Assembly (NCBI RefSeq): GCF_025136295.1
Contig: NZ_CP062788.1
Coordinates: 3,551,588 to 3,615,587 of the forward strand
DNA length: 64,000 bases
Source of the DNA: Aestuariispira ectoiniformans
GTDB taxonomy: Bacteria > Pseudomonadota > Alphaproteobacteria > UBA8366 > Aestuariispiraceae
Direction of reading: 5' to 3'
In this document: positions 1 through 64,000 of the stretch, in pieces
Layout of the letters: each line of letters starts with the position of its first letter
How positions within the stretch are numbered: the stretch's first letter is position 1
Translations under genes and position numbers: made by a program
The notes under the pieces: generated by a model
Told to the model about the DNA's origin: nothing
Databases searched by the model: none
What the model saw: only the letters and a program-made list of their open reading frames with translations

Positions 1-2
1 TC

Positions 3-287
3 TATCCCTTCGTCGACACGACAACGATCCCGTCCGGCACCTATCCGGGCGTGGACACGGCCAATACGGTAAAGATGAATGTGCAATGGGTTGTCTGGCG
101 CAGCGCAAAAGAGGCTCTCATTCGCGATATCACCCGCGCCTTATGGCTCAGCGACACACGTGAATTATTCATACGCAACAATCCGGAACATGACTTCCCG
201 CCGCTAAGCGGCGGTGTTCCGCGCAGTGGTGTGCCGGTGCACCGGGGCGCAATGCTCTATTACCGTTCCGCCGGTGTCGCACGCTAG
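3..287 (+). CDS. TAXI-family TRAP transporter solute receptor, C-terminal part
   Basis: The reading frame is open from the left edge to a TAG at 285-287, so only the last 94 residues are present. The visible part has the C-terminal pattern of TAXI-type periplasmic receptors: a 'TIPSGTYPGVD' strand-turn, a core ending in 'ITRALW', and a terminal 'GVPVHRGAMLYYRSAG', close to the family's 'PLHPGAxRYYxExG' ending. Such receptors bind small carboxylates in the periplasm and hand them to a fused TRAP membrane permease. The gene converges on the SRAP gene with four bases between stops. The ligand cannot be inferred from this fragment. Confidence 0.75.
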   Translation, partial: YPFVDTTTIPSGTYPGVDTANTVKMNVQWVVWRSAKEALIRDITRALWLSDTRELFIRNNPEHDFPPLSGGVPRSGVPVHRGAMLYYRSAGVAR

Positions 288-291
288 GGCC

Positions 292-1014
292 TCAGGAAAA
301 CAACGACATCTGATCAGCGGGGTCGTCAGGGCCGACCGGTTCAATCAACGCCGGGCCATCATTGGCAACGCGATTGACCGCCTTGCCGACCTGATAAAAG
401 GAAATCTCCCGTTCTCCCGCATAGGGCCGCAGCAGGCCCAGTGCTTCCGGCACCGACCCGCGTAACCAGGTCTGGAATTGGCCTTTGTCCAGAATCACCG
501 GCATGCGGTGATGAAGCTGCCGGACCGGTTCGCTCGCCTCTGTCGTGAGAATGGTGCAGGTATCCACCTCCGAACCGTCCGCCCCCATCCAGTATTCCCA
601 GAGACCGGCAAAGGCAAAGGGCTTGTCGTCGGTCATATGGATAAAGAATGGCCGTTTATCCCCAGAGCGTCCGCGCCATTCATAGAAGCCATCCGCCGGG
701 ATCAGGCAACGCCGACGTTTGAAGGCTGCCCGGAAGGACGGTTTTTCCGCAACCGTCTCGGATCGGGCATTGAACAGTTTGCCACCAATATCCGGGTCCT
801 TGGACCAGTTTGGAATGAGCCCCCAACGCATCAGCGTCAGTGTCTCCGGACCGGGATTGACGGTTTCCATCTGTTCCCCCTGCCCGGGCCGCAGGACCAG
901 AACCGGTTGGGTCGGCGCAATATTATAGCGCGGCGGCAGGTTCGGCCTGTCCGGCACATCAAAGAGGTTTCGCAGGGCCTCTACCGGGCTGAAGAAAGCG
1001 TAACGACCGCACAT
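292..1014 (-). CDS. SRAP-family abasic-site DNA-protein crosslink protein (YedK/HMCES-like)
   Basis: 240 residues, a typical length. SRAP proteins link covalently to abasic sites in single-stranded DNA through the amino-terminal Cys2, exposed once Met1 is removed, forming a thiazolidine that shields the lesion. All hallmark positions are present: MCGR start (Cys2), 'RYNIAPTQ' (Asn31), 'FNARSE' (Arg84), 'GFYEW' (Glu112) and 'LHHRMPV' (His169). The start is fixed by the invariant MCGR, with GAGG seven bases upstream. It lies directly downstream of the flotillin operon on the same strand, and the operon's terminator hairpin ends only about 11 bases before this start codon. It therefore has almost no leader of its own unless its promoter lies in or before the hairpin. 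Family assignment is secure. Confidence 0.93.
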   Translation of the reverse strand: MCGRYAFFSPVEALRNLFDVPDRPNLPPRYNIAPTQPVLVLRPGQGEQMETVNPGPETLTLMRWGLIPNWSKDPDIGGKLFNARSETVAEKPSFRAAFKRRRCLIPADGFYEWRGRSGDKRPFFIHMTDDKPFAFAGLWEYWMGADGSEVDTCTILTTEASEPVRQLHHRMPVILDKGQFQTWLRGSVPEALGLLRPYAGEREISFYQVGKAVNRVANDGPALIEPVGPDDPADQMSLFS

Positions 1015-1025
1015 GACGACCTCAT

Positions 1026-1055
1026 AAAAAAGGTGGGCTCAACCAGGAGCCCACC
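1026..1055 (-). terminator. Rho-independent terminator of the pspA-yqiJ-yqiK operon
   Basis: A nine-base-pair perfect stem (GGTGGGCTC at 1032-1040 pairing with GAGCCCACC at 1047-1055), a six-base loop, then a six-T run on the minus strand. It follows the yqiK stop by about 30 bases and abuts the SRAP ribosome-binding site, so it could also attenuate read-through into SRAP. Confidence 0.85.
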
Positions 1056-1083
1056 CTATTACATTTAGTCAAACCACCGCAAT

Positions 1084-2865
1084 TCAGTCGGCGGCATTCG
1101 CCGGCGGCGTTTCACCGGTGACGGCCGGCTTTACCGCGTCGACCAGCGATGTCAGGTCGCTGCCGCCAATGCCCACTTCTTTCAGCAGGGAATCCAGAAG
1201 CGGTGCCTGGCTGCGATAGCGCAGGGCACTGTCAACCACCTGGTCGGCAAGGCTGCCGTTGGAAGCCCCCTCGCCGCCATTCACCGTGTTGGCGCTACCG
1301 CCACCGTTCAGTCCATCGACCTGAACGATCTTGATGCCGTCGATCCGCTCCATCGGTTTCACGGATTCGCGGATGATTTCCTGCAAGCGTTCAATCAGCG
1401 CCAGTTTCACCTTCATGGCGATGACTTCTTCGGTCAGGGAATTATCTGCATCGTTGAGTGCTTTCTGACCGGCCGCCTCAACAGCATAGCGTACTTCCTG
1501 TGCAGCGGCCCGCAGGCGTTCCGCTTCAGCGTCACCACCGGCTTCGATCTTGACCTTCTGGGCCGCAGCTTCCGCAAGGGTACGGATGGATTCCGCCTCA
1601 TCATCTGCCGCCTGTTTCTGCGCCTCGGCCGCCATGGTGATGGCAATCGCATCTCGTTCCGCCTGCCGGCGGGCCTCGATCAGATCCACCTGCTTCTGGC
1701 GTTCCGCGATCTCGGCTTCCCGTGTGGTGGTCACGCGTTCTTCCGACCGCACGGCTTCCGCACGCGCTGCGTTGGCTTCCGATTCAGCCTCAGACTGCGC
1801 CCGTGATTTTTCCGCAATGGCAATCTGGCGTTCCTGGTTCGTCAGTTCGACCGTTTTCTCACGCTCAATATCTGCCGCTTCCAAAGCACGCTGACGGGCA
1901 ATCTCGCGTTCACGAATCTGTTGTTCCTTGGCAATCCGCTCCTCTTCGACCTTACGTTCTGCGGTCAATTTGGACAGGGCCACATCCTGGTCTGCTGCGA
2001 TCTGGGCCTGTTCCGCCTCACGTTTGCGGTTTGCCTGTTCCGCCGCCACTTCCGACATTTGCGCGGCCCGGCGGATTTCCACCTCACGGTTCTGCTCCAG
2101 TTCCGCATATTCCTTATCGCGATCAATCTGAAGTTTGCGCTGTTGTGCCTCAAGGTTCTTGGTTTCGATCAGGACCTGGGATTCCTGCTCGATATCGTTA
2201 CGGCGTTTGCGGCGTTCCTCGATTTCCTGGGTCAGGCGCGTCAGGCCCTCTGCGTCGAACGCATTGTTGGGATTGAAATATTCACGGTCCGTCTGATCCA
2301 GACCAGTCAAAGACACGGATTCAAGTTCCAGACCGTTTTTCAACAGGTCTTCGGAAACAGCCATCTGTACCTTCTGGACAAACTCGACACGCTGTTCGTG
2401 CAGTTCCTCCATTGTCATCTCTGCCGCCACGGCACGCAGGGCATCGACGAATTTACCTTCGACCAGTTCTTTCAACGAGTCCGGGAACATCGTGCGCTTA
2501 CCCAGCGTCTGGGCGGCATTGGCGATGGATTCGACCGTCGGCTGTACGCGCACATAGAATTCCGCCTGTACATCGACACGCATGCGGTCCCGCGTGATGA
2601 GGGCCGCCTCGTTGCGGCGCGCAACCTCCAGCCGCAATGTATTCATGTTGACCGGGATCGTCTCATGCAACACGGGAAAGACAAGGGTCCCGCCGTTCAT
2701 GATCACGCGCTGACCGCCCATACCGGTACGGACATAGGAAACTTCCTTTGATGCCCGTGTATACAGCCGTGCCAGGATCAGCCCGATCGCAACCAGTGCG
2801 ACCAGAACCAGGCCGGAAATGATAAGGACATCGATTAATGTCCATGCATTAGGATCTTGATACAT
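1084..2865 (-). CDS. yqiK: Flotillin-family SPFH membrane protein (YqiK)
   Basis: About 593 residues. One N-terminal membrane span (about residues 10-32) is followed by an SPFH/band-7 domain and then a long Glu/Ala/Arg-rich coiled coil (about 200-450) with many 'AEA' and 'ERQ' repeats, the flotillin architecture. Flotillins organise fluid membrane microdomains and scaffold membrane-stress responses. The ATG at 2865 is preferred because GGGGG sits five bases upstream; a TTG four codons earlier overlaps that Shine-Dalgarno. It is the last gene of a leftward operon after an RHH-like protein, PspA and YqiJ, the same yqiJ-yqiK order known in E. coli. The C-terminal 80 residues are Gly/Ser/Asn-rich and probably flexible. 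Confidence 0.9.
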   Translation of the reverse strand: MYQDPNAWTLIDVLIISGLVLVALVAIGLILARLYTRASKEVSYVRTGMGGQRVIMNGGTLVFPVLHETIPVNMNTLRLEVARRNEAALITRDRMRVDVQAEFYVRVQPTVESIANAAQTLGKRTMFPDSLKELVEGKFVDALRAVAAEMTMEELHEQRVEFVQKVQMAVSEDLLKNGLELESVSLTGLDQTDREYFNPNNAFDAEGLTRLTQEIEERRKRRNDIEQESQVLIETKNLEAQQRKLQIDRDKEYAELEQNREVEIRRAAQMSEVAAEQANRKREAEQAQIAADQDVALSKLTAERKVEEERIAKEQQIREREIARQRALEAADIEREKTVELTNQERQIAIAEKSRAQSEAESEANAARAEAVRSEERVTTTREAEIAERQKQVDLIEARRQAERDAIAITMAAEAQKQAADDEAESIRTLAEAAAQKVKIEAGGDAEAERLRAAAQEVRYAVEAAGQKALNDADNSLTEEVIAMKVKLALIERLQEIIRESVKPMERIDGIKIVQVDGLNGGGSANTVNGGEGASNGSLADQVVDSALRYRSQAPLLDSLLKEVGIGGSDLTSLVDAVKPAVTGETPPANAAD

Positions 2866-2907
2866 ATTTACCCCCAAATTAAGCCAAACCAGCCAGGCTG
2901 GCTTTTA

Positions 2908-3603
2908 TTAGTCCGCCAAGGCGGCATTTGAATTCGCAATAACGCAAAAAGTGGAATCAACCCGGCGGACCAGCAGGACGCTGCTGCCGGAGGGGAACGC
3001 CTCTCCGTCACTATCGGGTTCCACCATCACATAATGGGACTGACCGTAACGGTCTTGCAGCCTCGCCTGCGCGGGTTGCCCCTTTTTGGCAGTCCCCAGC
3101 GTCACAACGGCTGTCCGGCCGACAAAACTGTCAACGGAAACCGCGCTGGTTTCGTCAGACGGCACCAGCCTTGCGACCGCCCGCCCGATCCAGCGGGTCG
3201 GCGGCATGGCAAGCATCAGCGCCGGTAGCCACGCAATCCACCCCGGCAGCATTCCGCCGGTCAGCGCAAAGACCACCTTCTGAATGACGAAACCGGACAG
3301 CCCGAAGGACAACAGGAAAGCCACAAACAGAACCAGGACCGGAACCCGACCGACACAAAGCCAGCCCAGAAGCCTGGACAAGGCTGACGGCGACGCCGCT
3401 TCAAGCACATCTCCACCGTCGATATCGCTGTCCAGGTCCAGGTTGAAATCAGCCTGCAAACCTTCCGGCAACAGGTTATCCAGCAAGCCGGACAGCCCCG
3501 CACCGAGAACAGTCATGACACCTTCCAGGATGGCAATTCCCAGCATCAGGGCCAGGGCAACGCCGAAGACCAGGTTTTGCGGCTGAAGCAAAAAGTCCAA
3601 CAC
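2908..3603 (-). CDS. yqiJ: YqiJ-family inner-membrane protein with OB-fold tail
   Basis: 231 residues. Hydrophobic segments lie near residues 10-40, 90-115 and 118-140. A C-terminal soluble region of about 70 residues ('SFVGRTAVVTLGTAKKGQPA...VLLVRRVD') matches the OB-like domain of NfeD/YqiJ partners of flotillins. In established systems these proteins accompany SPFH proteins and PspA in envelope stress tolerance. It sits six bases after pspA and 42 bases before yqiK, clearly co-transcribed. A short hairpin (AGCCA/TGGCT) lies in the yqiJ-yqiK gap. Function beyond a flotillin partner is not established. Confidence 0.85.
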   Translation of the reverse strand: MLDFLLQPQNLVFGVALALMLGIAILEGVMTVLGAGLSGLLDNLLPEGLQADFNLDLDSDIDGGDVLEAASPSALSRLLGWLCVGRVPVLVLFVAFLLSFGLSGFVIQKVVFALTGGMLPGWIAWLPALMLAMPPTRWIGRAVARLVPSDETSAVSVDSFVGRTAVVTLGTAKKGQPAQARLQDRYGQSHYVMVEPDSDGEAFPSGSSVLLVRRVDSTFCVIANSNAALAD

Positions 3604-3609
3604 GTTACC

Positions 3610-4275
3610 TTAACCTTCCTTGATCTGGTTCAGACGGTCGCGGATTTTCTGCTGGCGCGCCATGTCTTCAAGTTCCGCCAGTTGCCGGGTATCCTTCAAC
3701 TCGCCACCGGCGACACCGACGCCGCCATTGCGTTCCATCACGCGGTTGAAGGCCTGCTCTGCCTTGTCAACGGTTACATCCACGGTTCCGCCCGACGCAG
3801 CACTGCCTTCCGGCACAATCTGGATACTGGCCTGACGGGCATCACGAAAGGCTTTCAGCTCTTCCGCCATCTCCGACCGGCGGCCTTTCAAGGCGGCGAT
3901 ATAGGATTCCAGTTCCTTTTCGCGGTCACCGGCATCCGCAATCGTCTGTTCAAGGACCGGAATCTGGGCCTCGATATCGACCATTTGCGATACCGCAACT
4001 TCCGCCAGATCTTCCCGGCCCTGATCCAGTGCCAGTTTGGCCTTCGCCTTCAGGTCGTCATGCTTTGCACTTTCCGCCGACAGGCGGTTTGTGGCCAGAT
4101 GGGACTGTGCGAGCAATTTCCCCAACTCCGCCCGAATATCATCAATCGCGCGGTCTACCTCGCGGATAGCCTCTTCCATGACCACTTCCGGCGCCATATC
4201 CTCGGCAATATCCACGATTTTGTTGATGGTTCCGCCAACAAGGCGACCAACACGATTTGCGAGATTTTCACTCAT
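3610..4275 (-). CDS. pspA: PspA/IM30-family membrane stress protein
   Basis: 221 residues, standard for PspA/IM30 (ESCRT-III superfamily). The N-terminal segment 'LANRVGRLVGGTINKIVDIAED' resembles the amphipathic helix that binds lipid-packing defects. The rest is a long helical hairpin with heptads through about residue 170, including 'DLKAKAKLALDQGREDLAE'. PspA oligomerises on damaged inner membrane to preserve proton-motive force. No pspBC or pspF homologue is visible here. Instead the gene is preceded by an RHH-like protein and followed by yqiJ and yqiK. The gap to the upstream gene is 32 bases, consistent with one transcript. Confidence 0.9.
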   Translation of the reverse strand: MSENLANRVGRLVGGTINKIVDIAEDMAPEVVMEEAIREVDRAIDDIRAELGKLLAQSHLATNRLSAESAKHDDLKAKAKLALDQGREDLAEVAVSQMVDIEAQIPVLEQTIADAGDREKELESYIAALKGRRSEMAEELKAFRDARQASIQIVPEGSAASGGTVDVTVDKAEQAFNRVMERNGGVGVAGGELKDTRQLAELEDMARQQKIRDRLNQIKEG

Positions 4276-4307
4276 ATTTTGCAGCCTCCACTTTAACGAT
4301 TAGAGAT

Positions 4308-4811
4308 TTAGTCTTTGTTGTATATGGCGATCAACTCTTTAAGAGCCTCCATTCGGCCCGATACTACATGTGGATTGTAACAACGGCTTGTCGTCGTCAG
4401 CCCCATCCGAAGCATCTGATCCATAAGCACAAATATCTGGTCGGCCAAAGACGCCTCATATTGCTCCAAGGCTCCCCGCACCTCATCCGGGTCGCCCCCC
4501 CAGTCCTCCTGCGTCAGGCAGGCAATATGCGTTTCCAACAGCCAATGCGATAAATAGCTCACCAACTCACTATGAAAGGACAGGGACTGTTCTTGTACCC
4601 GTCTCTGTCGATCCTGCGCCAAATGAATATCTTCCAGGTTGCGGACCGCCTCAGACGCAAATCCACCGGCCTCCCGGCGTCGGCGGGCCTCGCCGATCAG
4701 CGCGCGCACCTTTTCACTTAACGTGGTCGCGCCATCCACATCCAACTGTGCAAGAAAGGCCGCATCCTTTTCCGGTATCCGGATGCTGACCGGTATCATC
4801 TTGCCTGTCAT
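4308..4811 (-). CDS. RHH-like small protein heading the pspA-yqiJK operon
   Basis: 167 residues from ATG 4811, chosen for the strong AAGGAGGGA eight bases upstream; the frame extends upstream without a good site. The first 45 residues ('VSIRIPEKDAAFLAQL', then 'TLSEKVRALIGEARRR') look like a ribbon-helix-helix DNA-binding unit: a short beta strand followed by two helices. The remaining 120 residues are helical, of unknown type, with Trp/His-rich stretches. Inference: it may regulate its own operon, because a palindromic cluster lies 35-63 bases upstream of the start. I do not recognise the C-terminal part as a known family, and a non-regulatory role is possible. Confidence 0.6.
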   Translation of the reverse strand: MTGKMIPVSIRIPEKDAAFLAQLDVDGATTLSEKVRALIGEARRRREAGGFASEAVRNLEDIHLAQDRQRRVQEQSLSFHSELVSYLSHWLLETHIACLTQEDWGGDPDEVRGALEQYEASLADQIFVLMDQMLRMGLTTTSRCYNPHVVSGRMEALKELIAIYNKD

Positions 4812-4845
4812 GACTAGTCCCTCCTTCGCCCACCCAAAGGCATTG

Positions 4846-4874
4846 TATGCATTTCGAAATCGTTTGCATGCATA
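4846..4874. promoter_or_regulatory. Palindromic cluster ahead of the pspA operon, candidate operator
   Basis: Nested symmetry: TATGCA (4846-4851) inverted as TGCATA (4869-4874); between them the perfect palindrome ATTTCGAAAT (4851-4860) and TGCATGCA (4865-4872). It lies 35-63 bases upstream of the first gene of the operon. An RHH-type dimer could read the TGCAT half-sites; this is inference. The rest of the 388-base nrdA/psp divergent gap holds the NrdR-like boxes and AT-rich sequence. Confidence 0.4.
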
Positions 4875-5027
4875 TGTATTTAATGTGAAATCATCTGATT
4901 TCAATAAAAATCGGTTGTTACAGATATCCCAGAATTGTTCCGCATTCGAACGGATGCTGGAAATGCTTGGAGTCGGCCCCAATCACGGCCTTTTTCCTGT
5001 CACATTCGTTTTGACAGAAGACATACG

Positions 5028-5074
5028 GCGCTATATCTTGTGAGACGGGTCAAGGATGGCACGATATGTAGTGA
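5028..5074 (+). promoter_or_regulatory. Paired NrdR-box-like sites upstream of nrdA
   Basis: Two 16-base sites resembling the NrdR consensus ACACTATATATTGTGT: GCGCTATATCTTGTGA at 5028-5043 and GCACGATATGTAGTGA at 5059-5074. Their starts are 31 bases apart, three helical turns, the spacing known for NrdR operators. They lie about 125 bases ahead of the nrdA start. The nrdR gene itself is outside this window. Confidence 0.65.
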
Positions 5075-5199
5075 CATCACGCACCTAATTCACAACAAGA
5101 CAATCCACACCCTGTGGACAAAGCGCCAAGTCATAAGGGACGCAAAGGACACAGCCGGGTGCACCTGTGGATAACCGGGTGATAGAAGGGAAGAGAGTC

Positions 5200-7131
5200 G
5201 TGCCTGACGGAATGCTGGAGACAGTTTTGGAGCAGAATGCGCAAGGTCTGTTGCCCTTGGATGGTGAGGCCAACCTGGACCAGGAAACGCGCGATCACGC
5301 GCAGAATGACCGTGGTATCAGCGTTCATATGGATCGCAGCCGCGACGCAGCCTTGACCGAATTCGGCAAGGCAACCCTGGGCGACCGGTATTTGATGCCG
5401 GGGGAAAGCTATCAGGATATGTTCGCGCGCGTGGCTATGCATTTCGCCGACGATTCGGCCCATGCCCAGCGTCTCTACGATTATATCTCCAAGCTTTGGT
5501 TCATGCCTGCCACGCCTGTGCTCAGCAACGGCGGCACCAAACGTGGCCTGCCGATTTCCTGCTTCCTGAACGAAAGTGACGACAGCCTGGACGGCATCGT
5601 CGGCCTGTGGAACGAGAATGTCTGGCTGGCGGCGCGCGGCGGCGGCATCGGCAGCTATTGGGGCAACCTGCGCTCCATCGGCGAAAAAGTCGGCGCCAAC
5701 GGCAAAACCTCCGGCGTGGTTCCCTTCATCCGCGTTATGGATTCGCTGACGCTTGCCATCAGCCAGGGCAGCCTGCGCCGTGGATCGGCCGCAGTCTACC
5801 TGCCTGTCTGGCACCCGGAAATCGAGGAATTCGTCGAACTGCGCCGGCCGACTGGCGGTGACCCGAACCGTAAGGCACTGAACCTGCATCACGGTCTCCT
5901 GATCACCGACGATTTCATGCGCGCCGTGGAAGCCGACGATGAATGGGCCCTGACCAGCCCGAAAGACGGCTCCGTCATTCGCAAGATTCGCGCCCGCGAC
6001 CTTTGGATTCGTATTCTGACCGCGCGCATCGAAACCGGCGAGCCCTATGTGGTTTATATCGACCACGTAAACCGCAATATTCCGGAACAGCAGAAGCTGC
6101 TCGGCCTGAAGGTGAAAACCTCCAACCTCTGTTCCGAAATCACCCTGCCGACGGGTATCGACAAATTCGGCAAGGACCGTACGGCGGTTTGCTGCCTGTC
6201 CTCGCTCAACCTTGAAAAATACCTGGAATGGGAAGGCGAGCCGCAGTTCATCGAAGACATCATGCGCTTCCTCGACAATGTCCTGCAGGACTTTATCGAC
6301 AATGCGCCGGACGACTTCCACCGGGCCAAATACGCCGCCATGCGCGAACGTTCCGTCGGCTTGGGCGTTATGGGCTTCCATTCCTTCCTGCAGGCCAACA
6401 TGCTTCCGCTTGAAGGCGTGATGGCCAAGGTCTGGAACAACCGCATGTTCGCCAAAATCCGCCAGGAAGCAGATGCCGCATCCGTCAAACTGGCCGAGGA
6501 AAAAGGCCCCTGCCCGGACGCAGCCGAATTCGGCATCATGGAGCGCTTCTCCAACAAGCTGGCCGTGGCCCCGACCGCCTCGATCTCGATCATTTGCGGC
6601 GGCACCTCGCCGGGGATCGAACCGATTGCCGCCAACAGCTTCACTCACAAGACGCTGAGCGGGTCCTTCAACGTCCGCAACAAATATCTGAAGCAGTTGC
6701 TGGCGGAAAAGGGTCAGGATACAGATGATGTCTGGTCCTCGATCAGTGTCCATGAAGGGTCCGTCCAGCATCTGGACTTTTTGACGCAGGACGAAAAAGA
6801 CGTCTTCAAGACGGCCTTTGAAATCGACCAGCGCTGGCTGATTGATCATGCCGCCGACCGTGCGCCGCATATCTGCCAGGCACAGTCGCTTAATATCTTC
6901 CTGCCGGCGGATGTCCATAAACGCGACCTGCATCAAATCCATTTCCAGGCCTGGAAAAAAGGCGTGAAGAGCCTCTACTACTGCCGCTCGAAATCCATCC
7001 AGCGCGCAGAGGCAGGCCTTGAACACAAGCTGGAAGCAGCAACCAAGATTCCGATGATGGGCAAAGTGAACGGTGCCGACGCACCAGCCCAGACCGGCAA
7101 TGACTACGAGGAATGCCTCGCCTGTCAGTAG
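5200..7131 (+). CDS. nrdA: Class I ribonucleoside-diphosphate reductase, alpha subunit, without ATP-cone
   Basis: Reduces ribonucleotides to deoxyribonucleotides with the NrdB radical subunit encoded at 13671. Numbered from GTG 5200: redox-active Cys121 ('PISCF'), the catalytic triplet Asn309-Cys311-Glu313 ('SNLCSEITLP'), the partner cysteine near 331 ('VCCLSSLNL'), the radical-transfer 'SLYYCRSKS' near the end, and a C-terminal CxxC-type tail 'EECLACQ'. At about 643 residues it is some 120 shorter than E. coli NrdA, and no ATP-cone sequence precedes the catalytic core, so the overall activity site appears absent. GTG 5200 follows GAAGGGAAGAGAG; GTG 5167 or ATG 5212 are alternatives. A strong terminator follows. 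It is unlinked from nrdB, with the opp operon between. Confidence 0.93.
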   Translation: MPDGMLETVLEQNAQGLLPLDGEANLDQETRDHAQNDRGISVHMDRSRDAALTEFGKATLGDRYLMPGESYQDMFARVAMHFADDSAHAQRLYDYISKLWFMPATPVLSNGGTKRGLPISCFLNESDDSLDGIVGLWNENVWLAARGGGIGSYWGNLRSIGEKVGANGKTSGVVPFIRVMDSLTLAISQGSLRRGSAAVYLPVWHPEIEEFVELRRPTGGDPNRKALNLHHGLLITDDFMRAVEADDEWALTSPKDGSVIRKIRARDLWIRILTARIETGEPYVVYIDHVNRNIPEQQKLLGLKVKTSNLCSEITLPTGIDKFGKDRTAVCCLSSLNLEKYLEWEGEPQFIEDIMRFLDNVLQDFIDNAPDDFHRAKYAAMRERSVGLGVMGFHSFLQANMLPLEGVMAKVWNNRMFAKIRQEADAASVKLAEEKGPCPDAAEFGIMERFSNKLAVAPTASISIICGGTSPGIEPIAANSFTHKTLSGSFNVRNKYLKQLLAEKGQDTDDVWSSISVHEGSVQHLDFLTQDEKDVFKTAFEIDQRWLIDHAADRAPHICQAQSLNIFLPADVHKRDLHQIHFQAWKKGVKSLYYCRSKSIQRAEAGLEHKLEAATKIPMMGKVNGADAPAQTGNDYEECLACQ

Positions 7132-7153
7132 TATACGGCAGAAGTGATTCTAT

Positions 7154-7184
7154 AAAACGGCGGTCCTTTAGGCCGCCGTTTTTC
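7154..7184 (+). terminator. Rho-independent terminator after nrdA
   Basis: AAAACGGCGG (7154-7163) pairs perfectly with CCGCCGTTTT (7173-7182) and continues into a T run. It lies 23 bases after the nrdA stop. Confidence 0.9.
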
Positions 7185-7291
7185 GTTGCGGACGCCTTGC
7201 AAACCGATCGTTGCATCAAAAACGATAGAGTTTTCAACTATCTGATCGAGGGCCTTGCACATAACCGCAAAATAACTTCTAATCCGCCCAG

Positions 7292-7332
7292 ACGGACGGG
7301 TACTCTTATACCAACAACAACAACCCATCCGT
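7292..7332 (+). promoter_or_regulatory. oppA leader: long-loop hairpin with CAA repeats
   Basis: ACGGACGGG (7292-7300) can pair with CCCATCCGT (7324-7332), eight of nine positions. The loop contains CCAACAACAACAACCC. This lies 45-85 bases upstream of the oppA start. CA-rich leaders of peptide-transporter genes are known small-RNA targets and translation enhancers in enteric bacteria; the role here is inference. Confidence 0.35.
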
Positions 7333-7377
7333 TATACTACTAAAAAAAGCACAACCATACTCGAGGGAGAGTGTTAC

Positions 7378-8967
7378 ATGAAAATCCAGTTCAGCAAGTG
7401 GGCGGTTGGCGCAGCCATCGCTGTCGGTCTGAGTTTTACGACAGCGATTTCGCCTGTTTCCGCCAAGACCCTGCGCATCGGTAACGACGGCAAACCGCAG
7501 TCCATGGACCCACATTATATCAGCACGGTCCAGACCAGCCGCATTTCCGACGACATGTTCGAAGGTCTTCTGACCTATGGCCCGGATGGTGCTCCGGTAC
7601 CGGGTGCGGCAGAAAGCTGGGATATCAGTGAAGATGGCCTGACCTACACCTTCCATCTGCGCGACGCGGTCTGGTCCGACGGCGTGCCGGTCACGGCAGA
7701 AGACTTCACCTACGCTTACAAGCGTCTGCTGGCACCGGAATTCGGCGGTGAATACGCCTCCCTCCTCTACATCATCGAAGGCGCAGAAGCTTTCAACACT
7801 GGTAAAGCCGGCCCGGAAGCCCTGCAAGCCAAAGCACTGGATGACAAGACGCTGCAGATCAAGCTGTCGCATCCCGCGCCGTATTTCCTGGCGCAGCTGA
7901 CGCACCAGACGGCCTTCCCGATCCCAAAACATACCGTTGAAAAATACGGCGACGACTGGACCAAACCGGACAACATCGTGGTCAACGGCCCCTACAAGCT
8001 GACGGAATGGGTCCCCAATGTTCACGTCAAACTGGAAAAGAACGAAAAGTTCCACGCCGCTGACAGCGTGAAGATCGACGACGTGATCTACTACGCCCTG
8101 GAAGACCGCACCGCCATGCAGAAGCGGTTCCGCACCGGTGAGTTGGATGTGGCCCGTGACATTGCCTCCGAACAGATCGACTGGCTGAAGAAAAACCTGG
8201 CCGATTCCCTGCGGATCGCGCCTTATCAGGGCACCTATTACTACGTCTTCCGCACCACCAAAAAGCCGTTTGACGATGTGCGCGTCCGCCGCGCGCTGTC
8301 CATGGCGATCAACCGCGAAGCAATTTCCGACAAGGTCCTGCGGACCGGTGAAATTCCGGCCTATGCCTTCGTTCCGCCGGGAACGGCAAACTACAACGCG
8401 CCTGTTCCGGCCGACTTCAAGGGCATGGAATACGGCAAGGCAGTTGCAAAAGCCAAGGAACTGCTGGCCGAAGCCGGTTACACCAAAGACAACCCGTTGA
8501 AACTGACCCTGCGTTACAACACCTCTGAAAACCACAAGCGTATCGCCATTGCGGTTCAGGCCATGTGGAAACAGCTGGGTGTGCAGGCGGAACTGTTCAA
8601 CACGGACGGCAAAATCCACTATTCCGACCTGAAACAGGGAGACTTTGAAATCGCGCGCGCCGGTTGGATCGCGGATTACAACGACGCCCAGAACTTCCTC
8701 TATCTGCTGGAAACCAAAACCGGCCCGTTGAACTACAGCCAGTATAACCACAAAGACTACGATGCGCTGATGGACAAGGCCTCCGTCACGACGGACCTGC
8801 AGAAGCGTGCGGAACTGATGGCGAAAGCGGAAAAAATGGCCATGCATGACCAGCCGCTGATCCCCATTTACTATTATGTTTCCAAACAGTTGGTCTCGCC
8901 CAAAGTCAAAGGTTGGGTCGACAACGCACCGGATCGCCATCTGAGCCGCTGGCTCGATATCGAATAA
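7378..8967 (+). CDS. oppA: Oligopeptide ABC transporter substrate-binding protein
   Basis: 529 residues. A Sec signal peptide is visible: Lys-containing start, hydrophobic core at about 9-25, probable cleavage after 'SPVSA'. The mature part is a family-5 extracellular solute-binding protein ('LRIGNDGKPQSMDPHY', 'VWSDGVPVTAEDFTYAYKR', 'VVNGPYKLTEW', 'DDVRVRRALSMAINRE'). It binds oligopeptides in the periplasm and delivers them to OppBC. The absence of a lipobox suggests a soluble protein. The start is preceded by GAGGGAGAG. It is first in a five-gene rightward operon and is separated from oppB by a 95-base gap with a hairpin, the usual way to keep the binding protein in excess over the membrane parts. 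Peptide length preference cannot be read from sequence. Confidence 0.93.
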   Translation: MKIQFSKWAVGAAIAVGLSFTTAISPVSAKTLRIGNDGKPQSMDPHYISTVQTSRISDDMFEGLLTYGPDGAPVPGAAESWDISEDGLTYTFHLRDAVWSDGVPVTAEDFTYAYKRLLAPEFGGEYASLLYIIEGAEAFNTGKAGPEALQAKALDDKTLQIKLSHPAPYFLAQLTHQTAFPIPKHTVEKYGDDWTKPDNIVVNGPYKLTEWVPNVHVKLEKNEKFHAADSVKIDDVIYYALEDRTAMQKRFRTGELDVARDIASEQIDWLKKNLADSLRIAPYQGTYYYVFRTTKKPFDDVRVRRALSMAINREAISDKVLRTGEIPAYAFVPPGTANYNAPVPADFKGMEYGKAVAKAKELLAEAGYTKDNPLKLTLRYNTSENHKRIAIAVQAMWKQLGVQAELFNTDGKIHYSDLKQGDFEIARAGWIADYNDAQNFLYLLETKTGPLNYSQYNHKDYDALMDKASVTTDLQKRAELMAKAEKMAMHDQPLIPIYYYVSKQLVSPKVKGWVDNAPDRHLSRWLDIE

Positions 8968-8987
8968 GCACAAGGGTGCGACGATTG

Positions 8988-9013
8988 GTGGCGGTGCTCT
9001 CTGGGCCCGCCAC
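8988..9013 (+). promoter_or_regulatory. Intercistronic stem-loop between oppA and oppB
   Basis: GTGGCGG (8988-8994) pairs with CCGCCAC (9007-9013) around a 12-base loop. No T run follows, so it is more likely an mRNA-stabilising or partial-termination structure than a true terminator. It would favour oppA mRNA over the downstream genes. Confidence 0.55.
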
Positions 9014-9062
9014 TGGTCTATTGGCGACCATAATAACCTTATAAATATAAAAGAGAGGGACC

Positions 9063-9986
9063 ATGTTGGGTTTCGCCTTTCGGCGATTAATTGGTGCCGT
9101 GCCGACATTGCTTGTCGTCATCACCATAGCCTTCTTCATGATGCGCATCGCCCCCGGCGGGCCGTTCGATTCCGAACGCGCCCTACCGCCGGAAATTGAA
9201 AAGAACATCCTCAAGGCCTATGACATGGACAAGCCGCTGTGGGAGCAATACACCTCCTACCTCGGCAAGATCGTCCAGGGTGATTTTGGACCAAGTATCA
9301 AAGTCCAGGATTTCACAGTCAACGAACTGCTGGCCAGTGGTGCACCGGCCAGCCTTGAACTGGGCATTTCCGCAATCCTGCTGGCTTTGATCCTGGGGGT
9401 CACATTCGGCACCATCGCGGCCTTGCGGCAGAATTCACGCACTGACTTCACGGTCATGACCACCGCCATGGTGGGGATCGCCATTCCGAACTTTGTGATG
9501 GCGCCGCTGCTGTCACTGGTCTTCGGCGTTTATCTTGAATGGCTGCCCGTCGGCGGCTGGGGCAGTGGCGAATTCATCTACAAGATTCTGCCCGTGCTGG
9601 CCCTGTCCCTGCCACAGGTCGCCTATATTGCACGCCTGACCCGCGGCAGCATGGTCGAAGTCCTGCACGCCAACTATGTCCGCACCGCGCGCGCCAAGGG
9701 TTTGCGGGAAAAGATCGTTGTCGTCCGGCATGCGCTGAAAGGCGCAATGCTGCCGGTTGTTTCCTACCTTGGCCCGGCAACAGCCGCAGTAACCACCGGT
9801 TCGGTCGTAATCGAGAAGATTTTCGGGGTTCCCGGTATCGGCACCTATTTCGTCGATAGCGCGTTAAACCGTGACTATCCCGTCGTGATGGGCGTTGTGG
9901 TGGTCTATGCCACGTTGATTATCACCTTCAATTTCATTGTCGACATGATCTATTCCATGCTCGATCCGAAAGTAAGGGCCGAATGA
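9063..9986 (+). CDS. oppB: Oligopeptide ABC transporter permease OppB
   Basis: 307 residues, standard for the OppB/DppB permease. An N-terminal span (about 10-28) carries the typical 'TLLVVITIAFFMMRIAPGGPF' ending, followed by a periplasmic loop and five further spans. The cytoplasmic EAA-type loop that docks on the ATPases is visible at about 198-225 ('YVRTARAKGLREKIVVVRHA'). It forms the translocation pore with OppC. The ATG is preceded by AGAGAGGG. The stop overlaps the oppC start (ATGA), indicating translational coupling. Confidence 0.92.
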   Translation: MLGFAFRRLIGAVPTLLVVITIAFFMMRIAPGGPFDSERALPPEIEKNILKAYDMDKPLWEQYTSYLGKIVQGDFGPSIKVQDFTVNELLASGAPASLELGISAILLALILGVTFGTIAALRQNSRTDFTVMTTAMVGIAIPNFVMAPLLSLVFGVYLEWLPVGGWGSGEFIYKILPVLALSLPQVAYIARLTRGSMVEVLHANYVRTARAKGLREKIVVVRHALKGAMLPVVSYLGPATAAVTTGSVVIEKIFGVPGIGTYFVDSALNRDYPVVMGVVVVYATLIITFNFIVDMIYSMLDPKVRAE

Positions 9987-10894
9987 TGCTGGGCGTATTG
10001 AAAAAAGACAAACTGGCGGGCCTGGAAAACAACGGCGACGATATCAAGGGCCGCAGCCTCTGGCAGGATGCCCGTATCCGCCTGCTTCGCAACAAGGCCG
10101 CCGTTGGTGCCATGATCGTATTGGGCATTCTGGCCCTGATGGCGTTGTTCGCACCCTATCTGTCGCCTCATGAATTCGACGCGATCTATTGGGAAAGCAT
10201 CCAGATGCCGCCCGATTTCGCCAATGCCCACTGGTTCGGTACCGATGGCAATGGCCGGGACCTTTTCATCCGCATTCTCTACGGCATGCGGGTCTCGCTG
10301 TCGGTCGGCCTGCTCGCCACATCCGTCAGTCTGGTGATCGGCGTCGTATACGGGGCCACCGCAGGTTACATGGGAGGACGGACAGACAATATCATGATGC
10401 GTATCGTCGACATCATGTATTCCATTCCCTTCATGTTCTTCGTGATCCTGCTGATGGTGGTTTTCGGGCGGAACATCTTCCTGATCTTCATCGCATTGGG
10501 TGCCGTTGAATGGCTGACCATGGCGCGTATTGTGCGCGGGCAGACCCTGTCGCTCAAACGCAAGGAGTTCATCGAGGCGGCCCATGCGGGCGGGGTATCA
10601 AACCGCGTAATCATTTTCCGCCATATCATTCCCAATGTGTTGGGACCGGTCATTGTCTATATGACCCTGACCATTCCACAGGTGATCCTGACCGAAAGCT
10701 TCCTGTCCTTCCTTGGGCTGGGCGTGCAGGAACCGCTGACCAGTCTGGGCGTGCTGATTTCCGAAGGGGCGAAAGTCATGGAGGCTGCGCCGTGGATGCT
10801 GGTCTTCCCGGCGATTTTCCTGGCGGTCATGCTGTTCTGCTTCAACTTCATCGGTGACGGGCTGCGCGATGCGCTTGACCCGAAAGACCGGTAA
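9983..10894 (+). CDS. oppC: Oligopeptide ABC transporter permease OppC
   Basis: 303 residues. The N-terminal cytoplasmic segment 'SLWQDARIRLLRNKAAVGAM' before the first span is characteristic of OppC/DppC. 'HWFGTDGNGRDLFIRILYGMRVSL' follows the long periplasmic loop, and the EAA loop is at about 190-215 ('KRKEFIEAAHAGGVSNRVII'). Six spans are expected. It starts within the oppB stop codon (ATGATG offers two adjacent starts), so the proteins are made in a coupled 1:1 fashion. It sits 17 bases before oppD. Confidence 0.92.
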   Translation: MMLGVLKKDKLAGLENNGDDIKGRSLWQDARIRLLRNKAAVGAMIVLGILALMALFAPYLSPHEFDAIYWESIQMPPDFANAHWFGTDGNGRDLFIRILYGMRVSLSVGLLATSVSLVIGVVYGATAGYMGGRTDNIMMRIVDIMYSIPFMFFVILLMVVFGRNIFLIFIALGAVEWLTMARIVRGQTLSLKRKEFIEAAHAGGVSNRVIIFRHIIPNVLGPVIVYMTLTIPQVILTESFLSFLGLGVQEPLTSLGVLISEGAKVMEAAPWMLVFPAIFLAVMLFCFNFIGDGLRDALDPKDR

Positions 10895-10911
10895 ACCTGC
10901 GAGAGGACCAA

Positions 10912-11892
10912 ATGAGCAATATTCTCGAAGTCCGCGACCTGGTGACCCGGTTCTCCACACCGGATGGCGAGGTCAGTGCAGTCAACAATATCAGCTTTGA
11001 CATTGCGCCCGGCGAATGCCTCGGCATTGTGGGTGAATCCGGTTCCGGCAAGACCCAGGTCTTCATGTCGATCATGGGGCTATTGGCGAAAAACGGCAAA
11101 GCCACCGGTTCGGTCAAATTCAAGGGTAACGAAATCCTGGGACTGAAGGCCCGGGAACTGAACAAGGTCAGGGGCGTGACAATGTCCATGATCTTCCAGG
11201 ACCCGATGACCAGTCTGAACCCCTTCCTGCGCATCTCGCGTCAGATGACCGAAGTCCTGATCGAGCATAAGGGCATGACCATGGCCCAGGCGGAGGCGCG
11301 CAGCATTGAATTGCTGGATCTGGTCGGCATTCCGGAAGCCAAGAAACGTTTCCGCATGTATCCGCACGAATTTTCCGGCGGTATGCGTCAGCGTGTCATG
11401 ATTGCCATGTCTCTCCTTTGCGAGCCGGACCTGCTGATCGCAGATGAACCGACCACTGCTCTGGACGTCACTGTCCAGGCGCAGATCCTGACGTTGCTGC
11501 GCAAACTCAAAAACGAGTTGAACACGGCGATCGTGATGATCACCCATGACCTGGGCGTGGTGGCCGGTCTCTGCGACCGTGTAGTGGTGATGTATGGTGG
11601 CCGTGTGGCCGAAAGCGGCGATGTGCGGCAGGTCTTCTATGATCCGCAGCATCCCTATTCCACCGGCCTGCTGAACTCCATGCCGCGTGTGGATGAGGAA
11701 AGCCACAGCAAGCTGAACGCCATTCCCGGCCAGCCGCCCAACCTGCAGCGCCTGCCCAAAGGCTGTGCCTTCCAGGACCGCTGTCCGCACAGGATGGATC
11801 GCTGCGTTGCAGAGCTTCCGCCCCTGCGGGACATTGGCGACAACCGAAAGAAAGCCTGCCATCTGGATGGCCTAATGGAGGCAAAGTCATGA
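10912..11892 (+). CDS. oppD: Oligopeptide ABC transporter ATPase OppD
   Basis: 326 residues. Walker A 'GESGSGKT' at 41-48, ABC signature 'SGGMRQR', and Walker B '[12 protein letters not shown]' followed by the H-loop 'MITHDLGVV'. The last 60 residues carry the oligopeptide/dipeptide-specific C-terminal domain with a cysteine pattern ('[15 protein letters not shown]'), which in some relatives binds an iron-sulfur cluster. It powers uptake together with OppF. The ATG follows GAGAGGACC. Its stop overlaps the oppF start by four bases. Confidence 0.93.
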
Positions 11893-12887
11893 GTGACAGC
11901 ATACTCAGCATCAATGACCTGAAAGTCCATTTCCCGATCCCGCAGAAAGGTCTGTTCAGTGGCGATATCCCGCTGAAGGCCGTCGATGGCGTTTCCTTTG
12001 AAATCAAGGCTGGGGAAACACTGGGCATTGTGGGGGAATCCGGCTGCGGCAAATCCACGCTGGGCCGGGCAATCCTGCAACTGATCCCACCGACGGACGG
12101 GCGCGTGGTCTGGATGGGAGAGGACATTACCGGCCTTTCACCGTCGAAAATGCGGCCTCTCCGCCAGGACCTGCAGATCATCTTTCAGGACCCGCTGGCC
12201 AGTCTGAACCCGCGTATGACAATCGGGGAAATCATTGGTGAGCCCCTGCGGACATTCTTCCCGAAAATGTCCGCGGAGGAACGACGCGAGAAGGTTCGCG
12301 ACATGATGGACCGGGTCGGCCTGCTGCCCCGGATGATCAACCGCTATCCGCATGAATTCTCCGGCGGTCAGTGCCAGCGTATCGGCATTGCCCGGGCGAT
12401 GATCCTGCGGCCCAAGGTGATCGTCTGTGACGAGCCGGTCTCGGCCCTCGATGTGTCGATTCAGGCGCAGATCATCAACCTTCTGCAGGACCTGCAAAAG
12501 GAATTCGGGCTGTCACTGCTGTTCATCAGCCACGACCTGAGCGTGGTGCGGCATATCAGCCACAGGATCATGGTGCTTTATCTGGGCCGCGTCATGGAAA
12601 TCGCCACGCGCGATTCGCTTTATGACAGCCCACGCCATCCCTATACCCAGGCCCTGATTTCGGCCGTGCCGATCCCGGACCCGGACAAGGAAATGGCAAA
12701 GCAGCATATCGTGCTGGAGGGTGACCTTCCCTCACCCATGGCACCGCCGTCGGGATGCGTGTTCCGCACACGTTGTCCCTATGCAACGGCGGACTGCGCA
12801 AAGACGGTTCCACAACTGGATGCCGTCAGCGGCGAACATGAGGTGGCCTGCCATCACTGGCAGACCATCACACCGCCAAAGCTTTGA
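11889..12887 (+). CDS. oppF: Oligopeptide ABC transporter ATPase OppF
   Basis: 332 residues. Walker A 'GESGCGKST' at 49-57, signature 'SGGQCQRIG', Walker B 'VIVCDEPVSALD', and the same C-terminal Cys-rich domain as OppD ('GCVFRTRCPYATADC'). The Walker B begins with Cys before the catalytic Asp-Glu, common in the F-type partner. It forms the heterodimeric motor with OppD. It is last in the operon and is followed at once by a strong terminator. Confidence 0.93.
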   Translation: MSDSILSINDLKVHFPIPQKGLFSGDIPLKAVDGVSFEIKAGETLGIVGESGCGKSTLGRAILQLIPPTDGRVVWMGEDITGLSPSKMRPLRQDLQIIFQDPLASLNPRMTIGEIIGEPLRTFFPKMSAEERREKVRDMMDRVGLLPRMINRYPHEFSGGQCQRIGIARAMILRPKVIVCDEPVSALDVSIQAQIINLLQDLQKEFGLSLLFISHDLSVVRHISHRIMVLYLGRVMEIATRDSLYDSPRHPYTQALISAVPIPDPDKEMAKQHIVLEGDLPSPMAPPSGCVFRTRCPYATADCAKTVPQLDAVSGEHEVACHHWQTITPPKL

Positions 12888-12900
12888 CCTGCAACCAGAA

Positions 12901-12928
12901 AGCCCGGCCTTCGCGCCGGGCTTTTTTT
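12901..12928 (+). terminator. Terminator of the opp operon
   Basis: AGCCCGGC (12901-12908) pairs with GCCGGGCT (12915-12922), followed by seven Ts. It is 13 bases after the oppF stop. Confidence 0.92.
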
Positions 12929-12948
12929 GCCGGGAGGAACGCCAAGCC

Positions 12949-13368
12949 TCAATCCTCCTTCAACAACTCGAAATGCGGCAGGTCACGAAACCGCTCGTCC
13001 TTTTCCTGGTAATCCTTGTCCCAGTCTCCTCCCCAACGCAGGCGGTGACTGATCTCGCCGTTGCTGTAGAGCACATCGGCCACGCCCTGGAGGTAACCTG
13101 CCAGAACACGAAAGCGATTCTGGTCGTCCCAGTCGATGGGATAGGGCGCCAGGTCAACCGCCTCCGACGGGTCTGTGTTGTGGCGGCTTTGGGGCCATTT
13201 CAATTGGCTTTTCCCTTCCTCAAAGGCCTTATTCTGGTCTTCCTTGCTGCGATGCCCGCAGAGAATGGAAAAATCGGGCCCATGCTCGATGGCGTGATTC
13301 ATGACGGTTTGCAGATCCTTGTGACAGGTCGCCAGACGCCCCGCACTCGTCGTCCCGAAATGTGGCAT
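12949..13368 (-). CDS. M15-family peptidoglycan peptidase (endolysin-like)
   Basis: 139 residues from ATG 13368, chosen because GGGGAGAG sits six bases upstream; an in-frame ATG five codons earlier is part of that site. The pattern 'CGHRSKEDQNKAFEEGKSQL', then 'SRHNTDPSEAVDLAPYP' (SxHxxxxxAxD type) and a late 'HFELL' is that of M15C zinc peptidases such as phage L-alanyl-D-glutamate endolysins. His and Asp of the second motif and the late His would bind zinc. There is no signal peptide, and no holin, spanin or phage gene nearby, so it looks like a domesticated lysin or a resident cell-wall enzyme needing another export route. Confidence 0.8.
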   Translation of the reverse strand: MPHFGTTSAGRLATCHKDLQTVMNHAIEHGPDFSILCGHRSKEDQNKAFEEGKSQLKWPQSRHNTDPSEAVDLAPYPIDWDDQNRFRVLAGYLQGVADVLYSNGEISHRLRWGGDWDKDYQEKDERFRDLPHFELLKED

Positions 13369-13466
13369 GGCCACTCTCCCCATTTTTATTAGCTTTCTAT
13401 TTAAATTCTAAGCCAACCAAATGGGAAAGTGAATAGCAGTGCGCTTCGTAAAGCCGACCACACAAA

Positions 13467-13515
13467 GTGCGATATATTTAGCGTCTCGTATTGCCAACAA
13501 CACCATATATGGTAT
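13467..13515 (+). promoter_or_regulatory. NrdR-box-like pair upstream of nrdB
   Basis: A good match, ACACCATATATGGTAT, lies at 13500-13515. A degenerate one, GTGCGATATATTTAGC, lies at 13467-13482. The ATATAT cores are 33 bases apart, about three helical turns, as at nrdA. The 302-base gap otherwise holds only non-coding sequence and the nrdB leader; I saw no further element in it. Confidence 0.5.
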
Positions 13516-13670
13516 CTTAAAGACTATAGGCACACGCTGGGCCGCTTTAAGAGTGCTTGGCAGGAGGGCCGGTTTTTGCCAATATAGGGACGCTGTCCCG
13601 TTTTACCCTGGCAGACATAATGAATTGAGAAACACGCGGTCCAAAACCGCGCGAAGAAATAAGGTGTGCC

Positions 13671-14630
13671 ATGTCGCTTCTTGACGCTCGTCCAGTCTAC
13701 AAACCCTTCAACTACCCCTGGGCTTATGAGGCCTGGCTGACCCAGCAGCGCATCCACTGGCTGCCGGAGGAAGTGCCGCTGGCCGATGATGTGAAAGACT
13801 GGCACAAGTCGCTGACCGAGCCGGAACGCAACCTGCTGAGCCAGATCTTCCGCTTCTTCACGCAGGCCGATGTGGAAGTGAACAACTGCTATATGCGTCA
13901 TTACACCCGCGTCTTCAAACCGACCGAGGTGCAGATGATGCTGGCGGCTTTCTCCGCCATGGAAACGGTCCACATCGCCGCCTACAGCCATCTGCTGGAC
14001 ACCATCGGCATGCCCGAGACCGAGTATGAAGCCTTCATGAAATACAAGGAAATGAAGGACAAATACGATTATATGCAGGTCTGGGGTGTTGAGACCAAGG
14101 AAGACATTGCAAAGACGTTGGCCGTTTTCGGCGCTTTCACCGAGGGTCTGCAGCTTTTCGCATCCTTTGCAATGCTGATGAACTTCCCGCGCTTCAACAA
14201 GATGAAGGGCATGGGCCAGATCGTATCCTGGTCGGTGCGCGATGAAACGCTGCACACGCTGTCCATCATCAAACTGTTCCGTACCTTCGTTTCCGAGAAC
14301 CCGGAAGTCTGGACGGATGAGCTGCAGAAAGACCTCTACAAGGCCTGCAACACGATCGTCGAACATGAGGATGCCTTCATCGACCTCGCCTTTGAAATGG
14401 GTGCGGTCGAGGGCCTGACCGGCGACGAAGTGAAACAATATATCCGCTATATCGCGGACCGTCGCCTGACCCAGTTGGGCCTGCAGCCAATGTATCACGT
14501 GGAGAAAAACCCGCTGCGCTGGATGGACGAGATGCTCAACGGTGTGGAACACACCAACTTTTTCGAAAACCGCTCGACGGAATATTCCCGCGCCTCAACC
14601 CAGGGATCATGGGAGGAAGCTTTCGAGTAA
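13671..14630 (+). CDS. nrdB: Class I ribonucleotide reductase, beta (radical) subunit
   Basis: 319 residues. Houses the diiron-tyrosyl radical that is passed to NrdA. The ligand set can be placed: Asp67, Glu98 and His101 ('METVH'), Glu158, Glu192 and His195 ('RDETLH'), with radical Tyr105 in 'HIAAYSH', matching the Glu-x2-His-x3-Tyr spacing of E. coli NrdB. The C-terminus 'STEYSRASTQGSWEEAFE' is the flexible tail that docks on NrdA. There is no N-terminal ATP-cone, so neither subunit carries the dATP activity switch. It starts at ATG 13671 (an upstream 'AATAAGGTGTGCC' gives a moderate Shine-Dalgarno). It is monocistronic, with its own terminator and candidate NrdR sites. Confidence 0.94.
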   Translation: MSLLDARPVYKPFNYPWAYEAWLTQQRIHWLPEEVPLADDVKDWHKSLTEPERNLLSQIFRFFTQADVEVNNCYMRHYTRVFKPTEVQMMLAAFSAMETVHIAAYSHLLDTIGMPETEYEAFMKYKEMKDKYDYMQVWGVETKEDIAKTLAVFGAFTEGLQLFASFAMLMNFPRFNKMKGMGQIVSWSVRDETLHTLSIIKLFRTFVSENPEVWTDELQKDLYKACNTIVEHEDAFIDLAFEMGAVEGLTGDEVKQYIRYIADRRLTQLGLQPMYHVEKNPLRWMDEMLNGVEHTNFFENRSTEYSRASTQGSWEEAFE

Positions 14631-14650
14631 ACGAAAGCTCCAATCAGCAA

Positions 14651-14681
14651 AAACCCCCGCCGCCCTGCGACGGGGGTTTTT
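14651..14681 (+). terminator. Terminator after nrdB
   Basis: AAACCCCCG (14651-14659) pairs with CGGGGGTTT (14671-14679), followed by further Ts. It is 20 bases after the nrdB stop. Confidence 0.9.
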
Positions 14682-14858
14682 CTTTGCTCCCGTGTCCTGC
14701 ACCGCGGCCCCGTCCAGCGCGCCCATGCCTTGCCCTCAAAAAGGGATACAATCAGCGTCCAACCCTCTGAAAATCGGGACAATATAGCCGTTACACGGCG
14801 ATTTTTCCTCTGCTACTGTCGGGCCTTCCAGCCCAAAGCCCTGCGGAGAATCATACCC

Positions 14859-15455
14859 ATGACCGATATCGCCATTCTCACCTTCGACGGGTTCAATGAA
14901 CTGGACAGCTTCATCGCCTCGGCTCTGCTTAACCGGGTCAAAGGAGGTGGCTGGAAGGCCCATATCGTCACCCCGACCGAAACCGTGACCTCTATGAATG
15001 GCGCTGTCGTCACAGGACAAAAGCCGCTTTCTTTTGCCAATGATGCCGATGTTGTCCTGTTCGGCAGCGGCATGAAGACGCGCAGCCTCATTGACGATGC
15101 CGACCTGATGGGACAGTTGGACCTGGACCCGCGGCGCCAGTTGATCGGCTCCCAATGCTCCGGAGCGCTCTGGCTGCATCGCCTGGGCCTGTGGGACGGG
15201 CCGATTGTCACTGACACCATGACCCGCCCCTTGCTGGAAGAACTTGGTTGCCCGGTGGCGGACAGCCCCTTCATTGCACAGGATACAGTTGCCGCCGCCG
15301 GCGGCTGTCTAGCCTCCCATTATCTGGCGGCCTGGGTCATCGCCCGACTTCGTGGCTGGGAAGAGGCCGAGGCCATCGTCCATTACGTCGCCCCCGTCGG
15401 CCAGAAGGACGACTGGGTCGCACGTGCCAAGGCGACCCTCGCTCCGTTCGTCTAG
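14859..15455 (+). CDS. DJ-1/PfpI-family protein (class I glutamine amidotransferase-like)
   Basis: 198 residues from ATG 14859 (GGAGAA eight bases upstream); the frame extends 43 codons further but without conservation or a ribosome site. 'IAILTFDGFNELDSFIASALLNR' opens a flavodoxin-like fold, and the nucleophile-elbow cysteine is in 'LIGSQCSGALWLHRLG' (Gly-Ser-Gln-Cys-Ser). 'HYLAAWVIARLRGWEEAEAI' closes it. Such proteins act as glyoxalases, deglycases, isonitrile hydratases or chaperones; which one cannot be said. It converges on the dioxygenase gene with a 4-base overlap of the two stops (CTAG at 15452-15455). Confidence 0.82.
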   Translation: MTDIAILTFDGFNELDSFIASALLNRVKGGGWKAHIVTPTETVTSMNGAVVTGQKPLSFANDADVVLFGSGMKTRSLIDDADLMGQLDLDPRRQLIGSQCSGALWLHRLGLWDGPIVTDTMTRPLLEELGCPVADSPFIAQDTVAAAGGCLASHYLAAWVIARLRGWEEAEAIVHYVAPVGQKDDWVARAKATLAPFV

Positions 15456-16576
15456 ATATGGTTCAGACCGTTAAGCACGCGCAATTTGCTCCAGGCCTCG
15501 TCGGAATTAACGTAACAGCCTTTCAGCTTGCGCCGCCCGCTGTTGGGGTCGAACGCCGCCCTGCCATGCAGGACCCGGCGATTATGGAAGGCCATCACAT
15601 CGCCAGCATCCAACCGGAACCGGATTTCAAAGGCCGGATCGCGCAGCACGGCGGTAAAGGCGCGCAGCGCCGCATAGACCGCCTCCATCCGCTCATAAGG
15701 CACATCCAGCGGATCGGTCAGCGCCACATGGTATCGTACCTCCTGATACTCCCCGTCCGGGCCCAGGCGGATTGTCGGCGTCTTCCAGCGTAGATCGTAA
15801 TCCTTGTCTACAAAACGGAACGGCAGGGCCGTTTCTGTCAGCAGCCTCCAGGATGCCGGATCGCGCCGCCGCAACTCTTCTGCCACCGCGAAACCATCCA
15901 CCAGCAGGCTTTCACCGCCCGAGGCCTCGTTCACAATGCAATGCAGGAATTGAAATCCCGGCGGCTGTTCGAGGTCGCAGAGGTCCGTATGCGCCTTCAG
16001 TTCCAGTGCGGTATAGGCCACATTGTTGGGATCGGGCTTGGATTCAACCGAGAAGTCCACGCCGTAATTTGTCCGCCGTAGGAAATCCACACGTTCCGCC
16101 AGCCTTTCAACCATGCCCTCTTCGCAGGTCAGGTTCTTCACGATTACAAAGCCCAGTTCCGCCTGCAGCTCCAGAAAGCGGCGCAACCCCTCTTCCGTTT
16201 CCAGAATATCGACAGCCTCAATTGTCGGCATGTCCTCCAGTATATCGAGCCCCCAAAACCGTGTAGTTGCATCCTTGCGACAAGCACCGGAATAGGCATG
16301 ATCCTGCAACCAGGCCGCCTCAAAAATGGATTCATGCCCGTCGGGCCAGCACAAGCGCAGCGCACCTGCCTGTATCTCCATCTCCAAGGGCTGAATATCT
16401 GGATCGATGGCATAGGTATCCAGCGTTCGCTCCCACGTCTGCGGGTGCAGACAGGCCGGGCAGCGGCAATTGTCCCGCAGCCAGAAGTAATGGAAGTCAC
16501 TGTTGGAGCCATCCCCCCAGTCAATCCGCAGGTCCCGCTCTCTTTCCATCAAACAGGAAATCGCTGTCGCCTTCAT
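15452..16576 (-). CDS. Gamma-butyrobetaine hydroxylase-like Fe(II)/2-oxoglutarate dioxygenase
   Basis: 374 residues. The N-terminal zinc domain has Cys37, Cys39, Cys42 ('NCRCPACLH') and His81, equivalent to the structural zinc ligands of human BBOX1. The C-terminal double-stranded beta-helix has the iron triad His196, Asp198 ('HTD') and His337, and the 2-oxoglutarate-binding Arg339 ('VLHGR'). Family members hydroxylate gamma-butyrobetaine to carnitine or related trimethylammonium compounds such as trimethyllysine or aminoethylphosphonate derivatives. The substrate here is undetermined. No carnitine dehydrogenase or betaine transporter is adjacent, although a GlxA/CdhR-type regulator occurs at 59984. 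It diverges from hutG and converges with the DJ-1 gene. Confidence 0.85.
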   Translation of the reverse strand: MKATAISCLMERERDLRIDWGDGSNSDFHYFWLRDNCRCPACLHPQTWERTLDTYAIDPDIQPLEMEIQAGALRLCWPDGHESIFEAAWLQDHAYSGACRKDATTRFWGLDILEDMPTIEAVDILETEEGLRRFLELQAELGFVIVKNLTCEEGMVERLAERVDFLRRTNYGVDFSVESKPDPNNVAYTALELKAHTDLCDLEQPPGFQFLHCIVNEASGGESLLVDGFAVAEELRRRDPASWRLLTETALPFRFVDKDYDLRWKTPTIRLGPDGEYQEVRYHVALTDPLDVPYERMEAVYAALRAFTAVLRDPAFEIRFRLDAGDVMAFHNRRVLHGRAAFDPNSGRRKLKGCYVNSDEAWSKLRVLNGLNHI

Positions 16577-16743
16577 CGCTTTACACCTCGCCGAAGCCTA
16601 TATCCCTTTCCCGACAGATACGCCTATCTCGGCCGTGATAAAATTGAGGAAAATTCACCGGTTGGTTAGTCCTTCTCGCCAAAAGACTTTGCCTGAGAAC
16701 CGATGGTGACAAACAAGACGGGCGGCGTTATATCATCCCCATC

Positions 16744-17535
16744 ATGGAAAAATTCAAATACACGCAGGGGTCCATTCCCCTTTTAATTTCCGTTCCCCAT
16801 TCGGGCGTTCACATCCCTTCCGACATTGCGGCGCGCATGACGCCGCAGGCGCTGACCACGCCAGACACGGACTGGCATGTGGACAAGCTTTACGATTTCG
16901 CCGAAGGGCTGGGCGCACATATACTCGTCGCCACCCATTCGCGTTTCGTGGTGGACCTGAACCGCCCGGCAACGGATGAAAACCTGTATCCGGGCCAGAA
17001 CACCACCGGCCTATGCCCCGTCGATACCTTCGATGAAGAACCGGTCTACAAGTCGGATGACGATCAGCCCGATGCAGAGGAAACCGCACGGCGCGTGGAA
17101 AGCTATTGGCGGCCCTATCATGACAAGCTGGCCGAAACGCTGGCAACCATTAAGGCACAGTTTGGCTATGCCCTGCTTTGGGATGCGCATTCGATCCGCT
17201 CAGAGGTGCCGCGCTTTTTCGAAGGTCGCCTGCCCGATCTGAATCTGGGTACCGCCAACGGCAAAAGCTGTGCGCCGCAACTGGCCCAGGCCCTGCAAGA
17301 CGTCGCCGAACGGGCCGACGGCTATACCGCCGCGCTGAACGGGCGTTTCAAGGGCGGTTACATCACCCGCGCCTACGGCAAGCCGGACGACAATATCCAC
17401 GCAGTGCAGCTGGAACAGTCGCAGATCACCTATATGGATGAGGAACCGCCCTTCGGTTATCGCCCTGATCTCGCCGATCAGGTCAAACCGGTGCTGCAGC
17501 AGTTGATTGAGGCAACCGCCGCCTTTAAACCGTAA
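16744..17535 (+). CDS. hutG: N-formylglutamate deformylase
   Basis: 263 residues, a usual length for HutG. It hydrolyses N-formyl-L-glutamate to glutamate and formate, the last step of the deiminase branch of histidine degradation. The motifs '[12 protein letters not shown]', '[11 protein letters not shown]', '[13 protein letters not shown]', '[14 protein letters not shown]' and '[13 protein letters not shown]' are the family's signature blocks; the His and Asp residues in them bind zinc. The presence of hutF at 20284 supports this branch. It is separated from hutI by terC and a PAS gene, and no HutC-like palindrome precedes it, so its regulation may differ from hutI/hutF. Confidence 0.9.
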
Positions 17536-17591
17536 CGGATAGACATTATCTGTGCGGGACCGCTTCGGTTCGGCAGGTTTACAAGGGGTGG

Positions 17592-18326
17592 ATGATCATG
17601 GATGGGTTATTGATGCTGGCGGTTGACCCGGCTGCCTGGGTGGCGCTTGTGACATTGATCGTCATGGAAGTGGTCCTTGGCATCGACAATCTGATCTTTA
17701 TCTCCATCCTGACCAACCGCCTGCCCGCCGCTCAACAGGTTCCGGCCCGTCGGCTCGGCATCGGTCTGGCGTTGATCCTGCGTCTTGGCCTGCTCAGCAT
17801 CATCGCCTGGATTGTTCAGCTTACCACTCCGGTCTTTGTCCTCTTCGATCATGGGTTTTCCTGGCGCGATCTGATTTTGATGGCGGGCGGACTGTTCCTT
17901 GTCTGGAAGGCAACAACAGAGATCCATCATAATGTGGACCCAACGCCGGAAGAGAAAAAAAGCACCTCGAAAGGGCTGGGCTTTGGTGCCGCGATCATTC
18001 AGATTCTTCTTCTGGACCTTGTCTTCTCACTGGACAGCATCATCACCGCCGTCGGCATGACACCCCATGTACCGATCATGGTGGTCGCAGTGATCGTGGC
18101 GGTCAGCGCCATGCTTCTGGCAGCCACACCTCTGTCCAATTTCATTGCCCGCAACCCGACTATTGTCATGCTGGCGCTGGGCTTTCTGCTGATGATCGGC
18201 ATGACATTGATTGCCGAGGCCTTCGGCGTTCATGTGCCCAAGGGTTATATGTATGCGGCCATGGCCTTCTCCGCGCTTGTGGAAGGTCTCAATATGCTGG
18301 CGCGCCGCGCACGGGCCGGACGTTGA
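17592..18326 (+). CDS. TerC-family integral membrane protein
   Basis: 244 residues with about seven hydrophobic spans. The family's paired acidic motifs are present: '[13 protein letters not shown]' near 24-36 and '[14 protein letters not shown]' near 146-160, both carrying the Asp residues thought to contact metal. TerC proteins move or help load Mn2+ onto exported proteins, or take part in tellurite and membrane-stress responses. No other ter genes are present, so this is the solitary housekeeping type (YkoY/YgjT class). The ATG follows AAGGGG eight bases upstream. Confidence 0.88.
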
Positions 18327-18445
18327 ACGGGACTGAACCGTCCGAATGAATGTAACAGCAACGGCCACCATCAGAGGTTTTTCTTAACATTCCGGGCCAT
18401 CGCCTTTATGTTGAACGTGAGGGGCTTTGAACAGACAGGTATGTT

Positions 18446-18895
18446 TTGACCGAACTGAATGTTGAGAGCTGGGACCAGCGGCTGCAAAAGCTTTACCTTT
18501 ACTGGCGCTCTATTCATCGCGAGGATGGACGCCTGCCCCGTCGGCAGGAATTCGATCCCTTGGCGATATTCGACATTCTGCCCTATATCTGGATGGTCGA
18601 TATTCACCGCAATCCGCTGCGCTTCAAATTCCGCCTGATGGGAACGGAAAACGTCAATGCCATGGGCTGGGATGTGACCGGTAAATGGATAGACGAAGCC
18701 TATCCCTCCTTCCATGAAGGCGTGGAAGGCTATGCTGACTATGTTTCATTAGCCAAGGAAAAACTGCCCAGCTACCGCAAGGGCCCTGCGCATTATCATG
18801 TGCCGGAATATAAGCATATCGAACGGATCATGTTGCCTATGGTCGATGACGACGACCGTTGTAACCTGATCGTCGCCGCCACCGTCTATCGCTGA
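18446..18895 (+). CDS. Single-domain PAS protein
   Basis: 149 residues starting at a TTG with weak AGGT upstream. The sequence 'LYLYWRSIHREDGRLPRRQEFDPLAI' and 'LPYIWMVDIHRNPLRFKFRLMGT' matches the PAS_5-type family that is abundant in Rhodospirillales and related groups, usually as one small domain with no attached output. A role in ligand or redox sensing is assumed for the family; none is shown. The window gives no partner; it lies between terC and the convergent hutI, 12 bases from the hutI stop. Confidence 0.72.
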   Translation: MTELNVESWDQRLQKLYLYWRSIHREDGRLPRRQEFDPLAIFDILPYIWMVDIHRNPLRFKFRLMGTENVNAMGWDVTGKWIDEAYPSFHEGVEGYADYVSLAKEKLPSYRKGPAHYHVPEYKHIERIMLPMVDDDDRCNLIVAATVYR

Positions 18896-18907
18896 TCCGG
18901 CAACATC

Positions 18908-20137
18908 CTATCGTACAACGTGACCGGCGTGAACAACCCCTGCGCAGGGGTTATGGCCGAAGCGATAGGCGAGTTCCGCCGGTTCTTCCACATCCCAAAG
19001 CACAAAATCCGCCTGCTTGCCGACTGTCAGCGTACCCACATGGTCGCCCAGGCCCAGGGCTTTGGCACCGTTCCGGGTGATCCCGGCCAGTGCGTCTTCC
19101 GGCGTCATGCGGAAGAGTGTGCAGGCCATGTTCAGCATCAACAGCAGGCTGGTAACCGGCGAGGAACCGGGATTGCTGTCGGTGGCAAGCGCGATATCCA
19201 CGCCGTGCTCGCGGAAAGCCTCCATCGGCGGGAACTTGGTTTCGCGCAGGAAGTAGAAAGCCCCCGGCAGCAGGACGGCCACCGTGCCAGCCTTGCCCAT
19301 TGCCTTTGCGGCATCTTCGTTGGTGTATTCCAGATGATCGGCCGACAGCGCGTGATATTTGGCAGCGAGGCCCGCGCCATTCAGGTCGGAAAGCTGGTCT
19401 GCATGCAGTTTGACAGGGATGCCATAGCGGGCAGCCGCCTGGAACAGCTTTTCCGTCTGTTCCGGTGAGAAGGCAATCCCCTCGCAGAAGGCATCCACCG
19501 CATCGGCCAGCCCCTCCTCCGCCGCCGCAGGCAGCATCTCGGAACAGACCAGATCGATATAGTCGTCCGCACGATCCTTATATTCCGGCGGCAGGGCATG
19601 CGCACCAAGGAAGGTCGTCTTGACCGTCACGGCATGCTGTTCACCCAAACGCCGCGCCACGCGCAACATCTTCAACTCGGTTTCGGTATCCAGCCCGTAG
19701 CCGGATTTGATCTCAACCGTCGTCACGCCCTCACTCAGCAATTGCTCCAGACGGATGGAGGCACTCTCCAACAACTCTTCTTCCAAGGCCGCGCGGGTCG
19801 CTTTCACCGTGGAGATGATACCACCGCCCGCCTTGGCGATTTCCTCGTAAGACGCCCCCTCCAGACGCAGTTCAAACTCCCGCGCGCGATTACCGCCATA
19901 GACCAGATGGGTGTGACAATCCACCAGGCCCGGCGTGATCCAGCGCCCGCGAGCATCACGCACATGGGTAGCCAGGGTTTCCGGCTTGCCCGGCAGGTGT
20001 TTCATCCGCCCGACCCAGGCGATCCGGTCGCCTTCGACGGCAATCGCCCCATCACGGATCGCGCCATAGGGCTGACGCCCCGGCTCTTCCGGGTCCATGG
20101 TGGCGATATGCGCGTTGGTCCAAAGCGTGTCCCACAT
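18908..20137 (-). CDS. hutI: Imidazolonepropionase
   Basis: About 409 residues from ATG 20137 (GGAG eight bases upstream; an upstream in-frame ATG lacks this). It hydrolyses 4-imidazolone-5-propionate to N-formimino-glutamate, step three of histidine degradation. Amidohydrolase-fold metal ligands are visible: '[12 protein letters not shown]' (HxH), '[10 protein letters not shown]', '[11 protein letters not shown]' and 'LATDSNPGS'. The product is the substrate of HutF, encoded divergently 146 bases away. A palindrome resembling HutC operators lies between the two starts, just upstream of this gene. Confidence 0.95.
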
Positions 20138-20170
20138 CTGACTTACTCCAATCTGATCCTGACGGCGGAA

Positions 20171-20194
20171 TCTAACTTGTATATACAAGCTAGA
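20171..20194. promoter_or_regulatory. HutC-like operator between hutI and hutF
   Basis: The perfect 14-base palindrome CTTGTATATACAAG (20176-20189) is flanked by outer half-sites TCTA (20171-20174) and TAGA (20191-20194). This core is like the GntR-family HutC operator (TTGTATATACAA type). It sits 34-57 bases upstream of hutI and about 90 bases upstream of hutF, so one dimer could control both. hutC is not in the window. Confidence 0.72.
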
Positions 20195-20283
20195 TTAGTC
20201 ATACTGGCCGGGAAATTCAAAGGGTAATCCTGCCTGGAAGATGTTATTTTTCCGGCGGGCAGTGTAACAGGAATCAAAGCGCC

Positions 20284-21672
20284 ATGACCAATCGCCTTTA
20301 CGCCAAAACCGCCCTCCTTGCCGATGGCTGGGCCCGGGATGTATTGCTGGAATGGGATGCACGGGGCAGGCTTACCAATGTCTCGAAAAACACTGCCGCT
20401 GACGATCTTGCCAATGTCGATCAGGCCACAGGGCCGGTCATTCCCGGCATGAGCAACCTGCATTCCCATGCCTTCCAACGCGCCATGGCGGGCCTGGCGG
20501 AACGGATGGGCGACCCCCGCGACAGTTTCTGGACCTGGCGCGAAGTCATGTATTCCTTCCTGGCGCGGATCACCCCCGATGATGCCCACGCCATTGCGGC
20601 ACAGCTTTACATGGAATGCCTGAAACGCGGCTATACGGCGATTGGCGAATTTCATTACCTGCACCACGCCCCGGGCGGCGCGCATTACGACGACATCGCG
20701 GAAATGTCGAAACAGGTTGTGGGCGCTGCGACGGAAATCGGGCTGGGCATCACCCATCTGCCAGTGCTTTATGCCTTTGGCGGTTTCGGTGAGCAGCCGC
20801 TGGGTGAGGCGCAGCAACGCTTTAAGAACGATGCGGACGGTATCCTCGAAATCATTCAGGCCACCAGCCGCGCCTTTGCCGACAATCCCGACGTGCGGGT
20901 TGGTCTGGCGCCGCACAGCCTGCGGGCGGTGAACAAGGCCATGCTGGTCAAGGCCGTTAGCGGCCTGCATGGCATGACGGACGATGCGCCGGTCCATATC
21001 CACATTGCCGAACAGATCAAGGAAGTGGACGACTGCATCACCTGGTCCGGCAGCCGCCCGGTGGACTGGCTTTACGATCATATGGATGTGGATGCGCGCT
21101 GGTGCCTCATCCATGCAACCCATCTGACAGACGGTGAATGCGACCGGATTGCTGCCTCCAAGGCCGTTGCGGGCATCTGCCCGACCACCGAAGGCAATCT
21201 GGGCGATGGCCTGTTCCCCATGCTGCGCTTTCGGGAAAAACAAGGTGTCTGGGGCGTTGGCTCCGACAGCCATGTCAGCCAATGCCCGGTGGAAGAGCTG
21301 CGCTTGCTGGAATATGGACAACGCCTGTTACACCGGCGCCGCAACCTGATCGCCAGTGAGGAGCGCGCCTCAGTGGGAGCGACCCTTTGGGGCGAAGCCG
21401 CCCTGGGCGGGGCACAGGCCCTGGGCCGCGAGGCGGGCGAACTGGCCGTCGGCAAGCGGGCCGATCTGGTCGTTCTAAACGGCGACCATGTAAACCTGGC
21501 AGGCCGTGAGGGCGACACCATCCTTGACGCCCTGGTCTTTGCCGGAAATGAATGCCTGGTTCGTGACGTTATGGTCGGCGGAAACTGGCGCATCCGGGCG
21601 GGACATCACACCCAGGAGGATGCTATCCGCGATCGCTATAAATCAACTTTGGCAAAGCTGCTGGCTGAATGA
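20284..21672 (+). CDS. hutF: Formimidoylglutamate deiminase
   Basis: 462 residues. It converts N-formimino-L-glutamate to N-formyl-L-glutamate plus ammonia, which HutG then cleaves. Amidohydrolase motifs: 'GMSNLHSHAFQRAMAGLAER' (HxH), 'VHIHIAEQ', 'HATHLTDGE' and 'GVGSDSHVS' with the metal-binding Asp. 'FWTWREVMY' is typical of HutF rather than of guanine or cytosine deaminases. It diverges from hutI across a HutC-like operator. The last codons overlap the start of a GNAT gene (ATGA), implying co-translation. Confidence 0.94.
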   Translation: MTNRLYAKTALLADGWARDVLLEWDARGRLTNVSKNTAADDLANVDQATGPVIPGMSNLHSHAFQRAMAGLAERMGDPRDSFWTWREVMYSFLARITPDDAHAIAAQLYMECLKRGYTAIGEFHYLHHAPGGAHYDDIAEMSKQVVGAATEIGLGITHLPVLYAFGGFGEQPLGEAQQRFKNDADGILEIIQATSRAFADNPDVRVGLAPHSLRAVNKAMLVKAVSGLHGMTDDAPVHIHIAEQIKEVDDCITWSGSRPVDWLYDHMDVDARWCLIHATHLTDGECDRIAASKAVAGICPTTEGNLGDGLFPMLRFREKQGVWGVGSDSHVSQCPVEELRLLEYGQRLLHRRRNLIASEERASVGATLWGEAALGGAQALGREAGELAVGKRADLVVLNGDHVNLAGREGDTILDALVFAGNECLVRDVMVGGNWRIRAGHHTQEDAIRDRYKSTLAKLLAE

Positions 21673-22175
21673 CAGATACACGCACCATCGACATCCGCCC
21701 CACCCGTGAGGCCGACCTGGCCCCACTGCGCGCCCTGATCGTGGAGACATGGCACGCAACCTATGACGCGACCATGGGCGCGGACCGCGTCACGGCAATC
21801 ACCAACGATTGGCATAGTCTTGAGCGATTGACCCGTGAGATTGAGCACCCGAAAGCCATCAGCCTGATTGCCACTGAGGGCGACAGGCTCCTTGGGCATG
21901 TTCTGCTTACAAACCTGGGCCAACAGGACGTGCAACTCGCCCGGCTTTACGTCAACCCAACCGCACAACACGGCGGAATCGGCACCAGCCTGCTTAACGC
22001 CACGTTGAACCAGACTGATGGGGCAACATCGATGTCACTGGAAGTAGAAGAAGCCAATAGCAAGGCCCGAGACTTTTATGCCAAGCATGGTTTCAAGCAG
22101 ATCGAACGCCACTCCAATTGCGGTGATCAGGACGGAATCCCGACGTTGATCCTCAGGAAATTTCTTTCGCTTTAG
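21669..22175 (+). CDS. GNAT-family N-acetyltransferase coupled to hutF
   Basis: 168 residues. The GNAT fold is recognisable: 'TREADLAPLRALIVETWHATYD' (beta1-alpha1), 'LGQQDVQLARLYVNPTAQHGGIGTSLLNA' (beta4 and the acetyl-CoA pyrophosphate loop, a variant of Q/RxxGxG/A) and 'VEEANSKARDFYAKHGFKQI' (motif B). It transfers an acetyl group from acetyl-CoA to an unknown amine. Its ATG is inside the hutF stop region (ATGA), so it is translationally coupled to histidine degradation. This association is not part of the textbook hut pathway. It ends convergently in the M23 gene with a 4-base stop overlap. Confidence 0.83.
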   Translation: MTDTRTIDIRPTREADLAPLRALIVETWHATYDATMGADRVTAITNDWHSLERLTREIEHPKAISLIATEGDRLLGHVLLTNLGQQDVQLARLYVNPTAQHGGIGTSLLNATLNQTDGATSMSLEVEEANSKARDFYAKHGFKQIERHSNCGDQDGIPTLILRKFLSL

Positions 22176-23002
22176 CCCTCGCCTTCCATCGGCGGGACCA
22201 GAAGCTGTGGGTCGATGCGTTTGTTGAACCAGTTGATGCGCCAATCCAGATGCGGGCCGGTTGCACGCCCCGTGGCACCGACGGTACCGATCGGCTCCCC
22301 TTTCTTCACGAACTGACCTTCCTTCACCAGGATCGACTTCATATGCAGGAAGCCGGACTGAACCCCATGCCCGTGGTCCAGCAGCAATGTGCCACCGGAA
22401 AAATACATGTCCGGATAGGCGAGCGAGACGATACCCGACGCGGGCGCGATCACCGTTGATCCCTCCGGTGCGGCGATATCGACACCGTAATGAGGCTGGC
22501 GCGGCTGGCCGTTCAGGATACGCTGACTGCCATAGACGCCGGAAATCGGCCCATGTGCAGGCCAGATGAAGCCCTCGGCAAACCAGGTTTCCGGCGTATC
22601 GCGGTCGCGCGCCTTGCGCACCAATGCACCTTCCTTGTGGATACGGTCGAGGACCTCTTTCGGCGGTGTCACCTTTTTCTGGTCCAGGCCGTCGATCCGT
22701 TGAATTTTGAAGTCACGGTCCTTGATATGCAGGACACGCTTTTCCGTCTGACCATCCGGGTAGGTCACCGTCAGCGCCATTTCCGCCGGATCATCCCGGT
22801 GAAAGCCGATAACGAAAACCCCATCTTCGGAGACCAGCACATCACGTCCGGCGAAATGCACCTTGCTTCCCGGTTCGATATGACCGACCGCCAAACCGCC
22901 CTGGGCGATCGGGCCATCAAGTGTAAACCGGCTTTCCGCCGCCCGGACCGGCATCGACAGGATGGCCGTGAGGAATGCAAAGATCAGCAGCCAGTTTTTC
23001 AC
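22172..23002 (-). CDS. Exported M23-family (LytM) peptidase-like protein
   Basis: 276 residues with a signal peptide ('MKNWLLIFAFLTAILSMPVRA', cleavage likely after AAE or VRA). The N-terminal half is beta-rich. The C-terminal LytM domain carries 'HYGVDIAAPEGS' (His and Asp zinc ligands), 'GFLHMKSILV', and 'TGPHLDWRINW', where the usual HxH is HxD, so the third zinc ligand is an Asp or the site is altered. This variant recurs in alphaproteobacterial relatives by my recollection, but activity is uncertain. It overlaps the xseA start by four bases and is probably co-transcribed after xseA. Likely role: peptidoglycan hydrolysis or activation of another hydrolase. Confidence 0.85.
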   Translation of the reverse strand: MKNWLLIFAFLTAILSMPVRAAESRFTLDGPIAQGGLAVGHIEPGSKVHFAGRDVLVSEDGVFVIGFHRDDPAEMALTVTYPDGQTEKRVLHIKDRDFKIQRIDGLDQKKVTPPKEVLDRIHKEGALVRKARDRDTPETWFAEGFIWPAHGPISGVYGSQRILNGQPRQPHYGVDIAAPEGSTVIAPASGIVSLAYPDMYFSGGTLLLDHGHGVQSGFLHMKSILVKEGQFVKKGEPIGTVGATGRATGPHLDWRINWFNKRIDPQLLVPPMEGEG

Positions 23003-24570
23003 AACAGTTCCCCTTGTCGGTCGTCGGATTTAGGTTTCGGTTTCTTTGCCTCCGCCTTTTTAGGCTCGGCCTGCTTCTTCTCGGGGCGTTTCGGTTGCGG
23101 CTGGCGCTTGGCTGTTACGGCGGAGGCAAAGCTTTCCACGCCGACCATCGCATCCACATCGCCATCCTGGAATTTGATACTGATGGAATCGCCATATTCC
23201 AGGGCTTCGGCCTTGCTGACCAACTTGCCTTCGTCATCCTGAACCACGGCATAGCCACGGCTCAACACACTGCGATAGGACAGGTTTTCCAATCGGAAGC
23301 CCATTTGCTCCAGCCGGTCAGTACGATCCTGCAGCAGACGTGTGCCCGCCGCCTCCAACCGTTCGCCCAGACGGGAATGCTCATATCGCGCTTCTGATCG
23401 CTGTCGGCTCTGGTTCAACGCAAGGCCAAGACGATCCGCCAGACCGGCCAACCGTTCTGCCTTGAAATCCAGCACCTCACGCGGGCTGCGCAGGCGGGAC
23501 CCGGCCAAGGCCAGACGCTGACTGCGTTCTTTGAAACCGCTTTGCCAGCCCAGGGCGAGGCGTTCAGTGAAATCATCCAGACGCTGGCTTGCCACCTGCA
23601 ACAGGCTGTCCGGGCGCGGCAGCCCCCGGCCCAGACCTTCCACGTCGCGGGCATGACTTTGCAACTGTCTTGTCATCGCGCCCAGCGCCCGCCGATCCAG
23701 ATCCCGCACCATGGCGATCAGGTCGGTCCGCACCGGCACCGCCATTTCGGCCGCCGCCGTCGGTGTGGGCGCCCGCCGGTCGGCGGCATAGTCGATCAAT
23801 GTGGTATCGGTTTCATGGCCCACGGCGGAAATCAGCGGAATCTCGCTATTGGCCGCGGCACGCACCACGATTTCCTCGTTGAACGCCCAGAGGTCTTCCA
23901 GGCTGCCGCCGCCGCGCGCCACGATCAGCACATCGGGCCGCGGCACCGGGCCGCCCGAAGGCAGGGCATTAAATCCTTCAATGGCACGGGCCACCTGTTC
24001 CGCCGCTGCGTCGCCCTGAACCACCACGGGCCAGAGCAGCACATGGCGTGGGAAACGGTCCGCCAGGCGGTGCATGATATCGCGGATCACCGCCCCCGTC
24101 GGCGATGTCACCACCCCGATCACCTCCGGCAGGAAGGGGATATCGCGCTTGCGTTCCGGTGCGAACAGGCCTTCGGCTGCCAGCTTGCGCTTCCGCTCTT
24201 CCAACAGCTTCAACAGCGCGCCCTCGCCTGCCAGTTCCATACTTTCAATGACAATCTGGTATTTCGACCGGCCGGGATAGGTTGTCAGCTTGCCGGTGAC
24301 GACCACTTCCAGCCCATCTTCCGGATTGACCGACAGTTTGGACGCCGTACCGCGCCAACAGACGCCATCAATGACCGAATCAGTGTCCTTCAGCGCCATA
24401 TACATATGGCCCGAGGCCGCCCGTTTGAATCCGGAAATCTCGCCGCGCACACGCACATAGGAAAAGGCGTCTTCCACCGTGCGTTTAAGGGCAAGGCTCA
24501 ACTCCGTAACGGAGAGTTCCGGCAGGTTGGACTGACGTGGTTTTTCGGGTTGGCTGAATAAGTCACTCAT
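22999..24570 (-). CDS. xseA: Exodeoxyribonuclease VII large subunit
   Basis: About 523 residues from ATG 24570 ('MSDLFSQPEK'), where similarity begins; the frame is open further upstream but includes the divergent ohrR promoter. The N-terminal OB-fold ('ELSVTELSLALKRTVEDAF', 'VRVRGEISGFKRAASGHMYM') is followed by the catalytic core ('VVTSPTGAVIRDIMHRLADRFP', 'ARGGGSLEDLWAFNEE', 'SAVGHETDTTLIDYAADRRA') and a long coiled coil that binds XseB. It degrades single-stranded DNA in mismatch and damage repair. A Lys/Pro-rich C-terminal tail of about 40 residues is an extra. xseB is not nearby. Translation is coupled to the M23 gene. Confidence 0.94.
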   Translation of the reverse strand: MSDLFSQPEKPRQSNLPELSVTELSLALKRTVEDAFSYVRVRGEISGFKRAASGHMYMALKDTDSVIDGVCWRGTASKLSVNPEDGLEVVVTGKLTTYPGRSKYQIVIESMELAGEGALLKLLEERKRKLAAEGLFAPERKRDIPFLPEVIGVVTSPTGAVIRDIMHRLADRFPRHVLLWPVVVQGDAAAEQVARAIEGFNALPSGGPVPRPDVLIVARGGGSLEDLWAFNEEIVVRAAANSEIPLISAVGHETDTTLIDYAADRRAPTPTAAAEMAVPVRTDLIAMVRDLDRRALGAMTRQLQSHARDVEGLGRGLPRPDSLLQVASQRLDDFTERLALGWQSGFKERSQRLALAGSRLRSPREVLDFKAERLAGLADRLGLALNQSRQRSEARYEHSRLGERLEAAGTRLLQDRTDRLEQMGFRLENLSYRSVLSRGYAVVQDDEGKLVSKAEALEYGDSISIKFQDGDVDAMVGVESFASAVTAKRQPQPKRPEKKQAEPKKAEAKKPKPKSDDRQGELL

Positions 24571-24645
24571 GGCCGGCATTTTAGTGGTGTCGTCCACCCG
24601 GGCCAAACAGAAACCCAAAAAAAATTCAAAACACCCCTTGTGATT

Positions 24646-24661
24646 ATATCGCGCACGATAC
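24646..24661. promoter_or_regulatory. OhrR-box-like palindrome ahead of ohrR
   Basis: ATATCGCGCACGATAC at 24646-24661 differs at two positions from the perfect palindrome upstream of ohr (25221-25236). It lies 13 bases before the ohrR start and 76 bases before divergent xseA, so OhrR probably represses its own gene here. Confidence 0.65.
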
Positions 24662-24673
24662 ATATTGAATGTC

Positions 24674-25150
24674 ATGGAAGACAGAAACGACATATCCACC
24701 AAGCTGAAGGCCGCACAACGCAATCCGTTAGCCCTGGATTCACAGCTATGCTTTTCGCTCTATTCGACGATGCATGCCTTCAACAAAGTGTATCGCCGGG
24801 TCCTGAAGGAATTGGACCTGACCTATCCGCAGTATCTGGTCATGCTGGTTCTGTGGGAGCAGGATGAAATACGGGTCTCCGAGGTTTGCGATCGCCTTCA
24901 ACTGGAGACTACGACAGTAACCCCGCTCCTGAAACGGCTGGAGGCTCGCGGACTGCTTCAACGGGAGCGATCCCGCGAAGACGAACGCCAGGTCATCATC
25001 ACCCTGACCGGGACAGGGCGCGCCATGAAGGACAAGGCAAAACACGTCCCGCTTTGCATGGCAGAAATGGTAGATTGTTCGCTCGACGAAATGGTGGAAT
25101 TGCAGGACCGCCTCGCCGAATTACGAAACAGCCTGAAACGAAACCTCTAA
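24674..25150 (+). CDS. ohrR: MarR-family organic-peroxide sensor repressor
   Basis: 158 residues from ATG 24674; an in-frame TTG at 24665 is an alternative. The N-terminal 'LDSQLCFSLYSTMHAFNKVYR' contains the reactive cysteine at the conserved OhrR position, followed by 'DLTYPQYLVMLVLWEQDEIRV', a winged helix ('LQLETTTVTPLLKRLEARGLL') and the wing 'REDERQVIITLT'. Peroxide oxidation of the cysteine releases DNA and derepresses ohr. The two palindromes, one at its own start and one before ohr, fit this circuit. The gap between operator and start codon is so short that the mRNA may be nearly leaderless. Confidence 0.92.
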   Translation: MEDRNDISTKLKAAQRNPLALDSQLCFSLYSTMHAFNKVYRRVLKELDLTYPQYLVMLVLWEQDEIRVSEVCDRLQLETTTVTPLLKRLEARGLLQRERSREDERQVIITLTGTGRAMKDKAKHVPLCMAEMVDCSLDEMVELQDRLAELRNSLKRNL

Positions 25151-25220
25151 CCCTCTGACAGCACCGCCCCATCAGAAGGCAGTGCATAAGGGGATATAAG
25201 GTTACAAATTTTAACTAGTT

Positions 25221-25236
25221 ATATCGTGCACGATAT
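25221..25236. promoter_or_regulatory. OhrR-box palindrome ahead of ohr
   Basis: ATATCGTGCACGATAT is a perfect 16-base palindrome, 55 bases before the ohr start. It nearly duplicates the element at ohrR. Confidence 0.75.
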
Positions 25237-25290
25237 TATCGTTATCGATATTTAAACGGGCAACAGCCCAACAACCCAAGGAGAAGACCA

Positions 25291-25716
25291 ATGTCTGTTG
25301 AAAACGTACTCTACAAAACCAGCATGCAATCCAGTGGTGGCCGCGAAGGCAGTTCGAAAGCCGCCGACGGCAGCCTCGAACTGACCCTTTCCACCCCGAA
25401 GGAACTGGGCGGGGCCGGTGGCAACGGCACCAACCCGGAACAGTTGTTCGCGGCCGGCTACAGCGCCTGTTTCCTCGGTGCGATGAAATTCGTCGCCGGG
25501 CGGGACAAGCTGCCGATTTCAAGCGAAACCTCTGTCTCCGCGACGGTTGGCATCGGGCCGATCCCCACCGGCTTTGGCATCGAGGTGGATCTGGTTGTCG
25601 ATGTGCCGGGCGTCGACCGCGACCAGGCGCAGGAACTCATCAACCGCGCCCATATCGTCTGCCCCTATTCCAATGCAACGCAGGGCAATATCGACGTCCG
25701 CCTTTCGCTTGCCTGA
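25291..25716 (+). CDS. ohr: Organic hydroperoxide resistance peroxidase
   Basis: 141 residues. Thiol peroxidase that reduces lipid and other organic hydroperoxides using two cysteines, both visible: peroxidatic 'AAGYSACFLGAMKFV' and resolving 'HIVCPYSNAT'. 'GGNGTNPEQLFAAGYSACF' is the Ohr signature and separates it from the OsmC protein at 59383. The ATG follows AAGGAGAAGACC. It is monocistronic, preceded by an OhrR palindrome and followed by a strong terminator. Confidence 0.95.
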   Translation: MSVENVLYKTSMQSSGGREGSSKAADGSLELTLSTPKELGGAGGNGTNPEQLFAAGYSACFLGAMKFVAGRDKLPISSETSVSATVGIGPIPTGFGIEVDLVVDVPGVDRDQAQELINRAHIVCPYSNATQGNIDVRLSLA

Positions 25717-25725
25717 TGCGGCCCC

Positions 25726-25755
25726 AAGGGGGAGGGGCAATCCTCCCCCTTTTTC
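25726..25755 (+). terminator. Terminator after ohr
   Basis: AAGGGGGAGG (25726-25735) pairs with CCTCCCCCTT (25742-25751) and is followed by Ts. It is 10 bases after the ohr stop. Confidence 0.9.
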
Positions 25756-25904
25756 CTTCCCGCCTCCCCTGCCTGACAATCCAGCAAACATAACGACAGC
25801 GTGGCTCGTCATTTCGGAAAAGCCATGCTAAAACCCGGCACAGATTTCGGGCGCACAGCCCTGGCATTCACCCAAACAGGAATCCATTCCGGGAGAAACA
25901 CTTC

Positions 25905-27191
25905 ATGAAGGTCTTGGTGGTCGGCTCCGGTGGCCGTGAACATGCACTTTGCTGGTCCCTGGCATCCTCGCCGCTTTGCGACAAACTTTACTGCGCGCCG
26001 GGCAATGCGGGCATCGCCGATGTGGCGGAATGCGTGGCAATCAAGGCAGAAGATGTGGACGCCATCGTCGCCTTTGCGAAAGACAAGTCCATCGACCTGG
26101 TGGTGATCGGCCCGGAAGCACCGCTGGTACTGGGCCTCGCCGACAAGCTGGCCGACGCCAATATCCGGGCCTTTGGTCCCAGTGCAGCCGCTGCGGAACT
26201 GGAAGGGTCAAAAGGCTTCATGAAGGATATCTGTGCTAAATACGGCATCCCGACGGCGGCATACGCCCGCTTCACCAACGCGGAAAGCGCCAAGGCCTAT
26301 ATCCGTGAACAGGGTGCCCCCATCGTGGTGAAGACCGACGGTCTGGCTGCTGGCAAGGGCGTTACCGTTGCGCAGACCCTGGACGAGGCCCTGAACGCCG
26401 TTGACGACGCCATGCTGAACGGCGTCTTCGGCGATGCCGGGGCGGAAGTCGTGGTTGAGGAATTCATGGCGGGCGAAGAACTGTCCTTCTTCGCCTTCAG
26501 CGACGGCAAGAGCGTTCTGCCGCTGGCCTCCGCCCAGGACCACAAGGCGGTTTACGACGGCGACAAAGGCCCCAATACGGGCGGCATGGGGGCCTATTCC
26601 CCGGCACCGGTCTGCACCCCGGAAATCGAACAGCAGGTGATCGACCGTTGCATCCAGCCGCTGATCGACGGTATGGCCAAGGAAGGCAAACCCTATCGCG
26701 GGGTGCTGTTCTGCGGACTTATGATCGATGAGACCGGCCCGCGCGTCGTGGAATACAATGTCCGCTTCGGCGATCCGGAATGCCAGGTCCTGATGATGCG
26801 GTTGAAATCCGACCTGCTGCCGGTCCTGGTTGCGGCCTGCGATGATGTTCTCGACACGGTCGACCTGCGCTGGCACGATCAGGCGGCGTTGACTGTCGTC
26901 ATGGCGGCCAAAGGATATCCCGGCTCTTACGAAAAAAACACGGTGATCGAGAATGTAGAGGCCGCCGGCGCGGATGACGATGTCACCATCTTCCACGCGG
27001 GAACCGCGCGCGCCGATGACGGCAGCCTGCGTGCCACCGGCGGCCGTGTACTGAATGTCACCGCCCGTGGCGACACTGTCACCGCGGCCCAGGCCCGTGC
27101 CTATGAGGCCGTGGACAAGATTTCCTGGGAACAGGGATTCTGCCGCCGCGACATCGGCTGGCGCGCCGTTGAACGGGAACAGCAGAAATAA
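25905..27191 (+). CDS. purD: Phosphoribosylamine-glycine ligase
   Basis: 428 residues, as in E. coli PurD. It catalyses ATP-dependent joining of phosphoribosylamine and glycine in purine synthesis. Family blocks: '[20 protein letters not shown]', '[17 protein letters not shown]', '[19 protein letters not shown]', ATP-grasp '[15 protein letters not shown]', '[11 protein letters not shown]' and '[19 protein letters not shown]'. The ATG is preceded by GGGAGAAACACTTC. It lies five bases before a small membrane-protein gene and probably starts a transcript that runs into pmbA. Confidence 0.96.
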
Positions 27192-27196
27192 GACCG

Positions 27197-27484
27197 ATGG
27201 ACGCGGAAACCAGCATCTTCTCAGCCCACTTCCTGCGCGAAAACGCCTGGATTTTGGTTCTGGCCGCTATGCTGGTTGTCGTCTCCGTCCGCTTTGCATC
27301 CGGCAAATTCCGTACGGACCGCCGAAAAGACAAAGCCGCCGGACAGGGCAACCGCTACGACCCCGACAGCCTGCCTGACCTGTCTCCCAAAATCCGAAAA
27401 TTACGCATTCAGGGCATCTTGGCTGGACTGATCGTGGTCCTGACATTTATTCTGGTTGCCATCCTGAGCCATTTTGCTTCCTAA
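27197..27484 (+). CDS. Small two-span membrane protein, unknown function
   Basis: 95 residues. Two hydrophobic segments (about 17-33 and 73-92) flank a 40-residue basic, Asp/Pro-containing cytoplasmic or periplasmic loop ('RTDRRKDKAAGQGNRYDPDSL'). It sits five bases after purD and 30 bases before pmbA on the same strand, so translation within a shared transcript is likely. I do not recognise a family. Codon use matches the neighbours. Confidence 0.6.
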   Translation: MDAETSIFSAHFLRENAWILVLAAMLVVVSVRFASGKFRTDRRKDKAAGQGNRYDPDSLPDLSPKIRKLRIQGILAGLIVVLTFILVAILSHFAS

Positions 27485-27514
27485 CCATAAATAACGCTGA
27501 TAATGGAGCCCTCC

Positions 27515-28849
27515 ATGGACACCGAATCCCTGCTTCACGACCTGATCGAAAAAGCCCTGAAAAAGGGTGCGGACGCAGCGGATGCGGTTGCGGCCACCGC
27601 CACCTCCATCGCCCATGCACAGCGCCTGGGCAAAATGGAAAAGCTGGAGCGGTCGGAAGCCCATGACATGGGATTGCGTGTCATCATCGGCAAACGCCAG
27701 GCCGTCGTCTCCTCCAACGACTGGAAAGCCGATGCCCTGGACCAGTTGGTAGACCAGGCCATCGCCATGGCGAAGGTTGTCCCGGAAGATCCTCATATCG
27801 GCCTGGCCGATCCTGACCAGATTTTCAAAGGCCCCTTCAAGGACCTGGATCTCTATGACGAAGTGGAGCCCAGCGCGGAAACTCTGATCGAACGCGCCAA
27901 GGCGGCAGAGGATGCGGCCCTTGGCGTTGAAGGCATCACCAATTCGGAAGGCGCTGAGGCGGACTGGAGCCGCTGGGACATTCGCCTCGCGGCCAGCAAC
28001 GGTTTTTCCGGTGGCTACCAGAATTCCCGCCATGGGGTCGGCGTCTCCGTCCTCGCTGGCGAAGGCACCGGCATGGAAAGCGACTATGACTTCCATTCCA
28101 CCGTCCACGGCGAAGACCTGGAAGACCCGGTCCAGGTCGGCCTGCGTGCGGCCCGCAAGGCCGTTGAAAAGCTGAACCCGAAAAAGGGCGCCACCGGTCA
28201 GTTCCCGATTATCTTCGACCCGCGTGTCGCCAATTCGATCCCCCGTCATCTGGCGGGCGCAATCAATGGCGCAAGCGTTGCCCGCGGCACCAGTTTCCTG
28301 AAAGACAAACTGCATCAACAGGTCATGTCTTCCGGCATTACCATTGTGGAAGACCCGCACCGCATTCGCGGTCTCGCCTCCAAGCCCTTCGACGCGGAAG
28401 GTCTTAAAAACTACGCCAAGAATCTGGTGGACGAAGGCAACCTCACGACCTGGGTTCTGGACCTGCGCACGGCCCGCCAGTTGGGCATGGAAAGCACAGG
28501 TAACGCCAGTCGCGGCGCGGGTTCCCCGCCGTCGCCGTCGATCACCAACCTCTATATCGAGGCCGGTGCGATCACGCCGCATGAAATGATCAGCGATATC
28601 AAAACCGGTTTTTATGTGACCAGCCTGATGGGCCAGGGCGTGAACGGCATCACTGGCGATTACAGCCGTGGCGCCTCCGGTTTCTGGATCGAAAACGGCG
28701 AATTTGCCTATCCCGTCAACGAGATGACCATTGCGGGCAACCTCAAAGACATGTTCATGCATCTGACCGCTGCCAACGACCTGGAATTCCGCTATGGCAC
28801 CAACGCGCCGACCTTGCGGATCGATGGCATGACCATCGCGGGCATGTAG
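27515..28849 (+). CDS. pmbA: TldE/PmbA-type metalloprotease partner
   Basis: About 444 residues from ATG 27515 (GGAG at -9; an upstream ATG at 27503 is less well placed). PmbA pairs with the metalloprotease TldD to cleave unfolded or modified peptides, including microcin precursors and CcdA. The fold marks are 'LGRVIIGKRQAVVSS'-like N-terminal segments, 'GSPPSPSITNLYIEAG', and the C-terminal 'YSRGASGFWIENGEFAYPV' block. No HExxxH is present, as expected for TldE rather than TldD. tldD is not in the window. It is followed three bases later by a P1-family peptidase gene. Confidence 0.9.
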   Translation: MDTESLLHDLIEKALKKGADAADAVAATATSIAHAQRLGKMEKLERSEAHDMGLRVIIGKRQAVVSSNDWKADALDQLVDQAIAMAKVVPEDPHIGLADPDQIFKGPFKDLDLYDEVEPSAETLIERAKAAEDAALGVEGITNSEGAEADWSRWDIRLAASNGFSGGYQNSRHGVGVSVLAGEGTGMESDYDFHSTVHGEDLEDPVQVGLRAARKAVEKLNPKKGATGQFPIIFDPRVANSIPRHLAGAINGASVARGTSFLKDKLHQQVMSSGITIVEDPHRIRGLASKPFDAEGLKNYAKNLVDEGNLTTWVLDLRTARQLGMESTGNASRGAGSPPSPSITNLYIEAGAITPHEMISDIKTGFYVTSLMGQGVNGITGDYSRGASGFWIENGEFAYPVNEMTIAGNLKDMFMHLTAANDLEFRYGTNAPTLRIDGMTIAGM

Positions 28850-28852
28850 TCC

Positions 28853-29974
28853 ATGAATGCGCCCAGCCATGTCGGCCCCGCCGGTCGCCCCCGTGCACGC
28901 GGCCTTGGCCTGCCCTTTACTGAAAGCTGCGGCGTGAACAATGCCATCACCGATGTTGGCGGGATCGAGGTCGGCTATACGACCCTGATCAGCGGCAACG
29001 GCCCGCTGCAGGTTGGACAGGGGCCGGTGCGCACCGGCGTCACCGTCATCCATCCGCGTGGCAAGGAGCGGACTTTCGAACCGGTCTGGGCCGGATTTTC
29101 CAGTTTCAACGGCAATGGGGAGATGACAGGAACCCATTTCATCCAGGAAGCCGGACATTTCTGCGGCCCTGTCGCCATCACCAACACCCACAGCGTCGGG
29201 CTGGCCCATCACGGGCTGATCCGATGGATGACCAGCCGCAACGACTTCAACCCGGCCAAGCGCAGTTTCCTGCTGCCGGTCGCGGCGGAGACCTGCGACA
29301 GCCATCTGAATGATATCAACGGGCTTCATCTGACCGAGGCCCATGTGATTGATGCCGCCAACAACGCCACCGGCGGCCCGATCGAAGAGGGCAATGTGGG
29401 CGGCGGCACCGGCATGATTGCCTATGAGTTCAAGGGAGGAACCGGCACGGCATCCCGGATTGCCACCATCGCAGATGGACGTTCCTTCACCGTTGGCGCC
29501 CTGGTGCAGGCGAATTTTGGCCGACGCCCGGACCTCACGGTTTGCGGCGTACCCATCGGACAGGAACTGACCGAAAACCCGGCATTTGGTACGGGACGGG
29601 GCTCCATCATCGTGATCGTGGCAACCGACGCCCCGCTGATGCCGACGGCGCTGAACCGGCTGGCGCGTCGGGCGGGCCTGGGCATGGGCCGCACCGGGGC
29701 CTATGGCAGCGACGGATCAGGAGATATCTTCCTCGCCTTTTCCACCGGCAACAGTGTTAGCGATTGTGGCAACGATGCGGACCTGAAGGCGGACTATCTG
29801 CCACAGCAGGAGATGGACCCGCTATTCAAGGCAACCGTCGGCGCCGTGGAAGAAGCCATCATCAACGCCATGCTGGCCGCCGAAACCATGGTCGGCCGCG
29901 ACGACAACACAGTTGTCGCCATGGATCATGGTGCTTTGCTGGATGTGATGAAACGCTATAACCGCGTGGCCTAG
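28853..29974 (+). CDS. P1-family self-processing aminopeptidase (DmpA/BapA-like)
   Basis: 373 residues. An N-terminal-nucleophile enzyme that cuts itself into alpha and beta chains before Ser251 ('GRG-SIIVIVATDAPL'). By alignment in my head to BapA, Asn221, Ser289 and Asp291 ('GSDGSGD') fill the other catalytic positions, with the same 38- and 40-residue spacing as in BapA. Such enzymes release N-terminal residues, D-amino acids or beta-amino acids. The substrate here is unknown. It begins three bases after pmbA, so the two peptide-handling enzymes are co-transcribed. Its stop overlaps the convergent VOC gene stop by four bases (CTAG). Confidence 0.9.
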   Translation: MNAPSHVGPAGRPRARGLGLPFTESCGVNNAITDVGGIEVGYTTLISGNGPLQVGQGPVRTGVTVIHPRGKERTFEPVWAGFSSFNGNGEMTGTHFIQEAGHFCGPVAITNTHSVGLAHHGLIRWMTSRNDFNPAKRSFLLPVAAETCDSHLNDINGLHLTEAHVIDAANNATGGPIEEGNVGGGTGMIAYEFKGGTGTASRIATIADGRSFTVGALVQANFGRRPDLTVCGVPIGQELTENPAFGTGRGSIIVIVATDAPLMPTALNRLARRAGLGMGRTGAYGSDGSGDIFLAFSTGNSVSDCGNDADLKADYLPQQEMDPLFKATVGAVEEAIINAMLAAETMVGRDDNTVVAMDHGALLDVMKRYNRVA

Positions 29975-30822
29975 ATCGCCTGGAAACAAAGAGCAATGCC
30001 GCAGGCCAGTTCCGGCTGGACCAGCAGCGATCCATCCGTGCGCCGGGAATAGGCAATGCCGTTTTCCTTGAAGACCTTGGCCGTGACGTCTGTGTCCTCT
30101 ACCGCGATTGTCGCAACGGCAATCGCACCATTGCCGGTCCGCCCGTTCCAGACCAGCCCCGGATGCAGTTCCGTCAGACAGTCCTGACGACAGAAAACCA
30201 GCTTTCCGCCACCGGTTTCAACGATCAGCCGCCCCTCTGTACAATAGCAGTCATAGCCAAACAGACGCTCGTAGACCTCTGCCAGTGATCGCGGATCATC
30301 GTAGAGAATGGTATAGGCATGCACCGCCTTGGCGCCATTCGGATGGGTCATCCATTCGGGCCGCCAGACAAGGTCCGGCGTCAGATGCTGGCAGATGAAG
30401 GTGGACAGGCCGGGTGTCTTTTCCGGCGGCAGATGGACCAGCTTGAACCGGGGTATAACATCGCCCTCAGGCATTTCCAGGGCACGCCCCAGATCCTTGA
30501 CCTCCTGCGGGTCAAAACCGGTTTCAACGAGATGATGCCGGGTGGTCTCGATATCATCGCTGCGTGGGATGATTTTAAGACCGCCCTCCCCGCCCTTGAG
30601 GAAGTCCTCCAGACCGGCCGTAAACTCCTTCGGGTCAACGATCCCGAGAAGCTCAATATAGTCCGGGCCGAACATGATGCAGTAGTTGGCCGTTCCCCAG
30701 CCAATATGCCGCCCGCGATAACTGGTGCAAAAGCCCAAGGCCTCATAGGCCTCGCGCGCGGCCTCCAGGTCATTTACGCCGATAATACTGTGATCAAGTC
30801 CGGCAATTGCCGTGTTCTGCAT
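29971..30822 (-). CDS. VOC-superfamily (glyoxalase-like) protein
   Basis: 283 residues with two VOC-type modules: 'GLDHSIIGVNDLEAAREAYEALGF' at the N-terminus, and a second at about 165-280 ('AVHAYTILYDDPRSLAEVYERLFGYD'). His11 and later His/Glu positions suggest a metal site, but the ligand set is not certain. Members include glyoxalases, extradiol dioxygenases and resistance proteins. The 'IGWGTANYCIMFGPDYIELLGI' stretch fits a glyoxalase-3-like family of unknown substrate. It is 12 bases downstream of the rarD gene on the same strand. It converges on the P1 peptidase. Confidence 0.72.
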   Translation of the reverse strand: MQNTAIAGLDHSIIGVNDLEAAREAYEALGFCTSYRGRHIGWGTANYCIMFGPDYIELLGIVDPKEFTAGLEDFLKGGEGGLKIIPRSDDIETTRHHLVETGFDPQEVKDLGRALEMPEGDVIPRFKLVHLPPEKTPGLSTFICQHLTPDLVWRPEWMTHPNGAKAVHAYTILYDDPRSLAEVYERLFGYDCYCTEGRLIVETGGGKLVFCRQDCLTELHPGLVWNGRTGNGAIAVATIAVEDTDVTAKVFKENGIAYSRRTDGSLLVQPELACGIALCFQAI

Positions 30823-30834
30823 AATGCATTCTCG

Positions 30835-31758
30835 TCAGATGGCGGTAACACGCCGCCGCCGCGCATGATGGCGACGCTCCAGCGTGAAGACGGCCAGGGC
30901 AGCCCAGATAAAGCCGAAAGTAACAAGGTCGCCCTGACTTACCGGTTCACCATACAGAAAGGCCGCCAGCAAAAACAAGCCTGTCGGCGTCAGGTAAAAC
31001 AGCATGCCGACGGTTGAAATCGGCAAACGCTTTGCCGCCGCCACATAACAGAACAGCGGGATGGCAGTTACAAAACCGGCGGCAACCAGGAAGAAATCCG
31101 TCTTGAAGCCAAGCTTCAGGAAGACGCCCAGCCCCTGATGTTCCAACCACAGAAGATACCCCAGCGCGACCGGCAGGGTCAGCAGGGTTTCCACAAACAG
31201 CCCGGGCACCGCATCCACCGGAACCAGTTTGCGCACCGCACCGTAGCTGCCGAAACTGAACGCCAGGATCAAACCGATCCACGGCACACTGCCATAAGCC
31301 CAGGCGGCGTAGGATACCCCGGCGATTGCCAGACCCACAGCCACCCACTGGCCCTTGCGTAAACGTTCACCGAATACCGTCAGGCCCGCCAGCACATTCA
31401 CCAGGGGGTTCAGGTAGTAGCCCATGCTTGCCTGCAAAATCTGGTCATTGCTGACAGACCAGATATAAGTCCCCCAGTTCACACTGATCAGCGTGGTACT
31501 CAGGACTAGCAGCAGGACGGTCTTGGGTTGTTTCAGGGCGGAGAAAGTCCGCAGCAACTGCCCACGGAAAATCAGCACCAGCGCGCAGACGGGCACCGTC
31601 CACAAGGCACGATGGGCCAGCACCTGAAACGGATCGACATTGTCCAGTTCATGCCAATACAGCGGGAACAGGGCCCAGATGCCGAATGCCAGGAGGCCAA
31701 AAAGCAAACCTGTGGTTGCTTGCTTGTCGTCTGCAGTTACATTTGCGCTATCAGTCAT
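30835..31758 (-). CDS. rarD: EamA/RarD-family drug/metabolite transporter
   Basis: 307 residues with about ten hydrophobic helices in two EamA repeats. 'LLFGLLAFGIWALFPLYWHEL' and 'HRALWTVPVCALVLIF' are RarD marks, and 'GYYLNPLVNVLAGLTVFGERL' closes the first repeat. RarD proteins are presumed exporters of small metabolites; the name derives from a chloramphenicol-sensitivity observation and no substrate is assured. It precedes the VOC gene and follows the I9-like lipoprotein gene by 50 bases. Confidence 0.82.
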   Translation of the reverse strand: MTDSANVTADDKQATTGLLFGLLAFGIWALFPLYWHELDNVDPFQVLAHRALWTVPVCALVLIFRGQLLRTFSALKQPKTVLLLVLSTTLISVNWGTYIWSVSNDQILQASMGYYLNPLVNVLAGLTVFGERLRKGQWVAVGLAIAGVSYAAWAYGSVPWIGLILAFSFGSYGAVRKLVPVDAVPGLFVETLLTLPVALGYLLWLEHQGLGVFLKLGFKTDFFLVAAGFVTAIPLFCYVAAAKRLPISTVGMLFYLTPTGLFLLAAFLYGEPVSQGDLVTFGFIWAALAVFTLERRHHARRRRVTAI

Positions 31759-31808
31759 ACCTATGACTTGCGGCAGGATGTCGCGCCAGGCAAGCAGATA
31801 ATGGCCGC

Positions 31809-32144
31809 TCAGTCCTGAATAGTCTTTGTCCCATCGGGACGTAATGCCGCAACCTCATCCAGCCCCAACAGGAACAAGGCGGCCTCCCCGTCGATATCGG
31901 CCGCCATCTGCGGCAACATGCGATAGGTTTTGACATTCTCCAGCCGCATCCCCGCCTTCCCGGCCTTGTCCAGGATTGCCTGCTGCTGATCGGCGATTGC
32001 CGCGCCTTGCGGCGCGCCGCTCAGCTCAATAAGAACAGACCGCATCCCGGCCTCCCCTTCCAGGTCATTGCAGGAGGTCAGCATGACCGGAAAAATGAGG
32101 ACAACCAGCGTAACGCAGGTCTTTTTCCAATATGAAATCGACAT
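31809..32144 (-). CDS. Small lipoprotein resembling a subtilisin prodomain (inhibitor I9-like)
   Basis: 111 residues from ATG 32144, chosen for GGAGG seven bases upstream. The N-terminus has a lipobox: hydrophobic run then 'VMLTSCNDL', so Cys would be lipidated after cleavage. The C-terminal 75 residues follow the I9 prodomain pattern: beta ('RSVLIELSGAP'), helix ('DQQQAILDKAGKAGM'), beta ('VKTYRMLPQMAADID'), helix ('EAALFLLGLDEVAAL'), beta ending 'TKTIQD'. Such prodomains fold and inhibit subtilases. The gene starts 11 bases after the S8 protease gene on the same strand. Inference: a separate membrane-anchored inhibitor or chaperone for that protease. Confidence 0.7.
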   Translation of the reverse strand: MSISYWKKTCVTLVVLIFPVMLTSCNDLEGEAGMRSVLIELSGAPQGAAIADQQQAILDKAGKAGMRLENVKTYRMLPQMAADIDGEAALFLLGLDEVAALRPDGTKTIQD

Positions 32145-32155
32145 AATCCGCCTCC

Positions 32156-33652
32156 TCACTGCGTAATCGCGGTCGTGCCGCTGTCGCCGCCGATCGCGCC
32201 ATCGCCATCCCCCGGCAGCGTATCCCCGCCGATGCTGATCACGCCGGTCGGTTTCGGTTGTTTCTTTTTCATCGGTTCCGGTTTGGCCGGGACGGGCTTT
32301 TTCGGCGGCTCGGTCTTTTCGGCAACCGGCGGCTTTGGCGCATCCTCCACTATTTCCGGTTCAGGCTTTTCAACGACAGCATCCGAAGCATGCTTCAACT
32401 GCAACCTGGAAACCGCCACACCATTGGCCGGGTCGGTGATCACCTCACGGGATTTCAAGCGCTGCAAAAGCTGATTTATGTTCATCCGGGGATAGGCTTC
32501 CCGCATAAGCGCGACAGCCCCGGTGACATGCGGTGCCGCCATCGACGTCCCGTCAAGCTCCATATATCCGGTTTTGCCGGGGATACTGACGGATGACACG
32601 ATGCCGACACCCGGTGCCAGGATATCCAGGTAGGACGCGCTGTTGCTGAACGCCGCCACGGCACCATGTTTATCGATCGCGCCAACACTGAAAGCACTTC
32701 CGGCGCAGGCGGGTGACGGCAGGCCATTCTTATGCCCCTCATTGCCCGACGCGATCACAAGAGCCGACCCACGGCTCAGGAAAAGCCGGGAAGCCACTTC
32801 ATAAATACTGTCGTTGCAGGGAGACTTGTAATAAGGACCGCCACCCAGGCTCATATTGACCGCGGCGATCTCAATACCGTCATCAATCATCAATCCGAGG
32901 AGATAATCGAGACCTGCGATGATATCCCGGTCGCGCGCGCCCATCTTGTCACCGGACTTGCTGAAAACATTGATGCCGATGATCTTTGCGCCCGGTGCCA
33001 TGCCACTGAATTTTCCGTTCTCTCCGGCGATAATCCCGGCCACATGCGTGCCGTGAAAATGGACGGGCCTTGCCGCGCCGGGGCCGATCATCTCCGTCTC
33101 GCCATTGGGACAGTTCGTCATGGAAAAGCAGGCCTCACGCATAACCTTGCCCGCCAGGAAAGGGTGACTGGTATCAATGCCGGTATCGAGAACCGCCACC
33201 ACCTGGCCGGTGCCGCGCCGCCCCTTCGTCCAATAATCGGTCGCGCCGACAAATCCGGCTGTATCTTTCAGGGAGATGACCTTCAATTCATCAGCATAGA
33301 CATTCTGCCCCCCACCAAAGGCCTTGGCTGCCTTAAGCGCCTTGGCATCCACACGTAACGAATTCACCCGCAGATGTTTATAGTCCCGCAGGACCGATGC
33401 CTTGCCGCCTGCCGCCTCTATCTGGCGCATCAGGGCACGATGTTCGGCCTCAACGTCGATTGCGCCGGTGACCACACTGTCCAGGTCTTCCGGGTTAATC
33501 TCCCCCGTGACCGGCTGCCAGGATGTTATCAGCACATCCACGGTGTCACCCCCCGATGCCTGGCTCATCAAGGCATCAAAGTCATCACCGAAAGCCAACC
33601 CCGGTGCCACGGCCAGGACAATGGCAGCAAAAATACTTGTGAATTTAGACAT
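32156..33652 (-). CDS. Secreted S8-family serine protease (subtilase)
   Basis: 498 residues. The signal peptide (1-22) is followed by an I9-like propeptide (about 35-128), then the catalytic domain with Asp156 ('VLDTGID'), His200 ('FHGTHVAG'), Asn304 ('ASGNEG') and Ser370 ('GTSMAAPH'). Cysteines at 175, 181, 279 and 316 may form disulfides. The last 95 residues are a Pro/Lys/Glu-rich spacer ending in a Gly/Asp-rich tail with no anchor, probably disordered. It is predicted to degrade proteins outside the cytoplasm. The tail may hold the enzyme at the envelope. It is followed 11 bases later by a separate prodomain-like lipoprotein gene, an unusual duplication of the inhibitory module. Confidence 0.93.
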   Translation of the reverse strand: MSKFTSIFAAIVLAVAPGLAFGDDFDALMSQASGGDTVDVLITSWQPVTGEINPEDLDSVVTGAIDVEAEHRALMRQIEAAGGKASVLRDYKHLRVNSLRVDAKALKAAKAFGGGQNVYADELKVISLKDTAGFVGATDYWTKGRRGTGQVVAVLDTGIDTSHPFLAGKVMREACFSMTNCPNGETEMIGPGAARPVHFHGTHVAGIIAGENGKFSGMAPGAKIIGINVFSKSGDKMGARDRDIIAGLDYLLGLMIDDGIEIAAVNMSLGGGPYYKSPCNDSIYEVASRLFLSRGSALVIASGNEGHKNGLPSPACAGSAFSVGAIDKHGAVAAFSNSASYLDILAPGVGIVSSVSIPGKTGYMELDGTSMAAPHVTGAVALMREAYPRMNINQLLQRLKSREVITDPANGVAVSRLQLKHASDAVVEKPEPEIVEDAPKPPVAEKTEPPKKPVPAKPEPMKKKQPKPTGVISIGGDTLPGDGDGAIGGDSGTTAITQ

Positions 33653-33744
33653 GAAAGCCCTTCCCCCTTACGCAACCTCGGGAGTTTATCCCGCTGTCTT
33701 CACAGATGAAAAGGCCAAGCCGCTTATCCGGCCGCCGAAAAATG

Positions 33745-33770
33745 AAAAGGCGACCGAATGGCCGCCTTTT
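33745..33770 (-). terminator. Terminator after fumarase gene
   Basis: On the minus strand AAAAGGCG (33763-33770) pairs with CGCCTTTT (33745-33752) and continues in Ts (complement of the A-rich run near 33737-33748). It is 25 bases after the fumarase stop and ahead of the subtilase gene. Confidence 0.85.
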
Positions 33771-33794
33771 CGCATTGGAGGAGATCGCCCGGCC

Positions 33795-35414
33795 TTAGCC
33801 CAGCTTCAATTCCTTGAAGAAGTCGTTACCCTTGTTGTCGACAACGACAAAGGCCGGGAAGTTTTCCACTTCGATCTTGCGGATGGCTTCCATGCCCAGT
33901 TCTTCGAATTCGACCAGTTCGATGGATTTGATGCAGTCCTGTGCCAGACGCGCGGCCGGACCACCGATGGAGCCCAGATAGAAACCTCCATGTTTCTTAC
34001 AGGCGTCGCGGACCTGCGGGCTGCGGTTGCCTTTCGCCAGCATGACCATGGAACCGCCTGCGGCCTGGAATTCATCGACGAAACCATCCATACGACCGGC
34101 GGTCGTCGGGCCGAAGGAACCGGAGGCATAGCCGTCCGGGGTCTTGGCCGGGCCCGCATAATAGATCGGGTGGTTCTTGAAATAGTCCGGCAGCGGTTGG
34201 CCGCTGTCCAGGCGCTCGCGCAGTTTTCGGTGCGCGGCATCGCGGGCAACAATGATCGGGCCGGTCAGGCTGAGGCGAGTTTTCACCGGACATTTATCCA
34301 GGATTTCCAAGATCTTTTCCATCGGCTGGTTCAGGTCGACCTGAACCACTTCGCCTTCCAGATGATCATCGGTGACTTCCGGCAGATATTTGGCCGGATT
34401 GGTTTCCAACTCCTCCAGGAAGATGCCTTCCTTGGTGATCTTGCCCTTGGCCTGACGGTCGGCGGAACAGGAAACGCCAATGCCGATGGGCAGGCTCGCG
34501 CCGTGGCGCGGCAGGCGGATCACACGCACATCATGGCAGAAATATTTGCCGCCGAATTGCGCACCGATGCCCATATTGCGGGTCAGGTCCTGAACGATGG
34601 CTTCCATTTCCAGGTCACGGAAGGCCTGGCCCTTGTCACCACCTTCTGTCGGCAGATTGTCCAGATAGCGGCAGCTCGCCAGTTTCACCGTTTTCAGGTT
34701 CAATTCCGCGCTGGTACCGCCGATGACAATTGCCAGATGGTAGGGCGGGCAGGCCGCCGTGCCCAGCGTGCGGATTTTCTCATCCAGGAACTGGACCATA
34801 CGCTCTTTTTCCAGCAGCGACGGTGTTGCCTGATGCAGATAGGTCTTGTTGGCCGACCCGCCGCCCTTGGCGACGAAGAGGAATTTATAGGCATCCTCGC
34901 CTTCGGCATAGAGGTCGATCTGCGCCGGCAGGTTGTTGCGGGTGTTGGTTTCCTCGAACATGGAAACCGGAGAGACCTGGCTGTAACGCAGGTTCTTCTT
35001 CTCATAGGCGTCCAGCACGCCCTGACCCAGCGCCGTCTGGTCCGTACCGTCGGTCCAGACCTTCCGGCCCTTCTTGCCCATGATGATCGCGGTGCCGGTA
35101 TCCTGGCACATGGGCAACACGCCGCCTGCGGCGATATTGGCGTTTTTCAGCAGGTCCAGCGCCACGAAATGATCATTGGGGGAGGCATCCTCGTCATCCA
35201 GGATGTTGCGCAACTGCTGCAAATGACCCGGGCGAAGGAGATGGTTAATGTCCATAAATGCCTGTTCGCACAACAGACGCAGCCCTTCCGGATCGACCTT
35301 CAGGATTTCCTGGCCGTCGAACTGTGTGGTGGAAACATAATCACCCGTCAGCTTGCGATAGGGTGTGTCGTCTTCGCCCAACGGAAACAATCCGTCTTCC
35401 GGTTTTGCAGTCAT
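33795..35414 (-). CDS. fumA: Class I (iron-sulfur) fumarate hydratase
   Basis: 539 residues, the size of E. coli FumA/FumB with fused alpha and beta parts. It interconverts fumarate and malate in the citric acid cycle. The three 4Fe-4S cluster cysteines are placed at Cys103 ('PMCQDTGTA'), Cys222 ('[14 protein letters not shown]') and Cys316 ('GVSCSADRQ'). The C-terminal beta domain has '[20 protein letters not shown]' and '[17 protein letters not shown]'. The oxygen-labile cluster contrasts with class II FumC; no fumC is in this window. Monocistronic with its own terminator. Confidence 0.96.
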
Positions 35415-35448
35415 GATATCCCCTGCATTTATCTATTAGTACAATAGC

Positions 35449-35481
35449 AAAAAAGGCCGCGGCCCCTGTGGCGGACGCGGC
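35449..35481 (-). terminator. Probable terminator after sspB
   Basis: On the minus strand GCCGCG (complement of 35476-35481) can pair with CGCGGC (complement of 35456-35461) across 14 bases, followed by CC and six Ts. It lies about 40 bases after the sspB stop. Confidence 0.55.
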
Positions 35482-35518
35482 GAGAAAAAGACCGGTCTGG
35501 CCCGTCCTGATCGAATTT

Positions 35519-36043
35519 TTATTTTTTACGGAAGGTATCCAGAGCCACGACGTTGTCGCCGTCGCCTTTCGGCTCGTCATCGCCATCGGCAATGATCTCA
35601 GCGTCCTGGGAGGCGTCGTCCTGACCCGGATCGGGGGCTGCTTCCATCTGATCGGCCCCAAAGCTCTCATCATTGGGATCAACGTGGAACTGCAGACCGA
35701 AATTGACTGAGGGATCGGCAAAGGTGATCAGCGCGTCAAAAGGAATACGCAGATGTTCCAGCTTCTGGTTAAAGCTGAGGTCCACCTGAAAACCTTCCGC
35801 GTCGGCATTCAAGCCCCAGAACTGGTGCTGAAGCACGATGGTCATTTCTTCAGGATAGCGTTCCCGCAGGCGGTTCGGCACAACGACATCGGGATGGTCG
35901 GTGCGAAAAGTGATGTAGAAATGATGGTCACCAGGCAGTCCGTCTTCCCCAGCTTTCTCAAGGGCCTGACGCACCACAGAGCGCATCGCGGTTTCTACCA
36001 TTTCGTTATAGCCAAGCAGATCTTCGGTCATCCCGTTCGTCAT
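35519..36043 (-). CDS. sspB: SspB-type ClpXP adaptor for SsrA-tagged proteins
   Basis: 174 residues. SspB holds SsrA-tagged polypeptides and tethers them to ClpX for degradation. The substrate-binding domain spans about 12-135 ('HHFYITFRTDHPDVVVPNRL', 'EMTIVLQHQFWGLNADAEGFQVDLSFN'), followed by an acidic flexible linker and a C-terminal ClpX-binding motif 'NVVALDTFRKK'. This is the alphaproteobacterial form. It lies 174 bases downstream of the tmRNA gene on the same strand, so a tag-encoding RNA and the tag-reading adaptor are neighbours. The ATG at 36043 is the likely start; 'MTEDLLGYNE' four codons later is an alternative. Confidence 0.9.
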   Translation of the reverse strand: MTNGMTEDLLGYNEMVETAMRSVVRQALEKAGEDGLPGDHHFYITFRTDHPDVVVPNRLRERYPEEMTIVLQHQFWGLNADAEGFQVDLSFNQKLEHLRIPFDALITFADPSVNFGLQFHVDPNDESFGADQMEAAPDPGQDDASQDAEIIADGDDEPKGDGDNVVALDTFRKK

Positions 36044-36217
36044 TTCCCGCAGTGAAGCCGTCGTCTTCCGGCGTTTGTCCTGTTGTCTCCTGTTGGGTTA
36101 TCAGAAACCCACCTGCATCGCAACTCACCAGTAGGGTAAAAGAAAACCCTTAAGAATTAGTGGACGCCATCACACGTCGGCGATGAAAGATCATTTTCTA
36201 CTTTTCAGAGGTAAGAG

Positions 36218-36542
36218 ATGGGGGATTCTGTTGCTAGGAACCCCCGGACCCCACCTAAATAAGGATGACTTATCTAGGAATTCTGAAGCGCTACTGAGAC
36301 TGCTTTACGCAGCGACAGCAACCATCTCTTCATTATCATTGGCATTTAATAGCCGTGGCCCGATAACGGCGGTACCATGCCGAGCGCAGACTAAACCTTT
36401 ACCACGCACGTCGATCCTGATTCGCCCCCACGGATCAGCGGAAACCGCCGATTTTATGGTGGAGGCGCCGGGTACTGCCCCCGGGTCCGTAACGCTTATT
36501 TCGAAAAGCCCTTTAGCGCCATAACCGGCAAAGCCGGTACCC
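36218..36542 (-). ncRNA. ssrA: Transfer-messenger RNA, circularly permuted two-piece form
   Basis: Rescues stalled ribosomes. The permuted order on the minus strand is: acceptor piece (about 36542-36457) ending in CGCCTCC-A-CCA; a 27-base intervening spacer (36430-36456); then the coding piece from 36429, starting GGGGGCGAATCAGGATCGAC. The seven-base acceptor stem GGGGGCG/CGCCTCC closes with one G-U. The tag frame starts at GCC 36343 and reads ANDNEEMVAVAA then TAA (36305-36307), ending in the AA needed for ClpXP. A GGGGG/CCCCC-based hairpin (36218-36245) closes the coding piece. A TTTGCC-type hairpin (ACCGGC/GCCGGT, 36521-36539) opens the precursor. Permuted tmRNA is a hallmark of alphaproteobacteria. 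End points are approximate to a few bases. Confidence 0.93.
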
Positions 36543-36544
36543 TC

Positions 36545-36573
36545 TATATAAGCATTCAAAGGCGACCTGAAAA
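36545..36573 (-). promoter_or_regulatory. Candidate ssrA promoter
   Basis: On the minus strand TTTTCA (-35-like, complement of 36568-36573), a 17-base spacer, and TATATA (-10-like, complement of 36545-36550), placing transcription start near 36538, at the precursor's first hairpin. The elements are imperfect but spacing is ideal. Confidence 0.45.
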
Positions 36574-36606
36574 GAGCCTGATCGCATATAGGACCATATC
36601 ATTCCA

Positions 36607-38454
36607 TCAATCGTCCGCAGCCGCCAAAAGGGAGGCCCCCATCCGATCGTTCTCCGCGTGAAGGGATATGACGCCGGGTAACCGGATTGTGGCTTTCGTG
36701 CCGAGACCATAGACACTGTCCAACTCAAAACTGCCGCCATGCAGTTCCGCCAGGGCCTTGACCAATGGCAGGCCGAGGCCGGTGCCCTCCCTGATTTCGC
36801 CATCCTGCAGTTCAACCCGGCCAAAGGGTTTCAAGACCGCCTCGATATCTGCCGGTTCGATGCCGATCCCGGTGTCGGTCACAGCAATGGCCACACCATC
36901 CGCACCATCCCTTTCAACGCTGACGGTCACATCACCTTTCGGCGGCGTGAATTTGATCGCATTGGACAGAAGGTTCAGCAACATCTGTTTCATCTTGCGC
37001 CGGTCGGCATTGATCAAAAGGCTGTCGCCGGGACAGTCCAATTTCAGGGAAACTCCGGCATTCATCGCCTGTTGGCGCACCATCTGCACACAGCGGCCTG
37101 TCACCTCAATAAGGTCAAAAAGGTCCATTTCCAAAATCTCATGCCCCGCTTCGACTTTCGACAGGTCGAGGATATCGTTGATCAGAGTGAGCATAAGAGT
37201 ACCACTCTGGTGAATGTCTTCGGCATATTCCTGATAACGGTCGTCATCCGGACCGAACATCTGTTCCTTGATCAATTCAGAAAACCCTAGGATCGCATTC
37301 AAGGGTGTCCTGATCTCATGGCTCATATTCGCCAGGAACTTGGACTTGAAACGGTCGGCCTTTTCGGCCTCCCGACGCAACCGCATCTCCTTTTTCGCGG
37401 CCTTCTCCATGGTTTCCACCATTTCGTTGAAAGCCCCTTGCAGTTCGACCAGTTCCCTGGCGGTCAACCGGTGATTAAGGGCTACCCGCGTTCCCTTCTC
37501 CCCCTTTCGAAGCCTGGCCGTCGCCTCAACAAAACGGGAAATTGGCCGGGAGACAAATGCCGACAACAGCCAGCTTGCGATCAGAGCCACAAGCGTCCCA
37601 CCGGCAATAATGACCATCGTATAATCGCGGACGGACTGTGCCTCAGCCTCCAGATCGCTAAAAGGCTGGGGGATCATCACGCCCCATCCGGCGCCAGGGA
37701 CAACCGTATAGCCAGCGATCATATCCTGTTTCACCGCGGGAGAGTAAAAGCGCGCAACGCCTGTTTTGCCCTCAATCATCCGACGCACGGGTTCCAGTTG
37801 GGAGATGTCACGACGGCTCTGCCGCCATTCCGGCAGTGGATGCGCCATGATCCGGCCATTCTGGTCAACGATGGCTGCATGACCGCCCCGCCCGAAGGAA
37901 ATGGTCTTGGCCAGCGCCACGAAATAATCCGTAGAAACAACACCCACCGCGATTTCAGAACCAAAGCGCTGTAGCAGAAACAGGGCGGAATTACCGTCCG
38001 GCGCGGGAAGCACGCCAGTCATGACCACATGGCCCTCTTCCGCCAGACTGTTAAAAAGCTGCCGTTTATCCTCCGGAACCGCATCGGGGCAATGGTAACC
38101 GTCGGGCGACAGGCTATTGAGAACTTTGCCACTGTGGCTGTCGATAACGCAAAGATGCTGAAAATTCAGCCCGTCCAGCAATTGCTCACCATTATGAAGT
38201 TTTGCGCCCGCGATTGCATTACCGGCCAAAAAGGAAAATGTGCTCAGAATATCCCTGTGATAGCGATCAAGCGCCGCGCCGAGATTCCGCGCCAGCAGAA
38301 GATGCCGCTCCGATACTTCCTCGACGGCATTATCCAACGCCTGCGACTGCGGCCAGACCCCGAATAGGATGATTGGAATGACGGAAACGGTGGCGACAAC
38401 GGCAAAAATCAACACACGCAGACTTACCATCGACAAAGACCTTCCTTCTGCCAT
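36607..38454 (-). CDS. Membrane sensor histidine kinase with dCache-like sensor
   Basis: 615 residues. Membrane spans at about 11-33 and 279-301 bracket a 245-residue periplasmic double-Cache-like sensor. A HAMP domain (about 302-354) follows, then a coiled coil, then HisKA with phospho-accepting His379 ('FLANMSHEIRTPLNAILGF'), then the HATPase domain with 'LLSNAIKFTP' (N box), 'DTGIGIE' (G1) and 'GTGLGLPL' (G2). There is no receiver domain and no adjacent response regulator, so its partner is elsewhere. The signal is unknown; Cache sensors usually bind small organic ligands. It is transcribed away from thyA. Confidence 0.9.
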   Translation of the reverse strand: MAEGRSLSMVSLRVLIFAVVATVSVIPIILFGVWPQSQALDNAVEEVSERHLLLARNLGAALDRYHRDILSTFSFLAGNAIAGAKLHNGEQLLDGLNFQHLCVIDSHSGKVLNSLSPDGYHCPDAVPEDKRQLFNSLAEEGHVVMTGVLPAPDGNSALFLLQRFGSEIAVGVVSTDYFVALAKTISFGRGGHAAIVDQNGRIMAHPLPEWRQSRRDISQLEPVRRMIEGKTGVARFYSPAVKQDMIAGYTVVPGAGWGVMIPQPFSDLEAEAQSVRDYTMVIIAGGTLVALIASWLLSAFVSRPISRFVEATARLRKGEKGTRVALNHRLTARELVELQGAFNEMVETMEKAAKKEMRLRREAEKADRFKSKFLANMSHEIRTPLNAILGFSELIKEQMFGPDDDRYQEYAEDIHQSGTLMLTLINDILDLSKVEAGHEILEMDLFDLIEVTGRCVQMVRQQAMNAGVSLKLDCPGDSLLINADRRKMKQMLLNLLSNAIKFTPPKGDVTVSVERDGADGVAIAVTDTGIGIEPADIEAVLKPFGRVELQDGEIREGTGLGLPLVKALAELHGGSFELDSVYGLGTKATIRLPGVISLHAENDRMGASLLAAADD

Positions 38455-38683
38455 CTGCGTCCCCCCGGGACATCAGCGGCAGTGCCGACTTTTCTTATTT
38501 GGCGGACCGTACCCCACAGCCCGCTCCTGCGCCCTCTTGGTGTCATTATAGGCGTCGCATTCTTCAAATGAAAAGCTCATATTTATTGGGGTTTCTGCGC
38601 GGGCGGATTGAAACAATCCGGGCATTGGCCTGACGGGAATCACTGTATAAAAGAGAGGACAGTTTTCATCGGAGAGGCCCGTC

Positions 38684-39478
38684 ATGCAGCAATATCTCGA
38701 CTTCCTGCGTCATGTCCGCGACCACGGCAGCGACCGAGGCGATCGCACCGGCACCGGCACGCGCAGCGTCTTCGGTTACCAGATGCGTTTCGACCTCTCT
38801 CAGGGCTTTCCGGTGCTGACCACCAAAAAGCTGCACCTGCGGTCCATCATCCACGAACTGCTCTGGTTCCTGGCGGGCGACACCAATATCAAATATCTCA
38901 AGGATAACGGGGTTCGCATCTGGGACGAATGGGCCGACGAGGACGGAAATCTGGGGCCGGTCTATGGTCATCAGTGGCGCTCCTGGCCGACGCCGGACGG
39001 GCGGACTGTGGACCAGATCGGCCAGCTTCTGGACCAGATCAGAAACTCGCCGGAATCACGCCGCCTGATCGTCAGCGCCTGGAATGTGGCCGATGTGGAC
39101 AAGATGGCCCTGCCGCCCTGCCACTGCCTGTTCCAATTCTATGTGGCCGACGGCAAACTGAGCTGCCAGCTTTACCAGCGCAGCGCCGACCTGTTCCTGG
39201 GCGTACCCTTCAATATCGCCTCCTATGCCCTGTTGACCATGATGGTGGCCCAGGTCACGGGTCTGCAGCCCGGCGACTTTGTCCATAGCTTTGGCGATGC
39301 CCATATCTATCACAATCACTTTGACCAGGTGGACGAACAGTTGACGCGCAAACCGCGCAGCCTGCCGACCCTGGCAATCAATCCGGATGTGAACGACCTG
39401 CTTGCCTTCCGCTTTGAAGACTTTGAATTGAAGGACTACGACCCGCTGCCGCATATCTCCGCACCGGTCGCCGTCTAA
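38684..39478 (+). CDS. thyA: Thymidylate synthase
   Basis: 264 residues, the same length as E. coli ThyA. It methylates dUMP to dTMP using methylene-tetrahydrofolate. Catalytic Cys lies in '[13 protein letters not shown]'; the folate- and nucleotide-binding blocks '[19 protein letters not shown]', 'YGHQWRSW', '[20 protein letters not shown]' and '[11 protein letters not shown]' are complete. The ATG follows GGAGAGG. It is followed 13 bases later by folA, which recycles the dihydrofolate it produces. Confidence 0.97.
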
Positions 39479-39491
39479 CGAAGGATTTGTA

Positions 39492-40007
39492 ATGCATATC
39501 AGTCTGATCGTGGCCATGGGCCGCAATAACGTCATCGGCGTTGAGGGCGGTCTGCCCTGGCACATCCCGGGCGACCTGAAATTCTTCAAGGCACAGACCC
39601 TAGGCAAGCCCATTGTCATGGGCCGCAAGACCTTCGAATCCATTGGCCGTCCGCTGCCGGGCCGCCCCAATATCGTCATCACCCGCCAGGAAGGCTATGC
39701 CCCCGAAGGTGTTGAAGTGGTTTCCACCCTGCGCGATGCACTGCGCCTCGGCACGGAACATGCGGAACGCCTGGGCAAGGATGAGGTGATGATCGTAGGC
39801 GGCGCGCAGATCTATGCCGCCAGCCTTGAACGGGCCGATCGCCTCTATATTACCGAGGTGGACGCCGCCCCGGAAGGTGACGCCTATTTCCCGAAGGTGG
39901 ACAAGGCCGCCTGGCGCGAATCCTTCCGCGAAGACCATGCCGCAGAAGGTGACATTCCCGCCTATTCCTTCCTTATTTTGGACCGACCGTCTGTCGAGTT
40001 GAATTAA
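39492..40007 (+). CDS. folA: Dihydrofolate reductase
   Basis: 171 residues. It reduces dihydrofolate to tetrahydrofolate with NADPH. Motifs: 'ISLIVAMGRNNVIGVEGGLPWHIPGDLKFFK', abbreviated here by its core 'GGLPWHIPGDL', 'IVMGRKTFESIGRPLPGR' and 'VMIVGGAQIYA'. It is linked to thyA by a 13-base gap with AAGGATTTGTA as ribosome site, so the two enzymes form a dTMP-cycle operon. A short GC-rich palindrome at 40057-40070 after the gene may help end the transcript. Confidence 0.96.
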   Translation: MHISLIVAMGRNNVIGVEGGLPWHIPGDLKFFKAQTLGKPIVMGRKTFESIGRPLPGRPNIVITRQEGYAPEGVEVVSTLRDALRLGTEHAERLGKDEVMIVGGAQIYAASLERADRLYITEVDAAPEGDAYFPKVDKAAWRESFREDHAAEGDIPAYSFLILDRPSVELN

Positions 40008-40033
40008 GCATCGAGTTCCCCCTTGCGATTTGA

Positions 40034-41077
<1,044 letters not shown>

Positions 41078-41226
41078 ATCGGTTGCCGGCACCTCGCTCG
41101 GCATAATAATACCGCGCTATCAACCACTTACAGGAAGCTGTTGTTTCCCGATCAGCCTTCGCGTAGCATGGCTCGCGTGGGTTACCTGTGTGTATCTTTT
41201 CATACCACGAGGTTGGGAGATTTACC

Positions 41227-41718
41227 GTGTTCGGCTCTACGCCCAAGGATAATCCTTCGCCGCAGACGAAGGAAGAGTCAGTCATTGCCAGGGGGTTATC
41301 GTTGACCGGGGAAATTACCGGCAGCGGGATCGTCCGCTTGGACGGTAAATTCGAAGGCAGCATTTCCTGTAACGAACTGATCATCGGCAAGGATGGTGAG
41401 CTTGAAGGAACGGTCCAGGCCGATACGGTCCTGATCCATGGACAACTGTCCGGTGAAATCCGGGCAACATCCGTGACCTTGAGCAAAACCGCCCGCGTCA
41501 CCGGCAACGTCTATCACGAAGTGCTTGAGGTGAAGGCGGGTGCGACCATTGAAGGTCACTATAGCCGCACCAAACCGGAAAAGGCGGATATCAGCGCCAG
41601 ACTTGTGGCCCATCAGGGTGCGAAATCACAGGGCGCATCCCGCAAGCCAGCCCTGCATGTGGCCGACCAGAAACAGGACACAGGCCCTGTCACGACAAGC
41701 GTACAGCCCGCGGAATAA
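41227..41718 (+). CDS. Bactofilin (polymer-forming cytoskeletal protein)
   Basis: 163 residues from GTG 41227 (GGGAGA six bases upstream). A short N-terminal basic/polar segment is followed by the right-handed beta-helical core at about 20-115: hexapeptide-like turns 'LSLTGEITGSGIVRLDGKFEGSI', 'LIIGKDGELEGTVQADTVLIHGQ' and 'ARVTGNVYHEVLEVKAGATIEG', read in pieces. It ends with a flexible Lys/Gln-rich tail. Bactofilins form nucleotide-free filaments that guide cell-wall synthesis, stalk growth or chromosome positioning. No M23 peptidase is adjacent, although M23-bactofilin pairs are common; the M23 gene here is 19 kb away. Confidence 0.9.
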   Translation: MFGSTPKDNPSPQTKEESVIARGLSLTGEITGSGIVRLDGKFEGSISCNELIIGKDGELEGTVQADTVLIHGQLSGEIRATSVTLSKTARVTGNVYHEVLEVKAGATIEGHYSRTKPEKADISARLVAHQGAKSQGASRKPALHVADQKQDTGPVTTSVQPAE

Positions 41719-41757
41719 CGACCGGGCGGGCCATGGGCCGTTCTCGCGAAAGCACAA

Positions 41758-41786
41758 TTGCATTTACCCTTCATCCCGACTATCTA
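41758..41786 (+). promoter_or_regulatory. rnpB promoter
   Basis: TTGCAT (41758-41763), a 17-base spacer, then TATCTA (41781-41786), placing the start near 41792, where the P1 helix begins. Good sigma-70-type match. Confidence 0.7.
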
Positions 41787-41791
41787 AGGGG

Positions 41792-42184
<393 letters not shown>

Positions 42185-42190
42185 TTTCCA

Positions 42191-43720
42191 CTAATCAGCA
42201 ACCTGCCGCACCGCATGCTGTGGCTTTTCCATCCAGGCGGCGATCCCCGCACAGATCAGCAACAGGACGGCACAGGCCTGCATGGCCCGCTCGTAGCCAT
42301 ACATATAGGCTCCGTCGATGGCTTGCCGGGCCGAGGCCTGCTCGACAGCAGTCAGGCCATCGGGGACCGGCGTTTCGGCAAGCTTCGCCGAATGGGCCGC
42401 CATTTCCATCAATGCCGCCTCGGGCAACATCAACACGGCCAGCGCGGCTTCGAACTGTTCCCGGAAGACAACCGCCAGGACAAGCCCCAACCCGGCCACG
42501 GCCAATAACATGCCGACACGGCACAGGGCATAATTCAGACCGGACGCCATGCCGCTGAGTTCCTCACCCACCGCATTGATCGCCAATGTGGTAATCGGTG
42601 TAATCGACATCCCGACCCCGATCGATATGAGCACAAGGCCGGGGAACAGGATCGACCAATAGGAAGAAGCAACCTCATATTGGCTGATAACGGCGAAACC
42701 GATTGCCGCCAGCACGCAACCGACGCGCAGGAGATTACGGTTGCCGTATTTCTTCACCATTGCCCCGGATTCCCGCGACATGATCGATATCCCGATGGAA
42801 ATAGGCAGGATGCGAAGCGCGGAATTAAGCGGATGCATCCCTTCAACCTGGATCAGCATGAAGGGCAGGAAAAACAAGCCGCCCTGAAAAGCCCCATAGA
42901 ATAAAAGGGTCAGCAGGCTGACACCGCTGAAAAGGCGCATCCGGAACAGCCCCAGCGGAACCATCGGATTGTCCACCTTCGTCTCGATCCTGAGGAACAG
43001 GAGGAACGACAGGACGGCGACAACGAAACTTGCCACAACATCGGCCTGCCAACCGGAATGAGAGCCCTCCAGCAACCCATAGGTCAGGCCGCCCAGGGTC
43101 AGCGTTGTCATCAAAGCACCGCCCCAGTCGAGACGCCCCTGTCTGTCTTCGCGCTCCTTATCCGCGGCGACGCCGGTCAGGGCCAGCAAAAAGGCAATCA
43201 GGCATAGGGGTAGGTTCACAAAGAATATCCAGTGCCACGTCAGATACTGAACAGCGACCCCGCCGGTCGGCGGACCAAACACAACCAGCACAGACATCAA
43301 TGCCACCCAGCGTCCGGTCGCCGCATGCCGTTCATCCGGCGGAAAACTGGCGTTCAGCAGGCTGAGGCTGGTCGGAAAAAGAACAGCCGCGGCGACGCCT
43401 TGGAACGCGCGGGCGACAATCAACTGGAACGCATCTGCCGATATGGCGCAGGCAAGGGACGCCAGGGCAAAGGCCAGAACCCCACCCAGAAAAACGCGCC
43501 GCCTGCCGAAACGATCACCGACCACACCACCAAGCAGCATCAAAGCACATTGAAAAAGCAGATAGCCTTCCATGATCCAGAAGGAATCGGCCGCGTCCGC
43601 TCCCAATTTGGCCTGCATCACAGGCAGGGCGGTATTCACGGCAGTCGTATCCACCACGCCCATGCCAGACGCGAGGACCGTGGCAAGCATTACAAAACCC
43701 GGGCGTGTTTTTACTGTCAT
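42191..43720 (-). CDS. DHA2-family (14-helix) MFS drug exporter
   Basis: 509 residues from ATG 43720 (GGGGGA five bases upstream); the frame is open 54 codons further but that part is Cys/Pro-rich and improbable. Major-facilitator motif A 'GGVVGDRFGRRRVFLGG' and motif C 'FGPPTGGVAVQ' identify the EmrB/QacA-like DHA2 group, with about 14 helices. Probable proton-coupled export of drugs or metabolites. No membrane-fusion partner (emrA) or TetR regulator is adjacent, so it may work alone. It converges on rnpB with about seven bases between ends. The 280-base upstream gap is AT-rich on the side of the next gene and has a weak AATAC/GTATT inversion. Confidence 0.88.
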   Translation of the reverse strand: MTVKTRPGFVMLATVLASGMGVVDTTAVNTALPVMQAKLGADAADSFWIMEGYLLFQCALMLLGGVVGDRFGRRRVFLGGVLAFALASLACAISADAFQLIVARAFQGVAAAVLFPTSLSLLNASFPPDERHAATGRWVALMSVLVVFGPPTGGVAVQYLTWHWIFFVNLPLCLIAFLLALTGVAADKEREDRQGRLDWGGALMTTLTLGGLTYGLLEGSHSGWQADVVASFVVAVLSFLLFLRIETKVDNPMVPLGLFRMRLFSGVSLLTLLFYGAFQGGLFFLPFMLIQVEGMHPLNSALRILPISIGISIMSRESGAMVKKYGNRNLLRVGCVLAAIGFAVISQYEVASSYWSILFPGLVLISIGVGMSITPITTLAINAVGEELSGMASGLNYALCRVGMLLAVAGLGLVLAVVFREQFEAALAVLMLPEAALMEMAAHSAKLAETPVPDGLTAVEQASARQAIDGAYMYGYERAMQACAVLLLICAGIAAWMEKPQHAVRQVAD

Positions 43721-44000
43721 GAATATCCCCCTTCCCGCGTACTTTACCTTCGGCAAGGCAAATAACAAGAACCAGATACCGCAGATGAGCACGCAATCAT
43801 CTTTTGGATTAGGGTGGCAGCAGCACTGCTGTTCAAGCAGGCCCTCACGACTGATCGCGCCCTTCAACTTTGCTTTAAACATAAGAAAAGAGTGGAATAC
43901 TTAAATAACGAAGGTATTTAGTTACCTTTTATTAAAGGTTTTAGGGTATTTTATTTCTTAAAATTGCATTTAATCATAAAAATCTACTTTCGAGGGAGTC

Positions 44001-44630
44001 ATGAGATATAAACGTTATTTTACGAGCCTTGGCCGATTTTGGCTTCTCAGTCTTGTACCGTTTAGTATGCTCTTGTCAGGCGTCGCCGTCGCCCAGTCCG
44101 CCCCTCCGCCCAAGTCACTGATTGACGACAAGGCCATTGCCGATGTGAGGACATGGCTGGACAATCCGGTTGTCGCCATTTCACTGAACGCACAGAACAA
44201 GAAATACGCCACGATCTCGCAGTCGGAAGTGGATGAGTTGGACAAACAGTGGCGGGCTGAGCGCGAAAGTGACGACCAACCCTTGATCGCCGCTATCCTG
44301 AGCAGTCCCCTGTCCAACTATCTCACCCAGATCCAGGCAGCCTCCGGCGGCCTGTGGACGGAAATATTCGTCATGGATGCCAAGGGGCTGAATGTCGGAC
44401 AGAGTTCGATTACATCGGATTTCTGGCAGGGCGACGAAGCCAAATTCCAGAAAACTTTCATGCAGGGAAGCGATGCCGTCTTTGTTGATGACCCGGAATT
44501 CAACGAAGACAGCAAGACCTGGCGCGCCCAGTTGAATTTTACCCTGACTGACTCGTCCGGAAAGCCGGTCGGCGCCGTTACCGTCGAATATAACCTGACG
44601 GAACTGGAACGGCGTAAGTCCGCGTCTTAA
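44001..44630 (+). CDS. Periplasmic PDC/Cache-like sensor protein
   Basis: 209 residues with a clear signal peptide (cleavage after 'GVAVA'). The mature part starts with two helices and ends in a single PDC/Cache-type alpha/beta module ('[20 protein letters not shown]', '[14 protein letters not shown]', '[12 protein letters not shown]', '[16 protein letters not shown]'). No membrane anchor or catalytic domain. It stands 43 bases ahead of a chemoreceptor gene on the same strand. The likely role is a ligand-binding accessory that reports to that receptor; its ligand is unknown. The ATG follows GAGGGAG. Confidence 0.78.
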
Positions 44631-44673
44631 CCACAAGAAAAAACAACACCGCCGCTGGTATTGGGAGGCAACG

Positions 44674-46359
44674 ATGAAATTCCTGCGTCACATGAAGATT
44701 GCCCATAAACTTGCGTTGAGTTTTGCAATTCTCATTGCGGGAACGCTGGTAATGGCCGCCATCGCTTTTTCCGCTATTAACGACATCAAGTCCGCTGAGA
44801 CGACAAGCTTTACCGCCCGGGAACTGGGCCAGACCTATTTGCGCTACAAAGGTTCCTTCGCGGATCAGCGCCAGAGCCTCCTCTATTACCTGCTCACCGG
44901 TGATCGCACAGGCCTCACGCAATATCAGGATGCCTCAAAGACAACGGCGGCCCTGCACAAACACCTGGAGGAGCTGGCCGGCGACAACGAGGAACTCCAC
45001 ACCCTCGTCAGCCAGTTGGCCGTGCATTACGGCGAATGGACGGACCGGTTCGCCGGCGAGCAAATCCGCCTTATGCGCAACTATCTGACCGTCAACCAGG
45101 CCAGGGTCATCGAGGTATCCGGCGAACCACAGGACGTTATCAAACAGTTTGAAGATGTTGCCGCGCGGCTGGACAGCAATCTGGACCAGATCGTCAAACA
45201 GGCCGTCGTAACCAAAGAAGGCGCAATCGACCGCTTTACCTTTACCATCATTGCCTCTCTCGGCCTGTTGGTTGTGGTTGCTATCGTCCTCGGCCTTGCC
45301 CTCACCCGGGCAATTGGCGGTCCGATCGGGCGTATCACCAATACGATGGGTGAACTGGCCAACGACAATCTGGAGATCGACATTCAGGGTGCTGACCGAC
45401 GGGACGAAATCGGTGGCATGGCACGCGCTGTGGAAGTCTTCAAACAGAACGCAATAGAGCAGCGGCGCTTGCAGGCGCAGGAAGCGGAAAAGCAACAGCG
45501 CGAACGCGAGCGTCATGAGAAGATGGAACAACTCACCAAGGAATTCGATGACTGCATGGCGAGCGGCCTGGAAGAAATGGGCCGTTCGGTCAGCACGGTG
45601 TCCGGCTCTGCTGATACGATGCTGAACAATGCATCGAAAACCGGAAATCTGTCAGGCGATGCCTCCATCAGCCTGGAAGAGGCTTCCGCGAATATCCAGA
45701 CCGTTTCCTCTGCCACGACAGAGCTGACCTCCTCCATCAACGAAATCTCCCGCCAGATGAACCAGGCGGCGGAAGTGTCCCGGACAGGCGTCACCGAAAT
45801 CGAACAGGCCAATCAGCAGGTTGTCAGCCTGAACCAGGCGGCGGCGAGTATCGGTCAGGTCATTCAGATCATCAGCGAGATCGCAGACCAGACCAATCTG
45901 CTGGCCCTGAATGCAACGATTGAATCCGCACGCGCCGGTGAGGCCGGTAAGGGATTTGCGGTGGTCGCCAGCGAGGTGAAGACACTGGCAGCCCAGACCG
46001 GCAAGGCAACCGAGGAAATCAGCCAGAAAATCGGTCAAATCCAGCATGGCACCGAGGCCGCCGCCGCAGCGGTTCTGGGCATTGCTGACATCATGCGGGA
46101 GATTGATGATCTGACGGCGGCTGTCGCCAGTGCCGTTGAAGAACAAGGAGCCGCCACAAGCGAGATTGCACGTAACGTGGGTGAAGCCTCACAAGGTGCG
46201 AACCAGGTCTCTGCCGTTGTTCAACAAGTCGCATCAGCCGCCAACGAAACACGCGACCTTGCCGAGGACCAGCGCAGCATCGTGGTCGAGTTGAACCAGC
46301 GTAGCGAAACACTGCGCCGGGACATCCGGTCCTTCCTGGATGCGGTAACCTCTCTCTAA
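44674..46359 (+). CDS. Methyl-accepting chemotaxis protein with CHASE3-like sensor
   Basis: 561 residues. Spans at about 11-33 and 190-212 enclose a helical periplasmic region (about 40-185) of CHASE3 type. HAMP (about 213-265) is followed by the long methyl-accepting helical hairpin with the tip '[34 protein letters not shown]', read in pieces. It signals to CheA/CheW. The C-terminus has no NWETF-type CheR tether. The gene directly follows the periplasmic PDC protein and is probably co-transcribed. Start ATG 44674 has GGGAGG upstream. Confidence 0.93.
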
Positions 46360-46383
46360 GGAAAGCAATCAGCCCGGGCGGCG

Positions 46384-48150
46384 TCAGTCGCCGTCGCCCT
46401 GGTTGCGCCGGGAGAATTCCGACAGCTGCTGTTTGGTCCGCCCGTCGGTTTCCACGCAATGCACATGCTCACGTAGCAGACGGTAGTCTTCCGCCGTCAG
46501 GATCTCCAACAATTCCTGCACTTGATCGCGGGGCATGCCAATTGCCCGTAGAACGCGCGAACCGAGGCGCAGGCTGGCCTCGATATTTTCCGGTATAGCC
46601 TCTGTCGCTCCTGCGTTTTCCAATTGCTCACTGAAAGCCAGGTCCCGGGCACGGGAGTAGATGGGCAGGTCCGGCCAGCGCTTGCGCAGCAACGTGATCA
46701 GGCTTTGCGCCAAGTGGTGCGCATCCAGTGTCACCACCGCCACCTTTGCCTTACCGACACCAGCGGCCTCCAGCACCTGCGCACTGGAAGCATTGCCGTA
46801 ATAAACCGGCTTGCCGGACCGTCGTGCATCCGCCACGACATTGCGGTCAAGATCAAGGGCAACATAAGGAATATCCAATTGTTCCAGAAGGTCTGCCACC
46901 GTCTGGCCGACGCGGCCAAAGCCCGCGATCACCACGTGATTGCGAAGGTCCTGCGCCTCATGATCCAACGTCGCAGGTTCCACGTCGACGTATTGTTGCA
47001 GCCAGTTCCCCGCCAGTTCACCCAAGGCAATCAGGAAGGGGGTTGCGACAATCCCAAGCGCCACAACCAGAAAAATAATCTGTGCCGGGAAAGACGAGAC
47101 CACGCCTTCCACCACGGCCAGACCGATCAGGACAAAGGCAAACTCACCGCCCTGGGCCAGCGTCAGCCCCGTCCGCAGCGCCACATCCCAACGCAGTGAG
47201 AACAGGCGGCAGGCAATCGTCGTGACAAACACCTTGATCAGGATAAGAACCAGCAGGAGCCCCAGAATAAGCGGCGCATGGTTCAGCAATAACGTGCCCT
47301 GGATCGACATGCCAACGGTCATGAAGAACAGTCCCAGGAACAGACCGCGGAAGGGGTAAATATCCGCTTCCACCTGATGGCGGTACTCGGTATCGGCCAG
47401 CAGGATTCCGGCAAGGAAAGCCCCCAATGGCATGGACAGGCCCGCCTCTGCCGTCAGGAAACTGGTGCCGACCACCAGGAACAGGCTGGTTGCGGTGAAC
47501 AGTTCCGGCATCTTGGCGCTGACCACAACGCTGAATACCGGGCGAAAGACAAAGCGACCAAGGAAGACGACCAGCAGAAGCGCACCCAACCCTTCCGCGG
47601 CACGGATTAACAGGGCATGCCCCTCAGGCGCCTGATCCCCCAATAATGGCACCATGGCCAGCAGGGGGGCGACAGCCAGGTCCTGCATCAGCAGCACCGC
47701 CAGGGACACACGACCGAACCGCATGACCAGTTCGCTGCGTTCCGACAACTCCCCCAAAACAGTAGCGGTCGACGACAGGGCAAGGCCGAAACCGATGACC
47801 ACAGCAGCCCCTACCGGTTCTCCCCACCAGACGGCGAGGCCAATCAGGATGAGGGCGGTAACAATGACCTGCGACGATCCAAGCCCGAAAACATAGCGCC
47901 GCATGGCGCGCAGACGGTCAAGAGGCAGCTCCAATCCGATCATGAAGAGCAGGAACAAAACGCCGAATTCGGCCAACAGGCGGATATTCTCCCCATCGGG
48001 CACAAGACCAAAACCATAAGGCCCGATCACCATGCCGGTCACGAGGTAACCAAGGATGGGAGACATGCGGAATCGCTTGAAAAGCGGGACGATCAGAATT
48101 GCGCCCGCCAGAATAATCAAACCGTAAATCAGGCTGGTATGTCCGCCCAT
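46384..48150 (-). CDS. Kef-type CPA2 potassium/proton antiporter with RCK domain
   Basis: 588 residues. About 12-13 membrane helices ('LGYLVTGMVIGPYGFG', 'LAEFGVLFLLFMIGLEL', 'ALSSTATVLGEL', 'VSLAVLLMQDLAVAPLLAMVPL') form the antiporter core with its Asp in 'MQDLAVAP'. A cytoplasmic TrkA-N/RCK domain follows ('NHVVIAGFGRVGQTVADLLEQ', GxGxxG), about residues 405-520, then a helical tail. It moves K+ outward in exchange for H+, typically under electrophile or pH stress. No KefF/KefG-like accessory gene is adjacent, so glutathione gating cannot be assumed. Confidence 0.9.
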   Translation of the reverse strand: MGGHTSLIYGLIILAGAILIVPLFKRFRMSPILGYLVTGMVIGPYGFGLVPDGENIRLLAEFGVLFLLFMIGLELPLDRLRAMRRYVFGLGSSQVIVTALILIGLAVWWGEPVGAAVVIGFGLALSSTATVLGELSERSELVMRFGRVSLAVLLMQDLAVAPLLAMVPLLGDQAPEGHALLIRAAEGLGALLLVVFLGRFVFRPVFSVVVSAKMPELFTATSLFLVVGTSFLTAEAGLSMPLGAFLAGILLADTEYRHQVEADIYPFRGLFLGLFFMTVGMSIQGTLLLNHAPLILGLLLVLILIKVFVTTIACRLFSLRWDVALRTGLTLAQGGEFAFVLIGLAVVEGVVSSFPAQIIFLVVALGIVATPFLIALGELAGNWLQQYVDVEPATLDHEAQDLRNHVVIAGFGRVGQTVADLLEQLDIPYVALDLDRNVVADARRSGKPVYYGNASSAQVLEAAGVGKAKVAVVTLDAHHLAQSLITLLRKRWPDLPIYSRARDLAFSEQLENAGATEAIPENIEASLRLGSRVLRAIGMPRDQVQELLEILTAEDYRLLREHVHCVETDGRTKQQLSEFSRRNQGDGD

Positions 48151-48416
48151 TCGCTCCCCTGGCCGAAAGATAAAGTCATGACGCCGTAGAGTTTATTCTA
48201 GCCGATACAACGGGAGGAAGGAAGACGCTAACATATTGTTTAAGAATAATTTTTGCGCAAAAACCACAAAACACTGCGGGCACAGGACCTCGTTCCCCCC
48301 CAATCCGCCTGCGGTCGCGGCATCAATTTGCATTTAACGACCGGGTCAGACAGAAACCCGATTTTCACTCATATCAAGAATGCCCTCCAACAACGGGCAG
48401 GTACTCGGAACTCCGG

Positions 48417-48725
48417 TCAGGACATCTCTTCCTTCACCGCCACAGGCGTATCAATTTTCTCCCAATCGCCTCCGGCAGCCATCAGGCATGTAATGCCATC
48501 CGGACGTGTATACATGAAGGTCCAGGTTCTCTTATCCTGGGAGACAAAGAGCTCTACAAGGGTGCCATTTCCAGCCAGTCCGAATCCGGCACGGGCCTCC
48601 TTATAGTTTTTCTCCAGGCGCTTTACGATCTCCTCATGCGGGCCGCAGATATTCTGCGCGGACGCAGCGGAGGCGACCGAAAACACAAGGCCTGCACCGA
48701 TAACACACAGCAGGCTTTTATGCAT
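48417..48725 (-). CDS. Small exported protein of unknown function
   Basis: 102 residues with a good signal peptide (cleavage after 'ASAASA') and AAGGAGG eight bases before the ATG. The mature part is about 78 residues with two cysteines ('NICGPHEEI' and 'GITCLMAAGG') that could form one disulfide, plus 'LVELFVSQDKRTWTFMYTRPDG'. I recall similar short proteins in other alphaproteobacteria but no defined function. The 266 bases between this gene and the Kef gene show no further feature. Confidence 0.72.
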   Translation of the reverse strand: MHKSLLCVIGAGLVFSVASAASAQNICGPHEEIVKRLEKNYKEARAGFGLAGNGTLVELFVSQDKRTWTFMYTRPDGITCLMAAGGDWEKIDTPVAVKEEMS

Positions 48726-49174
48726 GTCGTCCTCCTTTTCCGGTCTTGTCAGACCAAAGGCTTCAAAGGGGCAGCCGATGAAAATGCATCTTTACAACCA
48801 ACTACCCAAGTAAGATATATTTGGTAATCATCTGTATTTTTCGTAATCAACACAGGCGATTACTAATACCTCACGCATATTTTACTGTACCATATTTTCA
48901 TTAATAACACCTTAAAAGCCGGACACTACTTGAAGGCAACTGTAATCACCAATTAAATGGTTATCTTAGCCCGACTTTTTCTTTTCAATCCGATAGATAA
49001 CAAGCGTGACACCCGTAACTGGGACACCATCGTAATAAGTGTTTTTTAACAATAATCGGGGAACATTAGCTGACAATCTTCGCCAACTGGTGGCATCATA
49101 AGGTTAATTCCTTCCTGTTTTGGTGTGCCCCCCCACTTCCTGCGAGTGGGGAGAAGGAGAAAAGGCCAAAGTAA
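48726..49174. other. 449-base AT-rich gap with repeated GTAATCA boxes and a leader hairpin
   Basis: No gene seen. Contains three direct copies of GTAATCA (48824-48830, 48843-48849, 48942-48948) and one inverted GATTAC (48858-48863). A 7-base-pair hairpin CCCCACT (49131-49137)/AGTGGGG (49145-49151) stands just ahead of the Shine-Dalgarno region of the downstream solute-binding gene. Probably a divergent promoter region. Confidence 0.5.
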
Positions 49175-49918
49175 ATGAAGCGTTTTATACTCGCCCTCGG
49201 TCTCGCCTCTTGGTTTCTAATCCCCGGTTTATCCGGGAACGCCCGCGCGAACGAACTGCGGTTTGCCCTGAGCAACTGGAACCCGTTCAGCTTTCATGAG
49301 GATGGGAATTTTGATGGCATCGATCTGGATGTCGCGCGGGAAATCGCCAAACGGGTGGGATTCAAACTGCACATCCGTCCTTGCACATTCAAACGTTGCC
49401 TGAAAGAGATGGAACTGGGCCTGCTGGACATGCAGTCCGGCATCGCGCGCGATCCGAAGCGCGAGGTTTACATGGACTATGTAAAAACCCCCTACTCTGC
49501 CGTATCTGTCGTATTTCACGTCAGAAAAGGCGAAGCAGGACGCTTGGTGCATTACGAAGACCTCTATAACCTGCGGGTCGGCGCCGTGGTTTCATCCCAC
49601 TATTTCGATAGTTTCAACAAAGATACAAAATTGCAGAAATTCGAAGTCACCAGCGAAGGTCTCCTACTGCCGATGCTCGCCGCCGGGCGGATTGACGCCT
49701 ATGTCGGCACCAACCCGAATGCCGCCTACGACATCCTGAAACGCGGCTACAAGGAACGCATCGAGCTGGCAAAATATTCGCCTGGCGAGGAAGTTCCGAT
49801 CTATTTCGCCATCTCCCGAAAATCCAAATATCTCAACCTGATCCCGTCCATAGACAGAGCCATCCAGGCAATTCACAATGATGGCACCATGGAAAAAATC
49901 ATGGACAAATACCGGTAA
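49175..49918 (+). CDS. Family-3 periplasmic solute-binding protein
   Basis: 247 residues. Signal peptide 1-26 with cleavage after 'ARA'. The mature protein follows the SBP_bac_3 pattern ('LRFALSNWNPFSFHEDGNFDGIDLDVAREIAKRVGF' read in pieces, 'LEMQSGIARDPKR'-like 'GLLDMQSGIARDPKREVYMD', 'LRVGAVVSSHYFD'). Such proteins bind amino acids or act as extracytoplasmic sensors. No permease or ATPase gene is adjacent, so it may be a sensor component or serve a distant transporter. Its terminator hairpin was split by the IS1182 insertion immediately downstream. Confidence 0.85.
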   Translation: MKRFILALGLASWFLIPGLSGNARANELRFALSNWNPFSFHEDGNFDGIDLDVAREIAKRVGFKLHIRPCTFKRCLKEMELGLLDMQSGIARDPKREVYMDYVKTPYSAVSVVFHVRKGEAGRLVHYEDLYNLRVGAVVSSHYFDSFNKDTKLQKFEVTSEGLLLPMLAAGRIDAYVGTNPNAAYDILKRGYKERIELAKYSPGEEVPIYFAISRKSKYLNLIPSIDRAIQAIHNDGTMEKIMDKYR

Positions 49919-49923
49919 AAAAA

Positions 49924-49943
49924 GAGGGCCCCGAAAGGCCCTC
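49924..49943 (+). terminator. Terminator hairpin, left copy (target duplication of the IS)
   Basis: GAGGGCCCCGAAAGGCCCTC, a 20-base stem-loop, preceded by seven As. It is repeated at 51457-51476 on the other side of the insertion sequence. The original site was a bidirectional terminator between the binding-protein gene and pntB. Confidence 0.85.
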
Positions 49944-49996
49944 AGACTGCTGACAAAGGTCTCGCGCAAGCGGGGCCTTTGTGATTCTATTGTCTT

Positions 49997-51364
49997 ATGT
50001 TGAAGAAGCCCCAGCCTGAACAGGGCCGACTTGAGATGGTGACATTGGAGGGTCTGGTGCCTGCGGATCACCTGCTTCGCAAGATCGATGCGGTGATCGA
50101 CTTTTCGTTTATCCACGACCGGGTGGCCGGTCTGTATTGCGCGGATAACGGCCGCCCGGCGCTTGCCCCGGTGATGCTGTTCAAGGCGCTGTTCATCGGC
50201 TACCTGTTCGGCATCCGCTCGGAGCGGCAGTTGGTGCGGGAGATCGAGGTGAATGTGGCCTATCGCTGGTTTCTGCGCTTGGGCCTCACCGACAAGGTGT
50301 TCGATGCCTCGACACTGTCGCAGAACCGCCGCCGCCGCTACCGGGATGTGTCTGTGGCGCAGGATATTTTCGATCACATTGTCGAACAGGCGATTGCCAA
50401 GGGTCTTGTGGACGGCACGGTGCTTTATACCGACAGCACCCATCTGAAGGCCAATGCCAACAAGAACAAATGGGACAGCCAAGTGGTCGCCAAGTCCCGG
50501 GCCGACTATTGGGACGCGCTGGACCTGGCGGTTGAGGAGGATCGGGCGGCCCATGCCAAAAAGCCGCTGAAGGCGAAGGAACGCGCGCCCGGGCAAAAGG
50601 AGACCAAGGTCAGCCGCACCGACCCGGAAGCCGGTTACATGGTGCGTGAAGGCAAGCCCAAGGGGTTCTTTTATCTGGATCACCGCACGGTGGACGGGCG
50701 TTATGGCATCATCACCGATACTCACGCCACCCCGGCCACTGTGCATGACAGTATCCCCTATCTGGACCGGCTCGACCGGCAGCGGGATCGCTTCGGCCTG
50801 GATGTCCAAGCGGTCGGGCTGGATGCAGGCTATGCCACGGCGGGCATCGCCAAAGGGCTGGAAGACAGGGATATCCTCGGTGTAACCGGCTATCGCCGTC
50901 CGAACCACCGGGCAGGCATGCTGCGCAAGCGCGACTATCATTACGACCGGCAGTCAGACGGCTACCGCTGTCCGCAGGGCCAGCTCCTGAATTATGCCAC
51001 CACCGACCGCAACGGCTATCGCCATTACAAAAGCGACCCGAAGGTCTGCGCCACCTGCCCGCTGCTTGCCTCCTGCACCGGCAACGCCAAACACACCAAA
51101 ACCGTCACCCGCCATGTCTGGCAGGACGCCCGGGAGCGCACGGACGCCCACCGTCTCACCGACTGGGGCAAAAGGCTCTATAAAAGACGCAAGGAAACTG
51201 TAGAACGCTCCTTTGCCGACGCAAAGCAGCTCTTCGGACACCGATACGCCCGCTTCCGCGGCCTCATCGCCGTCAAAACGCAATGCCTGCTTGCCGCCGC
51301 CGCCCAAAACATCAAGAAAATCGCCCTCGCAATGGCTCCAAAAACCGAAACCAGCCCGATCTGA
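49997..51364 (+). CDS. IS1182-family transposase
   Basis: 455 residues, full length. The N-terminal DUF772-like region ('LEGLVPADHLLRKIDAVIDF', 'MLFKALFIGYLFGIRSERQL') is followed by a DDE catalytic domain with Asp146 ('LYTDSTHLKAN'), Asp276 ('GLDAGYATAG') and Glu403 ('KETVERSFADAK'). A cysteine cluster ('RCPQGQ', 'VCATCPLLASC') lies between Asp276 and Glu403. No frameshift or stop is seen. The frame begins 40 bases inside the left repeat. Confidence 0.95.
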   Translation: MLKKPQPEQGRLEMVTLEGLVPADHLLRKIDAVIDFSFIHDRVAGLYCADNGRPALAPVMLFKALFIGYLFGIRSERQLVREIEVNVAYRWFLRLGLTDKVFDASTLSQNRRRRYRDVSVAQDIFDHIVEQAIAKGLVDGTVLYTDSTHLKANANKNKWDSQVVAKSRADYWDALDLAVEEDRAAHAKKPLKAKERAPGQKETKVSRTDPEAGYMVREGKPKGFFYLDHRTVDGRYGIITDTHATPATVHDSIPYLDRLDRQRDRFGLDVQAVGLDAGYATAGIAKGLEDRDILGVTGYRRPNHRAGMLRKRDYHYDRQSDGYRCPQGQLLNYATTDRNGYRHYKSDPKVCATCPLLASCTGNAKHTKTVTRHVWQDARERTDAHRLTDWGKRLYKRRKETVERSFADAKQLFGHRYARFRGLIAVKTQCLLAAAAQNIKKIALAMAPKTETSPI

Positions 51365-51418
51365 TCGAAAGGGGACTTCTCACTCTCCCTCAATAACAAC
51401 CGGCAAACATCCAAAACT

Positions 51419-51445
51419 AAACCCCGCCGAATATCGACGGGGTTT
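51419..51445. terminator. Terminator-like hairpin inside the right end of the IS
   Basis: AAACCCCG (51419-51426) pairs with CGGGGTTT (51438-51445), so it can act on both strands. It could protect the transposase from, or stop, transcription arriving from the pnt operon. Confidence 0.65.
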
Positions 51446-51506
51446 GTCAACGGTCTGAGGGCCCCGAAAGGCCCTCCCCTTATTCTTTCTGCAAAGCTTG
51501 CCGCTT

Positions 51507-52904
51507 CTATTCCATCGCTTTTACGATGCTTTCGCACATATGCTTGGCATCGCCGAACAGCATCATGGTGTTGTCGCGGAAGAATAGCTCGTTCTGGACG
51601 CCTGCATAGCCGGAGGCCATGGATCGTTTAACGAAGAGCACCTGGCCCGCCTTTTCCACATCCAGGATCGGCATGCCGAAGATCGGGCTGGCCGGATCGG
51701 TCTTGGCCGCCGGGTTGGTTACGTCGTTGGCCCCGATAACGAAGGCCACATCGGTCTGGCCGAAATCGCGGTTGATTTCATCCAGTTCCAGCACATCGTC
51801 ATAAGGCACATTGGCCTCTGCCAGCAGCACGTTCATATGGCCCGGCATACGGCCCGCAACCGGATGAATGGCATAACGGACCTTCACGCCCTCTTCCTTC
51901 AACAGATCGGCCATTTCACGCAGGGCATGCTGTGCCTGCGCCACGGCCATGCCGTAACCCGGCACGATGATGACGGAACTGGCGTTTTTCATGATGAAGG
52001 CCGCATCGTCGCCACTGCCGGATTTGACCGGGCGATCATCCACCCCACCGCCACCGGCGGCAGCCGCCGCACTGTCATCCCCGCCGAAACCGCCGAGGAT
52101 CACATTGATGATGGACCGGTTCATGCCCTTACACATGATATAGGACAGGATCGCACCGGAGGCCCCGACCAGCGCCCCGGTCACGATCAATGCCGTGTTG
52201 CCCAGGGTGAAGCCGATACCGCAGGCCGCCCAACCCGAATAGCTGTTCAGCATGGACACAACCACCGGCATATCCGCCCCGCCAATCGGGATGATCAGCA
52301 GGAAGCCCAAAGCCAGCGACAGAAGCACGATTGCCCAGAAGGTGCTGGGCTCCTGATAGGCACAGAACCAGATGATCAGGGCGACCAGCGCCAATCCCAA
52401 CAACGCGTTCAGCTTATGCTGCCCGGCAAAGGTAACCGGCGCAGAGCGGAAAATGCCCTGCAGCTTGCCGAAAGCCACGACAGAGCCGGTGAAGGTCACC
52501 GCACCGATTGCGGTGCCCAGGCTCATTTCGATCAGGCTGGCTGTGCCGATATGACCAACTTCGCCCAATCCATAGGAGGTCGGCGAATAGAAGGCCGCAC
52601 CGGCCACGAAAACAGCGGCCAGACCGACCAGCGAGTGGAAGGCCGCGACCAACTGCGGCAGGGCCGTCATCTGGATTTTCAGTGCGATCACCGTACCGAT
52701 CGCGCCCCCGATGAGGATGCCCGCGATGATCAGTTCATAAGACAAGACATTCGGCATGGTGAGCGTCGTACCCACGGCGATGATCATGCCGATCACGCCC
52801 ATGATATTGCCGCGCCGCGCCGTGTCCGGCGAGGACAGGCCCCGCAAGGACATGATGAAGCAGACGGCGGCAATCAGATAGGCAAAGGCTGCGTAATCAT
52901 TCAT
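51507..52904 (-). CDS. pntB: Proton-translocating transhydrogenase, beta subunit
   Basis: 465 residues. The membrane part (about 1-260, eight to nine helices) conducts protons. The C-terminal domain III binds NADP(H) ('VIIVPGYGMAVAQAQHALRE', 'AIHPVAGRMPGHMNVLLAEANVPYDD', 'FVIGANDVTNPAAKTDP', 'KRSMASGYAGVQNELFF' in pieces). With PntAA and PntAB it uses the proton gradient to reduce NADP+ with NADH. It is last of the three-gene operon. Its former bidirectional terminator is now interrupted by the IS element. Confidence 0.96.
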   Translation of the reverse strand: MNDYAAFAYLIAAVCFIMSLRGLSSPDTARRGNIMGVIGMIIAVGTTLTMPNVLSYELIIAGILIGGAIGTVIALKIQMTALPQLVAAFHSLVGLAAVFVAGAAFYSPTSYGLGEVGHIGTASLIEMSLGTAIGAVTFTGSVVAFGKLQGIFRSAPVTFAGQHKLNALLGLALVALIIWFCAYQEPSTFWAIVLLSLALGFLLIIPIGGADMPVVVSMLNSYSGWAACGIGFTLGNTALIVTGALVGASGAILSYIMCKGMNRSIINVILGGFGGDDSAAAAAGGGGVDDRPVKSGSGDDAAFIMKNASSVIIVPGYGMAVAQAQHALREMADLLKEEGVKVRYAIHPVAGRMPGHMNVLLAEANVPYDDVLELDEINRDFGQTDVAFVIGANDVTNPAAKTDPASPIFGMPILDVEKAGQVLFVKRSMASGYAGVQNELFFRDNTMMLFGDAKHMCESIVKAME

Positions 52905-52926
52905 TGTTTCAGTCCTCCCCTATCCG

Positions 52927-53346
52927 TCACGCCTTGGGCTTTTTCTTGAACATGGCGAGCATTCGGTTGGTCACCACAAAGCCGCCGAAGATATTCACAC
53001 TGGCCAGGACCACGGCAATGAAGCCGAAGACCTTGCTCAGGTTCATATGTTCCGGACCGGCCGCAATCAGCGCCCCGACGATAATTACCGAGGAGATCGC
53101 GTTGGTCACACCCATCAGGGGGGAATGCAGGGCCGGGGTCACCGACCAGACCACGTAATAGCCTACGAAGCAGGCCAACACGAAAGCCGTGAACAAATAA
53201 ATGAAGGGGGTTCCATGGGCCGCCGACTGGGCGGCCTCGACCACCTGCGGTGCCTTATCGACAACCTGGGCGGCCACGGCATCAGCCAGAGCCTGCGCCT
53301 GGTCCGCCAGGGATTGTGCCTGTTCTGTCAGTTGGTTCTTATCCAT
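52927..53346 (-). CDS. pntAB: Transhydrogenase alpha-2 (membrane) subunit
   Basis: 139 residues. After an Ala/Gln-rich N-terminal helix (1-45), three or four hydrophobic helices follow ('[20 protein letters not shown]', '[20 protein letters not shown]', '[21 protein letters not shown]'). It contributes the alpha half of the membrane domain II. The separate alpha-1/alpha-2 genes are typical of Rhodospirillum and relatives. It starts 6 bases after the pntAA stop and ends 22 bases before pntB. Confidence 0.94.
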
Positions 53347-53352
53347 TGCGCC

Positions 53353-54690
53353 TTACTCCGCTGAACGATCTTCCGGTTTGGCCGCTGCCGTCTTCTTCGC
53401 AGCCGCTTTCTTGGCTGCGGTCTTTTTCGCAGAAGACTTTTTGGTCGCTGCCTTCTTGGCGGTCGATTTCTTGGCCCCAGCCTTTTTGGGTGCTGCCTTT
53501 TTGGACGGGGCCGCCTTGGCCGCAGGCGCGGCAGGAGCTGCTTCGGCGGCTTTCTTCACGCCCTCATGGAAAGGCTTGCCGTCATGAACCGCCATGGTTC
53601 CCTTGATCACTTCATCTTCCAGGTTGATGGCAAAGCCCTTGTCCTTGTCCATCATCGGCGTCAGGAAGTTCAACAGGTTCTTGGCGAAAAGCGCACTTGT
53701 CGTTTCCGGCACGCGGCTCGGGAAATTGGCATGACCGACAAGGGTAACGCCGTGTTTGGAGACGACCTTGCCATATTCGCTCAGCGGGCAGTTGCCGCCT
53801 GCTTCCACCGCCAGGTCAACGATCACCGCCCCGGGTTTCATGGTTTTCACCATTTCCTCGGTCACCAGCACCGGCGCGGGCCGCCCCGGGATCAGGGCCG
53901 TGGTGATCACGATATCCTGTTTGGCGATGGTCTGGGCAATCAGGTCCGCCTGCTTTTTCTTGTAGGCGTCCGACATTTCCTTGGCATAGCCACCGTCCGT
54001 CTGCGCCTGCAGGAATTCGTCGTCTTTGACCGCGACAAAATCCGCCCCCAGGCTCTGCACCTGTTCTTCGGTGGCGGGGCGCACATCCGTCGCGCTAACC
54101 ACGGCACCCATGCGTTTCGCCTGGGCGATGGCCTGCAAACCGGCGACGCCCACCCCCATCACGAAGACCTTGGCCGGGGGCACGGTGCCCGCCGCGGTCA
54201 TCATCATTGGCAAGGCGCGCGGATAATGTTCCAGTGCATCAAGCACCGATTTATACCCTGCAATATTGGCCTGCGAGGAAAGCACGTCCATGGACTGCGC
54301 CCGGCTGATCCGGGGGACCAGCTCCATGGCGAAGACATTGACGCCTTTTTCCGCCAGTGCCTTGATCAGTGTCGGCTGGGTCAATGCCTGCATCACGCAA
54401 AGCAGGGTCTGCCCCTTCTCCAGATAGGAGATCTCGTCGACGCCTTCATCGGCGGTCATCGGGCGCTGAACCTTCAGCACGATATCCGCGCCTTTGACGG
54501 TGCTCGCCGCATCTTTTGCGATGCTGGCCCCGGCATCGGTGAAAACGGTGTCGGCAAGGTTAGCCCCCTCACCCGCGCCGGTTTCAACCGTTACGGTCGC
54601 GCCGAGCTGTATGAATTTCTTGATTGAATCGGCTGATGCAGCCACGCGGCGTTCATACTGCCGCCGTTCCTTCAGGATGGCGATTTTCAT
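53353..54690 (-). CDS. pntAA: Transhydrogenase alpha-1 (NAD-binding) subunit with Lys/Ala-rich tail
   Basis: 445 residues, about 60 longer than the usual 380-390. Residues 1-375 form the soluble NAD(H)-binding domain I ('KERRQYERRVAASADSIKKF', 'GVGVAGLQAIAQAKRMGAVV', 'VDLAVEAGGNCPLSEYG', 'HANFPSRVPETTS'). Residues about 379-440 are a low-complexity tail of repeated AKK, TAKK and SSAKK units, like the C-terminal tail of histone H1, ending 'PEDRSAE'. No frameshift separates the two; the repeat is in frame to the stop. Possible roles: nucleic acid or membrane binding, or a localisation signal. First gene of the pnt operon; a promoter-like element is 45-70 bases upstream. Confidence 0.95.
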   Translation of the reverse strand: MKIAILKERRQYERRVAASADSIKKFIQLGATVTVETGAGEGANLADTVFTDAGASIAKDAASTVKGADIVLKVQRPMTADEGVDEISYLEKGQTLLCVMQALTQPTLIKALAEKGVNVFAMELVPRISRAQSMDVLSSQANIAGYKSVLDALEHYPRALPMMMTAAGTVPPAKVFVMGVGVAGLQAIAQAKRMGAVVSATDVRPATEEQVQSLGADFVAVKDDEFLQAQTDGGYAKEMSDAYKKKQADLIAQTIAKQDIVITTALIPGRPAPVLVTEEMVKTMKPGAVIVDLAVEAGGNCPLSEYGKVVSKHGVTLVGHANFPSRVPETTSALFAKNLLNFLTPMMDKDKGFAINLEDEVIKGTMAVHDGKPFHEGVKKAAEAAPAAPAAKAAPSKKAAPKKAGAKKSTAKKAATKKSSAKKTAAKKAAAKKTAAAKPEDRSAE

Positions 54691-54731
54691 CTATCCAAGC
54701 CCCGCTGTTCCTTATGTTATGTTGCAGCGCA

Positions 54732-54759
54732 ATAATACCAAGCTGTGAAATCGGCGCAA
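54732..54759 (-). promoter_or_regulatory. Candidate promoter of the pnt operon
   Basis: On the minus strand TTGCGC (complement of 54754-54759), 16-base spacer, TATTAT (complement of 54732-54737), about 42 bases ahead of the pntAA start. Confidence 0.45.
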
Positions 54760-55155
54760 CCGTCCCCGGCCATGCAAAGGTCACCCCTTCGCGTGAAGCC
54801 AATCACACAACAACTTTTCCTGATACTCGCACGAACTGCCCGACTGGAACCTGGGTCACTCCCCATAACTCCTCCTGTTCAAGCAGGCCCCCTTCTGCGT
54901 GGGGCATTTTTCGTCTTCAGACGAAATTATTTAGCTATCACAATAATAAAATCCTGACCGTTTGGTCAAGTTTCATATTTCCGCTGTGATTTGCCGCACA
55001 GTCTAAAGATTGTTCGTACGATTTCAACAGGCGTATTTCGCCCCCCGGCACATATATCTCAAAGGTCGATTGATCCACCGCAAAGCCCCTTTTCAAAGAT
55101 CGGCGCAGAATGCCCTATCTCAATCATCGCCTTTGAAACAATTTGGAGGTGTATT
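54760..55155. other. Divergent gap between pntAA and hsp20; possible small RNA
   Basis: No protein gene seen. On the plus strand an ACTCCTCCTG stretch (about 54868-54877; CUCCUCC is anti-Shine-Dalgarno-like) precedes a small hairpin GCCCC (54887-54891)/GGGGC (54901-54905) followed by ATTTTT, and then a second hairpin TCGTCT/AGACGA (54911-54924). This could be the 3' part of a small RNA. The rest is AT-rich, with the hsp20 leader at its end. Confidence 0.3.
55091..55138 (+). promoter_or_regulatory. Inverted repeat in the hsp20 leader
   Basis: TTTCAAAG (55091-55098) and CTTTGAAA (55131-55138) are perfectly complementary, 32 bases apart, ending six bases before the GGAGG ribosome site. This could be an RNA fold that reports heat, or an operator. 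Confidence 0.45.
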
Positions 55156-55590
55156 ATGGCTGTAGAAGATAAAAAGGTACCCGGTGCCCAGGGTAGTCAT
55201 TTCTGGCCCAACGTCTTTGATCCGCTGCGGGATTTCGGCCATGCCGTGTCGAATTTCTTCTCCCCCAGCGCGGACGCATCAAACTCGAAAGACACCTATG
55301 AAATCTCTATGGAATTGCCCGGCGTCGAGGAAAAAGACATCGACATTTCCATTCATGACAACGTCCTTACCATCATGGGTGAAAAGAAATTCGAGCAGGA
55401 GAAGAAGGAAAAGGACTATTACTTCTCCGAACGCCGCTATGGCAGTTTCCAACGGTCCTTCCGCCTGCCACCCGGCATCCAGCAAAACGACATCGACGCC
55501 CATTTCAAAAACGGCGTGCTGACAGTCAAAATCCCAAAAATGCTGGAACAGGAACCCGAACGCCAGAAAATCGACATTCGCACTGAATAA
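55156..55590 (+). CDS. Small heat-shock protein (Hsp20/alpha-crystallin)
   Basis: 144 residues from ATG 55156 (GGAGG six bases upstream). The N-terminal arm is rich in Phe/Trp ('HFWPNVFDPLRDFGHAVSNFF'). The alpha-crystallin domain spans about 45-135 ('DTYEISMELPGVEEKDIDIS', 'YFSERRYGSFQRSFRLP', 'HFKNGVLTVKIPK' with the A/GxLxxxxP-type end). It binds unfolding proteins without ATP until Hsp70/100 systems act. Single gene with its own terminator; the leader holds an inverted repeat that may regulate translation. Confidence 0.95.
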   Translation: MAVEDKKVPGAQGSHFWPNVFDPLRDFGHAVSNFFSPSADASNSKDTYEISMELPGVEEKDIDISIHDNVLTIMGEKKFEQEKKEKDYYFSERRYGSFQRSFRLPPGIQQNDIDAHFKNGVLTVKIPKMLEQEPERQKIDIRTE

Positions 55591-55601
55591 GTCAAACAGG
55601 C

Positions 55602-55630
55602 AAAAAGCCCCCGAGAAATCGGGGGCTTTT
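55602..55630. terminator. Bidirectional terminator between hsp20 and pepF
   Basis: AAAAGCCCCCGA (55603-55614) pairs with TCGGGGGCTTTT (55619-55630) around a four-base loop, with A and T runs on both sides. It serves both convergent genes. Confidence 0.92.
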
Positions 55631-55654
55631 GTGTCTCTTGACTAACCGCTTGTT

Positions 55655-57433
55655 CTATTCTTCCGCTTCCAACTCGTCGATGAAGCGGGAGATCAGGCTG
55701 AGGCCCTGTTTCCAGAATTGCGGGTCGCTGGCATCGAGGCCAAAGGGGGCCAGAAGCTCCTTGTGGCGCAGCGTGCCGCCCGCCTTCAGCATTTCCAGAT
55801 ATTTCTCCGCAAAGCCCTTGTCCGCCTTTTCATAGACCGCATAAAGCGAGTTCACGAGGCAATCGCCGAAGGCATAGGCATAGACATAAAACGGTGAATG
55901 GATGAAATGCGGGATATAGGCCCAATAGGTGCGGTAATCCTCGTCAAAGCGGATCGCATCCCCCAGGCTTTCTTCCGAAACCGCCATCCAGATCTCACCG
56001 ATCTGTTCGGAGGTTACCTCCCCTTCCTTGCGGGCGTCATGCAGACGGCGTTCGAATTCAAAGAAGGCAATCTGGCGGACCACGGTATTGAGCATATCCT
56101 CAACCTTGGCGGCCAGCATGGCCTTGCGCTTTTTCGGGTCATCCTGGTTGGACAACATGCCTTGGAAGGTCAGCATCTCACCAAAGACTGACGCGGTTTC
56201 GGCGAGCGTCAGCGGCGTATCGGCCATCAGGTGCCCCTGCACACCGGCCAGAACCTGATGCACGCCATGACCCAGTTCATGGGCAAGTGTCATCACATCG
56301 CGGGTCTTGCCCTGATAGTTCAGCAACAGATAGGGATGGGCACTGGGCACGGTGGGGTGTGCGAAGGCGCCACTCGCCTTGCCCGGACGCGCCGGGGCGT
56401 CAATCCAGGCATTGTCGAAGAAGCGTTTGCCGATATCGGCCAGTTCCGGCGAAAAGCGCCCATAGGAGGTAAGCACCGTCTCGGTCGCCTGCGGCCATTC
56501 AATCAAGCTGTCATCCTCATCCGGCAGCGGCGCCAGACGGTCCCAATAGTCCAGCTTTTCCTGGCCCAGCCATTTGGCCTTCAGCCGGTAATAGCGATGG
56601 GACAATTCCGGATAGCTGTCCCGCACGGCTTCCACCAGCGCATCAACCACCTCGTCTTCCACATAATTGGACAGGTTCCGGCTGGACACAGGGCGGGCGA
56701 AACCGCGCCAGTTGTCTTCCACCGCCTTGTCCTTGGCGAGCGTATTGGTAATTAGGGTGAAGATACGGATATTTTCCGCCAGCGTCTGGCCCAGGCTTTT
56801 GGCTGCTTCCTTGCGCTTGGCCCCGTCGCGGTCGTGCATCAGGTTGAGGATTTCGGTGTTGGTCAGATCCTCGCCCTGGAAGGGAAAACGCAATCCGGCC
56901 AGGGTTTCATCGAACAGACGAACCCAGGCGGACCGGCCCGCAACCGATTTTTCATGCAGCAGGCGTTCCAGTTCATCGGAGAGCTGGTGCTCTCGAAGGG
57001 CGCGCACATCGCGCAGCCAGGGGGCATAGCGGGCCAGTTCTTCGCTTTCCCCGATTCGCGCCTGAAGATGGTCCTCCTCCAGTCGGTTCAGTTCCAGCGA
57101 GAAGAACAGCAACGCGGTTGAAATGTCATTCACCCGTTCCTGGCTGTTCTGGAAGAACCTTCCGATTTCCGCATCGGTAACGTCCCCGGCATAAAGCAGA
57201 TAGGCATAGCTCATCACCCGCGACAGGGTTTCATCCAAAGCCTCGTAATCGGCAATAGCCTTGGCCAATTCCTCGCCTGACAGTTCCTCCAGGCGCCCCT
57301 GGAAGCTTTTGGCGAAAAGCTCCGCCTTGGCGGCGGCACTATCCATGTCTGCCTTCAGCGCCGGGCAGTCCATCCCGTCATAGAGGTCGCTCAAATCCCA
57401 GGTCGGCAGGTTTTCCAATTTGCTTTCAGCCAC
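55655..57433 (-). CDS. pepF: M3-family oligoendopeptidase F
   Basis: 592 residues, typical for PepF. The zinc site is 'LAHELGHGVHQ' (HExxH) with the second-ligand Glu in the following helix region ('LAETASVFGE'). The protein is otherwise all helical and closes over short peptides. Cytosolic; it trims oligopeptides and has been tied to protein turnover and signal-peptide removal. The presence of an Opp importer in the window gives a possible peptide source, but the genes are not linked. It starts at ATG 57433 and diverges from the acyl-CoA synthetase gene. Confidence 0.93.
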   Translation of the reverse strand: MAESKLENLPTWDLSDLYDGMDCPALKADMDSAAAKAELFAKSFQGRLEELSGEELAKAIADYEALDETLSRVMSYAYLLYAGDVTDAEIGRFFQNSQERVNDISTALLFFSLELNRLEEDHLQARIGESEELARYAPWLRDVRALREHQLSDELERLLHEKSVAGRSAWVRLFDETLAGLRFPFQGEDLTNTEILNLMHDRDGAKRKEAAKSLGQTLAENIRIFTLITNTLAKDKAVEDNWRGFARPVSSRNLSNYVEDEVVDALVEAVRDSYPELSHRYYRLKAKWLGQEKLDYWDRLAPLPDEDDSLIEWPQATETVLTSYGRFSPELADIGKRFFDNAWIDAPARPGKASGAFAHPTVPSAHPYLLLNYQGKTRDVMTLAHELGHGVHQVLAGVQGHLMADTPLTLAETASVFGEMLTFQGMLSNQDDPKKRKAMLAAKVEDMLNTVVRQIAFFEFERRLHDARKEGEVTSEQIGEIWMAVSEESLGDAIRFDEDYRTYWAYIPHFIHSPFYVYAYAFGDCLVNSLYAVYEKADKGFAEKYLEMLKAGGTLRHKELLAPFGLDASDPQFWKQGLSLISRFIDELEAEE

Positions 57434-57563
57434 GTTTGTTTCCTATGCATCTTTACTCTGACCACTCAAGCCCGATATATGATTATGCGAGAATAAGAAC
57501 AAGTATTGTCGGGTTTTTTTGTCGCCGCGGGGAGACGGCAAAAAAACTCCAGGGGAATCGTCC

Positions 57564-59360
57564 GTGATTGATTATGATAATGTAAAAAACCTGCCGTCCA
57601 TGTTTTTCGATCAGGCGGCTCGGCTCAAAGACGCACCCTTTCTTTGGTCCAAGAAGGACGGTCAATGGCTGAGCCAGAGCTGGTCCCAGGTCGCCGATGA
57701 GACCAACCGCCTGTCGCGGGGCCTGCGCGCCAAAGGCGTCAAGCCGGGCGACCGTGTGCTTTTGCTATCGGAAAACCGGCCGAAATGGCTGATGGCGGAT
57801 GTGGCAATCATGGCAACCGGTGCGATTACCACACCTGCCTATACCACCAACACCGAAGCCGACCATCTGCATATCCTGCACGACAGCGGGGCCAGGGTCG
57901 CCATCGTCTCCACAGCGAAACTCGCCAAACGCTTCCTGCCCGCCGCCGTGCAGGCAGGCCTGGACCTGGTCATTGTCATGGAGGAACCCGACAACCGTCC
58001 GGGTCAGTCCCTGCATATCGAAACATGGGATGACATGCTGGCGCTCGGCGCGGAACAACCCGATGACGTCATGGACCTGGTGAACGCCCAAAAGCGAGGC
58101 GACACCTGCTGCATCATCTACACCTCCGGGACCAGCGGCACCCCTAACGGCGTGATGTTGAGCCATGGCGCAATCATTTCCAACTGCATGGGCGCAGAAG
58201 ACGTGCTGCAGCATCTGCCCGGCTATGGCGAAGCGCCTGAGGTCTTCCTGTCCTTCCTGCCGCTCAGCCATTCCTATGAACATACGGCGGGGCAATTCGT
58301 TCCCGTCGCCTGGGGGGCGCAGATCTATTATGCGGAAAGCATCGACAAGCTGATCAACAATATCGCAGAGGTTCGCCCGACCATCATGGTGTCGGTGCCG
58401 CGCCTTTACGAAACAATCCGCGGACGTGTCCTCAAGGGGGCGGAGCAAGCAGACGGCCTGAAGGCAAAGATGCTCTACAAGGCCGTCGAACTGGGTGCCA
58501 AGGCCTATCAGGACCCGAAGTCGCTTACCTTTACGGAACGGCTGCTTAACCGCCTGCTGGATAAACTGGTCCGGCGCAAGGTGCAGGAACGTTTCGGTGG
58601 CCGCCTGAAGGCCTTCGTCTCAGGCGGCGGACCGCTGAATTACGACGTTGGCCTGTTCTTCCTGGCATTGGGTCTGCGGGTGCTGCAAGGATACGGCCAG
58701 ACAGAATCAGCACCGGTTGCCGCCGTCAATCGCTGTGAGTTGAACGACCTCTGCACTGTCGGTCCGCCGATGAAGGATGTAGAGGTGAAAATCGCGGAAG
58801 ACGGCGAAATCCTGATCCGCGGCGAACTGGTGATGAACGGCTATTGGAAACAGCCGGAACGAACCGCCGAGGTCATCATCGACGGTTGGTTGCATACCGG
58901 CGACATCGGTGAATTGAACGAAAACGGCTATCTCAAGATCACCGACCGCAAGAAGGACATCATCGTCAATTCCGGCGGCGACAATATCTCGCCGCAACGG
59001 GTGGAGGGTATTCTCTGCCTGGAACCGGAGATCGAACAATGCATGATCTATGGCGACAATCGCCCGCATCTGGTCGGCATCATCGTTCCCAACCAGGAAT
59101 TCATCGAGACCTGGTGCAAGGAAAACAATGTCGACCCGAAAACGCTCACTGCAGATGACAAGGCCTTCAAATCCGCCATCCACGCCGCAGTCGACCGTGC
59201 GAACAAGAAGATGTCCGTGATTGAGAAAGTTCGGCGCTTTGCCCTTGTCATGGAGCCGTTCAGCGTGGAAAACGAGATGTTGACACCTTCCATGAAAGTC
59301 CGGCGTCATGTGGTCAAACATACATACGGTCAGGTACTGAACGACCTGTACAAAAAGTAA
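57564..59360 (+). CDS. Long-chain acyl-CoA synthetase (FAA1-type)
   Basis: About 598 residues from GTG 57564 (GGGGAA upstream); the frame also opens at TTG 57519, less likely. The AMP-binding P-loop 'IIYTSGTSGTPNGVMLSH', 'FLPLSHSYEHTAGQF', 'GYGQTESAPV' and the C-terminal hinge 'LKITDRKKDIIVNSGGDNIS' place it with eukaryote-like long-chain fatty-acid-CoA ligases (AMP-forming). It activates fatty acids for beta-oxidation or lipid synthesis. It is followed 22 bases later by an OsmC-type gene. No other beta-oxidation genes are in the window. Confidence 0.9.
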   Translation: MIDYDNVKNLPSMFFDQAARLKDAPFLWSKKDGQWLSQSWSQVADETNRLSRGLRAKGVKPGDRVLLLSENRPKWLMADVAIMATGAITTPAYTTNTEADHLHILHDSGARVAIVSTAKLAKRFLPAAVQAGLDLVIVMEEPDNRPGQSLHIETWDDMLALGAEQPDDVMDLVNAQKRGDTCCIIYTSGTSGTPNGVMLSHGAIISNCMGAEDVLQHLPGYGEAPEVFLSFLPLSHSYEHTAGQFVPVAWGAQIYYAESIDKLINNIAEVRPTIMVSVPRLYETIRGRVLKGAEQADGLKAKMLYKAVELGAKAYQDPKSLTFTERLLNRLLDKLVRRKVQERFGGRLKAFVSGGGPLNYDVGLFFLALGLRVLQGYGQTESAPVAAVNRCELNDLCTVGPPMKDVEVKIAEDGEILIRGELVMNGYWKQPERTAEVIIDGWLHTGDIGELNENGYLKITDRKKDIIVNSGGDNISPQRVEGILCLEPEIEQCMIYGDNRPHLVGIIVPNQEFIETWCKENNVDPKTLTADDKAFKSAIHAAVDRANKKMSVIEKVRRFALVMEPFSVENEMLTPSMKVRRHVVKHTYGQVLNDLYKK

Positions 59361-59382
59361 TCGAAAAGACGGGAATGAAGTT

Positions 59383-59805
59383 ATGAATGTACGCGCCAAA
59401 TGGGTTGAAGGTCATCGTTTCATCGGCAGCAATGCCAATGGTCACGGCATCGTCATGGACGGGTCCGGCGCTGACGATCCGCAAGGCCGCCTGGGCCCGA
59501 GCCCGATGGAACTGCTGTTGCTGGGCGTAGCTGGCTGTTCCGGAATCGACGTGGTCCATATCCTCAAAAAGTCCCGCGAGGATGTTGTTGACTGTGTCGT
59601 CGATGTGGACGGCAAGCGCGCCGATACCGAACCGAAAGTCTTCACCGATATTCATATGATCTATACCGTCACCGGCAAGGGTCTGACCCCGGCCAAGGTA
59701 GAGCGTGCGGTTGAGCTGTCGGCAGAGAAATATTGCTCTGCATCGGTCATGATGGGCAAGGCCGCCAATATCACGCGCGAGATCAAGATCATCGAAGCGG
59801 AATAA
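59383..59805 (+). CDS. OsmC-family thiol protein
   Basis: 140 residues. The two OsmC-type cysteines are in 'LGVAGCSGIDVVHIL' and 'SAEKYCSASVMMG'; Arg-type peroxide pocket marks are less clear. It is of the YhfA-like OsmC subgroup, distinct from the Ohr at 25291. Possible role: organic peroxide or small-molecule thiol chemistry. It follows the acyl-CoA synthetase by 22 bases and is probably co-transcribed, which suggests lipid peroxide protection, but that is inference. Confidence 0.85.
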   Translation: MNVRAKWVEGHRFIGSNANGHGIVMDGSGADDPQGRLGPSPMELLLLGVAGCSGIDVVHILKKSREDVVDCVVDVDGKRADTEPKVFTDIHMIYTVTGKGLTPAKVERAVELSAEKYCSASVMMGKAANITREIKIIEAE

Positions 59806-59983
59806 GCCGCCACCAACCGAATTTTCAGGGGGCGTTGCAGCGATGTGGCGCCCCTTTTCCACATCTGAAATACGACAACCTGTCTTTAATAGAGCAGTTC
59901 ACACCGCCCAGAGGCATTTTCCCCGTGAGAAGCTGACATAAAGTCGCTGCTCTGGACGTAGGTGACTGTGGGTTACTGGAACA

Positions 59984-60979
59984 ATGGAACTGAATTCCCG
60001 GACTTCGGCGCTTTCGGTCGGCCTGATCCCGCTGGACCGGTTTACGATGACGCCTTTCGCGTCTTTCCTGGATGTTCTGCGTCTGGCCGCCGACAAGGGT
60101 GACCGCAGCGAGCAGCGCAACTGCACCTGGGTCGTCACCGCGCCGGGCAACAGCATGGTCACGGCCAGTTCCGGTGTCCAGATCGCCACCAGCCGCCAGC
60201 CCCCCGACCCCCGCCAGTTCGACTATATCGCCGTCTTTGGCGGCTTGTTGCGCACGGGCACAGAACTGAACGCCGAAACGCTGGCCTATCTGAGGCATGC
60301 GGACGAACTGGGCATTCCGCTGATCGGGGTGTGCACCGGCTCATACGCGTTGATGAAGGCCGGCCTGATGAAAGACCGGCGCTGCTGTGTAAGCTGGTTC
60401 CATCACCGCGACTATCTGGATCGCTTTGACGATGCCAAGCTGGAAACAGGTCAGCTTTTCCTGGAAGACGAGGACCGCATCACCTGCGCAGGCGGCGCAG
60501 GCGCCGGGGACCTGGCGCTATGGCTGGTCAAGCGGCACCTGGGGGAACGCTGGGCCCGCAAATGCCAGCGCATCATGATGCTGGAGGAGGCACGCCCGCC
60601 GACCCGCTCCCAACCCCTGCCCTCACTTTCTGCAAAAGTAACGGACCCGGTGATCCGCCGTGTCGTGCTCACCATCGAACGGAATTTGAGTGAACAGGTA
60701 ACGACGGCGGAACTGTCGGACGCCGTCAACATGTCCCGCCGTCATCTGGAAAGGAAGTTCCGCAAGGAACTAGATATGGGCGTACAGGAATTTGTGCGTG
60801 AATTGCGCCTGCAGCTTGCCCGCGACCTGATCATAAACACCACGCAGGCGATCACCGATATCGCCTATGAATGTGGTTTTCGCCATCACACCCATTTTTC
60901 GGCGCTGTTCCGCAAGAAATACGGCGTCTCACCCAAGCGCCTGCGTGATGAACAAATCATGCCGGAGGACGTTTATTAG
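59984..60979 (+). CDS. GlxA-type AraC regulator with DJ-1/PfpI sensor domain
   Basis: 331 residues. The N-terminal DJ-1/PfpI-like domain (about 10-195) has a cysteine elbow 'LIGVCTGSYALMKAGL'. The C-terminal AraC DNA-binding domain (about 225-325) has two helix-turn-helix units ('QVTTAELSDAVNMSRRHLER', 'QAITDIAYECGFRHHTHFSALFR'). Regulators of this shape control catabolism of carnitine (CdhR), glycine betaine (GbdR) and arginine. A butyrobetaine-hydroxylase-like gene is in this window but 43 kb away, so a link is a guess. It converges on the NIPSNAP gene with three bases between stops. Confidence 0.88.
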   Translation: MELNSRTSALSVGLIPLDRFTMTPFASFLDVLRLAADKGDRSEQRNCTWVVTAPGNSMVTASSGVQIATSRQPPDPRQFDYIAVFGGLLRTGTELNAETLAYLRHADELGIPLIGVCTGSYALMKAGLMKDRRCCVSWFHHRDYLDRFDDAKLETGQLFLEDEDRITCAGGAGAGDLALWLVKRHLGERWARKCQRIMMLEEARPPTRSQPLPSLSAKVTDPVIRRVVLTIERNLSEQVTTAELSDAVNMSRRHLERKFRKELDMGVQEFVRELRLQLARDLIINTTQAITDIAYECGFRHHTHFSALFRKKYGVSPKRLRDEQIMPEDVY

Positions 60980-60982
60980 TCC

Positions 60983-61663
60983 TCAAAGAGCCGTCAGGCG
61001 CAGGACTTCCGGCTTGCGCGCCAGTGCTGGGAAAAGGTTCTCGGGAATATCATCACGCCAGCCGCTTTGCACATTCAGCCGTTGCGTGAAGGACCGTTCC
61101 TCGTCAACTCCATCAAAGAAGGCGATCCATGCGAAAACGCGGTCGCCACGGACCGGCAGGCGCGGGAAACTGTTTTCAACCTCAGCCGTAGCCAGCGCGG
61201 CAACAACCTCTCCACCGCTGGCCGCCACCAATGGCACCATTACCGCCTCAAAAAAAGCGTTAAAGTCAGCCGCACCGACCGATGCAAGGTCATGGATCGT
61301 AATCCGCATCAGCGGCGGCCTTGCCGACAAGGCCATATCCAGCCCCTGCCCCCCTGCGGCGGGGCGTAGTAACAGCACATTATCAGAATCCCGCATGGTC
61401 GCATTCGCTGCCGCCCCATGTTCATTCCAGACCGGCCCACCGTAAAAGGCGGAAAGCGCCTGGCGTCGTGCCTCCATATCAGCAAATCCGCGCATCCAGA
61501 CGAAACGGTCCGGGTCCTCTTCATCCCGGTACCGCCCCAGAACTGTCATGCCGCAAATATTCTGGCTTTCGATGAATTGCTCTTCGAACAGGTCGATCAG
61601 GGTCTCGCGTTTACCACCAAAAAGCGTGTATTGGCGCAATTCAAAAATGGAAAGATCACTCAT
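60983..61663 (-). CDS. NIPSNAP-family protein
   Basis: 226 residues from ATG 61663 (GAGGA seven bases upstream); an upstream start 24 codons earlier overlaps the divergent promoter region. The N-terminal half is a NIPSNAP/dimeric alpha-beta barrel unit ('IFELRQYTLFGGKRETLIDLFEEQF', 'GRYRDEEDPDRFVWMRGFADM'), and the C-terminal part (about 115-215) seems a second degenerate unit. NIPSNAP proteins occur in vesicle-related and bacterial operons with unclear activity. It is divergent from a WYL regulator, which likely controls it. Confidence 0.8.
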   Translation of the reverse strand: MSDLSIFELRQYTLFGGKRETLIDLFEEQFIESQNICGMTVLGRYRDEEDPDRFVWMRGFADMEARRQALSAFYGGPVWNEHGAAANATMRDSDNVLLLRPAAGGQGLDMALSARPPLMRITIHDLASVGAADFNAFFEAVMVPLVAASGGEVVAALATAEVENSFPRLPVRGDRVFAWIAFFDGVDEERSFTQRLNVQSGWRDDIPENLFPALARKPEVLRLTAL

Positions 61664-61719
61664 TACTTTGTCCTCGGCTGATGTCTCTTGGTTGCACTGC
61701 CTGTCTAGCAGGCTATAGT

Positions 61720-61734
61720 TGACATCAAGTGTCA
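61720..61734. promoter_or_regulatory. Inverted repeat between the NIPSNAP and WYL-regulator genes
   Basis: TGACATCAAGTGTCA (arms TGACA/TGTCA) lies between the divergent starts, 18 bases from the regulator's ATG. It overlaps TTGACA (61719-61724), a -35-like hexamer for the regulator. Possible operator for autoregulation. Confidence 0.45.
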
Positions 61735-61751
61735 TCTATTTTGGAACCGCC

Positions 61752-62711
61752 ATGCGCGCCAGCCGCCTTCTGACCATTCTGATTCTGTTACAACGCCGTG
61801 GCCGGGTGACCGCGCAGGATCTGGCCTATCGTTTCGAGGTTTCCAAACGCACCATCTATCGCGACATGGACGAGTTAAGCGCCGCAGGCGTCCCCCTTTA
61901 TGCCGACCGGGGCGTTGGCGGCGGCTTTGCCCTTTACGATGACTTCAGAACGGACCTGACCGGCCTCACCAATGCCGAGGCCAAGGCACTGGCCATGGCC
62001 GGGCTGCCGGAGGTCGCGCTGGAGCTGGGTTTTGCCACCGAGGCATCGGCGGCGCGGCTCAAACTTCTGGCGGCCGTTCCTGTCGAGGCCCGGAAGGATG
62101 CGACCCATATCGCCGAATGCTTCCACCTGGACCCGGTGGACTGGTATCAGCGCGCGGGGCCGCCGGCTGCACTGGCCAAAGTGGCGGCAGCGGTCTGGCA
62201 GTCCCGCCACCTGCACCTTAGCTATCGCAGTTGGAATGGAACCTCTGACAAGGAGGTGGCGCCCTTCGGCCTCGTGCTTAAAGGCAGTGACTGGTATCTG
62301 CTTGCAGAGCGCAAGGGCCGTGAGGCGATCTACAAGGTTGCCTCCATCGAAAAGGCGGAGGTTCTCGACACCCATTTCAGGCGCCCTGACGATTTCGACC
62401 TGCGACGCATATGGCGGGAGAAGGTCGGGCGATTCGAAAACAGCCTGCAACGGCTTACCGCCCGTATCCGTGTCTCCCCGAAAGCGCTTTCACGGCTGCC
62501 GAGATTGGGGGCAACCGCCGTAGAGGCCGTCAACGCCGCCCACCCCGATCATGATGGATGGCGCGAGGCGGATATTCCTATCGAGGGCATCTCCCACGCT
62601 GCCAGCGAACTGCTGGTCTTCACGGACCAGATAGAAGTGCTTGCGCCGCAGGAACTACGCGACGAAATCACCCGCCGCGCAACTGCAATCGCCAGACTTT
62701 ACACATCTTAA
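61752..62711 (+). CDS. YafY-family HTH/WYL transcriptional regulator
   Basis: 319 residues from ATG 61752. The N-terminal winged helix ('RLLTILILLQRRGRVTAQDLAYRFEVSKRTIYRDM' in pieces) is of DeoR/HTH_11 type. The middle region carries a WYL domain at about 140-210 ('LHLSYRSWNG...VAPFGLVLKGSDWYLLAE') and a WCX extension at the C-terminus. WYL regulators sense nucleotides or other ligands and often control the divergent gene. The stop TAA overlaps the convergent methyltransferase stop by four bases (TTAA). Confidence 0.87.
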   Translation: MRASRLLTILILLQRRGRVTAQDLAYRFEVSKRTIYRDMDELSAAGVPLYADRGVGGGFALYDDFRTDLTGLTNAEAKALAMAGLPEVALELGFATEASAARLKLLAAVPVEARKDATHIAECFHLDPVDWYQRAGPPAALAKVAAAVWQSRHLHLSYRSWNGTSDKEVAPFGLVLKGSDWYLLAERKGREAIYKVASIEKAEVLDTHFRRPDDFDLRRIWREKVGRFENSLQRLTARIRVSPKALSRLPRLGATAVEAVNAAHPDHDGWREADIPIEGISHAASELLVFTDQIEVLAPQELRDEITRRATAIARLYTS

Positions 62712-63364
62712 CCGGGTTTCACCCGAAACAGGGCGTGGATGACGCCGATATCGTCACTGAAATCTTCATTACAGGGAAGATAGGGCTTCGGTTCGCTGAT
62801 CATGACGGGAGACCAGAACCTCCGTTTCTCCATATCGCCAACCAGTGCGTCGAACGCTTCCTCCGCCCAACGGTCCTCACGATGGGTGAAAAGGATATGA
62901 CCACCAGCCCGGACAATACGGCAGAGGTCCGTCAGCAACGCCTCCGCATCCTCAATATAGGTCATCACGCCAACACAGGCGGCGGCATCAAAGGCATCAT
63001 CCGCCAACGGTAACGGGATGACCTGCAGGTCGTGCCGCTGCAAGCGTGCATAATTCCCATGCCGAGTAGCAATTTCGAGGGAGGCCGCAGAAATGTCCAG
63101 CCCCTCAACCCCGCAGTCAAACCGGTCTCTCAGGGCGGCGGCCAACAGCCCGGTCCCGCAGCCGACATCCAGAATCGCGCCTCCAGGCTTCACACAGCCC
63201 GCAAGCGCCTCTGCGGCATCATCGGCGGCTCTGTAGTTCCAGTCCTTGAGGGTGTCGTTATAGGTCTCTGCCCAGTCGTTATAATAGGCCTCAACCTCTT
63301 TCGGGTTCTTCGACCCGGCCTTGAGAGACTGAAATCCCTGCTTCGGTAAATCTCCTGCCGTCAT
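62708..63364 (-). CDS. Class I SAM-dependent methyltransferase
   Basis: 218 residues. Rossmann fold with motif I 'ILDVGCGTGLLAAALRDRF', motif II 'VEGLDISAASLEIA', 'YARLQRHDLQVIPLPLADDAFD' and motif IV-VI 'CRIVRAGGHILFTHRED'. The N-terminal 'YYNDWAETYNDTLKDWNYRAADDAAE' resembles small-molecule methyltransferases (Williams-Beuren/UbiE-like). Substrate unknown. It converges on the WYL-regulator gene and precedes the epimerase fragment on the same strand by about 75 bases in reverse order. Confidence 0.82.
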   Translation of the reverse strand: MTAGDLPKQGFQSLKAGSKNPKEVEAYYNDWAETYNDTLKDWNYRAADDAAEALAGCVKPGGAILDVGCGTGLLAAALRDRFDCGVEGLDISAASLEIATRHGNYARLQRHDLQVIPLPLADDAFDAAACVGVMTYIEDAEALLTDLCRIVRAGGHILFTHREDRWAEEAFDALVGDMEKRRFWSPVMISEPKPYLPCNEDFSDDIGVIHALFRVKPG

Positions 63365-63440
63365 CGTCTCCCCCAGTCATGATTATCTGTCATGGCCAAC
63401 GGTAGCGCGAACGGTGGGTATTGTCAGCAGCCCCTCCCCT

Positions 63441-64000
63441 TTAAGAGGAGGATGTCTCTCCGCTCAATACGGCGTTATGGCCGTAGAATTTCTTGTACCA
63501 CTCGACAAATTTGGGCAGCCCTACATCAATCGGCGTCGTTGGTTCATAGCCAAAGTCGCGCCGCATGGGTTCCACATCGGCATAGGTTACAGGCACGTCG
63601 CCATCCTGCATTGGCTGGAAGTCGATCTTGGCTTTCTGGCCGGTCGCCTTTTCCAGCACCTCGATCATATGCATCAACTCTTCGGAGCGGTTATTGCCGA
63701 TATTATAGACCCGATGCGGCGCAGCCTTGCCATCGTCGGCAGGCGGATTGTCGAGGCAGGAGATAATACCGCTGACGATATCGTCAACATAGGTGAAATC
63801 GCGCTTCATCTGGCCATTGTTGAAAACCGGGATCTCCTCGCCCGCAAACATTTTGCGGGTAAAGATGAAGGCCGCCATATCCGGACGCCCCCAGGGTCCG
63901 TAAACGGTGAAGAAACGCAGGCCCGTCTGCGGAATGCGATAGAGATGGGAATAGCAATGGCCCATCAGTTCGTCCGCCTTCTTGGTCGCGGCATAAAGCG
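63441..64000 (-). CDS. NAD-dependent nucleotide-sugar epimerase (C-terminal part, truncated by window)
   Basis: The frame runs off the right edge, so the N-terminal NAD-binding GxxGxxG is not seen. Visible are the catalytic 'YAATKK' (YxxxK), 'TGLRFFTVYGPWGRPDMAAF', 'RDFTYVDDIVSGI', and the C-terminal 'YEPTTPIDVGLPKFVEWYK'. This pattern fits the UDP-glucuronate 4-epimerase/GalE-like extended SDR group ('PWGRPDMA' is typical of UDP-glucuronate epimerases). It would provide galacturonate or galactose donors for envelope polysaccharides. At least 186 residues are present. Confidence 0.85.
   Translation of the reverse strand, partial: LYAATKKADELMGHCYSHLYRIPQTGLRFFTVYGPWGRPDMAAFIFTRKMFAGEEIPVFNNGQMKRDFTYVDDIVSGIISCLDNPPADDGKAAPHRVYNIGNNRSEELMHMIEVLEKATGQKAKIDFQPMQDGDVPVTYADVEPMRRDFGYEPTTPIDVGLPKFVEWYKKFYGHNAVLSGETSSS

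Follow-up and report, generated by a model that had tools for sequence, protein, structure and literature searches.

Stand-alone proteins that mimic a family I9 propeptide have been described: POIA1, the yeast peptidase B inhibitor and Arabidopsis SPI-1, with TgMIC5 and Plasmodium SUB1-ProM as similar proteins. POIA1, the yeast protein, SPI-1 and SUB1-ProM are presented as potent inhibitors in the cited passages (PMC6993865). In Aeromonas sobria, the C-terminus of ORF2 lies at the catalytic site of the protease ASP, and the excerpted account states that ORF2 inhibits the enzyme and is thought to support its folding (PMC5638518). Myxococcus PopC is likewise a subtilisin-like protease restrained by a dedicated partner protein, PopD, which is described in the cited excerpt as blocking PopC secretion; this system is compared with ours by description only (PMC6434023). 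According to the cited part of the CspB study, the prodomain of this Clostridium protease, a bacterial S8 enzyme, stays bound and inhibits it, and works in trans when co-expressed; unlike the separate lipoprotein reported here, it is part of the protease gene (PMC3567191).

Here, we analysed a stretch of 64,000 nucleotides from Aestuariispira ectoiniformans, hereafter called the window, in which the gene of an S8 subtilase is directly followed by that of a small lipoprotein. The mature part of this lipoprotein is homologous to subtilase prodomains.

The gene pair and its close relatives

The pair and its surroundings comprise the following features, all on the minus strand.

33744-33771 (minus): terminator-like stem-loop with T-run behind the fumarase gene, consensus match only
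32156-33652 (minus): gene of the 498-aa S8 subtilase, which has a signal peptide (by eye), its own prodomain, a catalytic domain and a Pro/Lys-rich tail
33269-33586 (minus): own I9-like prodomain of the protease, about residues 23-128, placed among the S8 propeptides when its orthologues are included; no Pfam match
32459-33214 (minus): S8 catalytic domain, residues 147-398, PF00082 match
32151-32156 (minus): AGGAGG, the ribosome site for the lipoprotein, overlapping the S8 stop codon by one base
31809-32144 (minus): gene of the 111-aa lipoprotein, starting with the ATG at 32144, AGGAGG 6 nt before
32070-32144 (minus): signal peptide of the lipoprotein, read by eye, with the lipobox LTSC (Cys25)
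31812-32048 (minus): domain resembling I9 (subtilase prodomains) and ending in a free C-terminal tail, from profiles, shuffles and predicted fold

The S8 subtilase adjoining the lipoprotein gene is intact. The Pfam search places it in Peptidase_S8 (PF00082) at 1.5e-45, and it bears the motifs DTGID, HGTH, SGNE and GTSMA, with residues D156, H200, N304 and S370; D156, H200 and S370 form the Asp-His-Ser triad. The gene order on the minus strand is an SspB-like gene, fumarase, the S8 subtilase, the lipoprotein, a rarD-like transporter and a VOC-family gene, where the names of the neighbours are presumptive, given from their sequences. The stem-loop at 33744-33771 separates the pair from the upstream fumarase gene; it is one of seven terminator-like sites found by consensus match in the region, against 2.4 expected.

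The two genes are adjacent and coupled. The last base of the protease TGA is part of the AGGAGG that lies 6 nt ahead of the lipoprotein ATG, and because of this overlap the protease and the lipoprotein are very probably translated from the same mRNA. The GTG at 32159, given as the lipoprotein start in a mechanical listing of open reading frames, was rejected, since the ATG at 32144 is the codon preceded by AGGAGG at 6 nt.

Read by eye, the signal peptide ends in the lipobox LTSC at residues 22-25, as expected of a bacterial lipoprotein, and leaves a mature part of 87 aa. This part contains both the "YRMLP" and the terminal "TIQD" that the initial annotation had picked out. The residue after the putative lipid cysteine is Asn, which by the E. 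coli rule would make the periplasmic face of the outer membrane the likelier location. Seven residues follow the last Asp common with the propeptides (D-GTKTIQD), and the end of the protease's own prodomain, read alongside, is D-ELKVISL. The corresponding tail has eight residues in the lipoprotein of A. insulae and five to nine in the others (by eye). A tail of such length could fit the active-site cleft in the manner of a cleaved propeptide end, if it is placed as we infer.

A. insulae (G001; Alphaproteobacteria, Rhodospirillales by NCBI) has the same protease-lipoprotein pair ahead of a rarD-like gene. Its lipoprotein, whose lipobox reads LSAC (by eye), is 39% identical to that of the window in the matched part, and gene spacing and ribosome sites are seen in both pairs. 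When the lipoprotein was used as the query, matches were obtained in two of 14 genomes of the family and two of 43 of the order, its own genome counted. A third genome of the family, G002, has an orthologous protease, 40% identical, between the same neighbours; no lipoprotein match was found in this genome, and only about a hundred bases lie between the protease and the rarD-like gene. The G002 protease thus manages without a lipoprotein beside it. The three proteases end in TAITQ (window), TAIIQ (A. insulae) and IAITG (G002).

Homology of the lipoprotein to subtilase prodomains

Does the mature lipoprotein belong with the I9 prodomains? The most direct search, proposed in the initial annotation, gave nothing: the Inhibitor_I9 profile (PF05922 / MEROPS I9) found no lipoprotein match at E<=10. 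We therefore reject I9 membership by Pfam's own gathering threshold, and keep as a separate claim that the lipoprotein may work like I9. A direct Pfam search of the lipoprotein assigned it to no family. NCBIfam gave only DpgB (0.003, 17.5 bits against a cut-off of 140), which we take as chance. A phmmer search of solved structures gave only 7awz_A (0.00085) and 3hxj_A (0.96), both sums of short repeats with no single passing stretch. Among solved structures, a profile built from both lipoproteins found five designed TPR proteins and no propeptide.

The same two-lipoprotein profile was run on 2370 open frames of the S8 loci, some of which were counted twice. Beyond the A. insulae lipoprotein, it matched only S8 proteases at E<1, five distinct ones, and all five alignments fall ahead of the catalytic Asp. 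In the opposite direction, a profile was seeded with a single S8 propeptide from a distant genome, then iterated only over S8 N-terminal regions, with the proteases of the window, A. insulae and G002 left out; it consists of ten propeptides and zero lipoproteins. We searched this outside profile against 5405 frames, each running from stop to stop over 50 aa or more and 5333 of them non-S8, from the 72 S8 loci and five loci without detectable S8. Among the non-S8 frames, the lipoprotein of A. insulae ranked first (4.2e-7) and that of the window second (6.4e-6); the third stood at 0.0093. Five other profile builds, two of which used the same exclusions with other seeds, also rank A. insulae first and the window second among the non-S8 frames (4410 frames), with E values for the two lipoproteins from 2.4e-7 to 0.0035.

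Profile-profile comparison gave the same result. HHalign of the lipoprotein pair against seven S8 propeptides yields 96.0% (E 4.1e-9), while 100 column shuffles of either side (200 in all) reach at most 2.7% and the reversed pair 0.7%. When the seven propeptides were in turn compared with solved structures, 23 of the 28 matches listed were subtilase propeptide or pro-enzyme chains, the best being 1scj_B at 5.2e-5. Because successive profile matches link all three, the chain from the lipoprotein through the S8 propeptides to the subtilisin propeptide is closed by sequence, and the lipoprotein joins Inhibitor_I9 by homology to subtilase prodomains. Pfam I9 itself barely registers the linking propeptides, a few of which score 0.0063-0.03, short of the cut-off (one of four rows; two of seven propeptides). 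The I9 likeness of the mature part, first suggested from the letters alone, is thus real by these profile comparisons, yet too remote for Pfam.

The protease's own I9-type propeptide, likewise part of the initial annotation, is recognised through its orthologues. The outside profile finds the S8 propeptides of A. insulae (4.8e-7) and G002 (5.6e-6); that of the window is absent among the 45 matches listed and joins the propeptide family of an iterated profile once the window, A. insulae and G002 proteases are admitted. Pfam Inhibitor_I9 has no match at E<=10 in the window protease.

The fold was modelled with AlphaFold2. From the two lipoprotein rows, the prediction reached a pLDDT of 48.1. With a shallow four-row alignment, in which two rows are segments of the proteases' own S8 prodomains, the 79-residue domain reached a best pLDDT of 84.8 and pTM of 0.75 (five models, 84.8-40.4). 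The predicted order, strand-helix-strand-strand-helix-strand, is that expected of I9, with the last five residues at pLDDT below 50. Foldseek returned no match to the predicted domain at E<=0.001. VIA-align ranked subtilisin propeptides (3cnq_P at Z 8.2, rmsd 3.1, 69 aligned) and the I9 inhibitor POIA1 (1v5i_B at Z 7.5, rmsd 3.7, 72 aligned) high, tied with further proteins that have this arrangement, among them Mesd at Z 8.5 (rmsd 2.9, 72 aligned). The predicted fold therefore agrees with I9; the structure ranking alone does not single I9 out, and the sequence evidence does.

Recurrence among S8 proteases

We surveyed the neighbourhoods of 72 S8 proteases. Sixty are those of the window, A. 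insulae, G002, 17 class-level loci found with a protease profile, and 40 rows picked among the matches listed of a Peptidase_S8 search of 385 class genomes (27 of <=700 aa and 13 of 714-776 aa); the remaining 12 are 11 from a phylum sample and that of G816. The screen took same-strand frames of 50-300 aa on either side, from a 160-base overlap to 300 bases away, with a lipobox or a prodomain match. The window frame, with its larger overlap, was added by hand, and the G683 lipobox LLSTGC, missed by the pattern, was read by eye.

The protease-lipoprotein association recurs: a downstream lipoprotein with an I9-like domain accompanies five of the 72 S8 proteases (window, A. insulae, G094, G683 and G816), in five genomes of three families. 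The G683-G816 lipoprotein pair reaches 85.8% against the propeptides in HHalign, with 60 shuffles at most 0.9%; G094 is a weak case (7.3%, 60 shuffles at most 3.2%). The downstream lipoproteins of G321, G404 and L105 are not I9-like. At nine of the 72 loci absence says little, because fewer than 300 bases lie downstream of the S8 gene.

A quick-method tree built from the catalytic domains of the 72 proteases and rooted at the midpoint puts all five paired proteases in one group of 12 (support 81), inside a group of 16 (support 98). I9-like lipoprotein neighbours thus occur in five of these 12 and in none of the 60 elsewhere, eight of which have too little downstream sequence; one of the seven unpaired proteases of the group, that of G390, ends at a contig end. 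The pairing label requires three changes on the tree, and one of 500 label shuffles was equally clustered; a narrower control, in which the five proteases were set against two rows only, is uninformative (76 of 500 shuffles as low). The clustering is partly due to how the loci were discovered, because A. insulae, G683 and G816 were met through prodomain or lipoprotein queries; of these and G094, only the last was met through the protease alone. A single ancient pairing followed by losses, or pairings that arose repeatedly inside one protease group, may account for the pattern.

A mixed profile (A8), run at E<=0.01 on 369 phylum-sample genomes, had the window's own lipoprotein as its only stand-alone match, at a threshold that also misses real cases (the G683 lipoprotein scores only 0.029 among 954 frames). 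Its other 16 matches comprise ten inside S8 frames, one (G555) in a different frame that neighbours an S8, and five from loci where no S8 was detectable; we take these last five as chance. A match in G766 was dropped, as the stretch holds no S8. Another search gave 30 matches: in the 13 loci read, two (L012, L021) are S8 propeptides and 11 are not, and one further match falls within the S8 frame of A. insulae.

The survey also brought related arrangements to light. The pairs of G816 (L162 2194-17993) and G683 (L163 8-13529) sit inside a common gene cluster that, by eye, is envelope- and signalling-like, with several lipoproteins, MotA/ExbB-like and OmpA-like proteins and, in G816, also Ser/Thr-kinase-like proteins. 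Eight proteins from G683, G816 and G321 were scanned; seven have no Pfam match and one is trypsin-like. One "GEDAD" protein of the cluster has relatives beside the G321 S8 and in the window's genome, away from the window. A C-terminal tail with two Cys, ending in [IV][QK]W, is common to the trypsin-like G683 neighbour and the S8 proteases of G683 and G816 (L141 215-1462 and 2169-3617; L160 1565-3139). It is possible from their sequences that the S8 C-terminal tails serve export or sorting.

In G352 (L078 5224-5496) and G123 (L079 4800-5036), a small I9-like frame follows an S8 without recognised prodomain. As the frame has neither lipobox nor signal peptide, both were rejected as lipoprotein pairs; they are possibly cytosolic proteases with the prodomain on a separate gene. 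The G123 frame, which the neighbour screen did not catch, was identified from a weak Pfam I9 match (0.21) and by eye. In G643 (L151 4984-5391), an I9-like frame with a signal-like start lies directly ahead of a 1094-aa S8 frame, and may be a separate prodomain gene or part of a frameshifted S8; since it sits in front of the S8, it was not counted as a downstream pair.

Role of the lipoprotein and comparison with known systems

What does the lipoprotein do? On the strength of homology and anatomy, we consider it rather probable that this lipid-anchored, stand-alone prodomain homologue forms a local protease-immunity pair with the subtilase, as a trans inhibitor rather than a foldase. Since the lipoprotein resembles the enzyme's own built-in cap, it probably restrains the protease at the cell envelope, and inhibition is its most likely action. 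We propose the following course. The S8 protease would be exported, and would fold and cleave itself using its own prodomain. The anchored I9-like domain would then dock on the substrate-binding face of mature protease still in the periplasm, with its free C-terminal tail occupying the active-site cleft in the way that the end of a cleaved propeptide does. Bound in this manner, the protease would stay inactive next to the membranes of the producing cell.

The initial annotation had named a folding helper as the other option. A trans foldase needed for maturation, like ORF2 of Aeromonas sobria, would suit a gene that lies just downstream, as orf2 lies behind asp (PMC5638518, cited part), and a prodomain is able to fold an S8 domain in trans, as the cited CspB excerpt describes (PMC3567191). 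ASP, however, is propeptide-deficient according to the same ORF2 account, while the window protease has its own prodomain (PMC5638518). Furthermore, in G002 the protease occupies the same locus but the lipoprotein is missing, and only five of the 12 S8 proteases in the group are paired, the G390 contig end accounting for one of the other seven. The lipoprotein is therefore hardly needed for folding, and we regard the foldase role as very unlikely. What remains is binding of the mature enzyme, either as an inhibitor at the membrane, which we prefer, or as a tether. A tether would hold the mature protease at the membrane, as a scaffold or for secretion hand-off, without lasting inhibition, or would adjust its specificity. 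The lipobox and the predicted I9-like docking domain would serve it equally, and the cited passages on CspB show that the prodomain of a bacterial S8 protease can remain bound to the mature enzyme; the usual prodomain binding blocks the cleft, however, as those passages also report (PMC3567191), and the lipoprotein tail has nearly the length of that of a cleaved propeptide, which makes a tether unlikely. A non-functional remnant, or a domain duplicate retained by chance, would explain why the lipoproteins diverge quickly (39% identity across two genera within a single family) and occur patchily (two of 43 order genomes, absent beside the G002 S8). Two genera nevertheless retain the open frame, the lipobox, the ribosome site and the tail, and the same arrangement occurs in other families; we consider this explanation highly improbable.

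The membrane-bound inhibitor remains our preferred reading, and we extend it tentatively. One group of exported S8 proteases, found in Alphaproteobacteria and another Pseudomonadota class, might carry a dedicated lipid-anchored prodomain homologue as its immunity protein, a second and permanent copy of the prodomain fold that would police the subtilase at the membrane. Because the G683 and G816 pairs sit in a common envelope gene cluster, they may control a surface-processing machine there.

If the preferred reading is true, the prodomain fold, familiar as a part of bacterial proteases and, on its own, as eukaryotic inhibitors, has also been freed in bacteria as a membrane-anchored guard, and one protease group has a natural brake. 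Such proteins would probably be annotated as hypothetical lipoproteins because Pfam misses the domain, and the pairing would then offer a direct route to the target of small unknown lipoproteins. No bacterial lipoprotein that mimics a prodomain was found in the literature searched, a scope outside which most subscription journals lie.

Like the eukaryotic mimics, the window lipoprotein is a single I9-like domain encoded apart from its protease, and SUB1-ProM, like the lipoprotein, adjoins subtilase genes (PMC6993865, cited passages). The five named mimics are eukaryotic and the cited passages mention no lipid anchor for them, whereas here a bacterial lipoprotein is coupled to the protease gene (PMC6993865). 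As in ASP/ORF2, a small protein is encoded just downstream of an S8-type protease, a likeness drawn from the excerpted description and from gene position (PMC5638518). Unlike ASP, which needs ORF2 according to that description (PMC5638518), the proteases of A. insulae and G002, and with them that of the window, are not propeptide-deficient. The window pair thus joins features of the eukaryotic mimics and of ASP/ORF2, and adds a lipid anchor.
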